DNA of 64,000 nt from Anaeromyxobacter soli (lineage in GTDB: Bacteria; Myxococcota; Myxococcia; Myxococcales; Anaeromyxobacteraceae), in contig NZ_JAKZLF010000009.1 of NCBI RefSeq assembly GCF_022808855.1, positions 66,195 through 130,194 on the forward strand, written 5' to 3'. This document shows positions 1 through 64,000 of this stretch, piece by piece (positions within the stretch are counted from its first letter, which is position 1; every line of letters starts with the position of its first letter). Under the pieces are notes generated by a model, which ran no database searches, was not told the DNA's origin, and saw only the letters and a list, made by a program, of their open reading frames with translations. The translations under genes and the position numbers were made by a program.

Positions 1-28
1 CGCCGCCTCCGTCCCCGCCGCCGCGGCG

Positions 29-73
<45 letters not shown>

Positions 74-78
74 CGACG

Positions 79-954
79 GTGATCCTCGCGTTCGTCCGGA
101 CCCTGGCGGTGCTGCCGCTCGGCTTCGGCCTCGCGCTCGGCGGCGCGCTCGGCCGGCTCGCCTGGCACCTCTCCTCGCGGATGCGCCGCGAGATGCGGGC
201 GAGCCTCGCCGCGGCCTTCCCGGCGCTGGACGTCGCCGAGCGCGACGCGATCGCGCGCGCCAGCCTCGTGCACCTGGGCTGGCTCGGCGGCGAGGTGATC
301 ACGCTGCGGAGCTGGGCGCCGCGCATGGACGAGTACGTCGAGGCCACCGCCGAGGCGGTGTCGGCCCTGAAGCGTGCGCAGGCGCGGGGCACGGGGGTGA
401 TCCTCGTGCTCGGGCACATCGGGAACTGGGAGCTCACCTGCCGGCTGTCCCGCTACGTGCAGCCGAACGCGGTCATCGCCAAGCGGAGCTGGCACGCGAG
501 CATCGACGCGACGGTCGCGCGCGCCCGGGCCGAGAACCACGTGGAGACGTTCTGGCGGGACGACCCGGCGACGGGGCGCGCCATGCTGAGGCTGCTCAAG
601 CAGTCCGGCACGCTCGGCATCCTCATCGATCAGGACATCCGCGGCGTGCAGAGCGTCCACGTGCCCTTCTTCGGGCGCCCCGCCGCGACCCCGCGCGCCG
701 CCGCCGACTTCGCGCTGCGCTTCGGCGCTGCCGTCCTGGTCGTGACCTGCCACCGGCGGGGACCGCGCCCCGGCGACGGTCACCGCCTCGAGGTGACCGA
801 GGTCCCGTACGACCGCGAGCCGCTGGACCGCGAGGCGGAGGTGATCCGGCTCACGGCCGCGTGCGTCGCGCTGCAGGAGCAGGCGATCCGCCGGCATCCC
901 GCCGAGTGGGTGTGGATGCACCAGCGGTGGAAGTCGGCGCCGCCGGCGGCGTAG
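79..954 (+). CDS. LpxL/HtrB-family lysophospholipid acyltransferase
   Basis: Probable inner-membrane acyltransferase that adds a secondary acyl chain to lipid A or a related lipid. The 291-aa product has a hydrophobic N-terminus (about residues 3-25), the family H-x4-E catalytic motif as HIGNWE (His113, Glu118), an IDQD motif at 183-186, a PFFGRPA block near 194, and the C-terminal HPAEW...HQRW segment typical of the family. Length is usual for LpxL/LpxM. The GTG at 79 is the nearest start, but a poly-C tract replaces any Shine-Dalgarno, and the frame stays open to the left edge of the window, so the real start may lie further upstream. The exact acyl donor and acceptor cannot be told from sequence. 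Confidence 0.85.
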   Translation: MILAFVRTLAVLPLGFGLALGGALGRLAWHLSSRMRREMRASLAAAFPALDVAERDAIARASLVHLGWLGGEVITLRSWAPRMDEYVEATAEAVSALKRAQARGTGVILVLGHIGNWELTCRLSRYVQPNAVIAKRSWHASIDATVARARAENHVETFWRDDPATGRAMLRLLKQSGTLGILIDQDIRGVQSVHVPFFGRPAATPRAAADFALRFGAAVLVVTCHRRGPRPGDGHRLEVTEVPYDREPLDREAEVIRLTAACVALQEQAIRRHPAEWVWMHQRWKSAPPAA

Positions 955-981
955 CCCGTCACGCCCGTCACGCCCGTCACG
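955..981. repeat. Three exact tandem copies of a 9-bp unit
   Basis: The unit CCCGTCACG occurs three times back to back, starting directly after the stop codon of the acyltransferase gene and running into the end of the convergent small gene. It is a minor tandem repeat with no evident function. Confidence 0.9.
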
Positions 982-1279
982 CCCTCTCGCCCGCCCCGCT
1001 CCCCGCTCCTCCGCGGGGATCGGTTGCGTGGGCGTGGCGCTGATGGCGCATCAGCGCGTCCGCCAGGGAGAGGGGCCCGGAGGCGATCTCGTCCTCGTCG
1101 AGGACGATGACGTCGGGCGACGCGGGCGGGGGCAGGTTGGCCGCCGCGACGACGAGCAGCGCGGCCGGCACGAGCTGCCTGAGCCAGCTCAGGATCGGGC
1201 GCGTCCGCCCGCCAGGGTGGAGCACGATCACGAGCTGCGAGGATCCCGATCCCGTCGAGTGCTCTCGGAGTGCGTTCAT
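977..1279 (-). CDS. Small hypothetical single-pass membrane protein
   Basis: Unrecognised 100-aa protein. Residues about 29-48 form a hydrophobic membrane helix preceded by Arg residues. The C-terminal half is acidic (DEDE at 61-64), then Arg/His-rich. The ATG at 1279 was chosen over an upstream ATG at 1321 because an AGGAGG lies about 11 nt before it. It follows the htrA-like gene in the same direction (103 bp downstream of its stop), so it may be the last gene of the envelope-stress operon. No family assignment is possible; the case for coding rests on the ribosome site and the helix. Confidence 0.5.
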   Translation of the reverse strand: MNALREHSTGSGSSQLVIVLHPGGRTRPILSWLRQLVPAALLVVAAANLPPPASPDVIVLDEDEIASGPLSLADALMRHQRHAHATDPRGGAGSGAGERA

Positions 1280-1382
1280 GCGGGGACTGCCTCCTGCTCG
1301 CGGCCTTCGCGTCATCGGCACTCGCGCGTCCCGCGCACCTCTCGCGCCGCTTCGGCGTGCGGTGCGCGGGACGCGTACCGGC

Positions 1383-2843
1383 TCAACCCAGGTCGATCGG
1401 GACGAAGATGCGCGCCTCCCCCCGCTCGACGAGCAGCGCCACGTGCTTGTCGGCCTTCGCGGCGAGCCCCCGGAGCTGCTCCACGCTCGTCACCGGGGTG
1501 CCGTTCAGCGCCAGCACCACGTCGCCGGGCTGGATGCCGGCGCTGGCGGCGGGGCCCTGGACGTCCTCCACGAGCGCCCCGCCCGCCACCCCGACCTGCT
1601 GCTGCTCCTCGGGCGTCAGCGGGCGGACCGTGAGCCCGAGCCGCCCGTGGTCGTCGCGCTCGGGCGCGGCGGCCGCGGTGGCGTCCTTCGCCTCGCCCAC
1701 CTGGATCTCGAGCTCGCGCTTGCGGCGGTCACGCCAGACCTCCAGCTTCGCGCTCGTCCCGGGGCGGAGATCGGCGACGCGCGGAGGCAGGTCGGACGAG
1801 CTGGAGACCTCCTTCCCGTCGAGCGCGAGGATGACGTCGCCGGGCAGGAGGCCCGCCTTCGCCGCCGGGCTCCCCTTCTCCACGGCGCTCACCAGGGCAC
1901 CGCCGGTCTTCGGCAGCCCGAAGGACTCGCCCAGCGACTGGTTCACGTCCTGGACCGTCACGCCGAGCCGGCCGCGGACGACCTTGCCGTGGGCGAGGAG
2001 CTGCTGCTCGACCTTCATCGCGACGTCGATCGGGATCGCGAAGGACAGGCCCATGTAGCCGCCCGACTGTGAGTAGATCTGGGAGTTGATCCCGATGACC
2101 TCGCCCGCGGTGTCGAACAGCGGACCGCCGGAGTTGCCGGGATTCACCGCCACGTCGGTCTGGAGGAACTGCACGTACCCCTCGCCCGGGAGCGAACGGG
2201 ACCGCCCCGACACGATGCCGGCGGTCGCGCTGTTCTCGAACCCGAAGGGCGAGCCGATGGCGAGGACCCACTGGCCGACCCGGGTCGGCGCGGGATCGCC
2301 GGTCTTCACGACGGGCAGATCCTTCGCCTCGATCTTCAGCACCGCGACGTCCGTGCTCTTGTCGACGCCGATGACCTTGGCCGGAAACTCGCGCTTGTCG
2401 GTGAGCTTCACCTTCACCTCGCTGGCCCCGGCGACGACGTGGGCGTTGGTGAGGATGACGCCGTCGTCCCTGACGATGAACCCGGAGCCGAGGCCGCGCG
2501 TGAGCTGGTGGTCGTTGCCTTCCGGCACCCGGAAGCGCCTGAAGAACGGGTAGAGGGGATCGTTCGGATCCAGCTGCCCGAACGGCGAGCCGGCCTGGGC
2601 CGTCTTCACCATGCCGGTCGTGCTGACGTTCACGACCGCCGGCCCGTACCGCTGCACGATGCCGCTGAAGTCCGGCAGCGCCGCGGCTGCGGTGGGCGCG
2701 GCGACGGGGACTGCCGGTGCGGGCTGCTCCACGCCGGCCGTGGGGGCCGAGGCCATCGCGCGGCCCCGGTAGAGGTAGCCGCCGGCGAGCGCCGCGACGA
2801 GCGCGGCGGTCACGGCGGAGCCCTGGATGAATCTGCGTGGCAT
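1383..2843 (-). CDS. HtrA/DegP-family periplasmic serine protease
   Basis: Periplasmic chaperone-protease that degrades misfolded envelope proteins. The 486-aa product starts with a membrane anchor or signal segment (about 8-26), then a trypsin-like domain with the triad His135 (TNAHVV), Asp165 (STDVAV) and Ser238 (GNSGGP), followed by two PDZ domains (about 275-365 and 385-480). This is the standard two-PDZ DegP/DegQ layout. ATG 2843 was chosen because AAGGAG sits about 7 nt upstream; an ATG 15 nt earlier lacks a good site. It starts 73 bp after the stop of the sensor kinase gene, which suggests one operon of response regulator, kinase and protease, as expected for an envelope-stress response. 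Confidence 0.95.
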   Translation of the reverse strand: MPRRFIQGSAVTAALVAALAGGYLYRGRAMASAPTAGVEQPAPAVPVAAPTAAAALPDFSGIVQRYGPAVVNVSTTGMVKTAQAGSPFGQLDPNDPLYPFFRRFRVPEGNDHQLTRGLGSGFIVRDDGVILTNAHVVAGASEVKVKLTDKREFPAKVIGVDKSTDVAVLKIEAKDLPVVKTGDPAPTRVGQWVLAIGSPFGFENSATAGIVSGRSRSLPGEGYVQFLQTDVAVNPGNSGGPLFDTAGEVIGINSQIYSQSGGYMGLSFAIPIDVAMKVEQQLLAHGKVVRGRLGVTVQDVNQSLGESFGLPKTGGALVSAVEKGSPAAKAGLLPGDVILALDGKEVSSSSDLPPRVADLRPGTSAKLEVWRDRRKRELEIQVGEAKDATAAAAPERDDHGRLGLTVRPLTPEEQQQVGVAGGALVEDVQGPAASAGIQPGDVVLALNGTPVTSVEQLRGLAAKADKHVALLVERGEARIFVPIDLG

Positions 2844-2916
2844 GTCTGCTCCTTCCATTCGTGCCCTTCTGTCGAGGGCTCGGAACGAACGGTAAGGGGC
2901 GAGGCTTAAGGGGTGC

Positions 2917-4290
2917 TTAAGGCCGGCCGTCCTCGCCGGGTACCCGCGCCGGCGGCGTGGCCCCGGCGTCGGATGGCGCCTGCGCCGCGAAGCGGGCCGG
3001 GAAGTCGACGCGGGCGGTGAGTCCACCTCCGGGCGTGTCGCGAAGCACGACGCGCGCTGCGTGTCGCTCCGCGATGGCCTTCACGATCGCGAGCCCGAGG
3101 CCGCTGCCCGTGTCGGAGCCGGCGCGGCGGTAGAACCGGTCGAAGACCCGCTCGCGCTCCGCCTCGGGGATGCCGGTCCCGTGGTCCGACACCTCGAGGT
3201 AGGGACGATCGGCCTCGATCCCGGCGTCGACGTCCACGCGCGCGCCGGGGGGCGAGTGCCGGATCGCGTTGTCCACGAGGTTCGCGAGCAGCGTCCGCAG
3301 CGTCGCCGGATCTCCCGCCACGACGGCGTCCTCGGCGGCCTGCCCCGCGCCGAGGTCGATCCGCCTCGCCTCCGCCAGGAGCGCGTGGTCCGCGACGGCC
3401 TGCGCCACGAGCTCGGACAGGCTCACCGGCTCTCCCGCCAGGGCCGCGCCGGCGTCGGGCCCCGCGCGCGCCAGCGTCAGGAGCTGCTGCACGACGTGGG
3501 TCATCCGGCCGAGCCCCGCGCGCAGATCGGCGAGCGCCGCGGCGTGCCCCGCCGTGTCGGGGGCGCGCTCCACGAGCTGCACCTGCAGGTCCAGGGCGGC
3601 GAGCGGCGTGCGCAGCTCGTGCGCGGCGTCGGCGACGAAGGCGCGCTGGGCGGACAGCGCCGCGCCCAGGCGCGCGAGGAGATCGTTGAGCGCGCGCACG
3701 AGCGGGATGGCCTCCTCCGGAGCGCCGGCCTCGCCGATGGGCTCGAGCGCCGCGGGAGTCCGCGAGGCGACCTCCCCCGCCAGCCGGTTCAGCGGCGCCA
3801 GCGCCCGGGCGACGATGTTCCAGATCAGCAGGGCGAGCAGGGGCAGCATGAGGAGGACCGGGGCGAGGGTCCGCGTCGCCGCGGCGACCGCGAGCGCCTG
3901 CCGCACGCGCACGGGCTGGGCGACCTGGATGACGAGGTCCCCGAGCTCGACGGAGTAGACGCGCCAGTCGCCGCTCCGGGCGCGCACCGTCGCGAACCCC
4001 AGCTCGGCGCTCTCGGGCAGGCCTGCGACGAGCCTGGAGCGGTACAGCCGCCTCCCCTCGCGGTCCCAGATCTGGATGACGAAGTCGAGCTCGGCGTCCT
4101 CGCCACCCACCACCGCGCCGCCCCGCGGCGCGCGGTCACGCAGCGTGAGCGCGATCTGGCGGAGGTGGTAGTCGGAGACGGCGTCGATCTCCTCGCGCGC
4201 CATCCGGTAGACCACCAGGGCGGCGGCGAGCGTGACCGCCGCGGCCGACGCGAGGAGCGCCACGAGCAATCTCCGGCGGAGCGATCTCAC
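2917..4290 (-). CDS. Sensor histidine kinase (OmpR-type partner, QseC/PmrB-like)
   Basis: Inner-membrane kinase, 457 aa. Two membrane helices (about 7-29 and 143-163) enclose a roughly 110-residue periplasmic sensor region like the 2CSK_N domain. A HAMP-like linker is followed by the phosphoacceptor motif AHELRTP (His224), the N box NLVDNAIRH, the G1 motif GTGIP, the F box FDRFYR and the G2 motif GSGLGLAI, so all catalytic boxes are present. The GTG start at 4290 overlaps the TGA of the response regulator in a GTGA tetranucleotide, indicating translational coupling. It is expected to phosphorylate that regulator; the stimulus is unknown, but the HtrA-type protease next door points to envelope damage. 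Confidence 0.93.
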   Translation of the reverse strand: MRSLRRRLLVALLASAAAVTLAAALVVYRMAREEIDAVSDYHLRQIALTLRDRAPRGGAVVGGEDAELDFVIQIWDREGRRLYRSRLVAGLPESAELGFATVRARSGDWRVYSVELGDLVIQVAQPVRVRQALAVAAATRTLAPVLLMLPLLALLIWNIVARALAPLNRLAGEVASRTPAALEPIGEAGAPEEAIPLVRALNDLLARLGAALSAQRAFVADAAHELRTPLAALDLQVQLVERAPDTAGHAAALADLRAGLGRMTHVVQQLLTLARAGPDAGAALAGEPVSLSELVAQAVADHALLAEARRIDLGAGQAAEDAVVAGDPATLRTLLANLVDNAIRHSPPGARVDVDAGIEADRPYLEVSDHGTGIPEAERERVFDRFYRRAGSDTGSGLGLAIVKAIAERHAARVVLRDTPGGGLTARVDFPARFAAQAPSDAGATPPARVPGEDGRP

Positions 4291-4949
4291 ATGCGCCTCG
4301 GGACCATGTAGCCCACCCCGCGGAGCGTCTTGATCCACTCGGCGCCCAGCTTGCGGCGGAGCGCGTGCACGTGGACCTCGACTGCGTTGCTCGCGACCTG
4401 CTCCGACCACCCGTAGAGCCGCTCCTCGAGCCGCGCCCGGGAGATGGGCCGGCCGGGGTGCTCGAGCAGCGCGTGGAGCAGGGCGAACTCCCGGGCGGAC
4501 AGGGTGACCGGGGTGCCGGAGAGGAAGACCTCGTGGGTGGCCGGGTCGAGCGTGAGGGGTCCGTGCTCGACGAGGGGATCCGCGCGTCCGCTGGCGCGGC
4601 GCTGGACCGCCCGGATGCGGGCGGCCAGCTCGTCGAGGTCGAAGGGCTTCACGAGGTAGTCGTCCGCCCCCGCGTCGAGCCCCGCGACGCGCTGCGAGAT
4701 CGCGTCCTGGGCGGTGATGATGAGCACCGGCACGCTGCGGCCGCGGCGGCGCAGCTCGCGGAGCACCTCCAGGCCTCCCTTGCCCGGCAGGCCCAGGTCG
4801 AGGAGGACGACGTCGTACGGCTCCCCTGCCAGCGCGAGGTCCGCCTCGCCCCCGTCCCGGACCCAGTCCACGGCGTGCCCGAGCTGCCGGAGCCCGCGCC
4901 GCACTCCCTCGCCCAGCATCGAATCGTCTTCGACCACGAGGACGCGCAC
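4287..4949 (-). CDS. OmpR/PhoB-family response regulator
   Basis: DNA-binding response regulator, 220 aa. The receiver domain has the acidic pair at Glu7-Asp9, phosphoacceptor Asp51 (VVLLDLGLPG) and Lys101 (VKPFD). The C-terminal half is an OmpR-type winged helix ending in the usual TLRGVGYMV. Overall similarity is to the QseB/PmrA group. It is the first gene of an apparent operon with the kinase (4-bp overlap) and the HtrA-type protease. It likely controls its own operon and envelope genes; no binding site could be identified by eye. Confidence 0.93.
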   Translation of the reverse strand: MRVLVVEDDSMLGEGVRRGLRQLGHAVDWVRDGGEADLALAGEPYDVVLLDLGLPGKGGLEVLRELRRRGRSVPVLIITAQDAISQRVAGLDAGADDYLVKPFDLDELAARIRAVQRRASGRADPLVEHGPLTLDPATHEVFLSGTPVTLSAREFALLHALLEHPGRPISRARLEERLYGWSEQVASNAVEVHVHALRRKLGAEWIKTLRGVGYMVPRRM

Positions 4950-4994
4950 CGGCTCATCATAGCGAGCGGCGGCGGAGCGTACCGCCGCGGTGGG

Positions 4995-5621
4995 TCACGC
5001 CCGCTCTGCGATCGCGAGGAAGACCGGGAAGGCGCGCGCGCCGTCGGCGGTCTCCCTGACCACCTCGTGCACGGTCGAGAACCGCACGTTCCGGAAGCCG
5101 CTGCGCTCCATCCGCGCCCCGAGGTCCGCGCGCTCGAACCCCTTGTGACCCGAGAAGCCCGGGCCGTGAAACGAGCCGTCCTCCGCGTCGAGGTCGGCGA
5201 TGCAGAGGACCCCGTCCCGCTCCAGCAAGCGGTGAAAGGCGCCCAGCACCCCGTCCGTGTCGGGGATGTGGTGGAGGGTCATGAGCGAGCAGACGAGGTC
5301 GAAGCGCAGGTCGGGCGGCGGGCCCGCCGCGAGGTCGAGGTACAGCGTCCTCGCGTTGCGGACGCCGCCCGAGGCGATCTTCTCGCCTGCGACCGCCAGC
5401 ATCTCGCGGGAGCTGTCGGCGAGCGTCACCTCGCGGACGAGCGGCTGGAGCGCGAGGCCGAGGAGCCCCGTCCCCGCGCCGTACTCGAGCACCGCCTTGC
5501 CCGAGAGCGACGGGACGACGGACGCGATCGCCGCGGCGACGCGCTGCGCCCGCTCCACCTTGGAGGCGTCCTCGTCCCAGGTCCTCGCCCGGGCGTCGAA
5601 GTCGCTCGGAGGGCGGGTCAA
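4995..5621 (-). CDS. Class I SAM-dependent methyltransferase
   Basis: Cytosolic methyltransferase of the Methyltransf_11/25 type, 208 aa. SAM motif I is VLEYGAGTG (about 44-52), an acidic residue follows at the end of strand 2 (TLADSS), and a later block reads DLVCSLMTLHHI, the usual motif around strand 4. The substrate cannot be told. It stands alone between the response regulator and a DUF2917 gene, all on the minus strand with non-overlapping spacing. The 222 bp between its start and the next gene hold nothing I recognise. Confidence 0.88.
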   Translation of the reverse strand: MTRPPSDFDARARTWDEDASKVERAQRVAAAIASVVPSLSGKAVLEYGAGTGLLGLALQPLVREVTLADSSREMLAVAGEKIASGGVRNARTLYLDLAAGPPPDLRFDLVCSLMTLHHIPDTDGVLGAFHRLLERDGVLCIADLDAEDGSFHGPGFSGHKGFERADLGARMERSGFRNVRFSTVHEVVRETADGARAFPVFLAIAERA

Positions 5622-5843
5622 CGCGCGCTCCAGCGGTCGGGCACGTCCACGACGAGGAGCCGCTCCGCCTCGCCGAGCTGCTCCGCGCGCGGAGCAGCGT
5701 GATCGGTGCTCGACGTCGTCATCCCGCTCTTCATGCCTGCTTCGAGCCGCGCCTCGCGACGGAGATTCCGGACCCGTCCCGAGAGAGACGAGGCGTTCGT
5801 GGACCGGCGTACTCCCGGCCGGCCGTGCAGGGGCCGGCGGGCG

Positions 5844-6170
5844 CTACCGCCGGGCGACGCGCGCGCGGCTCGGGCGAAGCGCCGAGACGACATGGTGCCC
5901 GCGCCGGCGCGTGACGTACGTCTCGCCGCGAACGACGACGTGGTCCTCGAGATCGCCCTCGCAGGTGACGAGCAGCTCACCCTCGAGGCAGGTGATCGCC
6001 ACGGGGGCCGATCCGACGCGCACGCTCCTCGCGTCGGTGAGCTCGAGCCTCAGCTCGAGCGGCGCGCGGGTGCTGCGCGCGGAGTCCTGCTGCTCCCACG
6101 CTCGCCCCCACGTCCAGTCCCAGAGCCGCGGGTTCAGTCGCGCCATCGCCGTCGCCCGTGCAGCCTTCAT
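5844..6170 (-). CDS. DUF2917-like cupin-fold protein
   Basis: Protein of 108 aa with a central beta-rich stretch containing short blocks seen in DUF2917 proteins: VAITCLEGELLVTCEGD followed by DHVVVRGETYV. The same arrangement (GTVLVTRNGD...DHVLEAGDELV) forms the N-terminal domain of the histidine kinase at 10849-11841, so the two are related within this window. ATG 6170 has GGAGGAG about 8 nt upstream. The gene is divergent from an Lrp/AsnC regulator, with 161 bp between them, so the regulator may control it. The molecular role of the family is not established; a small-molecule or metal-sensing barrel is a guess from the fold. Confidence 0.75.
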   Translation of the reverse strand: MKAARATAMARLNPRLWDWTWGRAWEQQDSARSTRAPLELRLELTDARSVRVGSAPVAITCLEGELLVTCEGDLEDHVVVRGETYVTRRRGHHVVSALRPSRARVARR

Positions 6171-6331
6171 CGCTCGTCTCCTCCGCAAGAGCCGAGGCGA
6201 TGATGCGACCGGTCATGAAGGGAATGCCATTCGGTTGTGAGGGGTCGAAACCTTCCGGAATGAGCCTGCGACAACGCGTCCACGGAAGCTGGTTAGGCAT
6301 AGACGCCTCGGCCCGGCTAGAATGGAAAGCG

Positions 6332-6808
6332 ATGGCCCGAACCCCCTGGAATCTCGACGAGATCGACCTGAAGATCCTGAAGTTTCTCCAGGTGAACAAC
6401 CGAATTTCCAATCAGGAGCTGGCGGGGAAGATCGGACTGTCGCCGCCCGCCTGCCTCGCGCGCTGCCGGCGGCTCCGCGAGCAGGGCGTCATCAAAGGGG
6501 ACGTCTCCCTGGTCGATCCCGCCGCGCTCGGGTACAGCGTCTTCGTCCTGATGCGCATCGCGCTCGAGCGTCCCCGCGAGGACCTGCTCGCCGCTTTCGA
6601 GAAGAAGGTCCGGGACTTGCCGGAGGTGCTGCAGTGCTGGACGGTCACGGGTGACGTGGACTTCGTCCTGCTCGTCTGCGCCACCTCGATCGAGGACTAC
6701 CAGCGCTTCGCCCGCACGGTCGTCGCCGCCGAGCACAACATCAAGAGCTACGCGAGCGACGTGATCCTCTCCACGACGAAATCCAGTTTCGCCCTGCCGA
6801 TCCCCTGA
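6332..6808 (+). CDS. Lrp/AsnC-family transcriptional regulator
   Basis: Small DNA-binding regulator of amino-acid-responsive type, 158 aa. An N-terminal winged HTH covers about residues 10-60 (NNRISNQELAGKIGLSP...RCRRL), and the C-terminal RAM/AsnC ligand domain includes the conserved turn TGDVDFVLLV. ATG 6332 was chosen because homologues begin a few residues before the HTH; the frame is open well upstream but that part lacks family character. The only upstream ribosome signal is a weak GGAAAG. It is divergent from the DUF2917 gene, the classic arrangement for a local target. The effector amino acid is unknown. Confidence 0.92.
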   Translation: MARTPWNLDEIDLKILKFLQVNNRISNQELAGKIGLSPPACLARCRRLREQGVIKGDVSLVDPAALGYSVFVLMRIALERPREDLLAAFEKKVRDLPEVLQCWTVTGDVDFVLLVCATSIEDYQRFARTVVAAEHNIKSYASDVILSTTKSSFALPIP

Positions 6809-6819
6809 GGAGCCGGCGC

Positions 6820-6845
6820 CCCGCGAGACTTCTGGGGCTCGCGGG
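6820..6845 (+). terminator. Possible hairpin terminator after the Lrp/AsnC gene
   Basis: CCCGCGAG at 6820-6827 pairs perfectly with CTCGCGGG at 6838-6845 across a 10-nt loop, 12 bases after the stop codon. A pyrimidine-rich stretch follows about 14 bases later, but there is no clean T run. Confidence 0.4.
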
Positions 6846-6917
6846 CGCGCCCGCCCGGGCCTTCTTCTCGAGTCGACTGGAGACGAGGCGCGCGCGCCGC
6901 TATCTCAGCGCCGCGCC

Positions 6918-8627
6918 GTGGTGCCGGCGCACCACCGATCGGGGAGCAGAGCGTTGGAGGTTGGCGACCAGAGCTGCAAGTTCGTCGCACGGCTGTCCCT
7001 CCTCTCGAAGGTGGGCGCGCTCGCCGCGACCCTCGACTACGAGGAGGTGCTCTCCGCGGTCGCGCGGCTGTCGATCCCGGAGCTCGCCGACTGGTGCATC
7101 GTCGACTTCGTCGAGGACGGCGAGGTCCGCCGGATGGAGGTCGCTCACCGCGATCCCAGCCGCGCGCCGCTCGCCGCCGCGCTGCGCGGCTTCCCGCTCG
7201 ATCACTCCGCCCGGCGGAGGCTCCCGGCCTCGCGGGCGCTGCAGTCGGGACGCCCCGTGCTCGTCCCGGACTACGGCGACGACACGCTCCGCGCGGAGAC
7301 CGAGGGCGAGTACCTCGCGCTCGCCCTGCAGCTCGGGGTTCGCTCGGTGCTCGTGGTGCCGGTCACGCTCTCGAGCTCGCTCGCGACCATGACCTTCCTC
7401 ACGACCTCCGAGTCGGGGCGGCGGTACGGACAGGAGGACGTCGCGCTCGCCGAGGAGCTGGTGCGGCGCGCCGCGCAGGTCGTCGAGAACGCGCGGGTGC
7501 ACCAGCGGCTCAGGCAGACCGAGGAGCGGATCCGCGTCGCGCTCGCCCACTCCGACATCACCCTCTTCGAGCGGGACCTCGGGCTGCGCTACCGCTGGCT
7601 GTACAACCCGCCCTTCGGCTACCCCGCCGCGGAGATGCTGGGGCGCACCAACGCCGAGCTGATCGCGCCGGACGAGGCGGCGCGGATGGACGCCCTCGAC
7701 CACCTCGTGCTCAGGACCGGAGCGCGGATCCAGGAGGAGCTGCAGGTCTCGGACCGTCGAGGGCAGGTCCATCACATGCTGGTGTCGGAGGAGCCGCTGC
7801 GCGACGGCTCCGGCGCGATCGTCGGCATCACCGGCGCGGCGAAGGACATCACCGAGCAGCAGCGCGCGCAGGAGCAATTGGCGCGGGCGCTCGTCTTCCG
7901 CGAGCAGATGATCGGCATCCTCGGCCACGACCTGCGGAGCCCGCTCGGCGCGGTGCGGGCGCTCGCCTCGCTCCTCCTCCGCCGCGAGGACCTCGCCGAG
8001 AACGTGCGCGAGAGCATCGGCGAGATCGATCGCGCGGGCGCGCGGATGCTCGAGCTCATCGGGACGTTGCTCGACTTCACCCACAGCCGCTTCAAGGACG
8101 GGCTGCCGATCGCCCCCGAGCCGACGGACCTGCACGCGCTGTGTCGCGCGGTCGTGGGCGAGCTCCGGGCCGCCCAGCCGGAGCGGGCGATCGAGCTCGC
8201 GCTGGAAGGAGACGGGCGCGGCACCTGGGATCCGGGGCGGATGGCGCAGGTCGTGTCGAACCTCGTGGCGAACGCGCTCGAGCATGGCGCGAGGCACGGC
8301 TCGGTGCGCCTCTCGGTCGGCGGCGGCGACGAGGAGGTGGTCCTCGAGGTGCTGAACCAGGGACCGGTCATCCCGCCGGAGCTCATGGCCGTGCTGTTCG
8401 AGCCCTTCTGCCGCGGCTCGCCCCGGCGCGCCTCCCAGACGCGGGGGCTGGGCCTCGGGCTCTACATCGTGAGCCAGATCGTGACCGCGCACGGCGGCGC
8501 GGTCCAGGTGGAGTCCACGCCCGAGCGCGGGACGCGGTTCACGGTCCGTCTCCCGCGGGCGAGCGGAGCCGCCGCTGCGGGGCGTCACCGGGAAGCCTGG
8601 GACGAGGGCGCAGCCGCGGGCGCGTGA
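6918..8627 (+). CDS. GAF-PAS sensor histidine kinase
   Basis: Cytosolic hybrid-sensor kinase of 569 aa with no membrane helix. The order is a GAF domain (about 25-195), a PAS domain (about 205-315, ending in the usual GITGAAKDIT), a HisKA domain with phosphoacceptor His337 in GHDLRSP, then an HATPase_c domain with N box NLVANALEH and G2 block GLGLGLYIV. No receiver domain or adjacent regulator gene is present, so it is an orphan kinase. The start is uncertain: GTG 6918 is listed, but a TTG at 6954 has GGGGAG about 7 nt upstream and could be the real start. Its 3' end overlaps the convergent MFS gene by 43 bp. Confidence 0.9.
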   Translation: MVPAHHRSGSRALEVGDQSCKFVARLSLLSKVGALAATLDYEEVLSAVARLSIPELADWCIVDFVEDGEVRRMEVAHRDPSRAPLAAALRGFPLDHSARRRLPASRALQSGRPVLVPDYGDDTLRAETEGEYLALALQLGVRSVLVVPVTLSSSLATMTFLTTSESGRRYGQEDVALAEELVRRAAQVVENARVHQRLRQTEERIRVALAHSDITLFERDLGLRYRWLYNPPFGYPAAEMLGRTNAELIAPDEAARMDALDHLVLRTGARIQEELQVSDRRGQVHHMLVSEEPLRDGSGAIVGITGAAKDITEQQRAQEQLARALVFREQMIGILGHDLRSPLGAVRALASLLLRREDLAENVRESIGEIDRAGARMLELIGTLLDFTHSRFKDGLPIAPEPTDLHALCRAVVGELRAAQPERAIELALEGDGRGTWDPGRMAQVVSNLVANALEHGARHGSVRLSVGGGDEEVVLEVLNQGPVIPPELMAVLFEPFCRGSPRRASQTRGLGLGLYIVSQIVTAHGGAVQVESTPERGTRFTVRLPRASGAAAAGRHREAWDEGAAAGA

Positions 8628-9862
8628 GGGGCGAGCGTCGCGGGCACCGGGGTCCTTCGCTCGCGGGGACGGACCCGCCGCTCGAGGCGCCACAGGAGTG
8701 CTGGGGCCGCGGCGGCCAGCGCCACGGCGAACCACGCCGCGCGATCCATCCCCGCGAGCCTGCCGCCGGGCAGCTGCTCGAGCACGCCCGCCGCGAGGAG
8801 CGCGCCCGTGGCCGACCCCAGGTGCTGGACGACCGACTGCGCCGACATGAAGCGGGCGCGCTCCTGGGGCGCGGGCACCTGGCTCGCGAGGGCCTGCATC
8901 GGCACCATCCGGAAGCTGCTCGCGGCCATGAAGGCCACGAACAGGGCGAGCGCCGGCGGCGCCCGGGACGGGAAGACGAAGGCGGCGAGCACCACCGCGA
9001 CGAAGACGGCTGTCCCTCCTGCCGCGGTGACCGCCGCGCCGAAGCGGTCGGCGAGGCGGCCGGAGAGCCGCATCACCGCGAAGCTCACCGCGCCCCCCGC
9101 GACGAAGAGCAGGCCCAGGTGCTCCCGCGGGTAGCCGAGGTTGTACTGCCAGTAGGCCGCGATGTTCGGGACGAGCGCGAACTGCGCCGTCATGACCGCG
9201 GCCGTCGCGCCGAGCGCGAGCGCGACCGCGGGACGGCGCAGGAGCGCGCCCGTGCTCGAGCCGGGCTCCGGGCGCAGGCCGAGGTGCCGCCGGAGAGGTG
9301 GCAGGAGGGTGACCGCAGTCGCGGCGAGCACCGCCCCGAGCGCCGCCACGGCGAAGAACGGCATCCTCCATCCGCCCAGCCGCGCGAGCTCGAGGCCCGC
9401 CGGGACGCCCAGCACGGAGGCCAGCGCGAAGGCCCCCATGACCGCCCCCATGGCGCGTCCGCGACGCTCGGCCGGCACCACGTCCGAGATGATCGCCAGC
9501 GACAGCGACGTCGCCGGCCCGCCGAAGGCGCCCGCGAGGATCCTCGCCCCCAGCATCGACGAGAGGCTCGTGGCGAACGCGCCGGCCGCCGTGCCCACCA
9601 CGAGCCCGCCGAGCACGACGCCGAGCGCCTTGCGCCGGTCGAAGCGATCGAGGATCAGGGCGCCCAGCACCCCGCTGAGCGCGGCCGCGGCCGTGTAGCT
9701 CGCGCCGACCAGGCCGAGCCGCGCGTTCGGGATGCCGAGGGCCCGCGCGAAGTCGGGGCCGAGCGGCATCACCATCATGAAGTCGAGGACGTTGACGAAC
9801 TGAACCGCGCCGATCAGGAGGAGGAGCCGGCGCTCGGTGATCCGTTTCCGCATGGGGATCAC
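8585..9862 (-). CDS. MFS transporter (Bcr/CflA- or DHA1-like)
   Basis: Inner-membrane proton-driven exporter of 425 aa with about 12 hydrophobic segments. The loop after helix 2 reads LDRFDRRKALG, matching the G-x-x-x-D-R-x-G-R-R-type MFS signature, and the first helix carries the acidic residue in NVLDFMMVMPL, common in drug exporters. GTG 9862 or ATG 9853 can start the protein; neither has a strong ribosome site. A -24/-12 sigma-54 type element lies at 9866-9881 and would place the transcript start within a few bases of ATG 9853, so the messenger may be leaderless. A palindrome shared with other genes of the block lies further upstream. The substrate is unknown. Confidence 0.88.
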   Translation of the reverse strand: MIPMRKRITERRLLLLIGAVQFVNVLDFMMVMPLGPDFARALGIPNARLGLVGASYTAAAALSGVLGALILDRFDRRKALGVVLGGLVVGTAAGAFATSLSSMLGARILAGAFGGPATSLSLAIISDVVPAERRGRAMGAVMGAFALASVLGVPAGLELARLGGWRMPFFAVAALGAVLAATAVTLLPPLRRHLGLRPEPGSSTGALLRRPAVALALGATAAVMTAQFALVPNIAAYWQYNLGYPREHLGLLFVAGGAVSFAVMRLSGRLADRFGAAVTAAGGTAVFVAVVLAAFVFPSRAPPALALFVAFMAASSFRMVPMQALASQVPAPQERARFMSAQSVVQHLGSATGALLAAGVLEQLPGGRLAGMDRAAWFAVALAAAAPALLWRLERRVRPRERRTPVPATLAPHAPAAAPSSQASR

Positions 9863-9865
9863 CGT

Positions 9866-9881
9866 TGCAGCCCTCGCGCCA
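9866..9881 (-). promoter_or_regulatory. Predicted sigma-54 promoter (MFS gene)
   Basis: On the minus strand the sequence is TGGCGCGAGGGCTGCA, with GG and GC in the required spacing (GG-N10-GC). The projected start of transcription, about 12 bases beyond the -12 element, is near 9855, almost on the ATG at 9853. The matching enhancer-like palindrome is centred 113 bp upstream. Confidence 0.5.
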
Positions 9882-9986
9882 GGGAGCGCACGTCGCGCCT
9901 CGGGGCCGGACCCGCCGTGGGCGCGGGCTTCGCGCTCGCCCCTCCCCTTCGAGCCGTGGGCGCTGCGCCGAGACGCCGAGCGATCC

Positions 9987-10001
9987 GCTCAGGCCTTGAG
10001 C
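9987..10001 (-). promoter_or_regulatory. Enhancer-like palindrome, copy 1
   Basis: Perfect GCTCA-N5-TGAGC palindrome. It contains the stop codon and last codons of the PPK2 gene and lies upstream of the MFS gene. The flank (CGATCC) is related to, but less conserved than, that of the other copies, so this is the weakest copy by flank. Confidence 0.5.
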
Positions 10002-10792
10002 TTCTTCAGCTCCTTCTCGAGGCGGCGCGCCTGGGCCTTCTCGTGGACGCGCGCCTCCATCCACTCCGCGTGCCGGGCGAGCCGCTCGGTGACGATGCGC
10101 AGCACCCGCTCGCGCGCGTACCACTTGCGGTCCGCCGGGACGAGGTGCCAACGCGCCCTGGCCGTGTCCGTGCGCTCGAACATGTCGTCCACCGCGTCCA
10201 CGTACGAATCCCAGCGCTTGCGGGCGCGCACGTCGGCGTCCGCGAGCTTCCACTGCTTGTAGGGATCCTTCAGCCGCTCCTCGAACCGGCGGAGCTGCTC
10301 GGCCTTGCTGATGCCGAGGAAGATCTTGACCACGTCGATCCCGTCGTCGACGAGCGTGCGCTCGAACTCGTTGATCTCGCGGTAGGCGCGCTTCCACTCG
10401 GACTTCTTCGCGAGCCCGTCCACGCGCTCGACCAGCACCCGGCCGTACCAGGTGCGGTCGAACACGGTGAGCGTCCCCGGGAGCGGCAGGTCGCGCCAGA
10501 AGCGGTACAGCCAGTGCCTGCCCTGCTCGTCCGCAGCCGGCGGACCGATGGGCACGACGCGGACGCCGCGCGGATCGACCGCCTCGGTGAGCCGCCGGAT
10601 CGCGCCGCCCTTCCCGGCCGCGTCGAAGCCCTCGACCGCGATGATGGCGCGCCGGCCGGTGTGGAACATGCCCTGCTGGACGAGGAGCATGCGGCGCTGC
10701 AGCTCCTCCACCTGGCGCTCGTAGGCGTCCTTGGACGAGACCTTGGGGAACGCGTCCTTCGCGAGGAGGCGGGACAGGGACGGGTGGGCCAT
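9989..10792 (-). CDS. Polyphosphate kinase 2 family protein
   Basis: Transfers phosphate between polyphosphate and nucleotides in the cytosol. The 267-aa protein has Walker A GFDAAGKGG (55-63), the lid and Walker B region FDRTWYGR (111-118), and the conserved LGISKAEQLRRF block, all diagnostic of PPK2. The length fits the single-domain class that phosphorylates NDPs or NMPs; which of these cannot be told by eye. It lies 56 bp after the DUF2917-kinase gene on the same strand. Its last codons overlap a palindrome shared with upstream regions of neighbouring genes. Confidence 0.93.
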   Translation of the reverse strand: MAHPSLSRLLAKDAFPKVSSKDAYERQVEELQRRMLLVQQGMFHTGRRAIIAVEGFDAAGKGGAIRRLTEAVDPRGVRVVPIGPPAADEQGRHWLYRFWRDLPLPGTLTVFDRTWYGRVLVERVDGLAKKSEWKRAYREINEFERTLVDDGIDVVKIFLGISKAEQLRRFEERLKDPYKQWKLADADVRARKRWDSYVDAVDDMFERTDTARARWHLVPADRKWYARERVLRIVTERLARHAEWMEARVHEKAQARRLEKELKKLKA

Positions 10793-10848
10793 CGGAACCC
10801 TCGGAGAGCTCCGACGAGCCTAGCACGCGCGATCCGCCTTGCCCGCGC

Positions 10849-11841
10849 TCACGCGGACCGCGAGAGCTCCGCCGCGCTCGCGCCCGAGGCGACCCGACCG
10901 GGCAGGATGGCCCTGACCGTGGTCCCCTTCCCCGGCACGCTCTCGTACTGCAGCGACCCGCCGTGATCCGCGATGACCGCGCGCGCCAGCACCACGCCGA
11001 GCCCGGTGCCGTCCTCGCGGGTGGTGAAGAACGGCGTGCCGAGGCGCGCCAGGGTCTCGGAGGACATCCCGCGGCCCGTGTCGCTCACCAGGAGCTGCGC
11101 CCCGTCGCCGCTCTCGCGCACCTCGACCGTCACCGCTCCGCCCGGCGGGGTCGCCTCGATCGCGTTCGCGACGAGGTTGAGGAGCGCCTCCCTGAGCCGG
11201 CGCGGATCGCCCTCGACCGTGGCGTCCCCGCGCGCGACCAGCCGGACCCGCGCCTCGCCCGCGATCGCCGAGAGCGCGAGCAGCGCGTCGGCGACGAGCG
11301 GCGCGAGCGCGAGCCGCGGCGCCCTCCCGCCCTCGCGGAGCCGCGTCGACGAGAGGTAGCGCCGCAGGATCTCCTGCATCCGCGCGACCTCGCGCTCGAT
11401 GAGCACGAGGCGCTCGTGCGCGGGGGCCTCGGCCGGGTTGCGCAGCCCGAGCTGCACGAGCGCCTTCACGCCGGCGAGCGGGTTCTTGAGCTCGTGCGCC
11501 ACCTCGACGCCGAGCGCGTCCACGCTCGCGCCCGGGGCCTCCGCCTCGGAGGCCGGCTCGGCGCCCCCGCGCGCGAGGATCCGGAGCCCGTCGCGCACGG
11601 AGAGGGTCGCGTCGGTGAACGCCCACGCGACCGCGAGCCCGCCGCGCGGCAGGACCAGCTCGTCGCCGGCCTCGAGCACGTGATCCTCGCGATCGCCGTT
11701 GCGCGTGACGAGCACCGTCCCGCGCTCGGCGCGCACGACCGACGCGACGCGGCGGCGCGGCAGCCTCAGGGTCGCGTTCTCCGCGAGGTCCCAGCTCTCG
11801 CGGGGGGAGGGCTTCCGGGTCGAACGCTCCGTCCTGGCCAT
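10849..11841 (-). CDS. DUF2917-histidine kinase fusion
   Basis: Soluble kinase of 330 aa in which a DUF2917-like barrel (about 18-85) replaces the usual sensor. After a short linker come the H box AHELKNPL (His116), N box NLVANAIEA, G1 GRGMS and G2 region DGTGLGVVLA. From the H box on it is nearly the same as the NtrC-partner kinase at 21120-22439: both share GVKALVQLGLRNPAEAP and GTPFFTTREDGTGLG, so they are paralogues with swapped sensors. No response regulator lies beside it, which suggests it signals to the NtrC-family regulator at 19745-21145. ATG 11841 has AAGGAAG about 7 nt upstream. It follows the RND pump gene by 118 bp. Confidence 0.88.
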   Translation of the reverse strand: MARTERSTRKPSPRESWDLAENATLRLPRRRVASVVRAERGTVLVTRNGDREDHVLEAGDELVLPRGGLAVAWAFTDATLSVRDGLRILARGGAEPASEAEAPGASVDALGVEVAHELKNPLAGVKALVQLGLRNPAEAPAHERLVLIEREVARMQEILRRYLSSTRLREGGRAPRLALAPLVADALLALSAIAGEARVRLVARGDATVEGDPRRLREALLNLVANAIEATPPGGAVTVEVRESGDGAQLLVSDTGRGMSSETLARLGTPFFTTREDGTGLGVVLARAVIADHGGSLQYESVPGKGTTVRAILPGRVASGASAAELSRSA

Positions 11842-11959
11842 GGTGTGCTTCCTTTCGCCTCTGACCGCTCTCCTGCGGCGGGACGGATCATTCGCCGCGC
11901 ACCGGTGGCCCGCACCGCGCGGTCTTGCGCGCGGGGCGGGCACCGATGCGCGGCCCCGT

Positions 11960-14900
11960 CTAGAACCCGGGCTCCGGTCTCTCCGGACCGCCCTCCGCCG
12001 CCTGGTACGCGGCGCGGAGCGGACCGCCCCCCGTCGTCGCGGGCACCGGCTCCGGCTCGAGCACGCTCGGGGCGGTGGCCCGCCCCTCGGCGCGGTGGTC
12101 CCGGGCGATGAGGAGGTAGATGGCGGGCACGAAGAAGAGCGTGAACGCCGTGCCGATGGTCATCCCCGCGACGAGCACCAGGCCGATGCTGTTGCGCGCC
12201 TCGGCGCCCGGCCCGCTCACGAGCGTGAGGGGGAAGTGGCCGAAGACCGTCGCCACGCTCGTCATGAGGATGGGCCGCAGCCGCGTGACGGCGGCGCTCT
12301 GGACGGCCTCCAGCTTCGAGAGCCCCTGCTCCTGCAGCTTGTTCGCGAACTCCACGATGAGGATGCCGTTCTTCGCGACGAGCCCGACGAGCGTCACGAG
12401 GCCGACCTGCGAGTAGACGTTGAGCGTCGTCGTCCACCCGTCGGTGAAGAACCGGAGGGTCGGGTTCGGCATCTTGAGGAACATCATGACGAGCGCGCCG
12501 AACATGCCGAGCGGCACGGAGCCCGCCAGGATGACGAACGGGTCCCGGAAGCTGTTGAACTGCGCGGCGAGCACGAGGAAGATCAGCACCACCGCGAGGA
12601 GGAACGCGGGCAGGAACTTGTTGCCCTCCGTCCGCAGCTGGCGAGACTCGCCCGTGTAGTCGAGCTTGTAGTTCGCCGGGAGGATCTTCGCGGCCTCCCC
12701 CTCGAGGTACGCGAGCGCCTGGTCGAGGGGGCGGATCGCGACGCCGCTGATCTTCACGGCGTTGAGCTGCTGGAAGCGGTTGAGCGACCGCGGCGTGACC
12801 GAGTCCCGCAGGGTGGCGATGGAGGCGAGCGAGACGAGCTGCCCGCCCGGCCCGGTGACGTACACGTCCTTCAGCTGCTCCGGGTTCAGCCGCTCGGAGC
12901 GCAGGATCTGGGGTATCACCTTGTAGCTGCGGCCGTCGATGCTGAAGCGGTTCACGTAGTTCCCGCCGACCGCGGAGGCGAGATCGCGCCCGACCGTCTG
13001 GAGATCGAGCCCCAGCTCCGCCACCTTGTTCCGATCGAGCTCGATCTCGGTCGAGGGCTGGTCGATCTTCACGTCGATGAGCGGCGGGAACGCGAACATC
13101 CCGCTCGCCGTCGCCTTCTCCTGGAGCTTCTTCGCGAAGTCCAGGATCTCGGAGCTCTCCGCGGTCGAGGCGATGATGAACTCGACCGGGAACTGGCCGC
13201 CGCCGGGGAGCGCGGGCGGCAGGATCGGGAACGCCTGGATGCCGGGGATCGCCGCGACCTTCGCCTGGATCTGCGGGAGGAGCTCGAAGGCCGACCGCCC
13301 CCGCTCCTCCCACGGCTTGAAGACCGCGCCCCAGAACCCGTTGTTCGGGAACGTGACCTGGAACGTGAACTGCGACTCCGGGAACGCCATCACGCTCTCG
13401 TTCACCTTGTGCACCGAGGGCACGAGCTGGTCGAGCGTCGAGTTCGCGGGCGTGTTGACGACGCCGAAGATGTAGCCCTGGTCCTCCGTCGGGGCGAGCT
13501 CCTTGGGCGCCTGCGTGAACATCGCGAGCGCGAGCAGGCTCACCACGATCCACGCGGTGTAGATGGAGCCGCGCGACCGCAGCGCCAGCGCGAGGTGACG
13601 GGCGTAGATCGCCTTCAGGCGATCGAAGCCCCGGTTGATGCGCCCCGCGAGCCCGCGCTCCTCACCGCCGCCGCGGAGCAGGTACGCGGACATCACCGGC
13701 GAGAGCGTCAGCGCCACGACGCCCGAGATGGCCACCGCGCCCGCGAGCGTGAGCGCGAACTCCCGGAACAGGGCGCCCGTGAGCCCGCCCTGGAAGGCGA
13801 TCGGCGTGTACACCGCGGCGAGGGTGATGGTCATCGCGATGATGGGCCCGACGAGCTCCCGCGCGCCGCGGAGCGCCGCGTCGACGGGACTCATCCCGTC
13901 GCGCAGGTGTCGCTCGACGTTCTCGACGACCACGATGGCGTCGTCCACCACGAGCCCCACCGAGAGGACGATGGCGAGCAGCGTGAGGAGGTTCAGGGTG
14001 AACCCGAAGACCTGCATCAGGAACACCGCCCCGATGAGCGACACGGGGATCGCGACGACGGGCACGAGGACCGAGCGCAGCGAGCCGAGGAACAGGAAGA
14101 TGACGATGACGACGATGAGCAGGGTCTCGGCGAGCGTCCGCTCCACCTCGCTGATGGCGTCCCGGACGTAGGTGGTGGCGTCGAAGGCGACGCGGGCCTG
14201 GATCTGGTCCGGGATCTCCTTCTGCAGCGAGTCGAGCTCCACGCGGACCCGCTTGATCACGTCGAGCGAGTTCGCGTTCGGCAGGGCCCAGACGCCGATG
14301 AAGACGGCCGTCTGCCCGCTGAAGTTGGTGAGCGCGTCGTAGTCCTCCGCGCCGAGCACCACGTCGGCGACGTCACCGAGCCGGACGACGGCGCCGCCCT
14401 GCTGCTCGCGGATGGGGAGCTGCTGGAACTCGCGGGGCGAGCGGAGGTCCGTGTTGGCGGTGAGGTTGACCTGGACGAGCGAGCCCTTCGTCTGGCCCAC
14501 CGCGGCCTGGTAGTTGTTCCGGGAGAGCGCCTCCCGGATCTGGGCCGGGCTGACGTTCAGGGCCGCCATGCGGTCGGGCTTGAGCCAGATGCGCATCGCG
14601 AAGGTGCGGGCGCCCAGGATGTCGGCGCGCTGCACGCCCTCGATCGCCGAGAGCCGCGGCTGGACGACGCGGACGAGGTAGTCGGTGATCTCGTTCTGCT
14701 TGAGCGCCTTCGAGGAGAAGGAGAGGTACGCCGAGGCGAGCGCGCTGTCGGCGGACTCGATGGTGATGATGGGGACCTCCGCCTCGGGCGGGAGATCGCC
14801 GCGCACCTGGTCCACCTTCGCGCCGATCTCGGCGAGCGCCTTGGTCGCGTCGTAGTTGAGGCGCAGGCGCGCCCGGATGATGGAGACGTTCTGCTTGCTC

Positions 14901-15148
14901 TCGGACTCGATGTAGTCGATGCCGTCCGCCGCCGCGATGACGCGCTCGAGCGGCGTGGTGATGAACCCGCGCACGAGCGAGGCGCTCGCCCCGACGTAGT
15001 TCGTCGTGACGATGATCTGCGCGTTCTCGCTGCGCGGGTACTGGCGGGCGTTGATCGTCCGGATGGCCTGGACCCCCGCGATGACGATGACGAGGCTGAC
15101 GACGATCGCGATGACGGGGCGGCGGATGAAGAGATCCGTGAACTTCAT
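11960..15148 (-). CDS. RND efflux pump inner-membrane subunit (HAE1/AcrB type)
   Basis: Proton-driven exporter subunit of a tripartite pump, 1062 aa, the usual length. It begins MKFTDLFIRRPV as expected for this family, has two large periplasmic loops and the proton-relay pair in the helix-4 motif VGLVVDDAIVVVEN. The second half carries GLVAKNGILIVEFAN, the corresponding helix-10 motif. The gene starts 15 bp after the adaptor gene, so they are co-transcribed. Substrates may be hydrophobic or amphiphilic toxicants as for other HAE1 pumps, but cannot be inferred. Expression is likely driven from the sigma-54 type promoter upstream of the adaptor. Confidence 0.96.
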   Translation of the reverse strand: MKFTDLFIRRPVIAIVVSLVIVIAGVQAIRTINARQYPRSENAQIIVTTNYVGASASLVRGFITTPLERVIAAADGIDYIESESKQNVSIIRARLRLNYDATKALAEIGAKVDQVRGDLPPEAEVPIITIESADSALASAYLSFSSKALKQNEITDYLVRVVQPRLSAIEGVQRADILGARTFAMRIWLKPDRMAALNVSPAQIREALSRNNYQAAVGQTKGSLVQVNLTANTDLRSPREFQQLPIREQQGGAVVRLGDVADVVLGAEDYDALTNFSGQTAVFIGVWALPNANSLDVIKRVRVELDSLQKEIPDQIQARVAFDATTYVRDAISEVERTLAETLLIVVIVIFLFLGSLRSVLVPVVAIPVSLIGAVFLMQVFGFTLNLLTLLAIVLSVGLVVDDAIVVVENVERHLRDGMSPVDAALRGARELVGPIIAMTITLAAVYTPIAFQGGLTGALFREFALTLAGAVAISGVVALTLSPVMSAYLLRGGGEERGLAGRINRGFDRLKAIYARHLALALRSRGSIYTAWIVVSLLALAMFTQAPKELAPTEDQGYIFGVVNTPANSTLDQLVPSVHKVNESVMAFPESQFTFQVTFPNNGFWGAVFKPWEERGRSAFELLPQIQAKVAAIPGIQAFPILPPALPGGGQFPVEFIIASTAESSEILDFAKKLQEKATASGMFAFPPLIDVKIDQPSTEIELDRNKVAELGLDLQTVGRDLASAVGGNYVNRFSIDGRSYKVIPQILRSERLNPEQLKDVYVTGPGGQLVSLASIATLRDSVTPRSLNRFQQLNAVKISGVAIRPLDQALAYLEGEAAKILPANYKLDYTGESRQLRTEGNKFLPAFLLAVVLIFLVLAAQFNSFRDPFVILAGSVPLGMFGALVMMFLKMPNPTLRFFTDGWTTTLNVYSQVGLVTLVGLVAKNGILIVEFANKLQEQGLSKLEAVQSAAVTRLRPILMTSVATVFGHFPLTLVSGPGAEARNSIGLVLVAGMTIGTAFTLFFVPAIYLLIARDHRAEGRATAPSVLEPEPVPATTGGGPLRAAYQAAEGGPERPEPGF

Positions 15149-15163
15149 GTGGTGGCCTCCGGC

Positions 15164-16297
15164 TCACTCTTCGGTCGGCTTGGGTGAGAGCTGCGCGTCG
15201 GGCGCGAGGGCGTTGTTCACGGCGACCGAGGCGCCGTTGCGCAGCTTGAACGCGCCGCTGCTCACGACGGCCTCGCCAGCCTTCAGCCCCTCCGCGACGG
15301 CGACGACGTCTCCGCGCCGCTCCCCGGTACGGACGAACTTCTGGCGGGCGACGGTGGTCGTCCTCCCCGCGGCGTCCTTCTTCTCCTCGATGGCGTAGAC
15401 CGAGTCGCCGTAGGGCGCGAAGATGACCGCCGTCGCGGGGACGACGAGCACGCTGCGCTTCTCCGAGGAGAGCACCTGCACGTTCGCGAACATCCCGGGG
15501 CGCAGCCGCCCGTCCGCGTTCTCGAACGTCGCCCGCACCCGGACGTTGCGCGTGGCCGGGTCGACCTCGGGGTTGATGGTGGTGATCTCCCCGTCCCACG
15601 TAGCGTTGCGGAACGCGTCGACGACGAGGCGCGCCCGCTCGCCGGCCTTCAGCTCGGCGAGCGCCTGCTGGGGCAGCCAGAAGTCCGCGTAGATCGGGCT
15701 CACGGACTGGAGCGACGCGATGGGGGTCCCGGGCGCGACGACCTGGCCCAGCTCGACCTGGCGGATGGCGACGCGCCCGTCGAACGGGGCGCGGATGGTC
15801 TTCTTGGCGATCGTCGCGCGCAGGTTCGCGACCGTCGCGTCGGCCTGCTTCGCGCGCGCCTCTGCGGTGTCGAGATCGGCCTGGGCGTTGGCCTCGCCCT
15901 GACGCAGCCGCTTCGCCCGCTCGAGGTTGACCTTCGCGAGCGACGCCTCCGCCACCGCCGAGGCGAGCTGCGCCTCCTCCGCGGAGGTGTCGAGCTTCAC
16001 GAGCACGGCGCCGCGCTTCACCGAGGAGCCGGACTCGAACGTGATGTCCCGGACCGCGCCCGGCAGCTCCGCGGAGAGCATCACGCCGCGGACCGCCACG
16101 AGCGATCCGATCGCCGCCCGCGTCGCCTCCCACTGCGTCGCCTCGACCTTGGCCGAGGTGACGGCCTCCGGCGGCGGCACGAAGGACTCGCCCGCCCGCA
16201 CCATGGTGACGATCTGGCCGGCCTTCACCCCGACGAGGATGCCGACGACCGCCAGCAGACCGACGATGACCACGACCCACTGCTTCTTGCTCTTCAT
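15164..16297 (-). CDS. RND efflux periplasmic adaptor (MFP) subunit
   Basis: Membrane-fusion protein that links the RND pump to the outer-membrane channel. The 377-aa protein has an N-terminal membrane anchor (about 8-24), a barrel-sandwich hybrid split around a coiled-coil hairpin (about 90-165, rich in Ala/Glu/Arg), and the typical blocks GAVLVKLDTSAEEA, IRAPFDGRV and RLRPGMFANVQV. It is the first gene of the adaptor-pump operon. A -24/-12 element at 16334-16349 would give a leader of roughly 26 nt containing GGGGGCG, and a palindromic enhancer-like site lies 80 bp further upstream. Confidence 0.95.
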   Translation of the reverse strand: MKSKKQWVVVIVGLLAVVGILVGVKAGQIVTMVRAGESFVPPPEAVTSAKVEATQWEATRAAIGSLVAVRGVMLSAELPGAVRDITFESGSSVKRGAVLVKLDTSAEEAQLASAVAEASLAKVNLERAKRLRQGEANAQADLDTAEARAKQADATVANLRATIAKKTIRAPFDGRVAIRQVELGQVVAPGTPIASLQSVSPIYADFWLPQQALAELKAGERARLVVDAFRNATWDGEITTINPEVDPATRNVRVRATFENADGRLRPGMFANVQVLSSEKRSVLVVPATAVIFAPYGDSVYAIEEKKDAAGRTTTVARQKFVRTGERRGDVVAVAEGLKAGEAVVSSGAFKLRNGASVAVNNALAPDAQLSPKPTEE

Positions 16298-16333
16298 GGA
16301 CGCCCCCGACGGGATTCGGAAACCACGGGAAAC

Positions 16334-16349
16334 TGCAGACGCTGGGCCA
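16334..16349 (-). promoter_or_regulatory. Predicted sigma-54 promoter (RND adaptor-pump operon)
   Basis: Minus-strand sequence TGGCCCAGCGTCTGCA has GG-N10-GC spacing and differs from the sigma-54 consensus at few positions. Transcription would start near 16323, leaving a short leader with a ribosome site. It is nearly identical in its fixed positions to the elements at 18682 and 19578. Confidence 0.7.
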
Positions 16350-16421
16350 GACGACGGATGCGCTCTGTCAGCAAAACGGCGCGGCTCGAGGCGTGGCGGG
16401 CAGGGGGGTGCTGAGCGGATC

Positions 16422-16436
16422 GCTCAAGCCGTGAGC
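16422..16436 (-). promoter_or_regulatory. Enhancer-like palindrome, copy 2
   Basis: Perfect GCTCA-N5-TGAGC palindrome in the gap between the tolC-like and adaptor genes, centred 80 bp upstream of the predicted -24 element. A further half-site (CTGAGC at 16411-16416) creates a second, overlapping inverted pair with 5-bp spacing, so this copy may bind more than one dimer. Confidence 0.65.
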
Positions 16437-16463
16437 ACCCCCTGCCGCGACGGGGGCTGCCGA

Positions 16464-17768
16464 TCATGGCGCTCCCCCCCCCGGCGGCTCGAGGAGGCTC
16501 TCGCCCGCCGCGAGCCGCAGCTGCGCGCGCGCGTTCACGAGGTCGGCGTCCGCCTGGATGCGCGCCGCGTCGGCGCCGAAGGCGTCGCGCTGCGCCTGGA
16601 GGAGATCGATCTGGGTCGCGGCGCCGGCCCGGTACCGCTCCAGCGCGAGCTCGGAGGCGCGCGCGCTGACCTCCGACTGGACACGGGCGGAGCGGCTCCG
16701 GGCGATCTGGCTCCGCACGGTGCTCCAGGCGCGGTGGATGTCGTCGTGCGCCGCGAGCCTCGCCCGCTGCTCGCGCGCTCGCGCGACGTCCGCCGCCGCG
16801 TCCTGCGCGCGGATGCCGGCGAAGGTGGTGAGATCGAGCGACCAGCTCAGGCCGACCACGGCCTGCCAGGAGGCGTCCCGGCCCGCGAGGCCCTCCGCGC
16901 TGGTCACGCGCTCCGTCAGGCTCGCGCCCAGGCTGGGGGCGAGCGTGAGCCGCTGCGCCCTCGCCTGCTGCTCCGCGGCCTCGCGGCCCTCCATGGCCGC
17001 GGCGAGCGCGGGGAGCTTCTCGTCCGGCGGCTGGAAGCGCTCGAGCGGCGGCTCCTCGTGCAGGTCGTCGGTGAGCGGACGATCGCCGTCGAGCTCCGGC
17101 GCGATCCCGGTCAGCGACTGGAGGGCGCGCGCCGAGAGCGCGACCTGGAGCTCCGCGCTCGCGAGCTGCTGCACGTTGCGCTCGACCTCGCCCCGCGCCC
17201 GATCCACGTCGAGGAGCCCGGTGGAGCCGGCCTGGTGGCGCTCGTCGGCGATGGAGAGGCTCGCCCTCGCCACCTCGAGCGCCTTGCGCGACGCGCCGAC
17301 GAGCGCGCGGTTCGCCAGGAGCTGGAAGTACTCCTGTGACACGAGGGCCTGGACGCGGAGCTCCGTCGCGGCCGCCTGCGTCCCCGAGGCGCGGGCGCCC
17401 GTGCGGGCCGCGCCGATGCGGGCGAACCGCGCGAGGTCGACGAGCGGAACGTCCAGCGTGGCGGCGCCGTCGAGCTGATCCTTCGGCGTGATCGTGACGC
17501 GCGCCGGGGGCCCGCCCGCCGCCCCCGGGAGCTCCAGGGTCGTCTCGAACTGGTTGCGGGTGTACTGCCCCTGCAGCGACAGGCGCGGCAGGGCACGGCC
17601 GAGCTCGGCGTCGGCGTCGGCGTCGAGCTGCCTGCGCGCCGCGCGGGCCTCCGCGTTGTCGGGGCTCGCGCTCCGCGCACCGCGCAGGAACTCCTCGAGC
17701 GGCTGCAGCGCGCTCGCGCGCCCGGCCACTCCCAGCCAGAGCGCCGCGAGCAAGACCTTCGCCTGCAT
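16464..17768 (-). CDS. TolC-family outer-membrane efflux protein
   Basis: Outer-membrane channel of the tripartite pump, 434 aa. A signal peptide (cleavage near ALQ, residues 19-22) is followed by two repeats of the OEP domain made of long Ala/Arg/Glu-rich helices (for example GSTGLLDVDRARGEVERN and the second-repeat ERYRAGAATQIDLLQAQRD). ATG 17768 has GGAGGAG about 6 nt upstream. It precedes the adaptor by 166 bp, a gap that contains a promoter and enhancer-like site of its own, so the pump genes can be induced separately from tolC. I saw no sigma-54 element upstream of this gene. Confidence 0.93.
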   Translation of the reverse strand: MQAKVLLAALWLGVAGRASALQPLEEFLRGARSASPDNAEARAARRQLDADADAELGRALPRLSLQGQYTRNQFETTLELPGAAGGPPARVTITPKDQLDGAATLDVPLVDLARFARIGAARTGARASGTQAAATELRVQALVSQEYFQLLANRALVGASRKALEVARASLSIADERHQAGSTGLLDVDRARGEVERNVQQLASAELQVALSARALQSLTGIAPELDGDRPLTDDLHEEPPLERFQPPDEKLPALAAAMEGREAAEQQARAQRLTLAPSLGASLTERVTSAEGLAGRDASWQAVVGLSWSLDLTTFAGIRAQDAAADVARAREQRARLAAHDDIHRAWSTVRSQIARSRSARVQSEVSARASELALERYRAGAATQIDLLQAQRDAFGADAARIQADADLVNARAQLRLAAGESLLEPPGGGAP

Positions 17769-17900
17769 GACGACTCCTCCCTCGCGACCTTCCGCGTCGC
17801 AGCGTTCCCCGCGCGCCGTCGCGCTCTCGCGACGCTCGCCGGCGGAAGCTGCGGCACCACCGTGTCGCGCGCGCTTCCGTGAGTTGAAGTTCCATGAAGA

Positions 17901-17939
17901 CGAGGAGGGCCCCGGCGATCGGGCCGGAGGCCCTCCTCG
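17901..17939 (-). terminator. Strong hairpin after the OmpW-like gene
   Basis: An 11-bp perfect stem (17901-17911 with 17929-17939) continues as a 5-bp inner stem (17912-17916 with 17923-17927) with one bulged base and a 6-nt loop. It lies 45 bp beyond the stop of the minus-strand OmpW-like gene, followed by the mildly T-rich TCTTCATGGAACTTC. It would separate that gene from tolC. Confidence 0.7.
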
Positions 17940-17983
17940 GTCCGCGGGGCGCGCGTCGCGCGCGGTCCGCGGCGCCGCTCGCG

Positions 17984-18604
17984 TCAGAACTCGTACCCGA
18001 CCGACGCGCCGACCGACCACCGCTCCATGCTCGCCGGCGCCTGGCCCGTCGCGAGCGGGAGATCCTCGTTGAAGCTCGTGCGGTAGGTGAACCGCGCGTC
18101 GAGGAGGAAGCGGTCGTAGCCCACGGTGACCCCTCCGCCGAACGGGACGACGCCGATCTCGTCCGAGTCCTTCACGCCGGGCGCGGCGTCCCGGAGCGAG
18201 AGGTGGCTCCAGCCGATGCCACCGAAGGCGAAGGGCTCGACGAGCCAGGCGCCCGTGGCATACGGGTACTGGAGCCGCAGCACGGCCTCGGCGCCGTTCG
18301 TCAGGAGATCGGAGCCCGATCCCTTGGCGTTGAGGGCGGAGCCGACGTAGGCCAGCTCGGCGCCGACGAAGGAGCGGCTGCCGATCCCGAGCCGGGCGTC
18401 CCACGTCCCGCCGACGTCGAAGCGATCCTTCACCGCGCTCTCCTTGAAGTCGGTCACCCCGCCTCCGAAGAGCACGTACTCGCCCAGCGGCGTCAGGAGC
18501 CCGTCGGCCCCCGCGGCGCGCCAGCCCTGGGCGCTCCCGATACCCGGCGCGGCGACCACGAAGAGCGCCGCGACGAACGCGAACCTCGATCTCTCAGCAC
18601 GCAT
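17984..18604 (-). CDS. OmpW-like outer-membrane beta-barrel protein
   Basis: Predicted outer-membrane protein of 206 aa. The signal peptide (residues 1-25, cleavage after GSA) is followed by alternating beta-strand patterns and a C-terminal aromatic residue in GYEF, the usual signal for barrel assembly. The size and strand pattern resemble OmpW/OmpA-like eight-strand barrels, but I cannot name the exact family. Transcription is likely from the sigma-54 type element at 18682-18697, giving a leader of about 67 nt. Regulation together with the RND pump suggests a role in envelope permeability or export of the same inducing compound. Confidence 0.8.
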   Translation of the reverse strand: MRAERSRFAFVAALFVVAAPGIGSAQGWRAAGADGLLTPLGEYVLFGGGVTDFKESAVKDRFDVGGTWDARLGIGSRSFVGAELAYVGSALNAKGSGSDLLTNGAEAVLRLQYPYATGAWLVEPFAFGGIGWSHLSLRDAAPGVKDSDEIGVVPFGGGVTVGYDRFLLDARFTYRTSFNEDLPLATGQAPASMERWSVGASVGYEF

Positions 18605-18681
18605 CTCTCATCTTCCTTCTCCGGCGAGCGCCGGTGCGGTCCTGCGTTGAGGCGTCGGCGTTGCCGACGCCGAGACGCGGT

Positions 18682-18697
18682 TGCAGTTCGCGGGCCA
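18682..18697 (-). promoter_or_regulatory. Predicted sigma-54 promoter (OmpW-like gene)
   Basis: Minus-strand TGGCCCGCGAACTGCA, with GG-N10-GC spacing; start of transcription expected near 18671. The palindromic site is centred about 93 bp upstream, as expected for an NtrC-type enhancer. Confidence 0.72.
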
Positions 18698-18772
18698 CGC
18701 CATACACCCGCGGGAAATGCGAGGTTTCCCGCTCCGCGCCGTTCGCGATCCCCACAGGCCGCGCGGCTCGGC

Positions 18773-18798
18773 GCGCAGATCGCTCAAGCCCTGAGCAC
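18773..18798 (-). promoter_or_regulatory. Enhancer-like palindrome, copy 3
   Basis: Core GCTCA-N5-TGAGC at 18782-18796 plus the conserved flank that reads GATCTGCGC on the minus strand. The whole 26-bp block is shared almost base for base with the copies at 19658 and 22557. Confidence 0.72.
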
Positions 18799-18877
18799 GC
18801 ACGCTCGCGCGGTCCCGGCGCCGCCGCACGGCGCGCGAGGCGCGGCGCAGGGTCGATGCGTCGGATCCGAGCGCACG

Positions 18878-18918
18878 CGCGCGAACGCCGCCCGTGAGTC
18901 GCGGGCGGCGTTCGCGCG
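18878..18918 (-). terminator. 17-bp perfect hairpin after the DUF2269-like gene
   Basis: Positions 18878-18894 pair perfectly with 18902-18918 across a 7-nt loop. It lies 65-105 bp beyond the stop of the membrane-protein gene at 18983, in a 378-bp gap before the OmpW-like start. No T run follows, so it may act with Rho or protect the messenger end. The rest of the gap holds the promoter and enhancer-like site listed separately. Confidence 0.6.
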
Positions 18919-18982
18919 GTGGAGCGCCTGCAGTGGAGCGCGCTCGGGTGGGCGCGTCCGGCGAGCGGCGCGCTCGGCGGCG

Positions 18983-19549
18983 CTATCCCGCGCCGCTGCC
19001 CGCGAGGCGCGCGCTGCGCCCGGGGTGCACGAGGCTGGCGGCGAGCCCGGCCACCACCGACGCCGTCAGGACGAGCGCCGAGCCGGCGGCCTCCGGCTTG
19101 AGCGTCATGAGCGCCAGGATCCCCAGCCCGATCGCGATCCTCACCCGGAGTGACCCCGTCAGCGCGGCGCTCCCCTGGCCCGCCCGGAACGCGGGCGAGA
19201 GCACCGCGCCGTCCTCCGTCGCGAGCGCCGCCCGGAGCCGCCGCATCGCGCGCCCGCTCACGCCGCCGCCCGCGATCCCCATCCCGACCATGCCGATGAA
19301 GGCGGCGAGGATCCACGGCCGGTGGCCCCAGGTCGTCGCCATCATCCAGGCTCCGGAGGCGAGCGCCACGAGCATCGCGCCGGGGAGGAGGCGCCCGGGC
19401 AGCGCGTGCAGCCGGAGCCAGACGCCGGCCTCACCCGGAGTCTCCGCCCGCCGGAGCCCGCCGAGCGCGACGGTCTCGATGCCGAGCGCGACGTAGACGC
19501 CGACTCCGGCGAGGACGTGGAGGAACATCAGGATCGCATACGTGTTCAT
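18983..19549 (-). CDS. DUF2269-like integral membrane protein
   Basis: Inner-membrane protein of 188 aa with four to five hydrophobic segments (about 4-28, 52-72, 78-98, 134-152, 158-175). The start MNTYAILMFLHVLAGVG resembles DUF2269 and related families, with a His in the first helix (LHVL) and another near LHALPG. Function is unknown; such four-helix proteins sometimes bind haem, which is only a guess here. It has its own predicted sigma-54 promoter and enhancer-like site, with GGAGAGGCGG as ribosome site, so it appears to be a single-gene unit of the regulon. Confidence 0.8.
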   Translation of the reverse strand: MNTYAILMFLHVLAGVGVYVALGIETVALGGLRRAETPGEAGVWLRLHALPGRLLPGAMLVALASGAWMMATTWGHRPWILAAFIGMVGMGIAGGGVSGRAMRRLRAALATEDGAVLSPAFRAGQGSAALTGSLRVRIAIGLGILALMTLKPEAAGSALVLTASVVAGLAASLVHPGRSARLAGSGAG

Positions 19550-19577
19550 GGGTCACCGCCTCTCCCGCGTCCGGCAT

Positions 19578-19593
19578 TGCAGGTGGCGGGCCA
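19578..19593 (-). promoter_or_regulatory. Predicted sigma-54 promoter (DUF2269-like gene)
   Basis: Minus-strand TGGCCCGCCACCTGCA with GG-N10-GC spacing. Transcription would begin near 19567, leaving about 18 nt of leader including the ribosome site. The enhancer-like palindrome is centred about 82 bp upstream. Confidence 0.72.
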
Positions 19594-19657
19594 CGCCCTG
19601 CGGCGCGTCGGCGCTGCGAGCTTCGCGCCGGCGGCGCCGGCGCGAGCGGCGGCGGAT

Positions 19658-19683
19658 GCGCAGATCGCTCCTTTCCTGAGCAC
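19658..19683 (-). promoter_or_regulatory. Enhancer-like palindrome, copy 4
   Basis: Core at 19667-19681 with one mismatch in one arm (GCTCC instead of GCTCA on the plus strand). The GATCTGCGC flank on the minus strand is fully conserved. Confidence 0.68.
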
Positions 19684-19744
19684 CCGCCCCGGCGACGCCG
19701 TCGCGCCGCTCGCGACGGGCTCGGCTCGAGCGAGCGGTGCGGCG

Positions 19745-21145
19745 TCAGGCCGCGCCGCCGGCGCCGAAGTCCGCGGCGATCTCGTAGCGGCGGAGGCGCT
19801 CGGTGAGCGTGTTGCGGCTGATGCCCAGCCGGCGAGCAGCCTCCGACTGGTTGCCGCGGACGGCGGTCATCGTCCGGGCGATCACGTTGCGCTCCAGCGC
19901 GTCGAGCTGCTCCCGCAGGGTCCGGGCGCCCTCGGGATCGCCGTCGTCGCCGTCGCCCGCGGGGACGCCGCCGTCCCGAGGCGTGACGGGCTCCGCCGAG
20001 ACGGTCGCGGTGAACGCGCTCGGCTCGAGCTCGCCGCCGCCGCTCAGGGCCACCATGCGCGCGACCACGTTCTCGAGCTGGCGCACGTTCCCCGGCCAGT
20101 CGGCGGCCCGCAGGCGCTCCACGAGCGCGGGGGCGAGGCGGACCTCCTCGGCCCCGAAGCGCTCCGCGTAGCGGTGCGCGAACTCGTGCGCGAGCGCCGG
20201 GATGTCCTCCCGGCGATCGCGCAGCGGGGGGACCACGAGCTCGACGACGGCAAGCCGATAGTAGAGGTCCTCGCGGAAGTGGCCGGCGCGGACCTCGGCG
20301 GCGAGGTCGCGGTTCGTGCACGCGACGATGCGCACGTCCACCTTCTCGACCCGCCCGGAGCCGACCGGCTGGATCTCGCCGTCCTGCAGGGCGCGCAGGA
20401 GCTTCGCCTGGATCGCGAGGGGGAGCTCGCCCACCTCGTCGAGGACGAGCGTGCCGCCGTTCGCCTCGGCGAAGAACCCGGGGCGGGCCTGGTTGGCGCC
20501 GGTGAACGCGCCGCGCGTGTGGCCGAAGAGCTCCGCCTCAGCCAGCTCCGCCGGGATCGCGCTGCAGTTGAAGCGGACCAGAGGGCCGTCCGCGCGCCGG
20601 CTCTGGGCGTGCAGCAGCGATCCGATGAGCTCCTTGCCCGTGCCGGTCTCGCCACGCACGAGGACGGTGATCTCCTTCGCCGCCACCCGCGACGTCGCGT
20701 CGAGGAGGTGCCGCATCTCCGCCGACTCGCAGACGACGCGCCGCCCGATGGCGTGCTCCGCGGTGAGCTGGCGGTTGCGCTGGCGCAGCCCGCGGGCCTC
20801 GACGGCGCGCTCCAGCGCGACGAGCATCTCGTCCACGTCGAACGGCTTCGTGACGTACTCGTACGCGCCCGCCTTGATGGCGCGCACCGCGAGCCGCTCC
20901 GAGCCGTGCGCCGTGAGCAGGATCACGGGGAGGCTCTCGTCGCGCTCGCGGACGGCGCGCAGGAGGTCCATCCCGTCCATCTCGGGCATGGAGAAGTCGG
21001 TCACCACCGCGTCGGCGCGATCGACGAGCTCGAGCGCCTCGGCGCCGGAGCGGGCGACGAGCGGCTCCCACCCGCGTCCCTGGACGAGCTCCCTCAGCGC
21101 GACGCGCACCGACGGCTCGTCATCGACGAGTAGGACACGCGGCAT
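19745..21145 (-). CDS. NtrC-family sigma-54-dependent response regulator
   Basis: Enhancer-binding activator of 466 aa. The receiver domain has Asp8-Asp9, phosphoacceptor Asp50 (VVTDFSMPEMDG) and Lys100 (VTKPFD). The AAA+ domain has Walker A GETGTGKE (165-172), the sigma-54 contact loop GAFTGA (212-217) and Walker B GTLVLDEVGE. A Fis-type HTH (AARRLGISRNTLTERLRRY) ends the protein. It overlaps the upstream kinase by 26 bp, so both are made together. It is the obvious candidate to bind the palindrome repeated through this block and to activate the pump, porin-like and transporter genes plus its own operon. Confidence 0.95.
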   Translation of the reverse strand: MPRVLLVDDEPSVRVALRELVQGRGWEPLVARSGAEALELVDRADAVVTDFSMPEMDGMDLLRAVRERDESLPVILLTAHGSERLAVRAIKAGAYEYVTKPFDVDEMLVALERAVEARGLRQRNRQLTAEHAIGRRVVCESAEMRHLLDATSRVAAKEITVLVRGETGTGKELIGSLLHAQSRRADGPLVRFNCSAIPAELAEAELFGHTRGAFTGANQARPGFFAEANGGTLVLDEVGELPLAIQAKLLRALQDGEIQPVGSGRVEKVDVRIVACTNRDLAAEVRAGHFREDLYYRLAVVELVVPPLRDRREDIPALAHEFAHRYAERFGAEEVRLAPALVERLRAADWPGNVRQLENVVARMVALSGGGELEPSAFTATVSAEPVTPRDGGVPAGDGDDGDPEGARTLREQLDALERNVIARTMTAVRGNQSEAARRLGISRNTLTERLRRYEIAADFGAGGAA

Positions 21146-22439
21146 CGCACGCCCCCGTGGACACGCGCGGGAGGGTGACCTTGACGCGGGTTCCCTTGCC
21201 CGGCTCGCTCTCGTACCGCATCGACCCTCCGTGCTGCGCGATCACCGAGCGGGCGAGCACGACGCCGAGGCCGGTGCCGTCCTCGCGCGTGGTGAAGAAC
21301 GGCGTCCCGATGTGCTTCAGCGTTTCGGGCGGCATCCCCCGGCCGTTGTCGCGGATCACGATCTCTGCCTCGTCTCCCGCCGGCCGGACCTCCACCACCA
21401 CCTCGCCGCCCGGCGGCGTGGCCTCGATCGCGTTCGCCACGAGGTTGAGGAGCGCCTCCTTGATCCGGCGCGGGTCGGCCTCGAGCGTCGCGTCGCCCTG
21501 CGCGTACAGCCGCACGCGCGCCTCGTCGGCGCGCGCCGAGAGCACGACCAGCGCGTCCGAGACGAGCGGACCGAGCTCCACCCGCCGCGGCGTGACCGCC
21601 TGGAGCGGGCGCGTGAACGACAGGTAGTTGTGGAGGATCTCCTGCATCCGCGTGACCTCGCGCTCCACCACCTCCAGCCGCTCGTGCGACGGCGCCTCGG
21701 CCGGGTTCCGCAGCCCGAGCTGGACGAGCGCCTTCACGCCGGTGAGCGGGTTCTTGAGCTCGTGCGCCACCTTCGAGCCGATCTGCTCGAGGCTCTGGGC
21801 GCGGGCGAGCGCGTCGGCCGCCATCTCCTTGCGCGCCCGCGCGAACGCGTCGCGTCGCTTGCGGGCCCGCGCGTGGACCGGCGCGAGCAGGAGGCCGACG
21901 CCCAGGACGCTCACCAGCGTGAGGAAGGTGTGGGCCGGACCCGCGACCTCCGGCCCGGTGATGGAGCGCGGAAGGAGCGCGATGACGCCCACCTCGAGGG
22001 CGGTCGCGCCGAGCAACAGGCGCGTCTGGCGGCGGTCGCCGACCGCCGCCACGGCCGCGACGTACGCCCCCATGATCGTGAGGAGCAGCGGGCTGCGGAT
22101 CCCGCCGGTGACGGTCACCGCCACGCCCATGGTGAGGAAGAAGCAGGCCTGGGCGGCGACGACGATCCAGGCGAGCTGGTCGATGTCGGCGTTCACGCAG
22201 AGCTTGATGTCGCGCTTGCGCCAGGTGAGGTAGTGAGCCTTCTGGACCGCCGCGGCGAGGGCCAGGATCACGATCCTGCCGGCGGGGTAGCCGGTCGCCG
22301 CCAGCGCCGCCACGGCGATCAGGTGGAAGACGACGGGGAGCAGGTCCTCGCTCGGCCAGCGCACGCCGCTGTGCACGGACGGCACCGCTCCGGCCGACCG
22401 GGGCACCAGGGGGGGCTGCAGGCGGGCGAACCCGATCAT
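21120..22439 (-). CDS. Membrane sensor histidine kinase (NtrB-like partner)
   Basis: Kinase of 439 aa with about six membrane helices in residues 33-188 and no large periplasmic loop, so it may sense within the membrane. The cytoplasmic part has H box AHELKNPL (His226), N box NLVANAIEA, G1 block GRGMP and G2 region DGTGLGVVLA. It forms an operon with the NtrC regulator (26-bp overlap). ATG 22439 is listed; an upstream GTG at 22496 is in frame. GGAAGGA lies about 10 nt before 22439, yet the predicted sigma-54 start site near 22444 would exclude it, so start and promoter cannot both be exactly as drawn. Its catalytic half is duplicated in the DUF2917-kinase. Confidence 0.92.
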   Translation of the reverse strand: MIGFARLQPPLVPRSAGAVPSVHSGVRWPSEDLLPVVFHLIAVAALAATGYPAGRIVILALAAAVQKAHYLTWRKRDIKLCVNADIDQLAWIVVAAQACFFLTMGVAVTVTGGIRSPLLLTIMGAYVAAVAAVGDRRQTRLLLGATALEVGVIALLPRSITGPEVAGPAHTFLTLVSVLGVGLLLAPVHARARKRRDAFARARKEMAADALARAQSLEQIGSKVAHELKNPLTGVKALVQLGLRNPAEAPSHERLEVVEREVTRMQEILHNYLSFTRPLQAVTPRRVELGPLVSDALVVLSARADEARVRLYAQGDATLEADPRRIKEALLNLVANAIEATPPGGEVVVEVRPAGDEAEIVIRDNGRGMPPETLKHIGTPFFTTREDGTGLGVVLARSVIAQHGGSMRYESEPGKGTRVKVTLPRVSTGACDAACPTRR

Positions 22440-22454
22440 CGTGCTCGATCCTTC

Positions 22455-22470
22455 CGCAAGTTCCGGGCCG
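22455..22470 (-). promoter_or_regulatory. Possible sigma-54 promoter (kinase-NtrC operon)
   Basis: Minus-strand CGGCCCGGAACTTGCG: perfect TTGC at -12 and GG at -24 in correct spacing, but with changes at both ends. The expected start near 22444 is only about 5 nt before ATG 22439, so this is less secure than the others. Confidence 0.45.
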
Positions 22471-22556
22471 GACGTCAGGGTTCGCTCCATGCCCACGCTT
22501 TAACGGGGGAACACGCCCGCGACCCGCCTCCTGCCCAACGGGGATCTCTTCAGGTC

Positions 22557-22582
22557 GCGCAGATCGCTCAAGAACTGAGCAG
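22557..22582 (-). promoter_or_regulatory. Enhancer-like palindrome, copy 5
   Basis: Perfect GCTCA-N5-TGAGC core at 22566-22580 with the conserved GATCTGCGC flank on the minus strand. It lies in the divergent gap between the kinase-NtrC operon and the hibernation factor gene, consistent with autoregulation of the regulator operon. Confidence 0.68.
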
Positions 22583-22688
22583 CCCGGCGACACATTCAAG
22601 GACCCGAGGCGACGCGGCGAGATAACGTCATTTTCGCGGGGACGCGACGGCGCTAGACCGGAGCTCGGAGGGGAACGGAGGTGACGAC

Positions 22689-23051
22689 GTGCACATCGAC
22701 GTGAGGACGCGTGGTTTCTCCATCACCCCCGGCCTGCGCGACGCGATCGAGCGGCGGCTCTCGTTCGCGCTCGACCGGTACGAGCAGCGCATCGCCGGGG
22801 TGCGGGTCGTGGTCGGGGATCTGAACGGGCCGAGGGGCGGCGAGGACAAGTCCTGCCGGGTGGAAGTCCGGCTGCGCGGGGCGCGCACGGTGCGCGCGAC
22901 CGCCCTCGACTCGGACGCGTACACCGCGATCGGCGCCGCAGCACATCGCGCCGGACGCGCGGTCGGGCGTACCCTGCAGCGGGAGCGGGCCACGATGCTC
23001 GAGCTGCTGTGGCTCGCGCGATCGCTCTCGCGGAGCCCATCCGCGGCGTGA
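22689..23051 (+). CDS. Ribosome hibernation factor, HPF/RaiA family
   Basis: Small ribosome-binding protein that inactivates or protects ribosomes in non-growing cells; the family was earlier called sigma-54 modulation protein. The 120-aa product has the single domain of the short type, beginning MHIDVRTRGFSITPGLRDAIE and including a basic stretch near the C-terminal helix. The long-form C-terminal dimerisation domain is missing. GTG 22689 is the start, with GGAGG about 8 nt upstream. It is divergent from the kinase-NtrC operon and shares a gap with the enhancer-like palindrome, but I see no -24/-12 element on its own strand. Confidence 0.85.
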   Translation: MHIDVRTRGFSITPGLRDAIERRLSFALDRYEQRIAGVRVVVGDLNGPRGGEDKSCRVEVRLRGARTVRATALDSDAYTAIGAAAHRAGRAVGRTLQRERATMLELLWLARSLSRSPSAA

Positions 23052-23116
23052 ACCCAGCGGCGACCTCTCCCCCGCGTCGCGCGTGGGAGGGGTCGCCCTC
23101 CGGAGGAGGAGAACGG

Positions 23117-23746
23117 GTGAAGACCTTGCAGTCGTGCTTCGAGGCGAACCGCGCCTGGGCGGCGAGGATGCGGGAGCGCGAGCCGGGCTTCTTCGAGCGG
23201 CTCGTCCACGCGCAGAAGCCGGAGCTCCTGTGGATCGGCTGCTCCGACAGCCGCCTACCCCCCGATCAGGTGGTGGGACGCCTGCCGGGCGAGATCTTCG
23301 TGCACCGCAACGTGGCGAACGTGGTGGTGCACACCGACGTGAACTGCCTCTCGGTCCTGCAGTACGGGATCGAGGTCCTCGGCGTGAGGCACGTCATCGT
23401 GTGCGGCCACTACGGCTGCGGCGGCGTGAGGGCCGCCATGGAGGCCACCCCGCTCGGCCTCATCGACAACTGGCTGCGGCACATCCGCGACGTCTACCTC
23501 GTGAACCGCGCGGAGCTCGACGCCATCGCCGACGCGGACGCGCGCGAGGATCGCCTGTGCGAGCTCAACGTCGCCGCGCAGGTCGCGAACGTCTGCCACA
23601 CCACCATCGTGCAGGGCGCCTGGACGCGGGGCCAGGAGCTCACCGTGCACGGCTGGATCTACGATCTCGCGGACGGGCTCCTGCGCGACCTCGATCTCAC
23701 GGTGGATCGGGCCGAGCAGATCCCGCCGATGTTCCGGGTCCGCTGA
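23117..23746 (+). CDS. Beta-class carbonic anhydrase
   Basis: Interconverts CO2 and bicarbonate in the cytosol. The 209-aa protein shows the zinc ligands Cys42 (in CSDSR with Asp44-Arg46), His98 and Cys101 (CGHYGCGG), and the length is typical of the Can/CynT group. GTG 23117 was chosen because GGAGGAGGAG lies about 8 nt before it and homologues start with a KTLQ-type sequence; the frame is open upstream to 23009. It stands alone, 65 bp after the hibernation factor gene on the same strand, so the two may be co-transcribed. Confidence 0.95.
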   Translation: MKTLQSCFEANRAWAARMREREPGFFERLVHAQKPELLWIGCSDSRLPPDQVVGRLPGEIFVHRNVANVVVHTDVNCLSVLQYGIEVLGVRHVIVCGHYGCGGVRAAMEATPLGLIDNWLRHIRDVYLVNRAELDAIADADAREDRLCELNVAAQVANVCHTTIVQGAWTRGQELTVHGWIYDLADGLLRDLDLTVDRAEQIPPMFRVR

Positions 23747-23782
23747 GGAGGGCCGAGCCCGGGCGGGCAGGCGCCCCGAGGC

Positions 23783-24277
23783 CTACGCGGCGTCCGCCGT
23801 CGCCGGCTCGGCGCGCAGGCGCCGGTACGCGAGGAGCATCGCGACGCGCCAGCGCACGATCATGCCGAACGCGAGCAGGAAGAAGAGCGCGCCCGTCTGC
23901 ACCTGCGTCACGACCTGCTCGATGTAGACGCGGAGCACGAACCGCACCGCGACGAGCCCGAGCAGGATCCAGAGGAACGCGCTCGAGCGCTGCATCACGA
24001 CGGCGTCGCCGCTGCGGACGAGCCGGGAGGTGCGGGAGAGCGGGTACGAGAACACGAGCGCCCCCGCAGCGAACGCGGCGCTCGCGTAGCTCCACGGCAC
24101 CCGCGCGGCGGGCGCGAGGAACATGAGGAACCCGGTGCTCATCCCGAGCGGAGGGATGACGATCTTCCGGGTGGAGATCGGGCTCCTCGTCTCGCGCATC
24201 CGCCAGCCGATCATCACCGCGGCGCCGGCGAGCGAGACGAGGACGACGACGGCGGTGGGGACGTGGCCGAGAGGCAT
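23783..24277 (-). CDS. CcdC-like membrane protein (DUF1453)
   Basis: Inner-membrane protein of 164 aa with about five hydrophobic segments. The loop RETRSPISTRKIVIPPLGMSTG is characteristic of the CcdC/YneJ group, named from its neighbourhood to cytochrome c biogenesis genes in Bacillus. No cytochrome c biogenesis gene is near here, and the molecular function of the family is not firmly known. It is convergent with the carbonic anhydrase gene and stands alone. Confidence 0.75.
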   Translation of the reverse strand: MPLGHVPTAVVVLVSLAGAAVMIGWRMRETRSPISTRKIVIPPLGMSTGFLMFLAPAARVPWSYASAAFAAGALVFSYPLSRTSRLVRSGDAVVMQRSSAFLWILLGLVAVRFVLRVYIEQVVTQVQTGALFFLLAFGMIVRWRVAMLLAYRRLRAEPATADAA

Positions 24278-24389
24278 CGAGGTTCCATTGCGCCGGACGG
24301 GGCGCGTCGCTTGGCGAGAGAGGATACAGCGGGTCGCCGGCCGGACGCGACCGGCCGGGCGGCCGCGGGCCCGCCGCGAGACGGGAGGC

Positions 24390-24731
24390 TCACCCGCGCT
24401 CGCGCACCATCGACAGGAGCATCTTGAACCGCTCCGTCGCCTTCACCGCGTGCGGCACGCCCGCGGGCATGAGCACCGTCTCGCCCGCCCTCGCCGGCAC
24501 GCGCTCGCCGCCGATGGTCAGCTCGACCGCCCCGTCGAGCACCTGCACGAACGCGTCGAAGGGCGCCGTGTGCTCCGACAGCTCCTGCCCGGCGTCGAAC
24601 GCGAACAGCGTGAGCGAGCCGCCCGGCGCCTTCGCGAGCGTGCGGCTCACCACGGAGCCAGCCACGTACTCCACCTGCTGCTCCAGCCTGACCGCCTTCG
24701 CGCGCGGCAGCTCATTCTTGAGGACGTTCAT
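24390..24731 (-). CDS. Small cupin-domain protein
   Basis: Single-domain cupin of 113 aa. Cupin motif 1 can be followed around GQELSEHTAPFDAFVQVLDG and motif 2 around VLMPAGVPHAVKA, giving candidate metal ligands (Glu, His, His). ATG 24731 has GGAGAGGGGG a few bases upstream; an earlier in-frame start at 24764 lacks one. Such proteins often bind metals or small ligands or act as isomerases, and no specific role can be given. It has no operon partner. Confidence 0.82.
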   Translation of the reverse strand: MNVLKNELPRAKAVRLEQQVEYVAGSVVSRTLAKAPGGSLTLFAFDAGQELSEHTAPFDAFVQVLDGAVELTIGGERVPARAGETVLMPAGVPHAVKATERFKMLLSMVRERG

Positions 24732-24779
24732 GCCCCCTCTCCAATGCGAAGGCCCTGCCAGCACGAAACCTCCGTGAAA

Positions 24780-25148
24780 TCAGGCCAGTGGTCGGCTACG
24801 AGCCCGCGTCACCGCGCTTTCGGTACCGACATCGCGGTGCGGCGTCGCGGTGCGGCGCCGAGGGTCCCGGCGAGCGAGCGACCCGGCGCGTCCCCGGTGG
24901 CGGCCTCGTGCCTTCGACGATCGCCGAGGGCCCGGAGCGGGTGGGCGCTTCTCCGCGCGCCGCGCCCGCGGCTCACCGGGCGCGATCATGGGCGTACGTA
25001 CGCACGCGCGGTGCGGCCCCACCCGAACAGCGCGCCCCGCCCGACCCGTCCGCGCGCTGGACGCCGGCGGTAGCGTTCCCTCGAGAGCGCCGGCGGCGGC
25101 GCCGCGCGTGGATCGCGCGTGAGCGCGCGTCAGGCGAAGGAGGCGCGC
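24780..25148. other. Gap without recognisable genes
   Basis: Between the cupin gene and the phosphoribosyltransferase fusion. Both strands have open frames only of the kind expected in very GC-rich DNA, with Arg/Ala/Pro-rich products lacking family features. I see no RNA gene, strong hairpin or clear promoter, apart from the ribosome site at its right end. Confidence 0.6.
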
Positions 25149-26549
25149 ATGGTCTTCCGGGACAGGGAGCAGGCAGGACGGCTGCTCGCGGAGGAGCTCG
25201 GGAGACTCCGCGCGGAGCGGCCCGTGGTGCTCGGGCTCACGCGGGGCGGCGTGCCCGTCGCCTTCGAGGTGGCGCGCGCCCTCGACGCGCCGCTCGACGT
25301 CGTGGTGGTCCGCAAGATCGGCGCGCCGGGATCTCCGGAGTACGCCATCGGCGCCATCGCCGAGGGCGGCGCGGTGTTCGTGCGCCGCGACGCGCTTCGC
25401 GAGGTGGGCCTCACCGAGGCGGACGCCGCCGAGCTCGCCGAGCGCGAGGTCGTCGAGCTCGCGCGGCGCGTCCGGCGCTACCGAGGCGATCGCCCGCCGG
25501 CGGAGGTCGCGGGGCGCACGGTCATCGTGGTGGACGACGGCGTCGCGACCGGGGCCACCGCCCGCGCCGCGGCCCGCGGCGCGAGGCAGCGGGGCGCCGC
25601 GCGCGTGGTGCTCGCTGCGCCGGTCGTCGCGGCGGCCTCGGTGGCGGAGCTCCGCGCGGACTTCGACGAGGTGATCGCCCTCGAGCTCCCCGAGCCGTTC
25701 TACGCGGTGGGCGCCTGGTACGAGCGGTTCGACCAGGTGTCCGACGAGCAGGTGGTGAAGAGCCTGCGGCGCGCCCGGGGCGAGCCGGCGGAGGGCGAGG
25801 TCGGCGAGCTCTGGAATGGAGAGTGGACCGCGCCCTTGGGCGCCGATCCGCCGGGCTCCGAGGCCGAGATCCTGTCGATCCCCTTCGACGGCCCGGCCGG
25901 CGGTCCGGGGGTCCTGGAGGGGGAGCTCGCCGTCCCCGATCGCGCCCTGGGGCTCGTCCTGTTCGTCCACGGGAGCGGCTCGACGCGCCGGAGCCCCCGC
26001 AACCAGCTCGTCGCGCGCGCGCTGCGGCGCGCCGGCCTCGCCACCCTCCTCTTCGATCTGCTCACGCCGCCCGAGGCGGCCGAGGACGAGGTCACGGCGG
26101 AGCTCCGGTTCGACATCGAGCTGCTCACCGGCCGCGTCGTCTCCGCGACGCGCTGGATCGCGGCCCTGCCCCGCGTGCGCGGGCTGCGCCTCGGCTACTT
26201 CGGCGCGAGCACGGGCGCCGCCGCCGCCCTCGCTGCGGCCGCGGAGCTCCCCGAGCTCGTCGGGGCGGTCGTGTCGCGCGGAGGCCGTCCCGATCTCGTG
26301 CCCGCGGCGGTGCTGGAGCGGGTGCGGGCGCCGGTGCTCCTCGTGGTCGGCGGCCGGGACTCCACCGTGCTGCGGCTCAACCGCTCCGTGCTCCCGCACC
26401 TCCGCTCAGCCGAGCTGACGATGGTGCCGGGCGCGAGCCACCTGTTCGAGGAGCCGGGCGCGCTCGAGTCGGTGGCCCGGCTCGCGGCGCGCTGGTTCGA
26501 GCGGACCTTCTCGGCGCCGGCGGCGCTCACTCCGCCGCCTTTCGCCTGA
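25149..26549 (+). CDS. Phosphoribosyltransferase-alpha/beta hydrolase fusion
   Basis: Two-domain cytosolic protein of 466 aa. Residues about 1-215 form a type I phosphoribosyltransferase with the PRPP loop VIVVDDGVATGAT (about 125-137) and the EYAIGAI block. Residues about 240-462 form an alpha/beta hydrolase of the dienelactone-hydrolase type with the oxyanion region FVHGSGS, nucleophile elbow GASTG (Ser354), Asp404 (GGRDS) and His431 (ASHLF), so the triad is complete. AAGGAGG precedes ATG 25149. The fusion is seen in other bacteria, but its reaction is not known to me. A CBS protein follows 19 bp downstream, probably in the same operon. Confidence 0.9.
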   Translation: MVFRDREQAGRLLAEELGRLRAERPVVLGLTRGGVPVAFEVARALDAPLDVVVVRKIGAPGSPEYAIGAIAEGGAVFVRRDALREVGLTEADAAELAEREVVELARRVRRYRGDRPPAEVAGRTVIVVDDGVATGATARAAARGARQRGAARVVLAAPVVAAASVAELRADFDEVIALELPEPFYAVGAWYERFDQVSDEQVVKSLRRARGEPAEGEVGELWNGEWTAPLGADPPGSEAEILSIPFDGPAGGPGVLEGELAVPDRALGLVLFVHGSGSTRRSPRNQLVARALRRAGLATLLFDLLTPPEAAEDEVTAELRFDIELLTGRVVSATRWIAALPRVRGLRLGYFGASTGAAAALAAAAELPELVGAVVSRGGRPDLVPAAVLERVRAPVLLVVGGRDSTVLRLNRSVLPHLRSAELTMVPGASHLFEEPGALESVARLAARWFERTFSAPAALTPPPFA

Positions 26550-26568
26550 ACGTGGGAGGAGGCTCGTC

Positions 26569-27129
26569 ATGCGCAAGGCAGTCCCGTTCCTCGACGTCCC
26601 CATCCGCCGGGTCATGACCCCGCAGCCGGCGACGGTCGGCCCCGAGGACTCGCTGGGGGACGCAGCGGGCGCGATGGTGCAGGGCGGGTTCAGGCACCTG
26701 CCGGTGGTCGACGCGGACGGGTCGGTGGTCGGGATGCTCTCCGAGCGCGACCTTCGCGCGCGGCTCGGGACCGAGCTCGAGCGCTTCGCGGACGCCGCGC
26801 TCGACCTCCTCTCCGAGGAGGTCGAGGGCACGCTGCGCCCCGATCCGGTCACGATCCCGAGCACGGCGACGGTGCGGGACGCGCTCGAGATCCTCGCGGA
26901 CGAGCGCGTCGGCGCGCTACCGGTCATGGACGGAGAGCGGCTCGTCGGGATCGTCTCTTACCTCGACCTGCTCGTGTACCTGCGCAGGGAGGCGCCTCCG
27001 GCGCCCACCCGGGGGGTGGAGCGAGCGGAGCCGCCCCGGCGCCGGGCACCGTCCCGGAAGCCGCCCGCGCGCAAGCCGCCGTCGCGGCAGACCGGCGCGC
27101 GCGGGGGTCGCCGCCGCGCGACCCGCTGA
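26569..27129 (+). CDS. Twin-CBS-domain protein with basic tail
   Basis: Small regulatory-type protein of 186 aa made of two CBS domains (about 10-65 and 85-140; blocks RVMTPQPATVGPEDSL and PDPVTIPSTATVRDAL). CBS pairs usually bind adenine nucleotides. The last 45 residues are Pro/Arg/Lys-rich with repeats such as RKPPARKPPSRQ, possibly contacting nucleic acid or acidic partners. It starts 19 bp after the phosphoribosyltransferase-hydrolase gene, with GGAGGAGG upstream, so nucleotide sensing and nucleotide-related chemistry may be linked, which is inference. Confidence 0.9.
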   Translation: MRKAVPFLDVPIRRVMTPQPATVGPEDSLGDAAGAMVQGGFRHLPVVDADGSVVGMLSERDLRARLGTELERFADAALDLLSEEVEGTLRPDPVTIPSTATVRDALEILADERVGALPVMDGERLVGIVSYLDLLVYLRREAPPAPTRGVERAEPPRRRAPSRKPPARKPPSRQTGARGGRRRATR

Positions 27130-27237
27130 CGGCGCGCTGGACACCCCCTGCGACACGATGCCTCGACCGCGTTGCCCCTCGATCGAGGGCTTTCGCAAGG
27201 GCTCCCGCCGCGGTTGGATCATCGACGGGGGCTGCTC

Positions 27238-27384
27238 ATGACCACGGTCGCGGTCGTCTCGTTCGTCGTGCTCGTCGCGGTCGCGACGGTCCACGCCGTG
27301 CTGCCGGCGCGGACCCGGGCGCCGGTCAGCGGATCGCGTACGTCACGGACACGCTCGCGTCGATCTCGAGCTCGCCCGGCGTGA
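27238..27384 (+). CDS. Possible small membrane peptide
   Basis: Open frame of 48 aa: MTTVAVVSFVVLVAVATVHA gives a clean single helix and is followed by a very basic Ser/Arg tail. GGGGG lies about 7 nt upstream of the ATG. The C-terminal 59 bp overlap the 3' end of the convergent SIMPL gene, and the basic tail could be an antisense artefact. Listed as a weak candidate only. Confidence 0.25.
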   Translation: MTTVAVVSFVVLVAVATVHAVLPARTRAPVSGSRTSRTRSRRSRARPA

Positions 27385-28084
27385 CCGGCGCGCCGTCCGT
27401 CGCCACCATCGCCTGCGTCCGGTACTTCGCGAGCGGGATCGGCCGTTCGGCGGCGCCCTCCTCGATCGCCACCACCGCGCCCAGCGAGACCCCGGCCGCC
27501 TTCGCCATCGCCTCCGCCTTCGCCCGGGCGACCGCGACCGCGTTCGCGAGCGCCTCCTGGCGCTGCGGGGCCGGATCGTCGCGCTCGAAGGTGAGACCCC
27601 GCAGCGAGTTCGAGCCTGCGGCGACCACGCGCTCCAGGATCTGGCCGAGCTTCGCGAGATCGCGCACGGTCACGCGAACCTCGTCCACCACCGTGTAGCC
27701 GGTGATGTCCCGAGGCTTCCCGTCCACCCACGGACGCTCCACCTGCACGTCGTGGCGCGTCGTCTGGACGTCCTTCTCGGCGACGCCGGCCTTCGCGAGC
27801 GCGTCGATCATCCGCCGCATCTTCGCCGCGGCGTCCGCGACGGTCGGCGCGAGGGTCTTGCCGGTCGCCTCGATCCCCGCGAGCACCACCGCGACGTCGG
27901 GCCGGACCCTCACCCTGCCCTCTCCCGTCACGCGGAGCGTCCGGTCGAGGCTCCGCACCTCGACGGCGGGCGAGGCGGCGAGCACCGACTGCGCGGCGGG
28001 CGCGGGGACCTGAGCGGCGGCGGCGCGGGTCGCGCAGCCGAGCGGAACGAGCAGCAGGAGGGCGAGAGGGCGGGTCGTGGACAT
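27326..28084 (-). CDS. SIMPL/DUF541-domain lipoprotein
   Basis: Predicted periplasmic lipoprotein of 252 aa: a hydrophobic signal segment ends in the lipobox VPLGC (Cys17). The rest is a SIMPL (DUF541) domain, recognised by LRVTGEGRVRVRPDVAVVLAGIEA near its start and the ANAVAVARAKAEAMAKAAGV helix late in the domain. Family members such as BP26 form oligomers; a physiological role is unclear. ATG 28084 starts at the signal segment. It is an isolated gene, divergent from the receiver-domain gene with 133 bp between them. Confidence 0.88.
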   Translation of the reverse strand: MSTTRPLALLLLVPLGCATRAAAAQVPAPAAQSVLAASPAVEVRSLDRTLRVTGEGRVRVRPDVAVVLAGIEATGKTLAPTVADAAAKMRRMIDALAKAGVAEKDVQTTRHDVQVERPWVDGKPRDITGYTVVDEVRVTVRDLAKLGQILERVVAAGSNSLRGLTFERDDPAPQRQEALANAVAVARAKAEAMAKAAGVSLGAVVAIEEGAAERPIPLAKYRTQAMVATDGAPVTPGELEIDASVSVTYAIR

Positions 28085-28217
28085 GGCTGCGTTACATACC
28101 TCGGCTCCGCCCCGCGAGGACGCGCCGCCGTGTCGCCGTGCGGGGCAGGTCGGCGCGCGCACTCCCCGCATGGGCGCGCGATGACGGGGTCGCTCTCGCC
28201 TAGGATGCGCCCCTTCG

Positions 28218-28586
28218 ATGACCGACGGCTGCCCGATCCTCGTCGTCGACGACGACACCGACCTGCGGGAGACGCTCGGGGAGCTGCTCGAGGAGGAGGG
28301 CTACGACGCGCACCTCTGCGAGAACGGCCGCGTCGCGCTCGACCGCCTGCGCAAGGGGGAGCGCCCCGCGCTCATCCTCCTCGATCTCATGATGCCGGAG
28401 ATGAACGGCTGGCAGTTCCGCGAGGAGCAGCTGCGCGACGCGCAGCTCGCGGAGATCCCTGTCGTCGTCATGACGGCGAGCCGCGGCTTCGAGGGACACC
28501 CCATCACCGCCTCCGAGATCCTGTACAAGCCCGTCGGCCTCGGCGATCTCATCGAGGCGGTCGAGCGGAACGTCCGGCCCCACTAG
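28218..28586 (+). CDS. Single-domain response regulator (CheY-like receiver)
   Basis: Stand-alone receiver of 122 aa without an output domain: acidic triad at Asp11-Asp13, phosphoacceptor Asp56 (LILLDLMMPEMNGW) and Lys104 (LYKPVG). It probably acts through protein contact or as a phosphate shuttle. No kinase gene is adjacent. The orphan kinase at 6918-8627 in this window lacks a partner, but a link between them is only conjecture. Confidence 0.92.
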   Translation: MTDGCPILVVDDDTDLRETLGELLEEEGYDAHLCENGRVALDRLRKGERPALILLDLMMPEMNGWQFREEQLRDAQLAEIPVVVMTASRGFEGHPITASEILYKPVGLGDLIEAVERNVRPH

Positions 28587-28681
28587 ACGGGCCGCCCACG
28601 CCGCCCGCGCGGCGAAGCGAGGCGCAGCCGCCGTGCGCCAGCCCGTCGACTCCGGCCTGGCGTGCTATGACGCTGCCCCGC

Positions 28682-29452
28682 ATGGCAGAGCCGGGCCTCC
28701 TCCAGATCGCGCTCCTCACGCTCGTCGCGCTCGTCGCCGGCGTCATCGACGCGATCGCCGGCGGCGGCGGCCTGCTCACCGTCCCCGCCATCCTCTGGGC
28801 CGGCCTCCCGCCGCACCTCGCCCTCGGCACGAACAAGGGCCAGTCGGTGTTCGGCTCGTTCGCGGCGCTCGCCCGCTTCACGCGCGGAGGGCTCGTGGAC
28901 GGCCGCCGGGCGCGCATCACCTTCCCCCTGGGGCTCGCCGGCTCGCTCGGCGGAGCGGCGCTCGTCCTCGTAACGCCCCCCTCCGCGCTCCGGCCGATCG
29001 TCGTCGCGCTGCTCGCCTTCGCCGCGGTGTTCGTCGGCCTGCGCAGGGGGCCGCCGCCCCGGCTCGAGGACGCCGCCCCGCCCCGCAGCGCGGCGGCCAT
29101 CGCGGGCGCCATCGCCCTCGCCGTCGGCGCCTACGACGGCTTCTTCGGGCCCGGCACGGGGACGTTCCTCATCGTCGCCTTCGTGGCGCTGCTCGGGGAC
29201 GGGCTCTCCCGAGCGTCGGCGAGCGCCAAGGTCGTGAACTTCGCCTCCAATCTCGCGGCGGTCGCCCTCTTCGCGTCCCGCGGCGTCGTCCTCTGGCGGA
29301 TCGCCCTCCCCATGGCGGCGGCGCAGCTCGCGGGCGGCTGGGTGGGCGCCCACCTCGCCATCCGGCGCGGCGACGCCCTCATCCGGCGGGTGGTGGTCGC
29401 GGTGGCGCTCGTCCTGGCCGCCAAGCTCGCCTGGGACATGCGCAACCCATGA
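28682..29452 (+). CDS. TauE/SafE-family membrane transporter
   Basis: Inner-membrane protein of 256 aa with about eight hydrophobic segments and the two family motifs: GVIDAIAGGGGLLTVPAIL near the N-terminus and GAYDGFFGPGTGTFL near residue 145. The TauE/SafE family exports sulfite, sulfoacetate and other small anions; the substrate here is unknown. ATG 28682 is listed, with an alternative ATG 15 nt earlier; neither has a clear ribosome site. It stands alone. Confidence 0.92.
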   Translation: MAEPGLLQIALLTLVALVAGVIDAIAGGGGLLTVPAILWAGLPPHLALGTNKGQSVFGSFAALARFTRGGLVDGRRARITFPLGLAGSLGGAALVLVTPPSALRPIVVALLAFAAVFVGLRRGPPPRLEDAAPPRSAAAIAGAIALAVGAYDGFFGPGTGTFLIVAFVALLGDGLSRASASAKVVNFASNLAAVALFASRGVVLWRIALPMAAAQLAGGWVGAHLAIRRGDALIRRVVVAVALVLAAKLAWDMRNP

Positions 29453-29534
29453 CGTGACGCGGCAAGCCTCCCCCGCGCGAGGCGCGCTTGCTACACTGCC
29501 GCGGCGAAACGCCCCTCCAGGAGGAAGCCGCGCG

Positions 29535-30809
29535 ATGAGCCGAACCGTCTCGGCCGAGGAAGCCGTCTCCGTCGTCAAGTCGGGCGATCGCGTCTTCATC
29601 CACAGCGTCGCCGCCGCGCCGCAGCGGCTCGTGGACGCCCTCACGGCGCGCGCGAGCGAGCTGCGCGTCGTCGAGATCGTGTCGCTGCACACGGAGGGGC
29701 GCGCGCCCTACGCCGCCCCCGAGCACGCGAAGAGCTTCCGCGTGAACGCGCTGTTCGTCGGCGCCAACTACCGCGCGGCGGTCGAGGAGGGGCGGGCCGA
29801 CTACCTGCCGGTGTTCCTCTCCGAGGTGCCGAAGCTGTTCCGCTCCGGCGTCCTCCCGCTCGACGTCGCGCTCGTCCACGTGTCGCCGCCCGACCGCCAC
29901 GGCTTCTGCTCCCTGGGCGTGTCGGTGGACGTCACGCGGGCGGCGGTGCAGACCGCCCGCACCGTCATCGCGCAGGTGAACCCGCGCATGCCGCGGACGC
30001 ACGGCGACGGCCTCATCCACGTCGACGCGATCGACTACCTCGTGGAGGTGGACGAGCCGATCCACGAGCTGCCGGAGCGCGAGCTCACGGAGGCGGAGCG
30101 CGCGATCGGGCGCCACTGCGCGGAGCTCGTGGAGGACGGCGCGACGCTCCAGCTCGGGATCGGCGCCATCCCGCAGGCGACCTTCGCGTACCTCGGCGAT
30201 CACCAGCGGCTCGGCATCCACACCGAGATGCTCTCCGACGGCATCGTCGACCTCGTCGACAAGGGCGTCATCACCGGCGAGGCGAAGCGCGTCCACCCGG
30301 GCAAGATCGTGGGCGGGTTCGCCGTCGGCACCCGCAAGCTCTACGACTTCCTCCACGACAACCCGCTCGTGGCGATGCTCGACATCGCGTACGTGAACGA
30401 CACGGCAGTCATCCGCCGGAACCCCCGGGTCACCGCGATCAACAGCGCCATCGAGGTGGATCTCACCGGCCAGGTGTGCGCCGACTCCATCGGCGACCGG
30501 CAGTACTCGGGCGTGGGCGGGCAGATGGACTTCATCCGCGGCGCGGCGCTGTCCGACGGTGGCAAGCCCATCATCGCCCTGCGCTCGACCACCGCGGCGG
30601 GCGAGCCGCGCATCGTCTCGTACCTGAAGCCGGGCGCCGGCGTCGTGACCACCCGCGCCCACGTGCACTTCGTCGTGACGGAGCACGGGATCGCCGATCT
30701 CTTCGGCAAGAACCTGCGCCAGCGCGCGGCGGCGCTCATCGCGATCGCCCACCCCGCGCACCGCGACGCGCTCGCCGCCGAGGCCCGCCGCCGCTTCGGC
30801 AGCTGGTGA
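29535..30809 (+). CDS. Acetyl-CoA hydrolase/CoA-transferase family enzyme
   Basis: Cytosolic class I-like CoA-transferase of 424 aa, probably moving CoA between acetate or another short acid and an acyl-CoA. Features are the N-terminal half with GDRVFIHS, the glycine-rich block QLGIGAIPQATFAYL, the TEMLSDGIVDLV segment that normally holds the catalytic Glu region, and the C-terminal GVGGQMDFIRGA and TEHGIADLFGK blocks. Close relatives are 4-hydroxybutyrate CoA-transferases and acetyl-CoA hydrolases. ATG 29535 has AGGAGG about 9 nt upstream. Single-gene unit. Confidence 0.92.
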   Translation: MSRTVSAEEAVSVVKSGDRVFIHSVAAAPQRLVDALTARASELRVVEIVSLHTEGRAPYAAPEHAKSFRVNALFVGANYRAAVEEGRADYLPVFLSEVPKLFRSGVLPLDVALVHVSPPDRHGFCSLGVSVDVTRAAVQTARTVIAQVNPRMPRTHGDGLIHVDAIDYLVEVDEPIHELPERELTEAERAIGRHCAELVEDGATLQLGIGAIPQATFAYLGDHQRLGIHTEMLSDGIVDLVDKGVITGEAKRVHPGKIVGGFAVGTRKLYDFLHDNPLVAMLDIAYVNDTAVIRRNPRVTAINSAIEVDLTGQVCADSIGDRQYSGVGGQMDFIRGAALSDGGKPIIALRSTTAAGEPRIVSYLKPGAGVVTTRAHVHFVVTEHGIADLFGKNLRQRAAALIAIAHPAHRDALAAEARRRFGSW

Positions 30810-31024
30810 TCCGGCGGGCCGAGCGCCCGCCTTCCGGGAGTTCACCGATCCGGCGCCTGCGCGCCGCGGCCGCGTCACGCCGTGCGCGCACGATCCCCGC
30901 TCCGTCGAGCCGCGGCCCCGGACGCGGCGGCGGGTTGCGGTAGCCCGGGGGAGTACAAATTCTCTTAACCGACCACGTCACGCACGCGAGAGACGACGAA
31001 ACGCGCGTCCGGAGGGCCGAGGCG

Positions 31025-31342
31025 ATGCCAGGCGCTTGCAAATTCGTCCGGGAGTCAGAGGCCGGTCGGACGGTGATCCGCCTGTCCGGCGTCTTCGACC
31101 GGACGTCCGCCGCCGAGCTGGCGGAGCGGCTCGAGGCGGAGCGCGGAGGCGAGGTGGTGCTCGACTTCAGCCTGATCCGCGAGTTCGCCGACCTGGGCGT
31201 CGCCGCGCTCGCGCACGAGCTCGCCGGCGGCGACCGGCGCCTGCTGCTGCGCGGCCTGCGCCAGCACCAGCTCCGCATCTTCCGCTACTTCGGCGTGGAC
31301 GTGGAGGCCTTCCAGCACCCGCAGGCGCCCGCGCTGCACTGA
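31025..31342 (+). CDS. STAS-domain protein without the usual serine
   Basis: Anti-sigma-factor-antagonist-like protein of 105 aa: strands and helices follow the STAS pattern (VIRLSGVFDRTSAAEL, then EVVLDFSLIREFADLGVAAL). At the position where SpoIIAA has the phosphorylated serine in DSSG, this protein reads ADLG, so it cannot be controlled by the usual serine kinase. It may be constitutively active or work by ligand or protein binding. The upstream 215-bp gap includes an unusually A/T-rich patch (GTACAAATTCTCTTAACC) that could be a promoter, but no firm element can be assigned. Confidence 0.82.
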   Translation: MPGACKFVRESEAGRTVIRLSGVFDRTSAAELAERLEAERGGEVVLDFSLIREFADLGVAALAHELAGGDRRLLLRGLRQHQLRIFRYFGVDVEAFQHPQAPALH

Positions 31343-31620
31343 AACGGCAGGCGGCGTGCCTCGGGGGGGCCGGGGGGGGCCCCCCCCCCCCCCGGGGGGG
31401 CGCCCCCCCCCCCGCCCCCCCCCCCCCCCCCGCCGCCCCCCCCCGCGCCCCGCGCCCCGCGGCGCGGCTCGTCGCCGCTCTCCTCCTCGCGGACGGCGCC
31501 CTCCTCCTCCTCCGTGCCGAAGTACCCCTCGTAGTACGGCTCCCGCCGCGGCGGCAGATCCGTCCGTGGGGTCTCGTCGCGGCCTTCCTTCCGGCGCTCT
31601 TCCTCGGGCTTTCGCGGCAT
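31285..31620 (-). CDS. Small charged protein broken by a G/C homopolymer
   Basis: The first 58 or so residues look real: a GAGGAGG site 4-5 nt before ATG 31620 and a charged, Pro- and Tyr-containing sequence (EPYYEGYFGTEEEE). After that the frame enters a run of G and C homopolymers and becomes poly-Gly/Pro, then reads antisense through the STAS gene. The true 3' end is probably lost to sequencing error or has been altered by repeat expansion. Function is unknown. Confidence 0.4.
   Translation of the reverse strand: MPRKPEEERRKEGRDETPRTDLPPRREPYYEGYFGTEEEEGAVREEESGDEPRRGARGAGGGGGGGGGGGGGGAPPGGGGAPPGPPEARRLPFQCSAGACGCWKASTSTPK
31363..31444. repeat. Poly-G/poly-C tract
   Basis: About 80 bases consisting almost wholly of G and C runs, including stretches of 10-16 identical bases. 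It lies in the 406-bp gap between the STAS and Ku genes. Like the tract at 35-72 it may be an assembly artefact or a real unstable repeat. Confidence 0.9.
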
Positions 31621-31748
31621 ACGCCCTCCTCACGTCCCCGAAAACCTGCGCTCCCGTGCCGCCGCCGTGAAGCGGCACCCCGCGTCGGGCCCCACCCGGC
31701 GTTGCCGCGGGCCGACGGGCGCACGATCGTACTCAGGGGGGACGATCC

Positions 31749-32630
31749 ATGGCTCGAGCGATCTGGAGCGGAGCGCTGACGTTCGGCCTCGTGAACATCC
31801 CGGTGAAGCTCGTCACCGCGGTGACGCAGAAAGAGGTCCGCTTCAACATGCTCCACGACAAGGACGGCGGGCGGATCCACCTGAAGCGCTTCTGCGCCAA
31901 GGAGGACGTCGAGGTCCCCTACGAGCACATCGTGAAGGGCTACGAGATCTCGAAGGGGAAGTACGTCGCCCTCGATCCCGACGAGCTCGAGAAGTTCGAC
32001 CCCAAGGCGACGCACACGGTGGACATCCACGACTTCGTGGAGCTCGCCGAGATCGACCCCATCTACTACGACCGCACCTACTACCTCGTGCCGGAGGCGA
32101 GCGCCGCGAAGCCGTACGCCCTCCTGCTCGACGCGATGCGCCGCTCGGGCAAGGTGGCGATCGCGACGTTCGTGCTGCGCACGCGCGAGTCGCTCTGCTG
32201 CGTTCGCCCCATCGAGGACGCGCTCGCGCTCTCGACCATGAACCGCGCCGACGAGGTGATCCCGGTGTCCTCGCTCGACCTCCCCCGGCACGCGAAGCCC
32301 GCCGAGCGCGAGCTCGCGATGGCCGAGCAGCTCGTCGGCTCCCTCACGACCGCGTTCGAGCCCGAGCGCTACCCCGATACGTACCGCGAGCGCGTCCTGG
32401 AGCTCGTCGAGAAGAAGGCGGAGGGCGAGACGATCGAGGCCCCCGAGGCGGAGCGCGCGCCCGCCGAGGTGGTGAGCCTCGCGGATGCGCTGTCCGCCAG
32501 CCTCGCCGCAGCGCGCCGGCGGGGGGGCGAGCCCGCCGCGCACCCGGCGCGAGGCGAGCGGCGACACCGGCCCGCCGTGGCGGCGCGCGCCGCCGGCAAG
32601 AAGAAGGCGGCGAGGAAGAAGCGGCCGTGA
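31749..32630 (+). CDS. ku: Ku DNA-end-binding protein (NHEJ)
   Basis: Bacterial Ku homodimer subunit, 293 aa, which threads onto double-strand breaks and recruits LigD. The N-terminal sequence ARAIWSGALTFGLVNIPVKL is diagnostic, followed by the Ku barrel (to about residue 255) and a basic Lys/Arg-rich tail (AGKKKAARKK) that in relatives helps DNA sliding and binding. The GTG start of the LigD polymerase gene overlaps its stop codon by 4 bp, so the pair is translationally coupled. Confidence 0.97.
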   Translation: MARAIWSGALTFGLVNIPVKLVTAVTQKEVRFNMLHDKDGGRIHLKRFCAKEDVEVPYEHIVKGYEISKGKYVALDPDELEKFDPKATHTVDIHDFVELAEIDPIYYDRTYYLVPEASAAKPYALLLDAMRRSGKVAIATFVLRTRESLCCVRPIEDALALSTMNRADEVIPVSSLDLPRHAKPAERELAMAEQLVGSLTTAFEPERYPDTYRERVLELVEKKAEGETIEAPEAERAPAEVVSLADALSASLAAARRRGGEPAAHPARGERRHRPAVAARAAGKKKAARKKRP

Positions 32631-33652
32631 CCGCCCGCCCCCAGCGGCCGGCGGCGAGGCGCGCTCCCGCGAGCGAGCCCGGGCCCAAGCGGCCCGCCGC
32701 GCGGCGGGCCTCCGCGAGCAAGGCCGGCGTCGAGGTCGAGGTCGGGGGGCGCCGCCTCGTCCTCAAGAACCTGGACAAGGTCTTCTACCCGGAGGCCGGG
32801 TTCACGAAGGGCGACGTCGTCGACTACTACGCGCGGATCGCGCCGGCGCTGCTGCCGCACCTGGCTGGCCGGCCCCTCACCATGAAGCGCTACCCGGAGG
32901 GCGTCGAGGGCATGTTCTTCTACGAGAAGCGCTGCCCCCCTCACCGGCCGGAGTGGGTGCACACGGCGAAGGTGTGGAGCGAGCGGAACGACGAGTTCAT
33001 CGACTACTGCGTCGTGAACGACCTCCCGTCGCTCATCTGGGCGGCGAGCATCGCCGACCTCGAGCTGCACACGTCGCTGTCGCTCGCGCACGCGATCGAC
33101 ACGCCGACGACGATCGTGTTCGACCTCGACCCCGGCCCGCCCGCGGACGTCGTGACCTGCTGCGACGTGGCGCTCCTCGTCCGCAAGCTCCTGCACCGCC
33201 TGGAGCTCGAGGTCTACCCAAAGACCTCCGGCTCGAAGGGTCTCCAGCTCTACGTCCCGCTCGGCGGCAGGGCGACCTACGACGAGACGAAGCCCTTCGC
33301 CCACGCCGTGGCGCAGGTGCTCGAGCGGGGGCACCCGAAGCTCGTGGTGGAGCGGATGAAGAAGGACCTCCGCGTGGGGAAGGTGCTCGTCGACTGGAGC
33401 CAGAACGATCCGCACAAGACCACGGTCTCCGTGTACTCGCTGCGGGCCCGGGCGCGCCCGACGGTGTCCGCCCCGGTGACCTGGGCAGAGGTCGAGAAGG
33501 CGGCGCGCACCCGCCGCGGCGACGGCCTCGTGCTCGAGGCGAAGGACGTCCTTCGCCGGGTCGAGCGGATGGGCGACCTGTTCGAGCCGGTGCTCACCCG
33601 CCGGCAGCGGCTCCCCGGTCCCGACGGCGTCGAGCGGGTGCGTCTCTCCTGA
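32627..33652 (+). CDS. Stand-alone LigD polymerase domain
   Basis: NHEJ polymerase/primase of the AEP superfamily, 341 aa. A basic leader (about 1-32) precedes the PolDom with catalytic Asp166 and Asp168 (VFDLDPG), the conserved KTSGSKGLQLYVP block and WSQNDPHKTTVSVYSLRAR near the C-terminus. The ligase and phosphoesterase domains of full LigD are absent and no ATP-dependent ligase gene is next to it, so sealing must rely on a protein encoded elsewhere. GTG 32627 overlaps the ku stop (GTGA). Confidence 0.94.
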   Translation: MTARPQRPAARRAPASEPGPKRPAARRASASKAGVEVEVGGRRLVLKNLDKVFYPEAGFTKGDVVDYYARIAPALLPHLAGRPLTMKRYPEGVEGMFFYEKRCPPHRPEWVHTAKVWSERNDEFIDYCVVNDLPSLIWAASIADLELHTSLSLAHAIDTPTTIVFDLDPGPPADVVTCCDVALLVRKLLHRLELEVYPKTSGSKGLQLYVPLGGRATYDETKPFAHAVAQVLERGHPKLVVERMKKDLRVGKVLVDWSQNDPHKTTVSVYSLRARARPTVSAPVTWAEVEKAARTRRGDGLVLEAKDVLRRVERMGDLFEPVLTRRQRLPGPDGVERVRLS

Positions 33653-33872
33653 GGGGCCGCTGGAGGATCGCGAGGAGGCGAGCGACGCGAGCCTCCCGCC
33701 CGGAGCCGCGCGCTGCGCCGGAAGCCCGACCGGGCCGCTCCCTCGGCCGCACCCCGAGACGTGACGACCTGAGGGCCCCGTCGGATCGCCCGCCGGCCCG
33801 CTGCGCCGGCCGCGCGCCGGCCGCAACTTCTCACTCGGACACGGGCGGCGCCGAGGCGCGGAGGAGAACGGG

Positions 33873-34319
33873 ATGGATCAGCATGAGCGCTTGATCGAGG
33901 CAGGGGCGCGGGAGCCCTCGGCCCCCCGGCCGGACCCGCTGCGGGCGGCGAAGACCCGGGACCTCGTGACGCAGCTCGCCCAGAAGGCGAGCCTGCTCGC
34001 CCGGAAGGAGGTCGAGCTCGCGAAGGCGGAGCTCAAGGAGGACCTCCGCTCGGAGATCAAGATGGCGAGCGGGCTCGGCGTCGCGGGCGTCTGCGCGCTC
34101 ATGGTGCTCCAGCTGCTCCTCACGGCGATCGTGTTCGCGCTGTTCGAGGCCCAGGTGATGCCAGGCTGGGCGGCGTCGCTCCTCGTGGCGGCGGTGGTGC
34201 TCGCGGTGGGGACCGCGGTCGGGCTGTGGGGCTGGGCGAAGCGCGTGAGGAAGCCGCTCGACACGACCCGTCGCTCCCTCCAGGACAACGTTCGCTTCGC
34301 GAAGGAGCGGATCGCATGA
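33873..34319 (+). CDS. YqjE/phage-holin-superfamily membrane protein
   Basis: Protein of 148 aa. A soluble helical N-terminus rich in Lys/Glu (LARKEVELAKAELKEDL) is followed by two membrane helices (about 69-93 and 98-118). This matches the putative actinobacterial holin/YqjE (DUF1469) pattern, a family of unknown role usually linked to envelope stress proteins such as YqjD. It overlaps the DUF3618 gene by ATGA, so the pair is one unit. GGAGGAG lies about 8 nt upstream of the start. Confidence 0.8.
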   Translation: MDQHERLIEAGAREPSAPRPDPLRAAKTRDLVTQLAQKASLLARKEVELAKAELKEDLRSEIKMASGLGVAGVCALMVLQLLLTAIVFALFEAQVMPGWAASLLVAAVVLAVGTAVGLWGWAKRVRKPLDTTRRSLQDNVRFAKERIA

Positions 34320-34777
34320 AGGACGGATCCCCGCAGAACGTCAGCCGCGTCTCGGGCGAGATCGAGGCGCTCCGCAACGACCTCGGCGCGCTCATCGGAG
34401 AGCTGGACCGCCGGCGGCACGAGCTGTTCGACCTGCGGCTGCAGGCGAAGCGCCACCCCGTGGCCGTCATCGGCGCCGGGGTCGTGGCCGCGCTGGTGGT
34501 CGGCGGCCTCGTCGCGTTCGCGGTCCGCTCGCGCCGCGAGGCGCAGCGTCCGAGCCGCAGGGCGCGCGAGACGGCCCGCGCCCTCTCGCGCCTCATGGAG
34601 CACCCGGACCGGGTGGCCGCGGAGCAGTCGATGCGGGACAAGATCCTCGCCGCGGCCGGCATCGCCGCCGGCACCGCGATCGCGAAGCGGCTCGTCGACC
34701 GGCTCGTCGCCCCCACGCCCGCTCCGCGCCGCGCGCGCGGCAACGGCGCCGCCGGCGAGGTCCGGACGCACGCCTGA
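34316..34777 (+). CDS. DUF3618-like membrane protein
   Basis: Protein of 153 aa: the N-terminal part (SGEIEALRNDLGALIGELDRRRHELFDL) is the DUF3618-type amphipathic helix, followed by one membrane helix (about 46-66) and a basic C-terminal region. It starts inside the stop codon of the YqjE-like gene, the standard neighbour of this family, so the two likely work in one inner-membrane complex or coat. Function is unknown. Confidence 0.8.
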   Translation: MKDGSPQNVSRVSGEIEALRNDLGALIGELDRRRHELFDLRLQAKRHPVAVIGAGVVAALVVGGLVAFAVRSRREAQRPSRRARETARALSRLMEHPDRVAAEQSMRDKILAAAGIAAGTAIAKRLVDRLVAPTPAPRRARGNGAAGEVRTHA

Positions 34778-34800
34778 GCGGCTAGCCCCGGTGCGGCGCG

Positions 34801-34833
34801 GCGGCCGGCGCGACGACCGCCCGCGCCGGCCGC
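34801..34833. terminator. Bidirectional hairpin between convergent genes
   Basis: GCGGCCGGCGCG at 34801-34812 pairs perfectly with 34822-34833 across a 9-nt loop, in the 60-bp gap between the convergent DUF3618 and zinc-protein genes. No T run is present on either side. Confidence 0.55.
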
Positions 34834-34837
34834 GCCG

Positions 34838-35077
34838 TCACTGCGCCCGGTCCTGGAGCGCGTGCACGCCCGTCGCGTGCGCGCAGTGGGCGCAGCAGAA
34901 CTGCTTGCCGCCCGCCTCCACGCCGTGGCCGATCACCCGGCACCCGCAGTGCGCGCAGCGCGGCGCGAGCGCCTGGATGGCGCACTCGAAGCTGTCGAAC
35001 ACGTGCCGCTTGCCGCCCGCCGTCACCTCGAAGGCCTTGTCGTACTCGTTCCCGCACACCTCGCAGCTTCCGGTCAT
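34838..35077 (-). CDS. Small cysteine-rich metal-binding protein
   Basis: Protein of 79 aa with nine cysteines at positions 5, 8, 32, 41, 44, 46, 61, 62 and 65, and several histidines, arranged as CxxC knuckles. The first half (CEVCGNEYDKAFEV...FDSFECAIQALAP) and the second (CAHCGCRVIGHGVE) resemble a small zinc-ribbon or prokaryotic metallothionein-type fold seen as stand-alone genes in several bacteria. It could bind zinc structurally or act in metal storage. ATG 35077 has a GGGAG upstream. Confidence 0.8.
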   Translation of the reverse strand: MTGSCEVCGNEYDKAFEVTAGGKRHVFDSFECAIQALAPRCAHCGCRVIGHGVEAGGKQFCCAHCAHATGVHALQDRAQ

Positions 35078-35278
35078 CGCTCCCCTCCCTCGCTCTGCCG
35101 TCCGCCGGCGAGCCGTCGCGCCGTGCCGCGTGTCGGACGCCGCCGTGGATCATGGCCACTCGCGCGCGCGCCAGCACCGCCGCTGACAATGCCCACCTGC
35201 GTGCCAAGGCTTTCACGGGTGATGGACGGAGGGACCCGCCGCGGAGCTGGGCGGGCGTTCGACCGAGGGAGGAGACAC

Positions 35279-35749
35279 ATGGCACGCGTGGAGAAGAGCA
35301 TCGAGATCGAGCGGCCGGTCCGGATGGTCTACGACCAGTGGACGCAGTTCGAGGAGTTCCCGCGCTTCATGGAGGGCGTCGAGGAGGTCCACCAGATCGA
35401 CGACACGACGCTCCACTGGATCGCGAAGGTCGGCGGGAAGCGCGAGGAGTGGGAGGCGGAGATCGTGCAGCAGGTCCCGGATCAGAGCATCGCCTGGCGG
35501 CACACCGCCGGCGCGGTGAACTCGGGCGTCGTGCTGTTCACGCCGCTCGACGGGCAGCGCTGCCGCGTGACGCTCGCGCTGGAGTACGATCCCAAGGGCT
35601 TCGTCGAGAAGGTCGGCGACGTGCTGGGCGTCGTGTCCCGGCGCGTCGAGGGCGACCTCCAGCGCTTCAAGCGCTTCATCGAGGAGCGCGCGAGCGAGAC
35701 CGGCGGGTGGCGCGGGGAGGTGCACCCCGGCGACCATCACGCGCATTAA
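35279..35749 (+). CDS. SRPBCC (polyketide cyclase/START-like) protein
   Basis: Protein of 156 aa with the SRPBCC fold pattern: KSIEIERPVRMVYDQWTQFEEFPRFMEGVEEV at the N-terminus and DVLGVVSRRVEGDLQRFKRFIE as the long C-terminal helix. Such proteins bind hydrophobic ligands; the subfamily is the cyclase/dehydrase type often found with stress proteins. GGGAGGAG precedes ATG 35279. Its stop overlaps that of the convergent thioredoxin-fold gene by 4 bp. Confidence 0.88.
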   Translation: MARVEKSIEIERPVRMVYDQWTQFEEFPRFMEGVEEVHQIDDTTLHWIAKVGGKREEWEAEIVQQVPDQSIAWRHTAGAVNSGVVLFTPLDGQRCRVTLALEYDPKGFVEKVGDVLGVVSRRVEGDLQRFKRFIEERASETGGWRGEVHPGDHHAH

Positions 35750-35979
35750 GGCAGCGCCTCGAGCGCCGCCCGCACGGCGGCGAGCCCCACGTGGAGCCGC
35801 GCGCCGTCCCACAGCGCGGGCGTGGCGCTCCCGCCGTGCGCCGCGAGCGCGTCGCGGTGCGCGTCGAAGGCGACGTTGCGGAAGTCGATCACGCCCTCGA
35901 GCCCGAGCGCGACGACGCGCTTTCGCGCCGCGGCGGAGTCCGGCTCGGAGATCCGGTGGAACAGCTCCGGCGCGGCCAT
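35746..35979 (-). CDS. Glutaredoxin/GST-N-like protein without cysteines
   Basis: Protein of 77 aa that fits the thioredoxin-fold beta-alpha-beta pattern: ELFHRISEPDSAAARKRVVAL at the start and the cis-proline loop SATPALWDG near residue 52. The position of the redox cysteine is occupied by the sequence PDSA and the protein has no cysteine at all, so it cannot be a thiol oxidoreductase and may be a binding protein. It begins 6 bp after the lpxC stop on the same strand, so it is probably co-transcribed with lpxC. Confidence 0.7.
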   Translation of the reverse strand: MAAPELFHRISEPDSAAARKRVVALGLEGVIDFRNVAFDAHRDALAAHGGSATPALWDGARLHVGLAAVRAALEALP

Positions 35980-35985
35980 GCCGCG

Positions 35986-36903
35986 CTAGGCGATCTCGGG
36001 GAGGCCCAGCGTCACCGGGCGGCGCTCCGGCACGCCCGACTCCGCCGTGACGCGCACCACGCGGTGGCAGGCGGGATCGGCGAGCACCTTGCGCACCAGG
36101 GCCTGGTTCAGCGCGTGGCCGCTCTTCACGGCGGTGAGCGCGCCGACCACCGGCATGCCCAGCAGGGCGAGATCGCCGATGGCGTCGAGCACCTTGTGCC
36201 GGGCGAACTCGTCGGGGAAGCGCAGGCCCTCCGGGTTCAGTATCGAGAACTCGTCGATCACGATCGCGTTGTCGAGGCTGCCGCCCTTGGCGAGGCCGGC
36301 CGCCTGCATCCGCTCGATGTCGCGCCTGAAGCAGAACGTCCGCGCCCGCGCCACCTCGCGCTCGAAGGCGCGATCCGACAGCGACACCCGGAACGACTGG
36401 TTGGTGACGAGCGGGTGGTCGAAGTCGGCGGTGAAGTCGACGACGAAGCCGTCGGCCGGCTCGAGGCGCGCGAGCTTGTCGCCGTCGCGGATCTCGACGG
36501 CCTGGTCGACCACGAGGTAGCGGCGGCCGGCGCGCAGCTGCTGCACGCCCGCCTCCTGGATGAGGCAGACGAACGGCGCCGCGGAGCCGTCCACGATGGG
36601 GACTTCCGGCCCGTCCACCTCGACGCGGCAGTTGTCGATCCCCATCCCGGAGAGCGCCGCGAGCACGTGCTCGACGGTGGACACGCGCGCGCTGCCGAGG
36701 GCGACGCTCGTGGAGAGCATCGTGTCGACGACGAGGTCGTTCTTGGCGGGGATCTCGACGCCGAGATCCATGCGCACGAAGGTGATGCCAGAGTCGGCCG
36801 AGGCCGGCGCGAGCGTGAGGGTCGCGGGCTTGCCGGAGTGGAGTCCCACCCCTGTGCAGCTCACGCGCTTCGCCACCGTTCGCTGGTTCCAGTAGGTCAT
36901 CAT
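35986..36903 (-). CDS. lpxC: UDP-3-O-acyl-N-acetylglucosamine deacetylase
   Basis: Zinc deacetylase for the committed step of lipid A synthesis, 305 aa, cytosolic. Zinc ligands are His79 (VEHVLAAL), His236 and Asp240 (RHKVLDAIGDLALLG), and the catalytic His263 is in GHALNQALV. The N-terminal block RTVAKRVSCTGVGLHSG is diagnostic. Two consecutive ATG codons begin the frame at 36903; no strong ribosome site is visible. Together with the LpxL-like gene at the left end it shows that the organism makes lipid A. Confidence 0.97.
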   Translation of the reverse strand: MMTYWNQRTVAKRVSCTGVGLHSGKPATLTLAPASADSGITFVRMDLGVEIPAKNDLVVDTMLSTSVALGSARVSTVEHVLAALSGMGIDNCRVEVDGPEVPIVDGSAAPFVCLIQEAGVQQLRAGRRYLVVDQAVEIRDGDKLARLEPADGFVVDFTADFDHPLVTNQSFRVSLSDRAFEREVARARTFCFRRDIERMQAAGLAKGGSLDNAIVIDEFSILNPEGLRFPDEFARHKVLDAIGDLALLGMPVVGALTAVKSGHALNQALVRKVLADPACHRVVRVTAESGVPERRPVTLGLPEIA

Positions 36904-37191
36904 GATGAAGGTCCGGTGGGCTCGTCGGCCCGTGCGGCACCCTTCCGAGCAATCGATGTGCCAATCACCTCGGAATTCGGCCGCTTTTCGTCCCCGGCTT
37001 GGGCCTGCGCCAACCCCTCGTAGCTCCCCGGGAATCCGGCCGCCGGCGGCGGGCGCTCGCCCGCTCTCTCGCTCGCGGGGGCTCGCGCCCTCATTCCCTG
37101 TGACGGGACCGCGACATCCGTGTCAGGCCGGCACGGGCGAACGACTATTTTCGTGCGGCGGCTTATAGCACGTGCGACCCGAGGCGAACGC

Positions 37192-37935
37192 TTGATCCCA
37201 CTGAAAGACGACACCCCGCTCGAGCGCACACCCGTCATCACCATCGCCCTCATCGCCCTCAACGTCGCCGTCTACCTCTGGCAGATCGACGCGCTCGCGC
37301 TGCCGGCGCTCGTGGCCTCCGGCGGCGACGTCGTCGCCTTCATGAGCGCGCGGCTGAACGAGACGGCGCTCCGGGGCGGGGCGATCCCCTACGAGATCCT
37401 CACGCTCACCGACCCCTGGCCGCGCGCGTACGTGCCCGTCCCGCTCACGATCTTCACGAGCATGTTCCTGCACGGCGGCCTCATGCACCTCGGGTCGAAC
37501 ATGCTGTTCCTCTGGATCTTCGGGAACAACGTCGAGGACGCCCTCGGCCGCGGCCGGTTCGTGCTCTTCTACCTCGCCTCCGGCGTCGCGGCCGCGCTCG
37601 CGCAGACGGTCGCGTCCGCGGCGAGCGGCGACGTCTACGTGCCGATGGTCGGCGCGAGCGGCGCGATCGCGGGCGTGCTCGCTGCGTACATGACGCTCTT
37701 CCCGCGCGCGCGCGTGCTCTCCGCGATCATCATCTTCATCTTCATCCGGCTCGTGGCGGTCCCCGCGTCCTTCTTCATCGGGCTCTGGTTCGCGCTGCAG
37801 ATCCTGTCGGTGGTCTTCGGCGGATCGCCGGGCGTGGCGGTGATCGCCCACGTGTTCGGGTTCGTGGCGGGGTGGCTCCTCGTCCGCGTGATGGGGCGGC
37901 GCGGCACCTGGCGCGCGCGACGCATGTCGTGGTGA
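37192..37935 (+). CDS. Rhomboid-family intramembrane serine protease
   Basis: Polytopic protease of 247 aa cleaving membrane proteins within the bilayer. Helix 4 carries the catalytic GASGAIAG (Ser156), helix 6 carries His220 (AHVFGFVAGWLL), and HGGLMHLGSNMLFLWIFG holds the conserved oxyanion Asn103. TTG 37192 has GAGGCG about 7 nt upstream and is preferred; GTG 37120 is an in-frame alternative adding 24 residues. It is convergent with ruvB. Confidence 0.93.
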   Translation: MIPLKDDTPLERTPVITIALIALNVAVYLWQIDALALPALVASGGDVVAFMSARLNETALRGGAIPYEILTLTDPWPRAYVPVPLTIFTSMFLHGGLMHLGSNMLFLWIFGNNVEDALGRGRFVLFYLASGVAAALAQTVASAASGDVYVPMVGASGAIAGVLAAYMTLFPRARVLSAIIIFIFIRLVAVPASFFIGLWFALQILSVVFGGSPGVAVIAHVFGFVAGWLLVRVMGRRGTWRARRMSW

Positions 37936-37988
37936 GGCGCGGCGTCTCGCGTCCCCCGCGAGCACCGAGGAGTCCCTGCGCCGCAGCT

Positions 37989-39017
37989 TCAGATCAGGCT
38001 GCCCTGCTTGCCGTGCGGCCTCTCGCGCCCCAGGTGCGCGTAGGCCGGCGGCAGCGCCACGCGGCCGCGCGGCGTGCGCGCGAGGAAGCCCTCGCGCACG
38101 AGGAACGGCTCGTAGACGTCCTCGAGCGTGTCGCGCTCCTCGCCGACCGCCGCCGCGACGGCGTCGATGCCGACCGGGCCCCCGCCGAACGTATCGAGGA
38201 CCACGGTGAGGATCCGGCGGTCCATCGCGTCGAGCCCGCGCGCGTCCACCTCCAGCCGCGCGAGCGTCGTCTCGACGATCTCGCGCGTGAGGCGGCCGTC
38301 CCCCTGGACCTCCGCGAAGTCGCGGGCACGCTGCAGGAGCCGGATGGCGATGCGCGGCGTGCCGCGGGCGCGCCGCGCGAGCTCCTCCGCGCCGGCGGGC
38401 TCCACCGGCAGCGCGAGCTTCCGCGCCGCGCGCACCGCTATCTCGCGGAGCTCCGCCGGCTCGTAGTAGCCGAGCCGCTCCTGGATGGGGAAGCGGTCGC
38501 GGAGCGGGCTCGCGAGGAGCCCGGTGCGCGTGGTCGCGCCGACGAGGGTGAAGCGCTCGAGCTTCATCTCCATGGTCTGCGCGCCGAGCCCGGCGCCCAG
38601 GACGACGTCGAAGCGGAAGTCCTCCATCGCCGGGTAGAGCGCCTCCTCCACCGCGGGCGAGAGCCGGTGGATCTCGTCGATGAAGAGGATGTCGCGTGGC
38701 GCGAGCGCGGTGAGGAGCCCGGCGAGGTCGCCCTTCTTCACGAGCGCGGGGCCGCTCGTGACGTGGAGCGCGACGCCCAGCTCGCGGGCGAGGATGTGCG
38801 CGAGCGAGGTCTTGCCGAGGCCCGGCGGTCCGGAGAGGAGGACGTGATCGAGCGCCTCGCCGCGCGCCTTCGCGGCCTTCGCGTACACGCGGAAGTTCTC
38901 GACGAGCTTCTCCTGCCCGACGTACTCCTCGAACGTGGCCGGCCGGAGCGACTGCTCGAGCCGCTCCTCGCCGTCGGTCGCCCTGGGCGACACCTCGCGC
39001 ACGGGTATGCCGGTCAT
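37989..39017 (-). CDS. ruvB: Holliday junction branch-migration ATPase RuvB
   Basis: Hexameric AAA+ motor of the RuvAB complex, 342 aa. Walker A GPPGLGKT (63-70), Walker B DILFIDEIHR, sensor-1 region LVGATTRTGLL and the C-terminal winged-helix region with the GGGPVG(ID)-type motif are all present. It lies 88 bp downstream of ruvA on the same strand, completing a ruvC-ruvA-ruvB cluster. Confidence 0.98.
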   Translation of the reverse strand: MTGIPVREVSPRATDGEERLEQSLRPATFEEYVGQEKLVENFRVYAKAAKARGEALDHVLLSGPPGLGKTSLAHILARELGVALHVTSGPALVKKGDLAGLLTALAPRDILFIDEIHRLSPAVEEALYPAMEDFRFDVVLGAGLGAQTMEMKLERFTLVGATTRTGLLASPLRDRFPIQERLGYYEPAELREIAVRAARKLALPVEPAGAEELARRARGTPRIAIRLLQRARDFAEVQGDGRLTREIVETTLARLEVDARGLDAMDRRILTVVLDTFGGGPVGIDAVAAAVGEERDTLEDVYEPFLVREGFLARTPRGRVALPPAYAHLGRERPHGKQGSLI

Positions 39018-39105
39018 CGATCGGCGGAGGCTAGCACGCTGCCCCGACAGCAGCGCTCCTGCGTCTCACTGCGGCCGGGGCGGACCGTCGCGACCCTCGC
39101 GCGGG

Positions 39106-39699
39106 TCAGCCGCGCAGCCGCTTCAGCGCCTCGCGGAGCAGCGCGTCGAGCTTCTTCCCCTCCGCCTCGTCGCGCAGCGCGTCGGCGGCGGCGTCGGCCT
39201 GGGGCGGCTTGTAGCCGAGGTTCACGAGCGCCTGGCGGAGCTGCTCGAGCACGCCCGCGCCGGGCTTCGCCCGCCCCGGGCCGGCGGCGCGCGCGAGGAG
39301 CGCGAGCTTCTCCTTCAGCTCCACGACGAGCCGCTCGGCGGTCTTCTTCCCGACGCCGGGCACCTTCGTGAGCCGCGCCACGTCGGCGCCCGCGACCGCC
39401 TGGGCGAGCTCGCGCGCGTCGATGCCGGAGAGGATGTTCTGCGCCGCGCGCGGGCCAACGCCCTTCACGTCGATGAGCGCGCGGAACACCGCCTCCTCGT
39501 CCTCCGTCGCGAAGCCGTAGAGCTCGATGGCGTCCTGGCGCACGTTCGTGAACGTGCGGAGCGCGGCGTCGCCGCCCTGCGGCGGCAGGGTCGCGAGGGA
39601 CACGGCGGAGAGGTGGACGAGATAGCCGACCCCGCCCACGTCGAGCACGACGTGGTCCGCGCCCTTCTCGGCGACCTTCCCGGAGAGCCGCGCGATCAC
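39106..39699 (-). CDS. ruvA: Holliday junction DNA-binding protein RuvA
   Basis: Tetrameric junction-binding subunit, 197 aa. It shows the N-terminal OB fold ([27 protein letters not shown]), the two helix-hairpin-helix motifs ([15 protein letters not shown] and [13 protein letters not shown]) and the C-terminal domain that contacts RuvB ([15 protein letters not shown]). Its GTG start overlaps the TGA of ruvC in a GTGA tetranucleotide. The usual length confirms the start. Confidence 0.98.
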
Positions 39700-40319
39700 G
39701 CGAGCCCCCGGTGATCGCGGCGCGAGGGCCGCAGGCGCGCGGCGGCGCGGGCGGCGCGATCGCGGGCGGGGACCGGCGCGACGGCGTCCTCGCGCGCCCG
39801 GCCGGCGGACGGCACGGCGACCGCGACGTTCCGGACGGACGGGAGCGCGAGCCGCCCCGCGCGGCGCGCGAGGTGGCAGACGGCGACCGCGAGCGCGTCG
39901 GCCTCGTCGGAGAGGTCGGGCGCGGCGCCGAGGAGCATGCGGGCGGTGCGGAGCATCTGGTCCTTCGACGCGCGGCCGGAGCCGGTGAAGGCGAGCTTCA
40001 CCTCCGAGGGCGCGTACTCGAACACGGGGAGGCCGGCCTGCGCGGCGGCGGCGAGCGCGACCCCGCGGGCCTGGCCGAGCACGAGGGCGGAGCGCGCGGA
40101 GACGCCGCAGAAGACCTGCTCGACCGAGACCTCCGCCGGGCCCGAGCGGCGGATCACCTCGGCGAGGCCCTCGAGGATGCGCGCCAGCCGCTCGGCCATG
40201 GGGCGGTCCGCGCCGGGGACGAGCACCCCCGACGCGAGGACGACGAGCCGCGTCCCCTCGCGCGCCACGACGCCGTAGCCGCAGCGGCGCGAGCCGGGGT
40301 CGATCCCGAGGGCGATCAC
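39696..40319 (-). CDS. ruvC: Holliday junction resolvase RuvC with C-terminal extension
   Basis: Endonuclease resolving Holliday junctions, 207 aa. Catalytic residues Asp7 (GIDPGS), Glu67 (VSVEQVF), Asp138 and Asp141 ([10 protein letters not shown]) are intact. After about residue 160 there is an Arg/Ala-rich tail of some 45 residues not needed for the fold, making it longer than the common 170-180 residues. The GTG start encodes VIALGIDPG; a longer frame is open upstream but lacks family character. The stop overlaps the ruvA start. Confidence 0.97.
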
Positions 40320-40372
40320 GAGGGCAATGTAGCAGAGGGCGGGCGACCGTAAAGCGAACGCCCGGCGCGGCC

Positions 40373-41629
40373 TCATGCGGTGCGCGGCGGCGACCCTCGC
40401 GGCGCTGGGGCCGGGGCGGCGCCGCGGGCGAGCGACGCCGCCGCGGCGAGCACGGCCACCGCAGCGCCGGCGCGGAGCGCGAGCGCGTAGCCGCCGAGGA
40501 ACGCCTCGCCGCTCGCGCCGGGTCCGGCGCGCAGCGCGAACAGCGCGCCCGCGAGCCCCACCCCCGCCGCCATCCCGGCACTCCGCGCGGTCGCGAGCAG
40601 GCCGCCGCCCGAGCCGAGCCGCTCGCGCGGCAGCGCGCCCATGACGAGCGCGTTGTTCGGCGCCTGGAAGAGCCCCATCCCGGCGCCGCACAGGGCGAGG
40701 CGCGCCGCGAACCCGGCGGCGCCGCCCTGCGCGCTCGCGAACGACAGCGCCGTGAGGCCCGCCGCGAGGAGCAGCATCCCGACCGCGGGGAGCCACCGCC
40801 CCCCGAGGCGATCGGCGATCCAGCCGGAGAGCGGCGACGCCACCGACAGCGCCAGCGGGACCGCGGCGAGGACGAGCCCGAGCGACCCGGGGGCGAGCCC
40901 GAGCACGCGCGCGAGGAAGAAGGGCGTGAGGAACGTCTGCGAGAACATCGCGGCGTAGGAGAGCAGCCCCGCGACGAGGCCCCAGGTGAAGAGCGGGATC
41001 CTGAACAGCCGCGTGTCGAGCAGCGGCCCGCCCGCGTTCCCGCCGCCGCGCGCGAGGACCCGCAGCGCCCAGGCCGCGCCGGCGATCCCGATGGGCACGT
41101 TCACGTAGAAGATCCAGCGCCAGGAGAGGTGCGTGAGGATGAGGCCCCCGAGCGGCGGCCCCGCGGTGAGGCCGAGGGCGACGACGGTGCCGGCCGCCCC
41201 GAGCGCGCGCCCGCGCATGCTGGCCGGGAACGCCGCGGTGATGATCGCCGGTCCGATCGCCATCATCGCGCTCGCGCCCAGCGCCTGGACCCCGCGCGAC
41301 AGGACGAGCACGCCGAGCCCGCCGGCGAGCCCGCAGAGCGCCGACCCCGCCGTGAACACGAGGAGCCCGGCGGTGTAGACGGCGCGGTGCCCGAACCGGT
41401 CGCCGAGCCGGCCGAGGGGGACGAGCGTCGCGGTGATCGCGAGCAGGTACGCGTTCACGACCCACTGCAGCGGCCCGACCGCCGCGCCGAGCTCGCGGCC
41501 GAGGGTCGGCAGCGCGACGTTCACGATGTTGCCGTCGAGCGTCGCCATGACCGTACCGACCGCGACGACGGAGAAGGCGAGCCAGCCCTGGGGCGGCGTG
41601 GCGCTGGATGGGGGGAGGGGGCGGCGCAA
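40373..41629 (-). CDS. MFS drug exporter, DHA2-like but shortened
   Basis: Inner-membrane exporter of 418 aa. The N-terminal half has the DHA2 signatures [30 protein letters not shown] and the motif-C stretch [13 protein letters not shown]. After helix 6 ([12 protein letters not shown]) the two central helices normal for 14-helix DHA2 proteins are missing: only a short loop (ARGGGNAGG) precedes the next [10 protein letters not shown] segment. Either this is a genuine 12-helix variant or a deletion has occurred. It is 53 bp upstream of ruvC on the same strand; no functional link is apparent. Confidence 0.85.
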
Positions 41630-41669
41630 GGGGGGTCGGGTCCGGTTCCGGGGGCGGGGCCTCTCGCGC

Positions 41670-42914
41670 TCACTGCGACGCAGGCGGGAAGAGCGTGGGG
41701 TGCTGCGCGAGCACGGTCCGGCGCAGGCGCGGGAGCGCGAGGTGAAACACGGCGCTCGCGCAGATCACCACCGCCGCTCCGGCGCCGATGGTGCGCGGGG
41801 CGCCGAAGCGGCTCGCGGCGAAGCCGGCGGCGAGGGAGCCGAACGGCGTCACGCCCACGAACAGGGTCGAGAAGAGCCCCATCACCCGCCCCCGCATGTC
41901 GACCGGCGCGAGCCCCTGCAAGAGCGTCATCGTGCCGGCCATCTGGGTGATGAACCCGAACCCGGCCACGACGAGCGAGGCGCCGGCGACGACCGGGTGG
42001 CGGGAGAAGGAGAGCGCGAGGAGGCCCGCGCCGAGGAGGGTCGTGCCGAGCGCCACGCGGCGGCCCAGGCCGGCGAGCCCCTTGCGCAGGAGGAGGCCGA
42101 CCGCGCCGACGAGCGCGCCGGCGCCGGCGCTGCCGAGCAGGAGCCCATACAGCCCCGCCCCGCCGTGGAGCACCTCCGCCGAGACCACCGGCAGGAGCGC
42201 CTGGTAGGGCATGGCGAAGAAGCTCGAGACGGCGAGGAGCGCGAGCAGCGCCCGCACGTGGCCGGTTCGCCCAGCGTAGGCGAGCCCCTCGAGCAGGTGG
42301 GCGCGACGGCCCCCCTCCACCGTCGGCTGCGGCGGCGGATGCATCTTCACGAGCGCGTAGTAGGTGCCGGCGAAGGAGAGCGCGTTGAGCGCGAAGCAAA
42401 AGCCCTCCCCCACCGCGGCGACGAGGGCGCCCGCGAGCGCCGGGCCCACGATGCGCGCCGAGTTCACGATCGAGGAGTTGAGCGCGATGGCGTTCGGCGC
42501 GTCGCTGCCGGCGATGTCGGCGAGGAGCGCCTGGCGGGCCGGGATCTCGAAGGCGTAGGTGAGCCCCAGCATCCCGGCGAGCACCACCACGTGCCAGGGC
42601 CGGACGACGCCCGCGAGGGTGAGCGCGGCGAGCAGCACCGCCTGGAAGATCGCGTTCGTCTGGGTGAGGAGGACGATGCGCCGGCGGGGGTGGCGATCGG
42701 CGATCGAGCCCGCCCAGATGCCGAACAGGAAGACGGGCACCTGGCCGAGGAAGTTCACGACGCCGAGGAGCTCGGAGGAGCGCGTGAGCCGCCACACGAG
42801 CCACGACTGCGCGACGCCCTGCATCCAGGTGCCGGCGAGCGAGACGCTCTGCCCGGCGAAGAAGAGCCGCAGGTCGCGCTTGCGAAGGGAGCGGAGGGCG
42901 TCGGGCCAGCGCAT
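41670..42914 (-). CDS. MFS transporter (MFS_3/EntS-like)
   Basis: Inner-membrane exporter of 414 aa with about 12 helices. The N-terminal segment LRKRDLRLFFAGQSVSLAGTWMQGVAQSWLV and the loop AGSIADRHPRRRIVL are typical of the MFS_3 group that includes enterobactin exporter EntS. No siderophore gene is nearby, so the substrate is unknown. It is 40 bp upstream of the DHA2-like gene and 75 bp downstream of kup on the same strand. Confidence 0.9.
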   Translation of the reverse strand: MRWPDALRSLRKRDLRLFFAGQSVSLAGTWMQGVAQSWLVWRLTRSSELLGVVNFLGQVPVFLFGIWAGSIADRHPRRRIVLLTQTNAIFQAVLLAALTLAGVVRPWHVVVLAGMLGLTYAFEIPARQALLADIAGSDAPNAIALNSSIVNSARIVGPALAGALVAAVGEGFCFALNALSFAGTYYALVKMHPPPQPTVEGGRRAHLLEGLAYAGRTGHVRALLALLAVSSFFAMPYQALLPVVSAEVLHGGAGLYGLLLGSAGAGALVGAVGLLLRKGLAGLGRRVALGTTLLGAGLLALSFSRHPVVAGASLVVAGFGFITQMAGTMTLLQGLAPVDMRGRVMGLFSTLFVGVTPFGSLAAGFAASRFGAPRTIGAGAAVVICASAVFHLALPRLRRTVLAQHPTLFPPASQ

Positions 42915-42989
42915 CGTCGGGAGCGGGGCGGCGTCGCGGCGTGCTCGGCGAGGCGGCGAGCCGCGTCCGCGCCGACCGGGCCGGGCTCG

Positions 42990-44984
42990 CTAGAGCTGGA
43001 TCTGCGCGCCCATCTCGACCACGCGGTTCGGCGGCAGGCCGAAGAACGCGCTCGCGGTCTGGGCGTTCCGCGCCATGATGATGAAGAGCCGCTTGCGCCA
43101 GCGCGACATCTTGGAGGGTCCCGTCGGCAGGAGCGTCTCGCGGCCGAGGTAGTAGGTCGTCTCCATCGGCTTCAGCTCGATCTTCGGCCCGTCGAGCTTG
43201 CGGCGGGGCAGCGACGCGAACATCGCCGGCACGTCCGGGGTCTCCATGAAGCCGTAGCGGGCGACCACCTGGAAGAAGCCGGAGCCGAGCTCCTTCACGC
43301 TGACGCGCTCGGCGTCGGGGATGGAGGGGATCTCCTCGGTCATGAGGGAGGCGAGCACCACGCGCTCGTGCAGCACCTTGTTGTGCTTCAGGTGGTGCAG
43401 GAGCACGGGCGGGACGGTGCCGGTGTTCCCGGTCATGAACACGGCCGTCCCGGGCACGCGCTGGGGCTTGCGGCGCGCGATGTCCTCGAGGAACACGTCG
43501 AGCGGCAGGCCCGCGCCGCGCATCATCTCCGCGAGCGCCTCGCGGCCGCGCTTCCAGGTGGACAGCAGCGTGAACACGAACGCGGCGGCGGCGAGCGGGA
43601 ACCACCCGCCCTCCTCGACCTTGATGATGTTCGCCCCGAGGAAGGACACGTCCACGAACAGGAAGAGGAGCGTGACGGGCCAGGCGCGCCAGCGCGGCCA
43701 GCGCCACAGATCGCGCGCGACCCTGTGGAAGAGCAGCGTCGTGATCGCCATCGTGCCCGTCACCGCGATGCCGTACGCGGCCGCCAGGTTCGAGGAGGTC
43801 TTGAACCCGAGCACGAGGGCGATGGTCGCCATGCCGAGGAGCGCGTTCACCTCCGGCACGTAGATCTGGCCGATCTCGGTCGAGGAGGTGTGCCGGATGG
43901 TCACGCGCGGCGAGTAGCCGAGCTGGACCGCCTGGCGCGTCAGCGAGAACGCGCCGGAGATGAGGGCCTGCGACGCGACGATCGCGGCCGCGGTGGCGAT
44001 CGCGATCATCGGGTAGAGCGCCCACTCGGGCACGAGCAGGAAGAACGGGTTCCGCGCCGCCTCCGGATCGTGGAGGAGGATCGCCCCCTGCCCCATGTAG
44101 TTGAGGAGCAGGGCGGGCATCGCCACGAGGAGCCACGCGAAGCGGATCGGGCGCTTCCCGAAGTGGCCCATGTCCGCGTAGAGCGCCTCGCCGCCCGTGA
44201 TGACGAGGACCACGCCGCCGAGGACGAGGAACCCCTGCCAGCCGTTCCGGGCGAAGAAGCCGATCGCGTGCGTCGGCAGCACCGCCTGCAGGATCGAGGC
44301 GTCGAAGAGGATCCCGCGCACGCCCAGGATGGCGATGCAGGCGAACCACACGAGCATCACCGGGCCGAACACCGCGCCGACCACCGCCGTGCCGCGCCGC
44401 TGGATGAAGAACAGGAGCGCGAGGATGCCGACGGTGACGGGCACGACCCAGTGCGCGAGCGCCGGCGCGGCGACCGTGAGGCCCTCGACGGCGCCGAGGA
44501 CGGAGATGGCCGGCGTGATGACGCCGTCGCCGTAGAGGAGCGCCGCGCCGAAGAGCCCGAGGATGAGGAGGAGCTGTCTGCCCCGGCGGCGGGCCTCGTG
44601 GCGGCCGACCAGGGCGAGCAGGGCGAGGATGCCGCCCTCCCCTCGGTTGTCGGCCCGCATCACGAAGGACAGGTACTTGAACGTGACGACGAACGTCATC
44701 GCCCAGAACACGAGCGAGAGGACGCCGAGCACGTTCGCCGCGCTCGGGGCGACGCCGTGGTGCCCGGTGAAGCACTCCTTCAGCGAGTAGAGCGGGCTCG
44801 TGCCGATGTCGCCGTAGACGACGCCGAGGGCGCCGAGCGCGAGCTTCGCGAGCGCGGCGCCTCTCGCGGGCGCGCGATGCCCGTGGGCAGGTGCCAGCGT
44901 GGCGACGACGGCCGCCTCGGCGGCGGCCGGGGTGGCGCTGCGGGAGGTTTCAGGACCGGCGCGCGGTGAGCGGGTTTCTGACAT
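42990..44984 (-). CDS. kup: Kup-family potassium uptake protein
   Basis: Low-affinity proton-coupled K+ importer, 664 aa. After a poorly conserved N-terminal stretch the family signature GALGVVYGDIGTSPLYSLKE appears at about residue 52, followed by about 12 helices, the RADNRGEGGILALLAL loop and the long cytosolic C-terminal domain (about 480-664) ending in NRVVEMGAQIQL, as in Kup/TrkD. It is monocistronic or leads the two MFS genes downstream. Confidence 0.96.
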   Translation of the reverse strand: MSETRSPRAGPETSRSATPAAAEAAVVATLAPAHGHRAPARGAALAKLALGALGVVYGDIGTSPLYSLKECFTGHHGVAPSAANVLGVLSLVFWAMTFVVTFKYLSFVMRADNRGEGGILALLALVGRHEARRRGRQLLLILGLFGAALLYGDGVITPAISVLGAVEGLTVAAPALAHWVVPVTVGILALLFFIQRRGTAVVGAVFGPVMLVWFACIAILGVRGILFDASILQAVLPTHAIGFFARNGWQGFLVLGGVVLVITGGEALYADMGHFGKRPIRFAWLLVAMPALLLNYMGQGAILLHDPEAARNPFFLLVPEWALYPMIAIATAAAIVASQALISGAFSLTRQAVQLGYSPRVTIRHTSSTEIGQIYVPEVNALLGMATIALVLGFKTSSNLAAAYGIAVTGTMAITTLLFHRVARDLWRWPRWRAWPVTLLFLFVDVSFLGANIIKVEEGGWFPLAAAAFVFTLLSTWKRGREALAEMMRGAGLPLDVFLEDIARRKPQRVPGTAVFMTGNTGTVPPVLLHHLKHNKVLHERVVLASLMTEEIPSIPDAERVSVKELGSGFFQVVARYGFMETPDVPAMFASLPRRKLDGPKIELKPMETTYYLGRETLLPTGPSKMSRWRKRLFIIMARNAQTASAFFGLPPNRVVEMGAQIQL

Positions 44985-45261
44985 CGAGGGCCCAGCGAGG
45001 GCGGCGGGAGGTAAACATGTCGGGCCCCGGCCGTCGAGAGGCTAACCCGCGATCGGGCCAGATCTCCGGGATCTCTGCTGATTCAAGCTGTGGACGCCGC
45101 CCGGCCGATGACGGCACCCGGACCCTGGGTACGCTACGCCGCGCCAGAGAAGGCGGCGGCTCCCCCGCCGGCGTGGACCCCGCCGTGGCCGGAGGGCGAG
45201 GTGTGGAAGGGTACGCCGACCGGCTGCGCCCCCGGCCGGTTGCGAGTATGTTCCGCCCCCC

Positions 45262-46659
45262 GTGACGCCCGCCGTAAGCCCGCTCCGCGCGGAGGTCTCC
45301 GCGCTCGTTCGACTCGCCGTCCCGCTCGCGATCGCCCAGGGCGGACAGGCGCTCATGGGCGTCGTGGACACCGCGGTCGTGGGGCGGGCGGGCCCCCTGC
45401 CCCTCGCCGGTGTCGGCCTGGGCAACGTGCTGTTCATGGCGCTGTCCGTGCTGGGGATGGGGGTCATGCAGGGCCTCGATCCCCTCATCGCGCAGGCGCT
45501 CGGCGCGGGGGACGACGCCCGCGCGCGCCGCCTCCTCTGGCAGGGGACCTGGCTCGCCCTCGCCCTCTCCGCGGCCCTCGCCGTCCCGTTCCTGCTCGCG
45601 CCTGCGGCGCTCGAGCCGCTCGGGATCGACGCGGACGTCGCGCGAGAGGGGGGGCGCTACCTCGTGTGGCGGCTGCCGGGGCTGCCGTTCTTCCTGCTCT
45701 ACTTCTCGGGCCGCGCCTACCTCCAGGCGCACGGCGTGGTCCGGCCGATGGTCGTCGCGACGGTGCTCGCGAACCTCCTCAACGTCCCCGCCGACGTGCT
45801 CCTCGTGTTCGGCGGCGCAGGGCTCCCCGCCGTGGCCGGCCCGCTCCGCGCCATCCCGCCGCTCGGCGCCGCGGGGGCGGCGATCGCGACGAGCCTCTGC
45901 GCGGTCGCCCAGGCCGCCCTGCTCGCGCTCGCCGTTCGCGGCGTGCCGCGGCCGCCGGGGCGCGTCGCCCGCGCGCCGGACGGCCCCGCGCTCCGGGCGG
46001 CCCTCGCGGTCGGGCTCCCCGTCGGCCTGCACATGGGCGCGGAGGTCGGCATCTTCGCGCTCGTCGGCTTCCTCGCCGGCCGGTTCGGCGCGCTCCCGCT
46101 CGCGGCGCACCAGCTCGCCATCTCCATCGCGAGCCTCACGTTCACCGTCGCGATCGGCTTCGGCAACGCCGGCTCCGTGCGCGTGGGCTGGGCGGTGGGC
46201 CGTCGCGATCGCGCGGGCGCGCGCCGGGCGGGCCTCGCCGCGTTCGGCTCGGGGGCCGCGTTCATGTCGCTCTCCGGGCTCGTCTTCTTCCTCTTCCCCG
46301 GGCCCATCGCTCGGGCGATGACCGACGACCCCGCGCTCGTCGCGGCCGCGGTGCCGCTGTTGCGCATCGCCGCGCTGTTCCAGCTCTCCGACGGCATCCA
46401 GGGCGTCGGCGCCGGCGTGCTGCGCGGCGCGGGCGAGACCCGCTTCGCGTTCGCCGCGAACCTGGTCGGCCACTGGGCGCTCGGCTTCCCCGCGACCGTG
46501 CTGCTCGGGTTCACCCTCGGGCTGGGCGTCACCGGGCTGTGGTGGGGCTTCGTCCTCGGGCTCACCGCCGTGGCGGTGGGCCTCTACGCGCGCTTCCTCC
46601 GCGTCTCCGCGCGCGAGATCGTGCCCCTCGCCGACCGGGCGGCCGTCGAGGCGGGCTGA
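45262..46659 (+). CDS. MATE-family efflux transporter (DinF/NorM-like)
   Basis: Inner-membrane cation-coupled exporter of 465 aa with about 12 helices and internal twofold repeats. The first helix block VRLAVPLAIAQGGQALMGVVDTAVVGR and the LFMALSVLGMGVMQGLDPLIAQALGAG stretch are typical of MatE domains. GTG 45262 is the start; no strong ribosome site. The 277 bp upstream, divergent from kup, show no element I can name. Substrate unknown. Confidence 0.93.
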   Translation: MTPAVSPLRAEVSALVRLAVPLAIAQGGQALMGVVDTAVVGRAGPLPLAGVGLGNVLFMALSVLGMGVMQGLDPLIAQALGAGDDARARRLLWQGTWLALALSAALAVPFLLAPAALEPLGIDADVAREGGRYLVWRLPGLPFFLLYFSGRAYLQAHGVVRPMVVATVLANLLNVPADVLLVFGGAGLPAVAGPLRAIPPLGAAGAAIATSLCAVAQAALLALAVRGVPRPPGRVARAPDGPALRAALAVGLPVGLHMGAEVGIFALVGFLAGRFGALPLAAHQLAISIASLTFTVAIGFGNAGSVRVGWAVGRRDRAGARRAGLAAFGSGAAFMSLSGLVFFLFPGPIARAMTDDPALVAAAVPLLRIAALFQLSDGIQGVGAGVLRGAGETRFAFAANLVGHWALGFPATVLLGFTLGLGVTGLWWGFVLGLTAVAVGLYARFLRVSAREIVPLADRAAVEAG

Positions 46660-46707
46660 CCCGCGCGGACCCGGCGCCGGCGCGTGCGGAGGCTAAGCTC
46701 CCCCGGG

Positions 46708-47142
46708 ATGCGCCTCTCGCTGCCGCAGCCGTACGAGGACCTCGGCCACACGGCCGACGTGGGGGTGCGCACCCGCGGCGCCACGGCGGAGGAGGCGCTC
46801 GCGCGGCTCGTCCTCGCGTTCGCGGCGCTCGCGGCGGGCGGCGCCGCCGTCGCGGCCGAGCGGGAGGAGCGCGTCGCGGTGGAGGGTGGGCCGGGCCTCG
46901 CGGGCAGCGCCGTGGCGCTGCTGCGCGAGCTCCTGTACCGGCTGGCGACCGAGGCGCTCGTCCCGGCGGCCTGCGAGGTGCTGCGGGTGGACGCGGCGGG
47001 GACGGAGGCGGTCGTCGCCTTCGGCCGGCGCGATCCGGTGCTGCACGCGGAGGGCGCGGATCTGAAGGCGGTCACCTGGCACGCGGCGCGGCTCGAGCGC
47101 GAGGGTGCGGGGTGGGTGGCGCAGGCGGTCTTCGATATATGA
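46708..47142 (+). CDS. Archease
   Basis: Cofactor protein that activates the RNA ligase RtcB, 144 aa. The N-terminal sequence YEDLGHTADVGVRTRGATAEEAL contains the metal-binding Asp-His region of the family, and the C-terminal LKAVTWHAARLEREG...AVFDI matches the conserved end. ATG 46708 is preferred to an upstream start at 46684 by alignment to the family start. It is followed after 208 bp by rtcB on the same strand, the known functional partner. Confidence 0.95.
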   Translation: MRLSLPQPYEDLGHTADVGVRTRGATAEEALARLVLAFAALAAGGAAVAAEREERVAVEGGPGLAGSAVALLRELLYRLATEALVPAACEVLRVDAAGTEAVVAFGRRDPVLHAEGADLKAVTWHAARLEREGAGWVAQAVFDI

Positions 47143-47298
47143 CGGGGGCTGCGCCCCCGCCCCGCCGACGGCTGGCCGCCGTCGTCGGGGCCCCACCCCT
47201 GCTCGGCGGGGCCCGTGAACGGTCGCGCCCGCTTCGCGGGTTCGCGACCGTTCCCCGCCGGGAGGGACTGCGTCCCTCCCCGTCGCTTCGCGACGGGG
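47143..47298 (+). repeat. Array of consecutive hairpins between archease and rtcB
   Basis: At least five strong hairpins follow one another: 47143-47159 (7-bp stem, TGC loop); 47166-47184 (7 bp, 5-nt loop); 47217-47253 (11 bp plus 5 bp with a two-base bulge, TTC loop); 47260-47280 (9 bp, TGC loop); 47278-47298 (9 bp, TTC loop, sharing 3 bases with the previous one). A weaker one lies near 47187-47215. Repeated TGC and TTC triloops suggest a related set. It could be REP-like DNA, an mRNA leader structure or a processing/substrate site; no known RNA family is recognised. Confidence 0.75.
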
Positions 47299-47350
47299 CC
47301 CCTCCCTGGGGACCATCGCGAACCTCGAACTCTCGTCTGGCGAGGAACGA

Positions 47351-48790
47351 ATGAAGCTCCGGCGCATCGAGGGCGACCTGTGGGAGATCCCGCGCGAAGG
47401 GCGCATGCGCGTGCCGGGCCGGGTCTACAGCGTCGGGCCGCCGGCGCCGGACGACCCCGCGCTCCAGCAGGTCGCGAACGTCGCGCACCTGCCCGGCATC
47501 CTCCGCTTCTCGCTGGCGATGCCGGACATCCACTGGGGATACGGGTTCCCCATCGGCGGCGTGGCGGCGATGGACGCCGAGCACGGCGCCGTGTCGCCGG
47601 GCGGCGTGGGCTACGACATCAACTGCGGCGTGCGGGTCCTCACCACCGCCCTCGAGGCGGAGGACGTCCGCCCGCGGCTGCACGCGGTCACCGCCCAGCT
47701 CTACCGCGACATCCCCACCGGCGTGGGGGCTAAGAGCGCCATCCCGCGGCTCTCGGACGACGCGCTCGACGAGGTCCTCGCGGGCGGCGCTCGCTGGGCG
47801 GTCCGGCGCGGGTTCGCCGCGGCGAGCGACGACGCCGAGCGCTGCGAGGAGGGCGGCCGGCTCTCCGGCGCCGATCCGTCGGCCGTCAGCGCGCGAGCGC
47901 GGACGCGCGGCGCGGATCAGCTCGGCACGCTCGGGAGCGGGAACCACTTCCTGGAGGTGGACCGGATCGCCGAGGTGTACGACCCGGTGGTCGCCGAGGC
48001 GTTCGGGCTCGTCCCGGGCCGGGTGGCGATCCAGATCCACACCGGCTCGCGCGGCCTCGGCTACCAGGTCTGCGACGAGTTCGTCGCCGAGATCGCCGCG
48101 CGGCGCGGCGAGTTCGGGGAGGACTACGCGACCCTCCCCGATCCGCAGCTCGCCGCCGCGCCGATCGCGAGCGCGCTCGGCCAGCGCTACCTCGGCGCGA
48201 TGCAGGCCGCCGCGAACTTCGCCTGGGCGAACCGCCAGGTGATGACCGGCCTCGCCGTGCGCGCGCTCCTCCACGCCCTCGCGATCTCGGAGCGCGAGCT
48301 CGGCGCCCGCGTCCTCTACGACGTCTGCCACAACGTCGCGAAGCTCGAGGAGCACGCGGTCGACGGGGTCGTCCGGCGGGTCCTCGTGCACCGCAAGGGG
48401 GCGACGCGCTGCTTCGGGCCCGGCGATCCCCGCGTGCCGGCGCCCTACCGCGCCGCCGGCCAGCCGGTGCTCATCCCGGGCGACATGGGCCGCTACTCCT
48501 ACGTCCTCGCGGGGACCGCGCGGGCGATGGCCGACACCTTCGGCAGCTCGTGCCACGGCGCAGGCCGGCTCATGTCGCGCGGGGAGGCGCTCCGGCGCGG
48601 GCGCGGGCGCTCCATCGCGCGCGAGCTCGCCGCGCGGGGCATCGAGGTCATCGCGCGCGGGAAGAAGACCCTCGCCGAGGAGATGAGCGAGGCCTACAAG
48701 GACGTGGCGCAGGTCGTGGCGGTCATGGACGGCGCGGGGATCTCGCGCCTCGTCGCCCGGCTCGAGCCGATGGGTGTGATCAAGGGCTGA
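47351..48790 (+). CDS. rtcB: RNA-splicing ligase RtcB
   Basis: GTP-dependent ligase joining 2',3'-cyclic phosphate or 3'-phosphate and 5'-hydroxyl RNA ends, 479 aa, cytosolic. Metal ligands are in YDINCGVR (Asp89, Cys92) and the GSGNHFLEV block, and the guanylylated histidine is in SSCHGAGR (His402). The GGVAAMD and PIGG segments are also conserved. The archease gene lies upstream on the same strand, but the two are separated by a hairpin-rich leader, which may control rtcB separately. Likely role: repair of cleaved tRNA or other RNA under stress. Confidence 0.97.
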   Translation: MKLRRIEGDLWEIPREGRMRVPGRVYSVGPPAPDDPALQQVANVAHLPGILRFSLAMPDIHWGYGFPIGGVAAMDAEHGAVSPGGVGYDINCGVRVLTTALEAEDVRPRLHAVTAQLYRDIPTGVGAKSAIPRLSDDALDEVLAGGARWAVRRGFAAASDDAERCEEGGRLSGADPSAVSARARTRGADQLGTLGSGNHFLEVDRIAEVYDPVVAEAFGLVPGRVAIQIHTGSRGLGYQVCDEFVAEIAARRGEFGEDYATLPDPQLAAAPIASALGQRYLGAMQAAANFAWANRQVMTGLAVRALLHALAISERELGARVLYDVCHNVAKLEEHAVDGVVRRVLVHRKGATRCFGPGDPRVPAPYRAAGQPVLIPGDMGRYSYVLAGTARAMADTFGSSCHGAGRLMSRGEALRRGRGRSIARELAARGIEVIARGKKTLAEEMSEAYKDVAQVVAVMDGAGISRLVARLEPMGVIKG

Positions 48791-48894
48791 GCGCCCGCTC
48801 GGGGCGACCGGGGGCGCCGCGAGACGTCGGGCGGGGCCGCGTGGGCCTTCCGCGGGTCCCTTCCCGCGCCCGTTCGGCGCCGTAGCTTGTTCTC

Positions 48895-49119
48895 ATGGAC
48901 GTGGACGTCCCACGCGCGCGGCTCGTGGTCCTGCCCGGTGGGCGGCGAGGCGGCGATGCGCCCGCGGAGGGCCGCCTCCCCCGGGAGGCGCTGCGCGTCA
49001 TCCCGGGCGGGTCCGCGGGCGATCTGCAGGCCGCCATCGAGGAGACCGTGCAGGCGGCCCGGCGCATGCGCGCGGAGATCGAGGCCCGGATCGCCAAGTC
49101 CCTCGAAGACCTCTTCTGA
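48895..49119 (+). CDS. Small hypothetical protein
   Basis: Unrecognised 74-aa protein. The N-terminal half is Gly/Arg-rich; residues about 40-74 form an amphipathic helix (DLQAAIEETVQAARRMRAEIEARIAKSLEDLF) that could be a coiled coil. It fits neatly between rtcB and the DUF255-type gene on the same strand, which supports coding, but the ATG lacks a clear ribosome site. Confidence 0.5.
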   Translation: MDVDVPRARLVVLPGGRRGGDAPAEGRLPREALRVIPGGSAGDLQAAIEETVQAARRMRAEIEARIAKSLEDLF

Positions 49120-49173
49120 GGGTCCCTGGCGGGTCACCATGAGCGGGCGCCCGCCCCCCGTTAAGCACCGTCC

Positions 49174-51351
<2,178 letters not shown>

Positions 51352-51416
51352 GGCCGCAGGCCCGTCCTCGCCGCCGCTGGCGCGCGGCGGGCGCCCGGCC
51401 TTACCATGCGCGCCTC

Positions 51417-52466
51417 ATGATCACCCCCCCGCACGAGCGGCGCCACTTCGCGAGCGACAACTACGCCGGCATCTGCCCGGAGGCCTGGGCGGCCATGGCG
51501 GAGGCGAACGCCGGCCACGCGCCGGGGTACGGCGACGACCGCTACACCGCGCGAGCGGCCGACCTCCTCCGCGAGACGTTCGAGACCGACTGCGAGGTGT
51601 TCTTCGTCTTCAACGGCACCTCCGCCAACTCGCTCGCCCTCGCGTCCCTCTGCCAGTCCTACCACTCGATCCTCTGCCACGAGGCCGCCCACGTCGAGAC
51701 CGACGAGTGCGGCGCGCCCGAGTTCTTCTCGAACGGCACGAAGGTGCTCACCCTCCCCGGCGCGGACGGCCGGATCGACCCCGCCGGCATCGACCACATG
51801 GTCGAGAAGCGCAGCGACATCCACTACCCGAAGCCGCGCGTGGTCTCCGTCACGCAGGCGACCGAGCTCGGCACGGTCTACCGGCCGGAGGAGCTCGCGG
51901 CGATCGGCGCGCGCGCGAAGGCGCGCGGGCTGCGCTTCCACATGGACGGGGCCCGCTTCGCGAACGCGGTCGCCTCGCTCGGCGTCGCGCCGAGGGAGCT
52001 CACCTGGAAGGCGGGCGTCGACGTCCTCTGCTTCGGGGGGACGAAGAACGGCATGGCGGTCGGCGAGGCGGTGGTGTTCTTCGATCGCGCCCTCGCTGCG
52101 GAGTTCGACTATCGCTGCAAGCAGGCCGGCCAGCTCGCCTCGAAGATGCGGTTCCTCGCGGCCCCGTGGGTGGGCATGCTCCGCGACGGCGCCTGGCTCC
52201 GCCACGCGCGGCGCGCGAACGAGCAGGCCGCCCGCCTCGAGGCCGGGCTCCGCGCCATCCCGTCGGTCCGGATCCTCCACCCGCGCGAGGCGAACTCCGT
52301 GTTCGCCGCCCTGCCGCCCGGGGCCGCGGACGCGCTCCGCGGGCGCGGCTGGCGCTTCTACGACTTCATCGGCGGCGGCTCCCGCTTCATGTGCGCGTGG
52401 GACGTGACCGACGACGACGTCCGCGCGCTCGTCGGCGACGTCGCGGCGGTGGCGGCGCAGCGGTAG
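51417..52466 (+). CDS. Threonine aldolase family PLP enzyme
   Basis: PLP-dependent low-specificity L-threonine aldolase (beta-eliminating lyase group), 349 aa, cleaving threonine or allo-threonine to glycine and acetaldehyde. Family marks are the start FASDNYAGICPEA, the GTSANSLAL block, the PLP aspartate in FHMDGARFANA (Asp177) and the Schiff-base lysine in FGGTKNGM (Lys210). It lies 65 bp after the DUF255 gene on the same strand and ends 7 bp from the convergent cydB. Confidence 0.94.
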   Translation: MITPPHERRHFASDNYAGICPEAWAAMAEANAGHAPGYGDDRYTARAADLLRETFETDCEVFFVFNGTSANSLALASLCQSYHSILCHEAAHVETDECGAPEFFSNGTKVLTLPGADGRIDPAGIDHMVEKRSDIHYPKPRVVSVTQATELGTVYRPEELAAIGARAKARGLRFHMDGARFANAVASLGVAPRELTWKAGVDVLCFGGTKNGMAVGEAVVFFDRALAAEFDYRCKQAGQLASKMRFLAAPWVGMLRDGAWLRHARRANEQAARLEAGLRAIPSVRILHPREANSVFAALPPGAADALRGRGWRFYDFIGGGSRFMCAWDVTDDDVRALVGDVAAVAAQR

Positions 52467-52473
52467 CCGGCGC

Positions 52474-53508
52474 CTAGCCCTCGCCCCGCGGGCCCGGCGC
52501 GGGCCGCCGGTCCAGGACCGAGAACGGCCGCTCGCCCTTGAACACGCGGAACAGCAGGTACAGGGCCGGGAAGAGGAAGATCGCGCCCGCGGCGAGCGCC
52601 CACAGCACGGCCACCTGCGTCGCGCGCGGCGCGCTCGCCGTCGCCAGCGTGAGGCCCGGGACGACGAGGTACGGGTACTGCGAGGCGCCCCAGCCGAGCA
52701 CGATGAGCGTGACCTGCGCCGCCGCCGCCGCGCGCGCGAGGCGGTAGCGGCGGCGGAACAGCGCGGCGAACGCCGTCACCGCCGCGACCGCGGTGGCAAC
52801 GTGGAGCGGCAGCGAGAAGCCGCGCCGGAGGAGCCCGGCGAACACGAGGGGCGCGTCGTACCAGGACAGGACGCCCGCCAGCGCGGCGGCGAGGAACACG
52901 GCGGCGCCCGCCCCGATGGCGCGGCGCCGGAAGTCCTCCCGCAGCGCGTCCCGCGCCTCGACGGCGAGGTAGGTCGCGGCGAGGAACGCGAAGAGGGCCG
53001 CCGCGAAGAAGCCCACCGCGAGCGGGAACGGCGCGAGCCAGGCGAGCGGATCGACCCCCTCCGGCGGCCCCGCGAGCCGGCCGGAGGCGATGGCGCCGAC
53101 GATCACCCCGAGCACGACCGGCGCGAGCACGGAGGAGGCGGAGAAGACGAGCCCCCAGCGCACCTGGACGCGGTCCTCCGGCGTGTCGTAGGTGCGGAAG
53201 GTGAAGGCCGCCCCGCGGAGCACGATCCCGAACAGGAGCAGCACGAGCGGCACGAAGAGCGTGATCGAGATCGCCGCGAACGCCTTCGGGAAGGCGGTGA
53301 AGAGGAGGACGATGACGAGGATGAGCCAGACGTGGTTCGCCTCCCAGATCGGGCTGATCGCGTGCTCGACGAGCTCGCGCTGCGCCCGCTTGCGCGGGCC
53401 CGTCGCCAGGAGATCCCAGATGCCGCCGCCGAAGTCCGCGCCGCCGAGGAGCGCGTAGAGCACGAGCGCGGCGAGGATCGCGCCGCCGAGGAGATCCGCG
53501 GCTGTCAC
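52474..53508 (-). CDS. cydB: Cytochrome bd quinol oxidase subunit II
   Basis: Integral-membrane subunit of the bd-type terminal oxidase, 344 aa with eight or nine helices. Characteristic blocks are LLGGADFGGGIWDLL, the loop PIWEANHVWLILVIVLLFTAFP and FRTYDTPEDRVQVRWG. GTG 53508 overlaps the stop of cydA in GTGA. Together they oxidise quinol and reduce oxygen with high affinity, useful under microaerobic conditions. Confidence 0.96.
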   Translation of the reverse strand: MTAADLLGGAILAALVLYALLGGADFGGGIWDLLATGPRKRAQRELVEHAISPIWEANHVWLILVIVLLFTAFPKAFAAISITLFVPLVLLLFGIVLRGAAFTFRTYDTPEDRVQVRWGLVFSASSVLAPVVLGVIVGAIASGRLAGPPEGVDPLAWLAPFPLAVGFFAAALFAFLAATYLAVEARDALREDFRRRAIGAGAAVFLAAALAGVLSWYDAPLVFAGLLRRGFSLPLHVATAVAAVTAFAALFRRRYRLARAAAAAQVTLIVLGWGASQYPYLVVPGLTLATASAPRATQVAVLWALAAGAIFLFPALYLLFRVFKGERPFSVLDRRPAPGPRGEG

Positions 53509-54836
53509 AGGGCGCCCTCCGCCGGCGCGGGCGCCCCGACCTCGGACGCGGGCGGGCTCTTCGCGATCTGGCGGCGGAGGAGGACGATCACCATCGCCGC
53601 GAGGAACAGGTAGAGGATCGTGAACGCCACGAACGGGACGGCGATGTTGCCGACCGGCGTCACCGCGTCCGCCGTCCGCATGACGTCGCGGATCGTGAAC
53701 GGCTGCCGGCCCCACTCGGTGACGAGCCAGCCCGCCTCGAGGGCGAGGAAGCCGAAGGGCGAGGTGACGAGCACCGCCCGGAGGAGGAGGCGCGGCAGGG
53801 GCTTCCCGCGGAGCCGGTGATACAGGTACGCGAGCGCGACGAGCGCGAGCGCGCTGCCGAGGCCGACCATGGCCTGGAAGGCGAGGTGGACGTTCCGCAC
53901 GTTCGGCCAGTTCTCGCGCGGGAACGCCTCGAGGCCGCGCACCTCCGCCCGCGGGTCGTGGAAGGCGAGGAGCGAGAGGCCGTAGGGGATCTCGAGGGCG
54001 AGGCGCGTCTCCCGCGCCTCGACGTCGGGGAGCCCGCCGACCCGGAGCGGCGCGCCGCGCTCGGTCCGGAACTGCCCCTCCAGCGCGGCGAGCTTCACGG
54101 GCTGGGTCGCCGCCACCTGGCGCGCGGAGAAGTCGCCCGAGATGGGCTGGAGGAGGGCCGCGACCGCCCCGACGCCGAGGGCCACGCGGAGCGCGCCGCG
54201 GTGGAACGCGTTCGCCGGATCGCGCAGCAGGAAGAGCGCGTGGATGCCGGCCACCGCGAACCCGGTCGCGACGTAGCTCGAGAGCAGCACGTGCACCACC
54301 TCGTGCGCCCAGCCCGGCGGGAACATGGCCACGAGCGGCTGCACGTCCGAGGCGGCGCCGTGGAGCACCGCGAAGCCCGCCGGCACGTTCATCCACGCGT
54401 TCGCGAGCGTGACGAAGAACGCCGAGGCGGCGCCGCTCGCCGCGACCACGACGCCGCTCGCGAGGTGCAGCCGCGGCCCCACCCGGCCCCAGCCGTACAG
54501 GTAGATGCCGAGGAAGATCGCCTCAGCGAAGAACGCGAAGCCCTCGAGCGAGAAGGGCATCCCGATGATGGGCCCGGCGAACTCCATGAAGCGCGGCCAG
54601 AGGAGCCCGAGCTCGAACGAGATCACCGTCCCGGAGACCGCCCCGACGGCGAAGAGGATGGCGGTCCCCTTGGCCCAGCGCTTCGCGAGCTCGAGGTAGG
54701 CCGGCGCGCCGGTGCGCCGGAAGCGCCACTCGGCGAGCACCATGAAGAGCGGCATCGCGACGCCGACCGCCGCGAAGACGATGTGGAAGGCGAGCGAGGT
54801 CCCGAAAAGCCAGCGGGCAGCGAGGAGGTCGTTCAC
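53505..54836 (-). CDS. cydA: Cytochrome bd quinol oxidase subunit I (short Q-loop type)
   Basis: Haem-bearing subunit of cytochrome bd, 443 aa with about nine helices. GTG 54836 gives the normal start NDLLAARWLFGTSLAFH with haem ligand His18; the GRQPFTIRDVMRTADAVTP block marks the conserved region after the Q loop. The length indicates the short-Q-loop (CIO-like) group. It is preceded on the same strand by an NtrC-type regulator (95-bp gap), which may control the oxidase; no -24/-12 element was found in that gap. Confidence 0.95.
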   Translation of the reverse strand: MNDLLAARWLFGTSLAFHIVFAAVGVAMPLFMVLAEWRFRRTGAPAYLELAKRWAKGTAILFAVGAVSGTVISFELGLLWPRFMEFAGPIIGMPFSLEGFAFFAEAIFLGIYLYGWGRVGPRLHLASGVVVAASGAASAFFVTLANAWMNVPAGFAVLHGAASDVQPLVAMFPPGWAHEVVHVLLSSYVATGFAVAGIHALFLLRDPANAFHRGALRVALGVGAVAALLQPISGDFSARQVAATQPVKLAALEGQFRTERGAPLRVGGLPDVEARETRLALEIPYGLSLLAFHDPRAEVRGLEAFPRENWPNVRNVHLAFQAMVGLGSALALVALAYLYHRLRGKPLPRLLLRAVLVTSPFGFLALEAGWLVTEWGRQPFTIRDVMRTADAVTPVGNIAVPFVAFTILYLFLAAMVIVLLRRQIAKSPPASEVGAPAPAEGAL

Positions 54837-54931
54837 GGGCCCCTGATGTAGCGCTGCGGCGGTCCCGCGCGAGTCCCGCTCGGGCGTGGGCACTTCGCCG
54901 CAGGGTGACACCGAACCCGCGGGCGGCTCCG

Positions 54932-56284
<1,353 letters not shown>

Positions 56285-57843
56285 CGCCCCCCTCCTCCTC
56301 CGCCCCGTCCGCCGCCGGGGTCGGGATCCAAAGCGTGAACGTCGCGCCCGCGCCGGGCGTGCTCTCCACCTCGATGCGTCCGCGCAGGGCCGCCGCGATC
56401 TCGCGCGAGATGGCGAGCCCGAGGCCGGTGCCCTTGCCGGAGGGCTTCGTCGTGTAGAACGGCTCGAAGATCCGCTTGCGCTCCTCGGGGCGCAGCCCGG
56501 CCCCCGTGTCGCTCACCGAGAGCCCGAGGAGCCCGCCGCGCCGGGCGGCGCGCACCGCCAGCCGGCCGCCCCCCGGCATCGCCTCGACCGCATTCGACAC
56601 GAGGTTCCCGAGCACGTGGCCGACCAGCGCGGGATCGAGGCGCACCTGGGCGAGATCGGGCGGCACCTCGCGCACGAGCTCGAGGCGCGCCCGGTCGGCC
56701 TCCGGCACGTTGAGGGTGAGCGCCTCGTGCACGAGCGCGGCGAGGTCCACCGGCGCCGCCTCGGGCCGCAGGCCGCGGGCCGAGTCGAGGAAGCGCCGGA
56801 TGATGGCGGTCATCCGCCGCACCTCGCTCTCCACGACCTCGAGCCCGGCGCTGAGCTCGGGCGGGCACGCCGGATCGCGCGCGAGGAGCTGCACGTGGCC
56901 GCTGATCGTGTTGAGGGGGTTCCCGAGCTCGTGGGCGATGGTGCCGGAGAGCTGGCCGAGCGCCGCCAGCCGCTCCTTGGAGACGAGGTCCCGGCGCGCC
57001 TCGAACAGGAGCCGGTTCAGCTCGGCGAGCTCGCGGTTCTTGCGGGCGAGGTCGGCCGTCGCGTCGGCGACCATGGCGGCGAGGTCGTCGTTGAAGCGGC
57101 GCACCCGCTGCAGCATGGCGCGCAGGCCGCGGGCGAGCACGCCGATCTCGTCGGACCGCTCCGGGCCGGGCACCCCCTCCGCGTCGATGGCGCCCGACTG
57201 GACGCCCTCGATGGCGACCGCCAGCTGCGACAGCGGCCGCACGAGCATGTGACCGAGGAGGAACGTGAACAGCACGGCGAGGACCGCGGCCCCCACCCCG
57301 GCGACGAGGAAGAACTCGCGGCGCTCGGTGCTGGCGATCTCCTCGACCTCCGAGAGCGTCGTCTCGATCCGCAGCGCGCCGAAGGTGGTGCGCCCCTCGT
57401 GGAGGGGGAGGTCCACCCGCCAGCCGCGCGACTCGCCGTCGTCGACGAGCGACACCGTCGCCTCGACGGGGAACGCCCGCGCGGCGCGGGTCTCGGCCTC
57501 GATCTCGGCGCCCTCGAGCCCGAACGTCACGCGCGCGACGCGCACCTCGCCCTTGTGCCGGATGGCGAGCTCGGCGAAGCGCACGATGCGGCGCGGCCGG
57601 AGCTGCTCGGCCAGCGCGTCGGCGGCCTTCTCGATGTCGGTGCCGGGGGAGAGGTCCAGCTCCTCCGCGACCGCCTTCGCGAGGTCGACGCTGCGCTCGC
57701 GCAGCGTGGCCTCGATGGCGCGGGTCGCGACCCGCTCGCCGAGGTAGGACGCGACGCCGAGGGTGAGGACCAGCGTCGCGGCGAAGAGCAGGATGATGCG
57801 GGCACGGAGGGACATGATCGTTCCAGCTCACGCGCCCGGGGGA

Positions 57844-57882
57844 CCCGGCACCGGCGGCGGGGGGTGAGCCGCCGGTGCCGGG
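57844..57882 (-). terminator. 14-bp perfect hairpin after the Lys-rich protein gene
   Basis: Positions 57844-57857 pair exactly with 57869-57882 across an 11-nt loop, beginning 11 bp beyond the stop of the small secreted protein gene and before the kinase start. No T run follows. It likely ends the small transcript. Confidence 0.65.
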
Positions 57883-57892
57883 AACCGTTCGG

Positions 57893-58120
57893 CTACTTCG
57901 ACGCGGGCGCGGCCGGGGCGGCCTCGGTCTTCGCGGCCGCCTTCTTGGCGGTGTGCTTCTTCGCGGTGTGCTTCTTCTTCGCCGGCTTCGCGGCCGGCGT
58001 GGCCTCCGTCTTCGTCTCCGTCGCGGCGGCCGGGGCCTCCGGCTTCGTCTCCTGCGCGAACGCAGGGGCGGCGGAGGCGAAAACGGCGAGGGCCGCGAGG
58101 GTGCCGATCATCTTACGCAT
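57893..58120 (-). CDS. Small exported Lys/Ala-rich repeat protein
   Basis: Protein of 75 aa: a clear signal peptide (residues 1-22, cleavage after AFA) and a mature part consisting of Ala, Lys, Glu, Thr and Pro. A central basic repeat (KKKHTAKKHTAKKAAAK) resembles histone H1-like tails, yet the protein is predicted to be exported. ATG 58120 has GGAGGAG about 7 nt upstream. It could bind lipopolysaccharide, DNA or the cell wall; this is inference from charge. It has its own hairpin terminator and is separate from the kinase operon. Confidence 0.75.
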   Translation of the reverse strand: MRKMIGTLAALAVFASAAPAFAQETKPEAPAAATETKTEATPAAKPAKKKHTAKKHTAKKAAAKTEAAPAAPASK

Positions 58121-58317
58121 GTGAGTCTCCTCCGGGCGCCTGAAAGGATTGGGTTGGGCCCGGTGCGCGCGAAGGAGAGCACGGCGCGTGCCGGGCGGCG
58201 CGGCGCCCCGGTCGGACCGGATTCCGCGGTGTTGCGGCCCTCGAGGCAGCTCGGGCCGCCGCCGCGCGAGGAGATCCGGGACGGACGGCTCCGGGCGGCG
58301 GGGCGATTCTCCTCGAA

Positions 58318-58346
58318 TTGACCCATCCGGATCCCGGCTGTAACTT
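58318..58346 (+). promoter_or_regulatory. Possible housekeeping promoter for the beta-barrel gene
   Basis: TTGACC at 58318-58323 and TAACTT at 58341-58346 are separated by 17 bp. The -35 matches at five of six positions, the -10 at three. It lies 55 bp before the start codon in an otherwise GC-rich divergent gap. Confidence 0.4.
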
Positions 58347-58400
58347 CGTCGCCGCCTGCCCGGCCGGAGCTCGTCCGGGCGAGGCGCCCCTGGAGGTTCC

Positions 58401-59414
58401 ATGCGTCGTCTGCTGGCGCCCATCGCCGTCGCCGCCGTCCTGTCGCTGCGCCCGGGCCTCGCCCTCGCGGGGGAGCCGCTCGATCTCGATCTCGCCCGGC
58501 TGGGCGCGCCGAGCGCCGACGTATGGAAGCGGCTCGCCAAGGTGCAGGACACCCCCTTCACGCTCTCCGACTCGGAGGCGGCGCTCCTCGCCAGCGAGGC
58601 CAAGACGCGCTTCGCCATCCTCTCCACCGAGACGGCGCTCGCGCTCTCGTCCGCGATCCTCACCCCCGCCTCCACGACCGGCTACGTCGGCTTCGACGTC
58701 GACCTCGAGGCGGCCTACGTCGCGGTGCACCCCGGGACCGTCGGCCGGACCTCGTTCGGCTCGCCGCCCGTGTTCGAGCCGCGCGGCCCGTGGCAGACCC
58801 GCTCGATGACGCCCCACGAGCTGTTCCTGCCCTCGGTGCACGTCCGTAAGTCGCTGCCGTTCAGCCTCGAGCTGGGCGGCCGGATGATCTACCTGTCGCA
58901 GTCCTCCTACTTCGGCGCGCAGGTCGAGGGGAAGTGGGCGCTCAACGAGGGCTTCCGCGTGCTGCCCGACCTCGCGGTGCGCGTCGCCCACACCCAGCTC
59001 TTCGGCCAGCGCGACTGGAACCTCGGCGCGACGGACCTCGACCTCATGGTGTCGAAGCGCTTCGGCGTGAACGGGGTCACGAGCTTCACGCCCTACCTCG
59101 CGGGGCGCTTCACCTACGTCGGCGCGTCCTCCGAGACGATGGACTTCGGCCCGCGCCGCGCCGGCGGGACGACCGCGACCGCGCCCGCCGACCTGCGCTC
59201 CACGCAGGCCGCGTTCCCGAAGCTGCGCGCCGGCTTCTACCGGACGACCGCGGGCGTGCGCTTCACCGCCCACGTCGTCTCGCTCGCGGGCGAGGTCACG
59301 TACTTCGGCGGCGCGACGAAGGACGGGAAGGCCAACCCCGCGGCGGACGAGTACCCGGACTACCGGCTCGCCTCCACGTGGGGCGGCGCGCTCAAGGCGG
59401 GCTGGGAGTTCTAG
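58401..59414 (+). CDS. Predicted outer-membrane beta-barrel protein, family unknown
   Basis: Exported protein of 337 aa with signal peptide (residues 1-23, cleavage after ALA), alternating hydrophobic/polar strands through most of its length, and a C-terminal GWEF that fits barrel insertion. The N-terminal region (about 25-80) is helical and not barrel-like. I do not recognise the family. CTGGAGG lies about 5 nt before ATG 58401. Its 3' end overlaps the convergent GDPD gene by 23 bp. Confidence 0.7.
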   Translation: MRRLLAPIAVAAVLSLRPGLALAGEPLDLDLARLGAPSADVWKRLAKVQDTPFTLSDSEAALLASEAKTRFAILSTETALALSSAILTPASTTGYVGFDVDLEAAYVAVHPGTVGRTSFGSPPVFEPRGPWQTRSMTPHELFLPSVHVRKSLPFSLELGGRMIYLSQSSYFGAQVEGKWALNEGFRVLPDLAVRVAHTQLFGQRDWNLGATDLDLMVSKRFGVNGVTSFTPYLAGRFTYVGASSETMDFGPRRAGGTTATAPADLRSTQAAFPKLRAGFYRTTAGVRFTAHVVSLAGEVTYFGGATKDGKANPAADEYPDYRLASTWGGALKAGWEF

Positions 59415-60165
59415 GGGCGAGCGCCGCGCGGATCCGCCCCGGCGCGTTCGTGATGATCGCCGCCGCGCCCAGCGCGGCGAGCCGGCGCGCCTCCTCGGGA
59501 TCGTCCACCGTCCAGACGTTCACCGCGAGTCCGCGTTTCGCCCAGGCGCGCGCACGGGCGGGGGTGACGAGCTGGCGCTCGGGGTGGATCGCGGCGGGCC
59601 GCAAGAGCCGCGTCGCGAGCGCGGTCAGGACGCGGCGCGGACGCTCGGCCTCGACGAGCAGCCCCACCGGGAGCTCCGGCGCGGCGACGCGGAACGCCAC
59701 CACGAGCCGGTAGTCGAACGACGACACGAGGACGCGGCCGCCGGCGCGCGCGCGGCGGAGGACCCCCGCGACCGCGGTGGCGAGCCCGAGGTCGGCGCGG
59801 CGGAGGCGCGACTTGAGCTCCACGTTCAGGACCGCGCCCGGCAGGGCCTCGAGCACCTCCTCGAGGCGCGGGATCCGTTCACCCCGGAAGCGGTCTCCGC
59901 GGAGCGCGCCGACGTCGAGCGCCCGCAGCGCCGCGAAGGGCGCGTCGGGGACGGAGAGGGCGACGCCGGTGAGGCGGGCCGCGTCCTCGTCGTGGAAGAC
60001 GACCAGCTCCCCGGTGGCGCAGCGCCACACGTCCAGCTCGACCCCGTCCGCGCCCTGCTCGAGCGCGAGGCGGAAGGCGGAGAGCGTGTTCTCGGGCGCG
60101 TCGGCGCTCGCGCCGCGGTGCCCCAGGACGAGGGGCCGCCCCGCGACCCGCGGCGCATCGGTCAT
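59392..60165 (-). CDS. Glycerophosphodiester phosphodiesterase
   Basis: Hydrolyses glycerophosphodiesters to glycerol-3-phosphate and an alcohol; 257 aa, without signal peptide, so cytosolic. Catalytic and metal residues are visible in LGHRGAS (His16-Arg17), ENTLSAF (Glu25) and GVELDVW (Glu43, Asp45), followed by VVFHDE and the C-terminal VNVWTVDDPEEARRL. ATG 60165 is preferred to in-frame starts upstream by the family start. Confidence 0.94.
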   Translation of the reverse strand: MTDAPRVAGRPLVLGHRGASADAPENTLSAFRLALEQGADGVELDVWRCATGELVVFHDEDAARLTGVALSVPDAPFAALRALDVGALRGDRFRGERIPRLEEVLEALPGAVLNVELKSRLRRADLGLATAVAGVLRRARAGGRVLVSSFDYRLVVAFRVAAPELPVGLLVEAERPRRVLTALATRLLRPAAIHPERQLVTPARARAWAKRGLAVNVWTVDDPEEARRLAALGAAAIITNAPGRIRAALAPRTPSPP

Positions 60166-60258
60166 TGCTCCCGGCATGGGCGCGCTCCCCGCGCCTGGCA
60201 TCGAGGGGGGCGCGCGGCTATTCTACCTCGCTCGCGGCAGCGGCCGCGCTGGATCCCG

Positions 60259-60426
60259 ATGACCGAGCTCCTCCTCGTCCTGTTCGTCACCCTCCTCGTC
60301 TTCGGCGCGACGCGCATCCCCGCGCTCGGCGACGCGCTCGGCCGCGCCGTGCGCAACGCGCGCGCGGGCGCCTCCGGCGAGCCGCCGGCGCGCGGGCGGG
60401 AGGGTGACTCGCGGCACCCGAGGTGA
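60259..60426 (+). CDS. Very short TatA/E-family protein
   Basis: Twin-arginine translocase subunit-like protein of 55 aa: one membrane helix (residues 3-15) and the amphipathic helix with FGATRIPALGDALGRAVRNAR, which matches the TatA/E motif. The tail is only about 20 residues, shorter than usual TatA. No tatC or tatB is in the window. It is divergent from GDPD. Confidence 0.8.
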   Translation: MTELLLVLFVTLLVFGATRIPALGDALGRAVRNARAGASGEPPARGREGDSRHPR

Positions 60427-60447
60427 TCGCGAACCACGAGCCGTCGT

Positions 60448-61230
60448 CTAGAGCGGCCGCGCTTTCGGAGACGACCCGTCGCGGCGGCCCCGCTCCCGCC
60501 GGAGCTTCCGGGCGAGGGCGCGGACGAGCGGGTGGATCGCGAGATCCTCCGCCAGCGCGCGCAGGTCCGGCCCGGGGAGCGAAGGGACGAGCTTCAGCGC
60601 GAGCTCGGGCTCCGCGTACGGGTTCCGCGCCAGCGCGCGGGCGACCGCGGGCCGGCTGCACCAGCGCGACTCGAAGAGGCGGCGCAGGGTCTCGGGCCGG
60701 CACGGGCGGCGCGCCGCGATGCGGACGACGAACGGCTCCGTGAGCTGCGGGTTCCGCAGCAGCTCCTCGACGACGGCGGGATCGCCCTCCGCCGCCAGAC
60801 GCGCGAGGAGATCGGGATCGCGGCGCCCGCGCGCGAACGCCTTCTTGTGACCCATCGACAGCCCCGCGAGCCGGGGATCCGGCCGGGCGCGCGCGGCGGG
60901 GAACGCGCGCAGCGGCGCGGGGGAGACGAGCAGGCTCGTGACCTCGTCGAGGCCGCGCTCGGTGGCGGCCGCGTAGAGCTCGGCGCGCCACGCGTAGGAC
61001 AGCTCGGGATCGGGATCCGCGAGGGCCTGGCCGACCGCGGCGATGGCGACGCGAGACGCGGGGTCGGGCGCGCGGGCGAGCGCCGCGACGAGCACCGCCG
61101 CCGCGGCGGGCGCCTCGGCGCCGAGCGCGCGGCCCGCGGCGCGGGCGCGGATCTCTCCCTCCTCGAGCGCCCCGAGCCGCCGCGCGAGCCGCCGCGCCGC
61201 CAGGACCTCCGGCGCGGTCGCGCCCGTCAC
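60448..61230 (-). CDS. Alpha-helical repeat protein, family unknown
   Basis: Protein of 260 aa composed of short helices with repeated patterns such as DPAVVEELLRNPQLTEPFVVRIA and RPAVARALARNPYAEPELALKLV, resembling HEAT-like repeats. No catalytic motif was seen, and a scaffold role is plausible. GTG 61230 overlaps the stop of the MJ0042-type gene in GTGA, so the two genes are translationally coupled. Confidence 0.7.
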   Translation of the reverse strand: MTGATAPEVLAARRLARRLGALEEGEIRARAAGRALGAEAPAAAAVLVAALARAPDPASRVAIAAVGQALADPDPELSYAWRAELYAAATERGLDEVTSLLVSPAPLRAFPAARARPDPRLAGLSMGHKKAFARGRRDPDLLARLAAEGDPAVVEELLRNPQLTEPFVVRIAARRPCRPETLRRLFESRWCSRPAVARALARNPYAEPELALKLVPSLPGPDLRALAEDLAIHPLVRALARKLRRERGRRDGSSPKARPL

Positions 61231-62891
61231 CTCCGGCGCGCCTCCTCCGGCGCGGCGGAGATGCGCAGCGCCGCCCCGGCGAGCTGCGGCGGGTACTCGT
61301 CGATCGCGACGAGGAAGGGCACCTCGTCCCCGGGCCGGATCTCGTCGGGCGCACGCCGGGCGGCGGCGCGGGACGCCCGGGCGAGCGCCTCCGGAGTGGC
61401 CGCGCGCCAGAGATCCTCCGGGCCCGGGACCGCCCCCGCGAGCGCCTCCCCGCGCGCGATCACCGTCCCCTCGCGCACCACCTCCACCGCGACCCGGACC
61501 GAGCGGACCCGCGCCGGCGCGTGCGAGACGATGGAGCCGCGGACGAACAGGATGGGGGCGGCGCGCTCCCTATCGTAGAGGCCGCTGCGGACGTCGGACG
61601 CGACGAACGGGCCCGCGGGCGTGCCGTGGCGGAGGGCGGCGGCGATGGCCGCCGGCCGGAACGCCGCGGCCTCGATGCGCCCGCCGCGCCACACGACGAG
61701 CATCGCGAGCGCGATGGCGAGCACGGCCACGAGCGCGACGGCGTTCACGGCGAGCGCGGTCAGCCGCGCGCCGCGCGCCGAGGAGCCTCGCCGCGCCGAG
61801 GCGGGCGGGGCCGTGAACGGCGCCGCGCGCACCGGCGCGTGCGGCTCCGGCACCTCGGCGACGGGGATGAAGTCTAGCGTCGTGGGGACGTGCGCCGGGA
61901 TCGGCAGGGGCGGCGGGCGGAGCGGGGCGCGCGGAGCGGGCGCAGGCGTCGGCTCCGTGGCGAGGGCGAGCGCGGCGGAGGCGTGGTGCGCGGGTGCGAA
62001 GGACGGCTCGGGGTGCGAGGAGAGCTCGGACAGCTCGAGGCCCGGCGCACCGAAGGCGAACGCGGGCTCGGAGTCGAGCGCGAGACCCGGCCCGCCGAAC
62101 GCCGGCTCCGAGCCGCCGAACGCGCCGCGCGAGCGGTCGCGGCCGCCGCCGGACGCACGGAACGCCGCCGGCGTCTCGCGATCCTCGAGCGTCAGATCGG
62201 GCCCGGAGGGCGGGGCCGCCTCGCCGGCGGGCTCGGGCGGCGGCTCGGCGGGAGCCGGCGCGGCGCCGAGCAGGTCGGCGAGGTCCGTGAGCGGCAGCCC
62301 GCGCGCGCGGCCCGAGGACTCCGCGGGACCGTCCGCCACCTCCGCGAGCGCCGCGCTGCCGGTCGCGGCCCAGGGGTCGGCCCCGAAGGAGGAGGCCTCT
62401 TCCTCGGGCGCGCCGGCGGCGTCGCCGGCGCCGGCGGCGAACGGATCGTCGCTCGCCGTCGAGGAGGCGAACGGATCCGCCGCCTGGAAGGGATCGGCCT
62501 CGGTCGCGTGCGGCTCGCGCGCGGCGGGCGCCGGGATGGTCCACGCGAAGGGGTCGGCCTCCGGCCCGGCGGGCGCCGCGGGGGCGAACGGATCGAACGA
62601 AGGGGCAGCGAAGGTGTCCGGGCGAGCGAACGACGGCTCCGGCGGCGGGGGGAACGCGAAGGGATCGCCGGACGCCGGTGCGGAGGAGCGCGCGGGCGGC
62701 TCGAGCTCGACGTCGAGCGCCGGCGCGCGCGGCGCCGGGGCGGGCACCGCGGCGGGCGGCGTCCCGCCGTGCTCACGCTGCACGGCGAAGACCGTCTTGC
62801 ACTGCGAGCAGCGCACCTTGGCGCCGCGCGGGCCGATCTTCTCGTCCGCGACGCGGAACCTCGCTTGACAGCTGGTGCAGAGGACGATCAT
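61227..62891 (-). CDS. MJ0042 zinc-finger/DUF3426-like membrane protein
   Basis: Protein of 554 aa. The N-terminus is an MJ0042-type zinc ribbon with Cys5, Cys8, Cys28 and Cys31. A long low-complexity Ala/Pro/Glu-rich region (about 40-375) with repeats such as ADPFA and ASDDPFA follows, then one membrane helix (about 378-402) and a C-terminal DUF3426-like beta domain (about 405-545). The layout matches a myxobacterial-type class of unknown role. It is divergent from phaR with 109 bp between. Confidence 0.85.
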   Translation of the reverse strand: MIVLCTSCQARFRVADEKIGPRGAKVRCSQCKTVFAVQREHGGTPPAAVPAPAPRAPALDVELEPPARSSAPASGDPFAFPPPPEPSFARPDTFAAPSFDPFAPAAPAGPEADPFAWTIPAPAAREPHATEADPFQAADPFASSTASDDPFAAGAGDAAGAPEEEASSFGADPWAATGSAALAEVADGPAESSGRARGLPLTDLADLLGAAPAPAEPPPEPAGEAAPPSGPDLTLEDRETPAAFRASGGGRDRSRGAFGGSEPAFGGPGLALDSEPAFAFGAPGLELSELSSHPEPSFAPAHHASAALALATEPTPAPAPRAPLRPPPLPIPAHVPTTLDFIPVAEVPEPHAPVRAAPFTAPPASARRGSSARGARLTALAVNAVALVAVLAIALAMLVVWRGGRIEAAAFRPAAIAAALRHGTPAGPFVASDVRSGLYDRERAAPILFVRGSIVSHAPARVRSVRVAVEVVREGTVIARGEALAGAVPGPEDLWRAATPEALARASRAAARRAPDEIRPGDEVPFLVAIDEYPPQLAGAALRISAAPEEARRR

Positions 62892-62932
62892 GCGGCCCCA
62901 CTCGGGATCCGCAGATTACACCGCTGCGGCGC

Positions 62933-62961
62933 TTGACACAAAGCGTCCGCCCCAGAACAAT
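62933..62961 (+). promoter_or_regulatory. Housekeeping (sigma-70 type) promoter of phaR
   Basis: A perfect -35 TTGACA at 62933-62938 and AACAAT at 62956-62961 (four of six matches) are separated by exactly 17 bp. Transcription would start about 35 bp before the ATG. This is the best such promoter in the window. Confidence 0.75.
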
Positions 62962-63000
62962 CCTTTGAGTTCGCGCACTTACTCACCTCGGACGGCCCCC

Positions 63001-63600
63001 ATGAACGAAGAACGCCCCGCAGCCAGCGAGCCCTCCGCGGGTGGGCGCGAGCCCAAGGTCATCAAGCGCTACACCAACCGTAAGCTCTACGACACGGTCG
63101 AGTCGCGCTACGTGACCCTCGACGAGATCGCCCAGATGATCAAGGCGGGCGCCGAGGTGAAGATCATCGACAACCGGACGAAGGAGGATCTCACGTCCGT
63201 CACGCTCGCGCAGATCATCTTCGAGGAGGAGAAGAAGACCTCGAAGATGAGCCTCGACACGCTGCGCGATCTGATCCGCCACGGCGGCGAGGTGGCGCAG
63301 CGGCTCGTCGAGGGGACGCAGGCCGAGCTGCGCGGCCGCGTCGAGGCGGTCCGCGCCGCCGCCGAGCAGCGGGTGCAGACCCTGCTCGTGAAGGGTCAGC
63401 AGACGAGCGATCGCGCCCGGGAGATGGTGCAGTCGTCGCAGGAGACGATGACCGCGTTCCAGAAGCGGGTCGACGAGCGGGTGCGCACCGCGGTCGAGCA
63501 GATGTCCACCGTCTCGGACGCGCGGAAGCAGCTCGACGACATCTCGCGGCGGATCGAGGCGCTCGAGAAGCGGCTCGACGACCTCGCCCCGAAGCCGTAG
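63001..63600 (+). CDS. phaR: PhaR-type polyhydroxyalkanoate synthesis regulator
   Basis: Regulator of 199 aa. The N-terminal PHB/PHA accumulation regulator DNA-binding domain (about 18-82) contains VIKRYTNRKLYDTVESRYVTLDEIA and the DVKIIDN-like KIIDNRTKEDLTS. The C-terminal part (about 105-199) is a long coiled coil, unlike short PhaR of Ralstonia, and resembles phasin-type helices. No pha synthase gene is in view. A good sigma-70 promoter precedes it. Confidence 0.9.
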   Translation: MNEERPAASEPSAGGREPKVIKRYTNRKLYDTVESRYVTLDEIAQMIKAGAEVKIIDNRTKEDLTSVTLAQIIFEEEKKTSKMSLDTLRDLIRHGGEVAQRLVEGTQAELRGRVEAVRAAAEQRVQTLLVKGQQTSDRAREMVQSSQETMTAFQKRVDERVRTAVEQMSTVSDARKQLDDISRRIEALEKRLDDLAPKP

Positions 63601-63603
63601 CGC

Positions 63604-64000
63604 TCAGGCCGCGGGCGCGCGCGCCAGGATCTCGTCGGCGATCGCGGCGAGGGCCCGCGCGCCCGACGAGCGCGGCGCGTACTCGAAGATCGTGCGCCCG
63701 TGGCTCTGGGCCTCGTCGATCTTGACGGACCAGCCGAGCACGTGGGCGGACAGCTCCGCCGGGAAGCGCGCGCGGAGCCGCGCGACGATCTCGTCCGCGA
63801 GCTGCGTCTTCCGGTAGAGCGTCGGGACGACCAGGGTGAGCGCGGGCGCCCTGCCGCGCGCCGCGCGCATCGCGTCGAGGCTCTGCACCATCTCCGCGCA
63901 GCCGTCGAGCGCCAGGTACGTGAGCGCGACCGGGATGACGATCTCGCTCGCCGCGACGAGCACGTTCTCGGTGACGAGCGACACCGAGGGCGGCGCGTCG
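63604..64000 (-). CDS. ParA-family ATPase, 5' part cut by window edge
   Basis: Only the last 132 codons are present. The sequence reads through the Walker B-like DAPPSVSLVTENVLVAASEIVIPV of ParA/Soj proteins, a block VVPTLYRKTQLADEIVARLRARFP where ParA normally contacts its partner, and an end ...IFEYAPRSSGARALAAIADEIL typical of chromosomal ParA. The Walker A lies outside the window. It is convergent with phaR, 3 bp apart. Role: DNA or cargo segregation, uncertain from the fragment. Confidence 0.88.
   Translation of the reverse strand, partial: DAPPSVSLVTENVLVAASEIVIPVALTYLALDGCAEMVQSLDAMRAARGRAPALTLVVPTLYRKTQLADEIVARLRARFPAELSAHVLGWSVKIDEAQSHGRTIFEYAPRSSGARALAAIADEILARAPAA

Follow-up and report, generated by a model that had tools for sequence, protein, structure and literature searches.

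A five-stem repeat behind the archease stop codon belongs to a dispersed and very probably mobile family in Anaeromyxobacteraceae

The archease-rtcB gap and its hairpins

The stretch of Anaeromyxobacter soli DNA analysed here (64,000 nt, referred to as the window) carries an archease gene (Pfam PF01951, E 5e-24) followed in the same direction by rtcB (Pfam PF01139, E 8.5e-161), whose product is 95% identical to the RtcB of A. terrae. The two genes are separated by a gap of 208 nt with a predicted fold of -132.2 kcal/mol, compared to -109.6 for shuffled sequence, and none of 200 dinucleotide shuffles was as stable (z = -4.61 for the gap MFE). This value, and the exact stems located within the gap, confirm the five strong hairpins with TGC and TTC triloops that had been described there in a first-pass annotation. 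The same annotation had the hairpins filling all 208 bp, which holds for 47143-47306 and fails for the last ~44 nt (47307-47350), since these are a unique spacer carrying the rtcB Shine-Dalgarno sequence. The features are as follows:

46684..47142, + strand: archease gene, its TGA (47140-47142) directly 5' of the repeat
47143..47306, + strand: whole repeat copy of the A subfamily, 164 nt, defined by a BLAST family of ~40 copies, a covariance model and a multiple alignment
47143..47159, + strand: hairpin H1, CGGGGGC-TGC-GCCCCCG, with a TGC loop; 97% of cells paired, double changes at 3 of 6 pairs
47160..47190, + strand: hairpin H2, a GC-rich stem variable in length and loop; double changes at 5 of 10 pairs
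47191..47203, + strand: CCCCACCCCTGCT, where conservation among the unpaired parts of the repeat family is highest; near-invariant alignment columns
47204..47260, + strand: hairpin H3, a long composite stem; its outer arm is 47204-47210/47254-47260, its inner arm 47217-47227/47243-47253, and its apical part, 47228-47240, carries a TTC triloop; double changes at 7 of 11 inner pairs, CG/GC swaps in the outer pairs
47261..47279, + strand: hairpin H4, GGAGGGAC-TGC-GTCCCTCC, with an exact stem mapped at 47260-47280
47278..47298, + strand: hairpin H5, CCCCGTCGC-TTC-GCGACGGGG, an exact stem, then the conserved 3' end CCCCTCCC
47351..48790, + strand: rtcB, its Shine-Dalgarno sequence GAGGAA (47342-47347) outside the repeat

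H1 begins 0 nt from the archease stop codon TGA, and the copy as a whole matches the covariance model of the repeat family with 121 bits over model positions 1-157. Its 3' end lies near 47306, with two more nucleotides (TG) possible, and the rtcB Shine-Dalgarno sequence follows 35 nt 3' of the repeat end. A covariance model search found no second copy within the 64-kb window. Rfam covariance models gave no match at the gathering cut-off and a single sub-threshold chance match; no intrinsic terminator (a GC hairpin followed by a T run) was detected in 46600-47500, and no sigma-70 promoter in the archease-rtcB gap. Elsewhere in the window, about 180 nt downstream of a tRNA-Gly gene, an inverted repeat (18878-18918) has perfect 17-bp arms and a 7-nt loop.

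A dispersed repeat with a constrained fold

Searching the A. soli genome with the hairpin stretch (BLAST) returned ~40 separate places at about 79-98% identity, and a covariance model was built from 35 copies. As taken from search-tool matches, the genome holds 39-44 copies (44 by the covariance model), several lying at the ends of contigs, where repeats that break an assembly are expected. The model further counted 61, 48, 43, 27, 18, 16 and 13 copies in seven well-covered congeners; two other genera of Anaeromyxobacteraceae gave 22 and 7. Copies were present in 16 of 24 genomes of this family, and in a sample of 193 Myxococcota genomes, searched under strict filters, none was found outside it. 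Units are 142-169 nt long and have five stems; a 98%-identical copy lies behind the end of an unrelated gene in one congener (G008), and some copies form tandem arrays (L250, L252 and L136, with periods of about 175, 208 and 160 nt). A REP-like repeat family, the last of the alternatives in the first-pass annotation, was the right one, with ~44 copies behind unrelated genes in this genome. In the open papers searched, neither this repeat family nor its five-stem architecture nor so strong a stop-codon preference appears to have been described: text searches of these, which do not cover subscription papers, found no earlier account for Anaeromyxobacter.

In relatives, the archease-rtcB gap looks different. 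A. terrae and G008 have just CGGGGGCTGCGC, a 12-nt remnant, after the archease stop, G005 has a 24-nt remnant, and the other relatives examined show no trace of the repeat in this gap. Orthologous sites of other copies were empty, filled or occupied by internal-deletion remnants, and filled/empty pairs break at the stop codon or just behind it; in the clearest case, that of L112 and its empty orthologue in G000, the stop is unchanged and the insert, which begins TGATCTCACGGGG, follows it after 5 nt. Dispersed near-identical copies were found together with presence and absence at orthologous sites, as in MITE-like elements. The A subfamily showed no clear TIR or target-site duplication. The 3' junctions of the repeats are inexact, because the species compared have diverged in their intergenic DNA.

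Several copies depart from the whole unit. In internal-deletion remnants (L297 and L300 in G006, L031 in A. terrae and L352 in the A. soli genome), the 5' part of H1 runs directly into the 3' part of H4/H5, a product that slippage between the similar hairpins would be expected to leave, and other remnants have kept H1 alone. Two shorter variants, L124 and L125 (from position 1501), pair the usual H1-H2 head with a different tail (GGAAACGGCC...CATGCTCGGCCGTTTAGG in L125), so that the element looks modular.

Covariation was assessed on a MAFFT alignment of the 35 copies, not fitted to structure, using a hand-drawn structure of 47 pairs. Standard pairs occupy 91% of the cells of this structure, and compensatory double changes occur at 22 of the 47 pairs (151 cells), some of them plain by eye (GAACGGT/ACCGTTC, GAACCTG/CAGGTTC, GAGCCCG/CGGGCTC). 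The covariation score was 0.250; shuffling the columns gave 0.094 and sliding the partners 0.045-0.058. Over the slid versions the hand-drawn structure is favoured, being partly derived from the same sequences. Because the stems change in a compensatory way across the 35 copies, the fold is constrained. Covariation, which the first-pass annotation would have sought in the rtcB leaders of relatives, was found across dispersed copies and not at those leaders. The constraint could reflect a resident RNA function instead of mobility. G-U pairs occupy 24 of 1468 paired cells (1.6%), the arms being almost perfect Watson-Crick palindromes; this scarcity hints at a single-stranded DNA substrate or at repair within palindromes, with high GC also lowering G-U.

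Position behind stop codons

The position of the repeat relative to genes was analysed in 152 copies, 141 of which were classed by their upstream neighbour and 125 retained after later tandem-array members were dropped, with genes called by a simple GC-by-codon-position filter. In all, 74 of the 125 first-in-array copies (59%) follow a co-directional gene at a distance of -1 to 13 nt from its stop codon, whereas 4.1% of intergenic points drawn at random lie within 15 nt after such a stop (binomial 2e-68, taking copies as independent, though orthologues from sister species each entered the count, and using a random-point null that ignores selection against insertion near promoters). When the null was restricted to points behind co-directional genes, 7.4% was expected. 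The A. soli genome alone has 21 of 31 first-in-array copies within 15 nt of a co-directional stop. The repeat is oriented with its 5' end towards the upstream gene, and the upstream neighbour is on the opposite strand for 29 of the 141 classed copies. The first-pass annotation had counted the scattering of these hairpins over random intergenic sites, with no conservation at rtcB in relatives, as evidence against its proposals; the copies are indeed scattered and not conserved at rtcB, but their sites are non-random, being mostly stop codons.

Ten further copies start 60-75 nt after a stop, six of them with an extra hairpin beginning at the stop codon. In these B-type copies (L151, L149, L143, L125, L124 and L226), the extra 60-nt hairpin lies upstream of H1, its 5' arm running from the stop codon, with which some of these hairpins in part pair, and the end of its 3' arm matches the stop type exactly in 3 of 6 (TAA with TTA, TGA with TCA).

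The 5' flank of the unit has a loose consensus, TGATCTNA, and 63 of 74 copies have an A immediately before the unit. The stop trinucleotide is unlike that of every empty orthologue in 8 of 20 filled/empty comparisons, a tally that may include normal stop-codon turnover, and the changed stops, as tallied by eye, are mostly TGA-TCNNA-element versus TAG at the empty site. These changes are no more than suggestive of an element that supplies a stop codon. We tentatively consider a mobile element that is aimed at stop codons and brings its own with its 5' end (TGATCTNA), in which case the host gene would keep its frame and gain a folded 3' end, though this is less likely than not.

Origin, possible effects and known systems

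The stretch 47143-47306 is very probably one copy of a non-autonomous mobile structured repeat of Anaeromyxobacteraceae that inserts at or just behind stop codons. The most likely agent is an enzyme acting in trans, which would recognise the repeat in folded, single-stranded form as well as a short AT-containing target and move the strand there. In a genome of 74% GC, such targets would be rare outside stop codons, and insertions inside genes, or harmful ones, would be lost; we propose that the stop-codon bias arises because AT-containing targets concentrate at stop codons and harmful insertions disappear.

An unlikelier reading is that of a functional 3'-UTR module, which spreads by transposition, is positioned by selection and shields the 3' end of the preceding gene's mRNA or affects ribosomes at termination. 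The sense orientation, the spacing of 0-13 nt behind stop codons and the constrained fold would all suit such a module, as would the stalling of ribosomes at stop-proximal REPs of E. coli (those within 15 nt), which PMC12306157 relates from earlier work. However, the orthologues in sister species mostly lack the element, which is therefore not needed at those genes, remnants and internal deletions are common, and the scarcity of G-U pairs, to which high GC also contributes, hints at DNA palindromes rather than RNA.

Under the mobile-repeat reading too, hairpins resident in the archease 3' UTR and the archease-rtcB gap may make the upstream mRNA more stable at its end or hold back translation or transcription there; by analogy with the E. 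coli REPs, the copy behind the archease TGA could lower archease output or provide a stabilised mRNA end, and an effect on archease or rtcB expression is, we infer, possible.

As to the mobilising enzyme, none was found at the loci and copy flanks examined, and it is doubtful that the RAYT-like Y1 transposases of these genomes move the repeats, in a REP-like system with a much longer unit. RAYT-like genes do occur in 22 of the 24 genomes of the family, with 4-14 per well-covered Anaeromyxobacter genome; across 17 genomes, more such genes go with more repeat copies (Spearman 0.66), a correlation that is absent within the genus (-0.15). Furthermore, all RAYT matches but one fall below the family cut-off, the unit is ~4 times the length of a REP and lacks a fixed GTAG foot, and no convincing copy flanks any of 30 examined RAYT-like loci, which gave weak chance-like matches only and no match to head or tail queries. 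No extended, gene-bearing form in which head and tail are separated was found within 1.5 kb of copies, and the head-tail gaps there were tandem or neighbouring copies. In G000, two different RAYT-like genes (L204 and L186) have an identical ~124-nt upstream stretch from the contig start (G000:C45:1-126 and G000:C21:1-126).

A cis-regulator of rtcB, be it a leader, an attenuator or an RtcB-processed RNA, is highly improbable and largely refuted by the relatives: the hairpins sit between archease and rtcB in the same direction and fold very stably, but dozens of copies lie behind unrelated genes, the hairpins are not conserved upstream of rtcB in relatives, the rtcB Shine-Dalgarno sequence is outside the structure and no terminator or promoter pattern was found. 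Control of rtcB translation by the hairpins and their cutting and rejoining by RtcB, both put forward in the first-pass annotation, are left without support, since the same structure recurs behind unrelated genes (~44 copies) and is absent from the archease-rtcB gap of relatives or reduced there to 12-24 nt. The hairpin cluster decorates the end of archease and is no switch for RtcB.

Bacteria commonly carry small structured repeats, whose rules of insertion and effects are for the most part unclear. A repeat family that lands on stop codons in one orientation, and for which sequenced species offer many orthologous sites, filled as well as empty, allows two old questions to be tested: how such repeats choose their targets, and whether the expression of a gene changes when a hairpin directly follows its stop codon.

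Among known systems, integron attC sites are likewise structured DNA that folds as a single strand and directly follows the stop codon of a gene. The Anaeromyxobacter repeats differ from these in being dispersed outside cassette arrays, the archease host gene is resident and syntenic, and no GTTRRRY core of attC was seen in the repeat by eye. With the REP/BIME elements of enterobacteria and pseudomonads they share dispersed palindromic intergenic copies in large number, often close behind stops, and tandem arrays. REPs are single hairpins of 20-40 bp with a GTAG foot that often flank a RAYT gene (PMC3733652), whereas the Anaeromyxobacter repeat combines five stems in one oriented unit of 150-165 nt, with no fixed GTAG and no flanking RAYT at the examined loci. 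We therefore rejected a GTAG/CGTC-tagged REP, the five-stem unit of 142-169 nt being no 20-40 bp palindrome and the loose TGATCTNA no tetranucleotide foot. Stop adjacency also differs, at 59% of first-in-array copies versus about 11% of the E. coli REPs predicted by RepRanger, counted within 15 nt of a stop codon (PMC12306157); an earlier study, as cited there, placed 260 of 496 E. coli REPs within this distance.

Closer in length is bcr1 of the Bacillus cereus group, of 147-167 bp and with a predicted common structure (PMC2267715). Both bcr1 and the pneumococcal BOX are intergenic and of a similar size class to the Anaeromyxobacter repeat, but their hosts are unrelated to Anaeromyxobacter. 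To our knowledge, stop-codon targeting has not been described for either. The mobile enterobacterial repeats ERIC (RU-1) and RU-2 (127-168 bp) are similar in length and can also meet a gene's stop codon, one having fused to a gene's 3' end and removed the normal stop (PMC2759123); in contrast to such occasional fusions, a place at the stop codon, in sense orientation, is the common rule for the Anaeromyxobacter repeat. By kind, this repeat belongs with the REP, BOX, bcr1 and ERIC repeats.
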